From NCBI GenBank assembly GCA_019057975.1, contig JAHLWJ010000236.1, positions 1 through 6,940 of the forward strand: a stretch of 6,940 nucleotides of DNA, given 5' to 3'. A model generated the notes under the pieces. The model saw only the letters and a program-made list of their open reading frames with translations. It was not told the origin of the DNA and did no database searches. Position 1 is the stretch's first letter. Each line of letters starts with the position of its first letter. Shown piece after piece: positions 1 to 6,940 of the stretch. This DNA is from Promethearchaeota archaeon. GTDB lineage: Archaea > Asgardarchaeota > Lokiarchaeia > Sigynarchaeales > SOKP01. A program made the position numbers and the translations under genes.

Positions 1-1145
1 ACCTCCTCCCAGGGATTATTGCAATGAAATTGGCAAGAGGGATTAGATATATTTTCATTGATCGGAAGATGCTCTATATGATCTGGTAATTTTAATTTCA
101 GATTATTTGATTCTGCCAGTTGATAAGCATTTTGAAATTCATTTATTATTTCTTCATAGTTTTGAAGCATCCAATTATTTTCTTTCGAGTTTGTCTTAAC
201 TACATTGACAATTACCCCACCTAATCCCATATTTGCTGCTAGTTTCACCACATTAGAGATTTCACGAATGTTGCATTCCATTAGCGTAAAAATAATCTGC
301 CCCTGTAATGGATCCGAAATGTTTTTTCCAATGTATCTTAAGTTTGCTATAAAATTCTTGAAATTCGCACCTCTTCTTATCGATTCGAATAGAGACGCAG
401 AAGAGCTATCGCATGAGATTAAAAAGTTAGTATTATATTGAATTAATTTTTCCCAAATTTTATTATTAGTATGAGTTAGATTAGTAACTATTTCTAATTG
501 AGCGGGTAATTCACTTATAATACTTAAATATTCAAGAAAGTTCGGTATTATTGTAGATTCTCCCAGACCATTTAATCGGATTAAATCTACTTCTGGAAAA
601 AACTTCTCAGAGAGGGAATATAACAAATCTAACGAGAGATTCCTTGAAGAATCATATCCATTCTTACCAATTCCACACATTATACAATTTAAATTACAGT
701 TATTTGTCAGTTCTAGCAAGATTTTTTTAGGAAAGGAGCAGCTCTTTTTAATTCCACTATTTTCAAGTTCTAAGAATTTATTCCACCATTTTTCTAAAAA
801 CTTAATTAGAAATTGGTCTTCTATAGCCAAATTAGGAGTATAATTAAAATTTTTCATCCACTGAAAGGTGTTATATAAGAAATATTGACCTACTTTGAAA
901 AACCACTCGTTATCTTTACTATACAAAACATTTTTAACCCGTTCTTTCATATTAGCTTCAATTTTCAGTAATAAATTGTCTAGCAATTCGTACATAAAAG
1001 GTTCTCGGCCAATTTTCTTTTTAAATTCGTTGATTCGCCTACTAAGTTGGGTGTATTCATAACTTAAATCATATCTTTTAAAATAATTATTATTAACTGT
1101 TTTAAAAATCTCTCTGGCTTCTTTTAAAACGAATAAATTCCTCAT
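1..1145 (-). CDS. Radical SAM/SPASM-type enzyme with helical N-terminal extension (3' end outside window)
   Basis: Minus-strand reading gives 381 open codons from ATG at 1145 to the window edge, so the C-terminus is missing. The radical SAM core begins with the CxxxCxxC cluster motif CNLNCIMC at residues 150-157 (Cys150, 154, 157), whose cysteines should bind the 4Fe-4S cluster that cleaves S-adenosylmethionine. GLGES at 193-197 takes the place of the usual GGEP-like SAM-contact motif. A stretch reading IRRGANFKNFIANL is typical of SPASM-family members. Cys371 and Cys375 followed by NNPWEE look like the start of a SPASM auxiliary-cluster domain, where the window ends. Residues 1-140 are mostly helical, aromatic- and lysine-rich, and match no domain I recognise. 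The start overlaps the upstream stop (ATGA, 1142-1145), and GGAGG lies 8 nt upstream at 1154-1158, so the start is secure. Family members modify peptides, proteins or small molecules; the substrate here is unknown. Confidence 0.9.
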   Translation of the reverse strand, partial: MRNLFVLKEAREIFKTVNNNYFKRYDLSYEYTQLSRRINEFKKKIGREPFMYELLDNLLLKIEANMKERVKNVLYSKDNEWFFKVGQYFLYNTFQWMKNFNYTPNLAIEDQFLIKFLEKWWNKFLELENSGIKKSCSFPKKILLELTNNCNLNCIMCGIGKNGYDSSRNLSLDLLYSLSEKFFPEVDLIRLNGLGESTIIPNFLEYLSIISELPAQLEIVTNLTHTNNKIWEKLIQYNTNFLISCDSSSASLFESIRRGANFKNFIANLRYIGKNISDPLQGQIIFTLMECNIREISNVVKLAANMGLGGVIVNVVKTNSKENNWMLQNYEEIINEFQNAYQLAESNNLKLKLPDHIEHLPINENISNPSCQFHCNNPWEE

Positions 1146-1402
1146 TTAACCATCCTCCTAAGAGATTTTTTATATTTATTAGTTTCCAGTATCCATCCTA
1201 AATTATATGCAATTCTCTGAAAAATACGTAAAACTATGAATTTCATTCTTTTATAGGATTTCAATTTATTTGAGCTATAGGAATACCATTGATTTTTAAG
1301 ATCATTCACTACTTCTTTGATTTTTAACGGTGGTCTTAAAGTATTATAACTCCATCCCGGTTCCCTTATTTCTGAAAATTTTTTAGAATCAAATAAAGTC
1401 AT
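1142..1402 (-). CDS. 86-residue ORF, probable detached C-terminal segment of the glycosyltransferase
   Basis: The small basic protein has no cysteines. Residues 22-28 read LRPPLKI and residues 53-73 form a hydrophobic, positively charged helix (RMKFIVLRIFQRIAYNLGWIL). From memory, family-2 glycosyltransferases often end with such an RPPL-type segment and a helix of the type LAYxxG. Directly upstream is a GT2 domain that stops early for this layout, and the two ORFs together (249 + 86 residues) give a usual GT2 length. I therefore infer that this is the C-terminal part of that enzyme, either natively split or separated by a frameshift. It has its own ATG at 1402 with GGAGG at 1409-1413 (6 nt spacing), which supports independent translation. 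Its TGA overlaps the ATG of the next gene. It could instead be an unrelated small protein; a peptide substrate for the radical SAM enzymes seems less likely. Confidence 0.65.
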   Translation of the reverse strand: MTLFDSKKFSEIREPGWSYNTLRPPLKIKEVVNDLKNQWYSYSSNKLKSYKRMKFIVLRIFQRIAYNLGWILETNKYKKSLRRMVK

Positions 1403-1403
1403 T

Positions 1404-2153
1404 TCAATCCTCCATAATTAAGGATGCTTGGTTATAAAAATTCTTGAATGTAATTTCAGCACATCCTTTTCCATATCTATAAAATGTCTTAAGAAATGAA
1501 ATTATGGAAGTACGATAATCATGTAATACCACCATATTTTTCTCAAATCCAAACATATAACCGTGCTTTGCCAATTTAAAACTAAGACCATTATCTTCAC
1601 CTCCGGGGTATTTATGAGTCTCATCGAATCCATTAACTTCAAGTAAACAATTTTTCAGATAACAAGCATTAGCTGTTACTAAATATTGGTTATATTTTGG
1701 AGGCTCTAGAATACGATGGTAAGAATAATATTCACTTACAGCACCTTTTCTAAAATTAAATACTTTTCCGCCAATACCTGCTATTTCTTTTCTTTCCCAG
1801 TACCGTGATTTCATTATTGAACTTATCCAAGAAGGATGAAGGATGCAATCATCGTCTGTAAAAGCAATCGCATCAGATGAAGCGAGTTGTATTCCAATGT
1901 TTCTTGCTGCTCCAGGACCTAGAGCCTCGGAATTATTAAAGACAATAGGTACGAAGTTATGGTTATCACACTCCCAGCTTTTAAGGAGATACTGTGTTTG
2001 ATCGACTGAACCATCATTTACTATAATAACCTCATCTGGCTCTAAATTAAGAGCTTCAATAGATTTCAAAAGACGCTGAAGTATTTTAAACCTATTATGT
2101 GTTGGAATTACTAAAGAAATGGTTTTAGGCTTGAAAATCCTCAACTCCCTCAA
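1404..2153 (-). CDS. Family 2 glycosyltransferase (GT-A fold), catalytic domain
   Basis: A nucleotide-sugar-dependent glycosyltransferase with the hallmarks of CAZy family GT2: first strand ISLVIPTHNR at residues 12-21, VNDGSVDQT at 45-53 (nucleotide-binding Asp47), GPGAARNIG at 79-87, the metal-binding DXD-type FTDDDC at 98-103, NACYL at 162-166, and GGEDNGL at 184-190, whose Glu-Asp pair is at the position of the catalytic base. RYGKG near residue 226 is typical of the region after the catalytic core. The protein ends soon after that, and the expected C-terminal segment appears in another frame in the next ORF (1142-1402). Acceptor and sugar are unknown; typical roles are glycan, lipid or protein glycosylation at the cytoplasmic face. 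The drawn TTG start at 2153 overlaps the upstream gene by 29 bp and has no ribosome binding site. TTG at 2144 or ATT at 2138 (behind GGGAG at 2145-2149) are alternatives, and all leave the fold intact. Confidence 0.88.
   Translation of the reverse strand: MRELRIFKPKTISLVIPTHNRFKILQRLLKSIEALNLEPDEVIIVNDGSVDQTQYLLKSWECDNHNFVPIVFNNSEALGPGAARNIGIQLASSDAIAFTDDDCILHPSWISSIMKSRYWERKEIAGIGGKVFNFRKGAVSEYYSYHRILEPPKYNQYLVTANACYLKNCLLEVNGFDETHKYPGGEDNGLSFKLAKHGYMFGFEKNMVVLHDYRTSIISFLKTFYRYGKGCAEITFKNFYNQASLIMED
1409..1413 (-). promoter_or_regulatory. Ribosome binding site (GGAGG) of the 86-residue ORF
   Basis: A perfect GGAGG on the minus strand lies 6 nt before the ATG at 1402 and inside the last codons of the glycosyltransferase ORF. 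It argues that the 86-residue C-terminal piece is translated on its own and that the split is not merely a sequencing error. It could also be a chance result of the ATG-GAG-GAT codons that end the upstream ORF. Confidence 0.65.
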
Positions 2154-3111
2154 TTTTTTTTGCTATTCTATCCCATAAAAAATGATCCCAACACGAAGAA
2201 TTTGGAGGAAGTGAACAAGAAAAAGTCTCTAATCTTTTTAAAATGGAACTAAATCTTTCCTCTTTAATATTTCCATAATGATTTGATGTAAGATAGCTTT
2301 CTGAAATACAAGGGAATACCTCACCATCAGAATTGATTATTATTTGTTTTTTCCCCGCCCAACAATCCGCTTTGTGAGAAAAGTTTCCGAAAGTATATAT
2401 TTTTAGAAAATCTCTCAACACTCGATTAGGAAAATTTAGTTTCTTATCGTATTCAAGTTCATTCAATTGATCGATTATAATTTGGATCTCCGATCTTTGG
2501 AATTCATTGTATGCTTTTGGGTTATCAGTGAAAATCGATGGGCAGACTAAACCAAGTGAAATTTCTATCCCCTTGTCGTAATAATAATCAACAAACTTAC
2601 CTATTTTGTGAAAGTTTTCGCGAGAAATGACCGAATGAAGTGATATAGATCGTTTCTTCCCATTATTGAATTTATTCTGGTAAAATTTAGCTAATTCATG
2701 AATTTTTTTGATTCTTTTCATTGAGGTCTCTGGATCAACTCTTTTATAATTAGGGTATGAAAAGTTTTCAAAAGAGGCAACTACTTCAGCATCATAGCTA
2801 TTAGTGTTGAATAATGCTTCATACATTTCTTGCCTATAAATTTTTAGGTTAGTAATAAGTCTCAAGTTAATATTAGATGCTTTTCCTACAACTTTTATGA
2901 TCTCTATGATATCCTGCCTAATTGATGGTTCCCCTCCTAAGAAACAGAAATAGTTAAATCCCTCCTTTAAGGCATCTTCCAAACAATCTTTGATTGCATC
3001 GAATGATAGTTTTTCTGAAGCGTTCGAAGGATCATTTTCTCCTTGACAATAAACGCAATTATTATTGCAACGATTGGTAATTTTAAAATCTAGCCACTTA
3101 AATTGATTCAA
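2125..3111 (-). CDS. Radical SAM enzyme with SPASM-like C-terminal cysteines
   Basis: A complete 328-residue radical SAM protein. The cluster motif CNNNCVYC occupies residues 15-22 (Cys15, 19, 22) after the strand WLDFKITNR, and GGEP at 59-62 is the SAM amino-group contact motif. The C-terminal part has Cys250 (DCWAGKKQIIINSDGEVFPC) and Cys268, then GNI at 280-282, then Cys299 and Cys307. This is the layout of a SPASM or truncated SPASM domain carrying one or more extra Fe-S clusters. Enzymes of this type (PqqE, MoaA and sactisynthase relatives) perform radical chemistry on peptides or small molecules; the substrate is not evident. The start is TTG at 3111, supported by AAGGAGG at 3121-3127 (9 nt spacing) and by the radical SAM motif falling at the usual distance from the N-terminus. 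It overlaps the nuclease gene by 14 bp and the glycosyltransferase ORF by up to 29 bp, so it is probably translated as part of the same operon. Confidence 0.93.
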   Translation of the reverse strand: MNQFKWLDFKITNRCNNNCVYCQGENDPSNASEKLSFDAIKDCLEDALKEGFNYFCFLGGEPSIRQDIIEIIKVVGKASNINLRLITNLKIYRQEMYEALFNTNSYDAEVVASFENFSYPNYKRVDPETSMKRIKKIHELAKFYQNKFNNGKKRSISLHSVISRENFHKIGKFVDYYYDKGIEISLGLVCPSIFTDNPKAYNEFQRSEIQIIIDQLNELEYDKKLNFPNRVLRDFLKIYTFGNFSHKADCWAGKKQIIINSDGEVFPCISESYLTSNHYGNIKEERFSSILKRLETFSCSLPPNSSCWDHFLWDRIAKKIEGVEDFQA

Positions 3112-3562
3112 TTGCTCTATCCTCCTTTAAATAACTAGATTGAATTGAGTTCAGAAGATCTGTTAAATTAGGTTTCAAAATAACATCATTGAAGACTAAA
3201 CCAAATTTGATAAGTTGTAGTCCACTAATATCATAATCTCTAAAACAGTCATTTGAAATGATTACTGTAGTGTTTGGATATCTTTTAGCATACTCTATTA
3301 AAAAGTCATCTGCTCGCACTCCTTTTGGACAGTCTATAATTTCTCCGCACTTGTAGTATTCCTCTAATTTATCTCGGTTATCAATTCTATATTTTAGTGA
3401 AGCATCCGTTAATAATTGATATTCTATACCATACTTTTTATTAAGTTTCTTTAAATAATTAATTAGTATCTCCAAAGTATCTAATTTGGCTTTTTTCTGT
3501 TCATTCCTTACAAAAAAAGCTATGTTGGAACCATCAACCAAAATTTTAGTTTTGTTATTCAT
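3098..3562 (-). CDS. NYN/PIN-fold ribonuclease, Zc3h12a-like
   Basis: A 154-residue protein made of a single NYN-type nuclease domain. Visible acidic motifs are ILVDGSNIAF at residues 7-16 (Asp10, Asn13), RADDFLIEYA at 83-92 (Asp85, Asp86) and VIISNDCFRDY at 100-110 (Asp105, Asp109). The SNDxFRD signature is characteristic of the Zc3h12a/MCPIP1 (Regnase-1) ribonuclease family, whose acidic cluster binds Mg2+ for RNA cleavage. The zinc finger and other eukaryotic domains are absent, so target choice must come from elsewhere. It is the first gene of the minus-strand operon. ATG at 3562 follows AGGTGG at 3570-3575 by 7 nt. Its TAA overlaps the radical SAM start by 14 bp, implying coupling to that enzyme. 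Activity on RNA is inferred from the family; a toxin, defence nuclease or RNA-processing role are all possible. Confidence 0.85.
   Translation of the reverse strand: MNNKTKILVDGSNIAFFVRNEQKKAKLDTLEILINYLKKLNKKYGIEYQLLTDASLKYRIDNRDKLEEYYKCGEIIDCPKGVRADDFLIEYAKRYPNTTVIISNDCFRDYDISGLQLIKFGLVFNDVILKPNLTDLLNSIQSSYLKEDRAIESI
3121..3127 (-). promoter_or_regulatory. Ribosome binding site (AAGGAGG) fixing a TTG start
   Basis: AAGGAGG on the minus strand sits 9 nt before TTG at 3111. No ATG is available near the N-terminus of the radical SAM protein, so this site decides the start. It lies within the 3' end of the nuclease gene, which fits coupled translation. Confidence 0.8.
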
Positions 3563-3569
3563 ATTTAAA

Positions 3570-3575
3570 CCACCT
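3570..3575 (-). promoter_or_regulatory. Ribosome binding site (AGGTGG) of the nuclease gene
   Basis: AGGTGG on the minus strand, 7 nt before ATG at 3562, matches the GGTG part of the 16S 3'-end complement. If the TATA-like element at 3598-3605 is real, transcription would begin about here and the leader would be only some 10-15 nt long. Confidence 0.6.
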
Positions 3576-3597
3576 ATAAATTGTATATTTCAAGCAA

Positions 3598-3610
3598 TAT
3601 TTATACTTTC
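3598..3610 (-). promoter_or_regulatory. Archaeal-type promoter (BRE + TATA box) for the minus-strand operon
   Basis: Read on the minus strand, GAAAG (3606-3610) followed directly by TATAAATA (3598-3605) resembles an archaeal BRE plus TATA box. A start site about 26 nt downstream falls near 3575, just before the nuclease start codon. The region is AT-rich, so a chance match cannot be excluded, and the call depends on the host being an archaeon. Confidence 0.55.
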
Positions 3611-3614
3611 ACTA

Positions 3615-3648
3615 ATGATAGTTGATTGTTGACTATCATAGTAACTAT
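3615..3648. promoter_or_regulatory. Candidate operator: two inverted repeats of ATAGT/ACTAT half-sites
   Basis: ATGATAGT at 3615-3622 is the exact reverse complement of ACTATCAT at 3632-3639, with a 9-nt spacer. A second inverted repeat, ATAGT-A-ACTAT, follows at 3638-3648. The core half-site therefore occurs four times in about 31 bp (3618, 3632, 3638, 3644) in alternating orientation. The block lies between the two divergent promoters and touches the plus-strand TATA-like element, which is where a shared repressor or activator would bind. The winged-helix protein encoded next to it is an obvious candidate binder, but this is inference. Confidence 0.6.
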
Positions 3649-3654
3649 TATAAA
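3648..3654 (+). promoter_or_regulatory. TATA-like promoter element for the large winged-helix gene
   Basis: TTATAAA is centred about 27 nt before the GTG at 3678, the usual distance from an archaeal TATA box to the transcription start. No ribosome binding site stands at a working distance from this GTG (AAAGGT at 3652-3657 is too far), so a leaderless mRNA is plausible. A bacterial reading (TTGATT at 3622-3627, TATTAT at 3646-3651, 18-bp spacing) is also possible. Confidence 0.45.
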
Positions 3655-3677
3655 GGTAGAATTCTTATAAATCCATA

Positions 3678-6600
3678 GTGAGAAAATTGAATGAAAAAGA
3701 AAATAAAATTATAGAACTTCTTGAACAATCTCATTTATCGTTTAAGGAATTACATGAAAGTGGGGGAAATTTACTAAGAAGTGAATCAACTCTTAATCGT
3801 TTACTGAAATCGCTCCAGAGGATGAATTATATAGAAGGATTCCCAGTCGATGATCCTAATACCCGTATAAAGAAAAGATATCGCTTGACAAGAAAGTATT
3901 ACCATGAAAAAGAAGAGCAAGGGAAAAAACTACAGCTTTCTAAAATGATTAAATCTAGACTAAATTGGCAGAATGTGTTTGATAGAATGCTCAAGTTTTT
4001 AGAATTTGAATATCCGATGATTTTTCAAAATCCTGAATTATTTGAAGCAAAAGAAATTTATTCAGATTTATTTTCTTATTTGGTTTTTTTCAACATCGAT
4101 TCTGAAACATTGAAATTTAAACCTAAACTCTATTTTGAATTAATACTTTTTTTAATTTTACATCATCCTGATGAAAAATATGAGTCAATTCAACAACAAT
4201 TTGAATTCAATCCAATTGAGTTTCAAGAAGTCATTGAGAATTTTAAAAACAAGAATAAATTGGAAGAATTTGTATACCAAGAACAAAAATCATCGCATAA
4301 AGAAGTATATTATTTGATATCTGATGATCCAATATTATATTTTATACGACAACAAGTAGAAACCTATTTCTTTAAATTTCTACTCTGTTGGCAATTTCCA
4401 GGTGTGTACTTGGAGGATCATTTCGATTTCATTTTTAATTATTCTCACAAAATTCTAGAGGAACTGAATAGTAAATATAATAACCAAAATGAAAAAAATT
4501 TAGTCAGATTCTTTAAAAAGAATAGAATTTGTTTATTAACCTATACTAGAGAATATATACTTGAGTTTTTAGAAAAAATCAATATGGAAACAACCTTAAC
4601 AGACAATGACTACCCATTAGAACTACATACAATTGACCAAAAAGAGGCATATCTTACTGAATTAATTTTATCATCTGAAATATTAACTGGAGTAGAAACA
4701 AGATATTTGGAGTATCATATTGAATCTTTAGCTTTAAATCCAAAAAAAATTGAGGCGATAATTACTAAGATTTTAGTTAGAATTGAAGAGATTTCACAAA
4801 TTGAATTGAAAGCCGAAGAAACTTTGCTTTTAAAATCAAGACTACTTATGCTACTTAGAATATTTTATCATTATAACAAAACTAGTTATACAATTTTTAA
4901 AAAAGAATATAATTCGAAGAGTCAGCGTAATATAATAAGCTACTCAAGTATTTCAGCAGATATTTTTAGCAAAATAAAAGAAATTTTATCCAGTTTAGAC
5001 ACTCGGATTGAAAACATCAAAAAGAATTTCATTATTCGACATTTACTTGAAAGAATAGACCATCTCACTAATAAAATAATAAAATATCCAGATAAGAAAG
5101 CAGAATTTTTTAAATCCGTCCAAGATATCTACGATATTGCATCAGAAAGTTTTTCAGAGAAATCTCAATACCCTTTTTATAAGAAAAAGTGTGAACTTTT
5201 TTTTAAAGATATTGAAATGATTAAAGAATCAGAAATTATATCCATTTTAAGAAAATTGGTTGAATATTACCCAAGAAATAGTGATATCCTAAATTTAGTA
5301 TTTAGATATTTGAATAAAACACAAGATTTGGCAAGAATATTTGAAATAATACGGGGGAATAAATGGTCTTTAAAGGATAAAATATTAATTTTTAAAAGAA
5401 ATGTTTTAAATATACCTTCTGATTTTAATATAATTGAGTTTTTTGATTTAACAACAGAAGATTTTCAATATTTACTAAAATCTTCAACTGAGGATGATTC
5501 AAAATTCCTTTTATATTTACTAAAATCAATAGCGTTTATGTTAGAGCAAAAAGGATCACTTTTTGACTGTTTCTTTATATATTATTTTATATGTATTATA
5601 GAGCAAGGTATAACATTTGATCCTTCAAAGAGAGGATTTATGAACTCCTATTTTTCGTCATTTCATTTTAGTTTAAACCACTTTAAAGCGTATGGACCGG
5701 GATATCTAAATCTATTGAGAATGAAACAACAATACTCTGAAATTTTGTTTTCCTCTTTGGAGTTTAGAGATAGGATTACTAAATTAATATCACAAAATAT
5801 TCGTAAAATTGAAACTAAAAATGAATTTGAAAACATTTTAGCATCATTTCCGATATTATTTGAAAATTTTTCATTATTATCTAGATTTTTTCAACTAGAT
5901 GATGAATTTAATGAAATTATGCATGCTATCGAAAAAGGAATTGAACTAGATAATATAAAAACTAAAGAAAAAGTAATTAAAACCAGTCAAGACATCTCAA
6001 AAGAAGAAAAAGATATCTTAAATATAATCAGTGCCAACTTTAAGGATTACAACAAGAAAACTAAGAGTTTAGATTTCCTTTTATCTCCATTTAATATCGA
6101 TAACTTTTTACATAATATAAATAAAAAAGTAGTTGAAGAAATTCTTCCAAGAACCATTTATCCCCATGATCAACTAACTGAAATTACAAACAAGCAAATA
6201 AAATACGGTATTGGTAAGTTTCCAAATTTAGCGGAATCGAGTCTTTTTAACATTCTTTCCTTTAATTATCCATTTTATAATCGGAATATGAAAGATGAAG
6301 ATTTCAACCTACAATTTTACAATTATTATTACTTTCAGAAAAATCTAGAGGAAAGAGTTCAAGAAACAGATTTGGGTTTAATAGATAATATATTTGGTGT
6401 TGAAAATCGCTCAAAGCATTATCCATTTAATCTTGCTTTTAACAAAAAATATGAAATTCCCAAGGGAAAAGAAGATAATTTTTGGTTTGACCTAATAAAA
6501 GATTTTGAAAACAAGAAGGATGAATTAATTGAATTATTAGATCTTTATCTTTTTCAATCCAGATTTTTTAGCTCATATGAGATTTTTGAAAAACTGGTAG

Positions 6601-6940
6601 TATTAATCCTAAAACGTTATGACTTAAACCGCGCACTACAATATATAAACACATTTCATAATTATCTAATTTGGTTTAATAAAAGATTAAAAAATCCAAG
6701 AACTAATATAACTCCATATACCTTGGGTTTAGAAAATCTCTTCCATATTTTTGATTTAGGTTTTAATACAATAAAAACTAAAATATATTGGGATTTTCGA
6801 GATAGGTATACAGCGACGGATTATATGAAAAAAGCATATAAATCTTTGAACTATTTAGAAGCGAAATCTGAGAATTTATTTGGACTAATATCATTAAATA
6901 ATCTCCAACGAAATTTAAATGCTCTAAGAGAAAAATTGAT
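3678..6940 (+). CDS. Very large protein with tandem winged-helix domains at the N-terminus and long helical body (3' end outside window)
   Basis: An uninterrupted plus-strand frame of 1087 codons runs from GTG at 3678 to the window end; an in-frame TAG at 3657 limits the start to GTG 3678 or TTG 3687. Residues about 5-72 look like a winged helix: helix 5-18, helix 21-28, recognition helix about 35-50 (SESTLNRLLKSLQRMNYIEG), then a basic wing with KKRYRLT at 65-71. Residues about 150-215 look like a second one (YFELILFLILHHP, then NPIEFQEVIENFKNKNKLEEF, then a strand EVYYLIS). The rest is mostly helical, rich in Phe, Ile, Lys, Asn and Glu, with no Walker, protease or nuclease motif and no clear membrane segment, and may be an alpha-solenoid. 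I do not recognise a family for it. The architecture suggests a DNA-binding regulator with a large sensory or scaffold body. It is divergent from the nuclease/radical SAM operon and may control it. Confidence 0.85.
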   Translation, partial: MRKLNEKENKIIELLEQSHLSFKELHESGGNLLRSESTLNRLLKSLQRMNYIEGFPVDDPNTRIKKRYRLTRKYYHEKEEQGKKLQLSKMIKSRLNWQNVFDRMLKFLEFEYPMIFQNPELFEAKEIYSDLFSYLVFFNIDSETLKFKPKLYFELILFLILHHPDEKYESIQQQFEFNPIEFQEVIENFKNKNKLEEFVYQEQKSSHKEVYYLISDDPILYFIRQQVETYFFKFLLCWQFPGVYLEDHFDFIFNYSHKILEELNSKYNNQNEKNLVRFFKKNRICLLTYTREYILEFLEKINMETTLTDNDYPLELHTIDQKEAYLTELILSSEILTGVETRYLEYHIESLALNPKKIEAIITKILVRIEEISQIELKAEETLLLKSRLLMLLRIFYHYNKTSYTIFKKEYNSKSQRNIISYSSISADIFSKIKEILSSLDTRIENIKKNFIIRHLLERIDHLTNKIIKYPDKKAEFFKSVQDIYDIASESFSEKSQYPFYKKKCELFFKDIEMIKESEIISILRKLVEYYPRNSDILNLVFRYLNKTQDLARIFEIIRGNKWSLKDKILIFKRNVLNIPSDFNIIEFFDLTTEDFQYLLKSSTEDDSKFLLYLLKSIAFMLEQKGSLFDCFFIYYFICIIEQGITFDPSKRGFMNSYFSSFHFSLNHFKAYGPGYLNLLRMKQQYSEILFSSLEFRDRITKLISQNIRKIETKNEFENILASFPILFENFSLLSRFFQLDDEFNEIMHAIEKGIELDNIKTKEKVIKTSQDISKEEKDILNIISANFKDYNKKTKSLDFLLSPFNIDNFLHNINKKVVEEILPRTIYPHDQLTEITNKQIKYGIGKFPNLAESSLFNILSFNYPFYNRNMKDEDFNLQFYNYYYFQKNLEERVQETDLGLIDNIFGVENRSKHYPFNLAFNKKYEIPKGKEDNFWFDLIKDFENKKDELIELLDLYLFQSRFFSSYEIFEKLVVLILKRYDLNRALQYINTFHNYLIWFNKRLKNPRTNITPYTLGLENLFHIFDLGFNTIKTKIYWDFRDRYTATDYMKKAYKSLNYLEAKSENLFGLISLNNLQRNLNALREKL

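Follow-up and report, generated by a model that had tools for sequence, protein, structure and literature searches.

Radical SAM and glycosyltransferase chemistry is used in making redox cofactors and natural products. In the mycofactocin cassette, the radical SAM/SPASM enzyme MftC is accompanied by the GT2 glycosyltransferase MftF, which glycosylates its product (PMC7491314). NTP-dependent conflict systems draw on SPASM radical SAM proteins, PIN RNases, glycosyltransferases and TPR parts (PMC7159879). We analyzed a stretch of 6,940 nucleotides from a Promethearchaeota archaeon (contig JAHLWJ010000236.1, hereafter the window), in which, like mycofactocin, a radical SAM/SPASM enzyme is combined with a GT2 that would glycosylate its product. 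As compared to the mycofactocin cassette, the window has two radical SAM enzymes, an extra RNase and a winged-helix protein, the tail of its GT2 is encoded by a separate gene, and no precursor peptide was found. It resembles the conflict systems in its parts list, helical repeats included, which is a likeness in the kinds of parts; unlike in them, no NTPase, vWA or peptide gene was seen. A literature search found no description of this gene combination, in agreement with a first-pass annotation of the window.

Sequence similarity places the window among the Lokiarchaea. Five genes abut on the minus strand. The first encodes a Zc3h12a-type NYN/PIN nuclease of 154 residues (3098..3562), followed by rSAM1, a 328-residue radical SAM protein with a SPASM-type C-terminus that serves as the cassette marker (2125..3111), a 249-residue GT2 glycosyltransferase of uncertain start position (1404..2153), an adjoining 86-residue tail protein (1142..1402), and rSAM2, a radical SAM protein with an N-terminal extension of ~130 residues, whose C-terminus lies beyond the window edge (3..1145). 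The nuclease and rSAM1 genes overlap by 14 bp, rSAM1 and GT2 by 29 bp, provided that the TTG at 2153 is the GT2 start, and rSAM2 and the 86-residue ORF by 4 bp; the latter ORF is separated from GT2 by 1 bp. These coordinates reproduced those of the first-pass annotation, with domains above Pfam cut-offs, and its report of ribosome binding sites at most genes was also borne out, as inspection by eye revealed Shine-Dalgarno-like sequences upstream of four of the five starts and none before the GT2 TTG. That annotation had closed the unit at position 3562, which proved too narrow: the divergent plus-strand gene at 3678..6938, open at the window end, resembles the divergent gene of a second Lokiarchaeal locus (L001) and its relatives. 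Its product is a large winged-helix protein whose long remaining part is helical; it has at least 1087 residues, and the gene belongs to the set as its sixth member. The 115-bp divergent intergenic region contains a dyad, ATGATAGT-N9-ACTATCAT (3615..3639), which is a candidate operator. No tRNA or Rfam matches were found in the window, and chance ORFs were excluded by the domain scores above cut-off and the conserved neighborhood.

The GT2 matched PF00535 with 91.1 bits (cut-off 23.3), and its DxD/ED residues D100, D102, E186 and D187 were invariant in all six sequences. Its best NCBIfam model was MftF, at 119.7 bits against a model cut-off of 280, and the MftC cut-off of 265 bits was likewise unreached by rSAM1 (42.4) and rSAM2 (20.5). 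The 86-residue protein had no match in Pfam or NCBIfam and accompanied a GT2 in nine of ten places examined. In L001 and a third Lokiarchaeal locus, L002, the GT2 frame has no ATG, GTG or TTG ahead of the first strand, which raised the idea that rSAM1 might be frameshifted into GT2 at an A8 run; this was set aside, as lysine codons can account for the run.

Both radical SAM enzymes exceeded the PF04055 cut-off of 29.5 bits (rSAM1, 55.9; the incomplete rSAM2, 40.4), and the CxxxCxxC motif cysteines were invariant in both alignments. In 31 aligned rows of rSAM1, C15, C19, C22, C250, C268 and C307 were invariant and C299 nearly so. The proposal of two SPASM-type enzymes stood for rSAM1 (PF13186, 32.7 bits; cut-off 21.5). 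The in-window part of rSAM2 did not match PF13186, a SPASM region being expected outside the window; five longer rSAM2 relatives have several cysteines at the C-terminus. By profile, the nearest solved structures were a sulfatase maturase, MoaA and a sactipeptide enzyme for rSAM1, and SkfB for rSAM2, which is 59% identical to a 437-residue L001 protein. The predicted rSAM2 model was closest to SkfB, SuiB, BlsE and PqqE in a comparison (VIA rows) that covered residues 129-437 almost throughout and the N-terminus barely. That N-terminus was predicted to be mainly helical, with pLDDT mostly below 70, and comparison did not support its homology to the GT2 N-termini of loci L004 and L005 or to the tail protein. 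An RRE domain is defined by the order bbb-aaa (PMC12710340); as compared to the SkfB/SuiB peptide maturases, the rSAM2 extension looks helical rather than like an RRE, identity is 17%, and no precursor was found. The best NCBIfam model for both rSAM1 (67.0 bits) and the incomplete rSAM2 (81.2 bits) was the tungsten cofactor oxidoreductase maturase TIGR04317, whose cut-off of 380 bits neither reached, and the loci that were inspected showed no tungsten oxidoreductase. Against PADLOC (E 0.1), the six window proteins gave no clear match, only weak partial ones to the prokaryotic viperin model pVip (rSAM1, 40.6 bits; rSAM2, 34.7 bits) and to mad5 (GT2, 11.3 bits). The NCBIfam viperin scores were 33.6 for rSAM1 and 31.3 for rSAM2 against a cut-off of 180 bits and, in contrast to viperin, rSAM1 has a SPASM domain and the cassette pairs it with a GT2.

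We defined rSAM1, rSAM2 and GT2 as the core and the nuclease and winged-helix gene as the head. The core genes were adjacent in all six loci found, namely three Lokiarchaeal loci (the window, L001 and L002) and one each in Harpocratesius, Sysuiplasma and Methanophagales, covering three archaeal phyla. The neighborhood is conserved for the core, and its enzymes point to a modification pathway, as the first-pass annotation had suggested. rSAM1 itself is rare and patchy, occurring in 3 of 227 Asgard-phylum genomes and in a single genome of each of two other phyla (1/392 and 1/389). Besides the core, tail, nuclease and winged-helix genes, no further family was shared between the six loci (ORFs of at least 100 residues, BLAST E 1e-6; flanks short in the window and L005). 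Four of six scans of viral contigs found no relatives, and the other two gave weak radical SAM matches at one and four loci (25-29% identity); the ORFs at two viral loci, L062 and L064, look like unrelated radical SAM genes. Searches of phage and plasmid records returned distant matches in six and seven records, respectively, at 23-31% identity.

The nuclease is a predicted Zc3h12a-like NYN ribonuclease, as judged from its domain (PF11977, 34.4 bits; cut-off 23) and its acidic residues: D10, D85 and S103-N104-D105 were invariant in all 21 aligned rows. Profile matches in the PDB, to ZC3H12B/C, were no better than E 0.02. RNases of animal immunity have the Zc3h12a fold as well. A Zc3h12a-type domain (E 1e-6) was present in 84 of 227 Asgard genomes, only two of which (G001 and G004) also contained rSAM1, and the two genes were neighbors only in G001. 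Similarly, 18 of 20 further hand-picked short nuclease copies had no gene matching the rSAM1 or rSAM2 profile in the stretch available. The nuclease family is therefore regularly found apart from radical SAM genes, whereas this does not hold for the close clade, in which 17 of 21 nucleases, that of the window included, end in a terminal peptide able to overlap an rSAM1 start. In L003 and L004 the nuclease is not adjacent to rSAM1, so the core can do without it.

Head and core have diverged unequally. Among four loci, in two of which the genes were joined solely by equal stated sizes of contigs, rSAM1 was 79-84% identical in all six pairs, and the winged-helix proteins were 59% and 71% identical within two types versus 28-30% between types. 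Nuclease identities of 60% versus 43-44% were found at rSAM1 identities of 80% versus 79-81%. Junction types, a proxy label from predicted rSAM1 N-termini, were mapped onto a tree of rSAM1 sequences from which the start region had been left out; 13 of its 46 inner branches were open. The window's type (8 rows) was scattered, requiring 7 changes, as compared to a mean of 7.6 after shuffling (172 of 500 shuffles as low), and well-supported branches force at least three. All labels together were clustered (13 changes against a shuffled mean of 22.6; 0 of 200 as low), as were the second type (8 against 12.4, a value that 3 of 500 shuffles equaled or undercut) and the remaining labels (9 against 17.0). 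From these sequence comparisons, the nuclease and winged-helix head seems not to be fixed to the core. We consider it reasonably probable that the head has been exchanged against a constant core, a confidence lowered by the clustering of the junction labels as a whole.

The winged-helix protein is a probable regulator or sensor of the cassette. It is 29% identical to the product of the L001 divergent gene over 1128 columns and has four relatives in a set of 5.8 billion proteins, one of which is L001's own and two of which lie on contigs of the same stated size as rSAM1 contigs. Its predicted model (mean pLDDT 55) gave TM-scores mostly of 0.08 to 0.14 by model length, to helical proteins such as SKI3, which is unusably weak. 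Comparison gave no support for the large proteins of L004 (1071 residues) and L005 (505 residues) as homologues. A dyad lies between the nuclease and winged-helix genes in both loci for which the region was available, the window and L001; that of L001 is weaker (GATAGT-N9-ACTA, 9474-9492) and has the same two flanking genes.

Genes beside the cassettes were compared with control ORFs from the same genomes. PADLOC matches of at least 50 bits, a threshold chosen after the scores had been seen, were found for 6 of 28 flanking ORFs and 0 of 28 controls (Fisher p 0.023); at E 1e-5 the counts were 9 and 4 of 28 (p 0.20). The matching neighbors came from three loci only, with none from L003 or L005. 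L004 adjoins a biosynthetic-looking operon with a GT4-radical SAM fusion and a WG-repeat methyltransferase, and in L003 a histidine phosphatase gene separates rSAM2 from rSAM1. In two related Asgard clusters (L089 and L090), an rSAM2-like enzyme is found together with a histidine phosphatase, a WG-repeat-like protein, a carbamoyltransferase (assigned in L090 by BLAST to that of L089) and an epimerase-type gene; L089 additionally has a Zc3h12a nuclease. The first-pass idea that the nuclease hints at a defense or toxin role gains moderate support from the head/core discordance and the PADLOC-matching neighbors, while RNA as a substrate of the modifying enzymes found none.

Our preferred reading, held tentatively, is a mobile archaeal cassette in which a constant core makes a glycosylated, radical-modified product and an exchangeable head supplies an RNase and a regulator, perhaps as a conflict system. 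The cassette would have spread horizontally among archaea as a two-part build. Its constant part, comprising rSAM1, rSAM2 and the GT2 with its separate tail protein, would yield products of a single kind: radical chemistry, followed by glycosylation, would act on a compound, a peptide or a protein. The exchangeable head, with the RNase and the winged-helix/helical protein arranged divergently around the dyad, would control or use what the core makes. Probable roles of the winged-helix protein are binding to the dyad and sensing, either of the product or of an invader; the nuclease would be a co-expressed RNA-cutting effector. A head that is swapped against unchanging chemistry would fit a conflict (defense-like) role. 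Rather unlikely is the stronger version, an archaeal conflict system of a new class, spread among Asgard and other archaea, in which a core-made signal or modified molecule is read by an interchangeable RNase and winged-helix head that kills or silences, the head being recombined at the nuclease/rSAM1 junction. The biosynthetic-looking neighbors of L004 and the histidine phosphatase of L003 count against a conflict role, since they fit with ordinary biosynthesis.

Such ordinary biosynthesis is possible though somewhat doubtful. The core would make a glycosylated metabolite, cofactor or surface glycan, the winged-helix protein would regulate the pathway, and the RNase would trim or repress the operon mRNA. 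The L089 and L090 clusters, with their rSAM2-like enzyme among biosynthetic-type genes and, in L089, a Zc3h12a nuclease, agree with this alternative; however, no further family was shared between the six loci among ORFs of at least 100 residues, and neither head exchange nor defense-type neighbors would be predicted. The resemblance of the GT2 to MftF and of the rSAM2 model to SkfB, SuiB, BlsE and PqqE would instead suit a RiPP-like pathway, in which both radical SAM enzymes act on an unlinked or non-standard precursor peptide before it is glycosylated, as happens with mycofactocin. This is improbable, as the scores fall far under the mycofactocin cut-offs and the precursor peptide anticipated earlier did not appear: 154 short ORFs outside the long ones in the six loci gave no between-locus match at E 0.01, with short flanks in the window, L002 and L005, and it may be unlinked. 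An RNase-type first gene overlapping genes for modifying enzymes could also mean that the radical SAM enzymes and GT2 produce an RNA base that is hypermodified or carries a sugar, and that the nuclease cuts RNA without it. We regard this as very improbable, given that the core proteins matched no RNA-binding domain in Pfam, that two loci have the nuclease away from the core, and that head and core were seemingly exchanged independently, whereas a pair resembling restriction-modification should coevolve.

If heads are indeed exchanged against a constant core, a modular conflict system in the archaeal relatives of eukaryotes would be making use of radical SAM and glycosyltransferase chemistry, and the cassette could be located cleanly by its marker rSAM1. 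Even as plain biosynthesis, the locus would point to a class of product in Asgard archaea of which the literature search found no description.

The window, with 28.2% G+C, carries five ORFs on the minus strand, in the order nuclease (Zc3h12a type, PF11977), rSAM1 (the 328-residue radical SAM protein), GT2, an 86-residue protein and rSAM2 (the second radical SAM protein). A divergent ORF on the plus strand, at least 1087 residues long, encodes the big protein. The gene overlaps reported in the first-pass annotation came out at the same values when ORF coordinates were rechecked. Its claim of ribosome binding sites at most starts held for four of the five, which by eye are preceded by Shine-Dalgarno-like sequence, but not for GT2, where there is none. 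Domain calls for the window proteins were backed by Pfam, and their NCBIfam matches all fell far under the model cut-offs. Judged by its rSAM1 relatives, the DNA looks Lokiarchaeal. The protein set held 107 such relatives at E 1e-20; the four organism-named rows at 68-80% identity were all Promethearchaeota or Candidatus Lokiarchaeota, and named rows at 34-47% identity included other archaea and, as proteins only, the bacterial groups Delongbacteria and Goldiibacteriota.

One genome per species was scanned with two peptide patterns across 84,980 species. Of 24 matching stretches, six encoded relatives, representing five loci: two in Lokiarchaea (L001, L002) and one each in Sysuiplasma (L003), Harpocratesius (L004) and Methanophagales (L005). 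rSAM1, rSAM2 and GT2, hereafter the core, occurred together in all six loci, including the window. The gene order was GT2, the 86-residue protein (the tail), rSAM2, a histidine phosphatase and rSAM1 in L003, and rSAM1, rSAM2 and GT2 in L004 and L005, where the GT2 is larger (24-26% identical) and the cassettes lack the tail gene. The radical SAM cysteines were intact in the alignments of both enzymes, the DxD and ED residues of GT2 were kept in 6/6 loci, and D10, D85 and D105 of the nuclease were kept in 21/21 sequences. The core is almost certainly a functional unit.

The core is also rare. At E 1e-30, rSAM1 turned up in only three of the 227 Asgard-phylum genomes (G001, G002 and G004). With the limit at E 1e-45, one of 392 genomes from the phylum of L005 and one of 389 from that of L003 had it; both sets are samples from larger groups, and the sole match in each was the locus already known. 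rSAM2-like proteins were present at E 1e-15 in 53 of the 227 Asgard genomes, and below E 1e-100 in G001, G002 and G004 only. A further Asgard genome, G118, holds a decayed rSAM2 copy (L088:9297-9764) with five internal stops and 66% identity to the L001 protein over 157 residues; tblastn over 13 kb of L088 found no further cassette gene around it.

The nuclease and the big protein (the head) were less uniform. The nuclease adjoins the core in the window and L001. In L002, 23 codons within the first 74 bases weakly match the nuclease C-terminus (5 bits), and L005 encodes a 165-residue PF11977 protein separated from rSAM1 by one gene. The L003 genome gave no nuclease match, and the sole match in the L004 genome lies approximately 2.4 Mb from the core. 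We asked whether a nuclease C-terminus and the rSAM1 N-terminus can share overlapping DNA as they do in the window. Such coding was possible for 17 of 21 nucleases, the window's included (P0119, P0125, P0126 and P0127 failed), as compared to a mean of 3.1 (maximum 7) in 200 shuffled-tail sets, a mean of 1.4 (maximum 4) for random internal 9-mers and 2/107 for rSAM C-termini; the 21 rows are mutually related, and the 17 overlaps are not 17 independent events. The pair P0117 and P0013, from contigs of equal stated size (5722), fits the overlap.

The nuclease domain itself is common in Asgard archaea and not exclusive to the cassette, being present at E 1e-6 in 84 of 227 genomes, in ORFs of approximately 100 to 1334 residues, roughly half of them short by our own count. 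Among 20 short copies chosen from roughly 50 and inspected in stretches of 3 to 13.5 kb, two (L108, L111) had an rSAM1- or rSAM2-profile gene nearby, versus 1 of 14 arbitrary stretches of 1 to 20 kb from cassette genomes (L072). The separation of nuclease and radical SAM genes that the first-pass annotation had considered is thus regular in the broad family, but not among the close nucleases, most of which can overlap rSAM1. At L108:5346-6653, in an Asgard genome, a Zc3h12a-type nuclease abuts another radical SAM gene with a weak rSAM1 profile match. Long ORFs (~570-650 residues) that include a Zc3h12a-type domain were seen repeatedly in Asgard genomes (e.g., L014-L016, L018 and L019).

The divergent big gene belongs to the cassette unit: its homologue in L001 occupies the equivalent position (29% identity over 1128 columns), and its relatives show apparent contig links. 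Scoring of the 7991 candidates with the most shared words gave only four relatives of the L001 big protein in the protein set, itself included. Two were matched to the rSAM1 proteins P0009 and P0004 by equal stated contig sizes (144374 and 20579), and the fourth showed no such sign of a contig shared with rSAM1. Only one of 227 Asgard genomes, that of L001, encodes the big protein, and large proteins near the L004 and L005 cores had no detectable kinship to it. The structural model, which is poor (mean pLDDT 55), places a winged helix at residues 21-83, with helices after it. The 115-bp divergent region contains a candidate operator, the dyad ATGATAGT-N9-ACTATCAT at 3615-3639. In the window, the pattern GATAGT-N9-ACTA is confined to this dyad (a single site, read on both strands; expected 0.01), and the 20,969 bases of L001 hold one copy, at 9474-9492 (expected 0.05; seen in 5 of 100 shuffles). 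These expectations are flattering, because the pattern was defined after both promoters had been viewed. The L001 site lies within the longest big-gene ORF, yet ahead of codon 14, the point at which the aligned relatives start.

In a comparison of four loci, two of them assembled only by equal stated contig sizes, rSAM1 was 79-84% identical across all six pairs, and the big protein was 59% and 71% identical inside two pairs and 28-30% from one pair to the other. In our reading of the identities, the branching orders of the two proteins need not conflict for these loci; the telling feature is the long split within the head. Nuclease identity was 60% between the window and contig 5722, and 44% and 43% for these two against L001; rSAM1 identities for the three comparisons were 80, 79 and 81%. 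We then mapped rSAM1 start types, which are source predictions linked to nuclease type through the overlap test, on a maximum-likelihood tree in which 46 rSAM1 proteins were joined by 4 outgroup rows (region before WLDFK left out; 13 of 46 inner branches open). The window-type start, M[ND]QF[KR] (8 rows), required 7 changes (bootstrap 6-7) versus a shuffled mean of 7.6 (172/500 as low), with at least 3 required by well-supported branches. The window protein groups with P0001 (95% identical) and P0002 (support 100/99), which, unlike the window, carry a second start type. That type (14 rows) required 8 changes versus 12.4 (3/500 as low), the remaining 24 rows 9 versus 17.0 (0/500), and all labels combined 13 versus 22.6 (0/200); this clustering counts against exchange. 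With the window type scattered but the labels overall clustered, the junctions are partly inherited and occasionally exchanged. Head and core apparently do not move as one, and they have probably been exchanged.

The 86-residue protein matched no Pfam or NCBIfam family. A profile built from four copies matched 76 of 227 Asgard genomes at a very loose E of 0.5 and eight at 0.002 or better; surrounding DNA was inspected for the six of these eight outside two known cassettes. GT2 adjoined a tail-like gene in 9 of 10 places (the four cassette copies, in the window and L001-L003, and L053-L056 and L058), and the weakly matching gene in L057 had no adjoining GT2. A radical SAM gene was adjacent in 6 of the 9; no rSAM1- or rSAM2-profile gene was found in the stretches searched at L053-L055, whose GT2s are ~59-62% identical to the cassette GT2. 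The tail occurs beside GT2 with or without radical SAM genes and therefore tracks GT2 rather than the radical SAM enzymes. We read it as a putative GT2 tail encoded as a separate gene. A membrane helix is predicted in Mycobacterium smegmatis MftF at residues 324-346 (PMC7491314); the window GT2 matches MftF model positions 73-304, N-terminal of this region, and the tail protein may correspond to the helix.

At the GT2 start (L001:10940-11030, L002:1040-1115 and window 2125-2160), neither L001 nor L002 offers an in-frame ATG, GTG or TTG ahead of the first conserved strand (VIPTHN). An SD-like run there precedes ATA codons, and translation may begin at a non-standard start or be coupled to rSAM1 termination. 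An A8 run lies just upstream of this region in the rSAM1 genes of both loci and the window. Clusters around an rSAM2-like enzyme at L089:1463-9485 (G047) and L090:43-5836 (G093) share a histidine phosphatase, a carbamoyltransferase, a WG-repeat-like protein and an epimerase-type gene; L089 adds a GT4, a second radical SAM gene and a Zc3h12a-type nuclease. An 832-residue protein adjoining the L004 cassette (L004:2975-5473) unites GT4-like and radical SAM parts that are separate neighbours in L089 (37% and 46% identical).

That the cassette is a conflict system was weighed with PADLOC, using 28 closed, non-overlapping ORFs of at least 120 residues outside the cassettes of L001-L005 and 28 controls drawn randomly, genome by genome, from 142 ORFs in arbitrary stretches of the same genomes. 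At 50 bits or more, a threshold chosen after the scores were seen, 6/28 neighbours matched (AAA/IetA-like, PDC-S26 and AbiV in L001, CARF in L002, a type II methyltransferase and a restriction enzyme in L004) versus 0/28 controls (p 0.023, optimistic because the matches cluster in three loci). Just below lay two matches from opposite sides of the comparison, a Cas6 (47.3) and one that is Csa3-like (48.6); a Cas3-like ORF in L002, with a frame still open at the end of the contig, was for that reason left out. At E 1e-5, the counts were 9/28 versus 4/28 (p 0.20), and neighbours in L003 and L005 had no match. The L001 flanks (1377-5579 and 13761-20125), with an AAA ATPase, a PD-(D/E)XK protein and an AbiV-like HEPN protein, look like a defence island. 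SPASM enzymes, PIN RNases and glycosyltransferases have been described as parts of conflict systems (PMC7159879). In a term search of a report on Asgard defence systems (PMC11291487), radical SAM appeared in the reference list only and glycosyltransferase nowhere. We regard a conflict role as possible, though less likely than not.

No paper on this gene set was found among titles and abstract starts, a search that covered few subscription papers and no preprints. The RRE is treated in PMC12710340, and a table in PMC11915815 places an archaeal Zc3h12a-like protein beside a nucleotide cyclase. On balance, we favour a core that makes a radical-modified, glycosylated product. We propose that a swappable head would read this constant product, as the most economical way to account for constant chemistry combined with a variable RNase and regulator.
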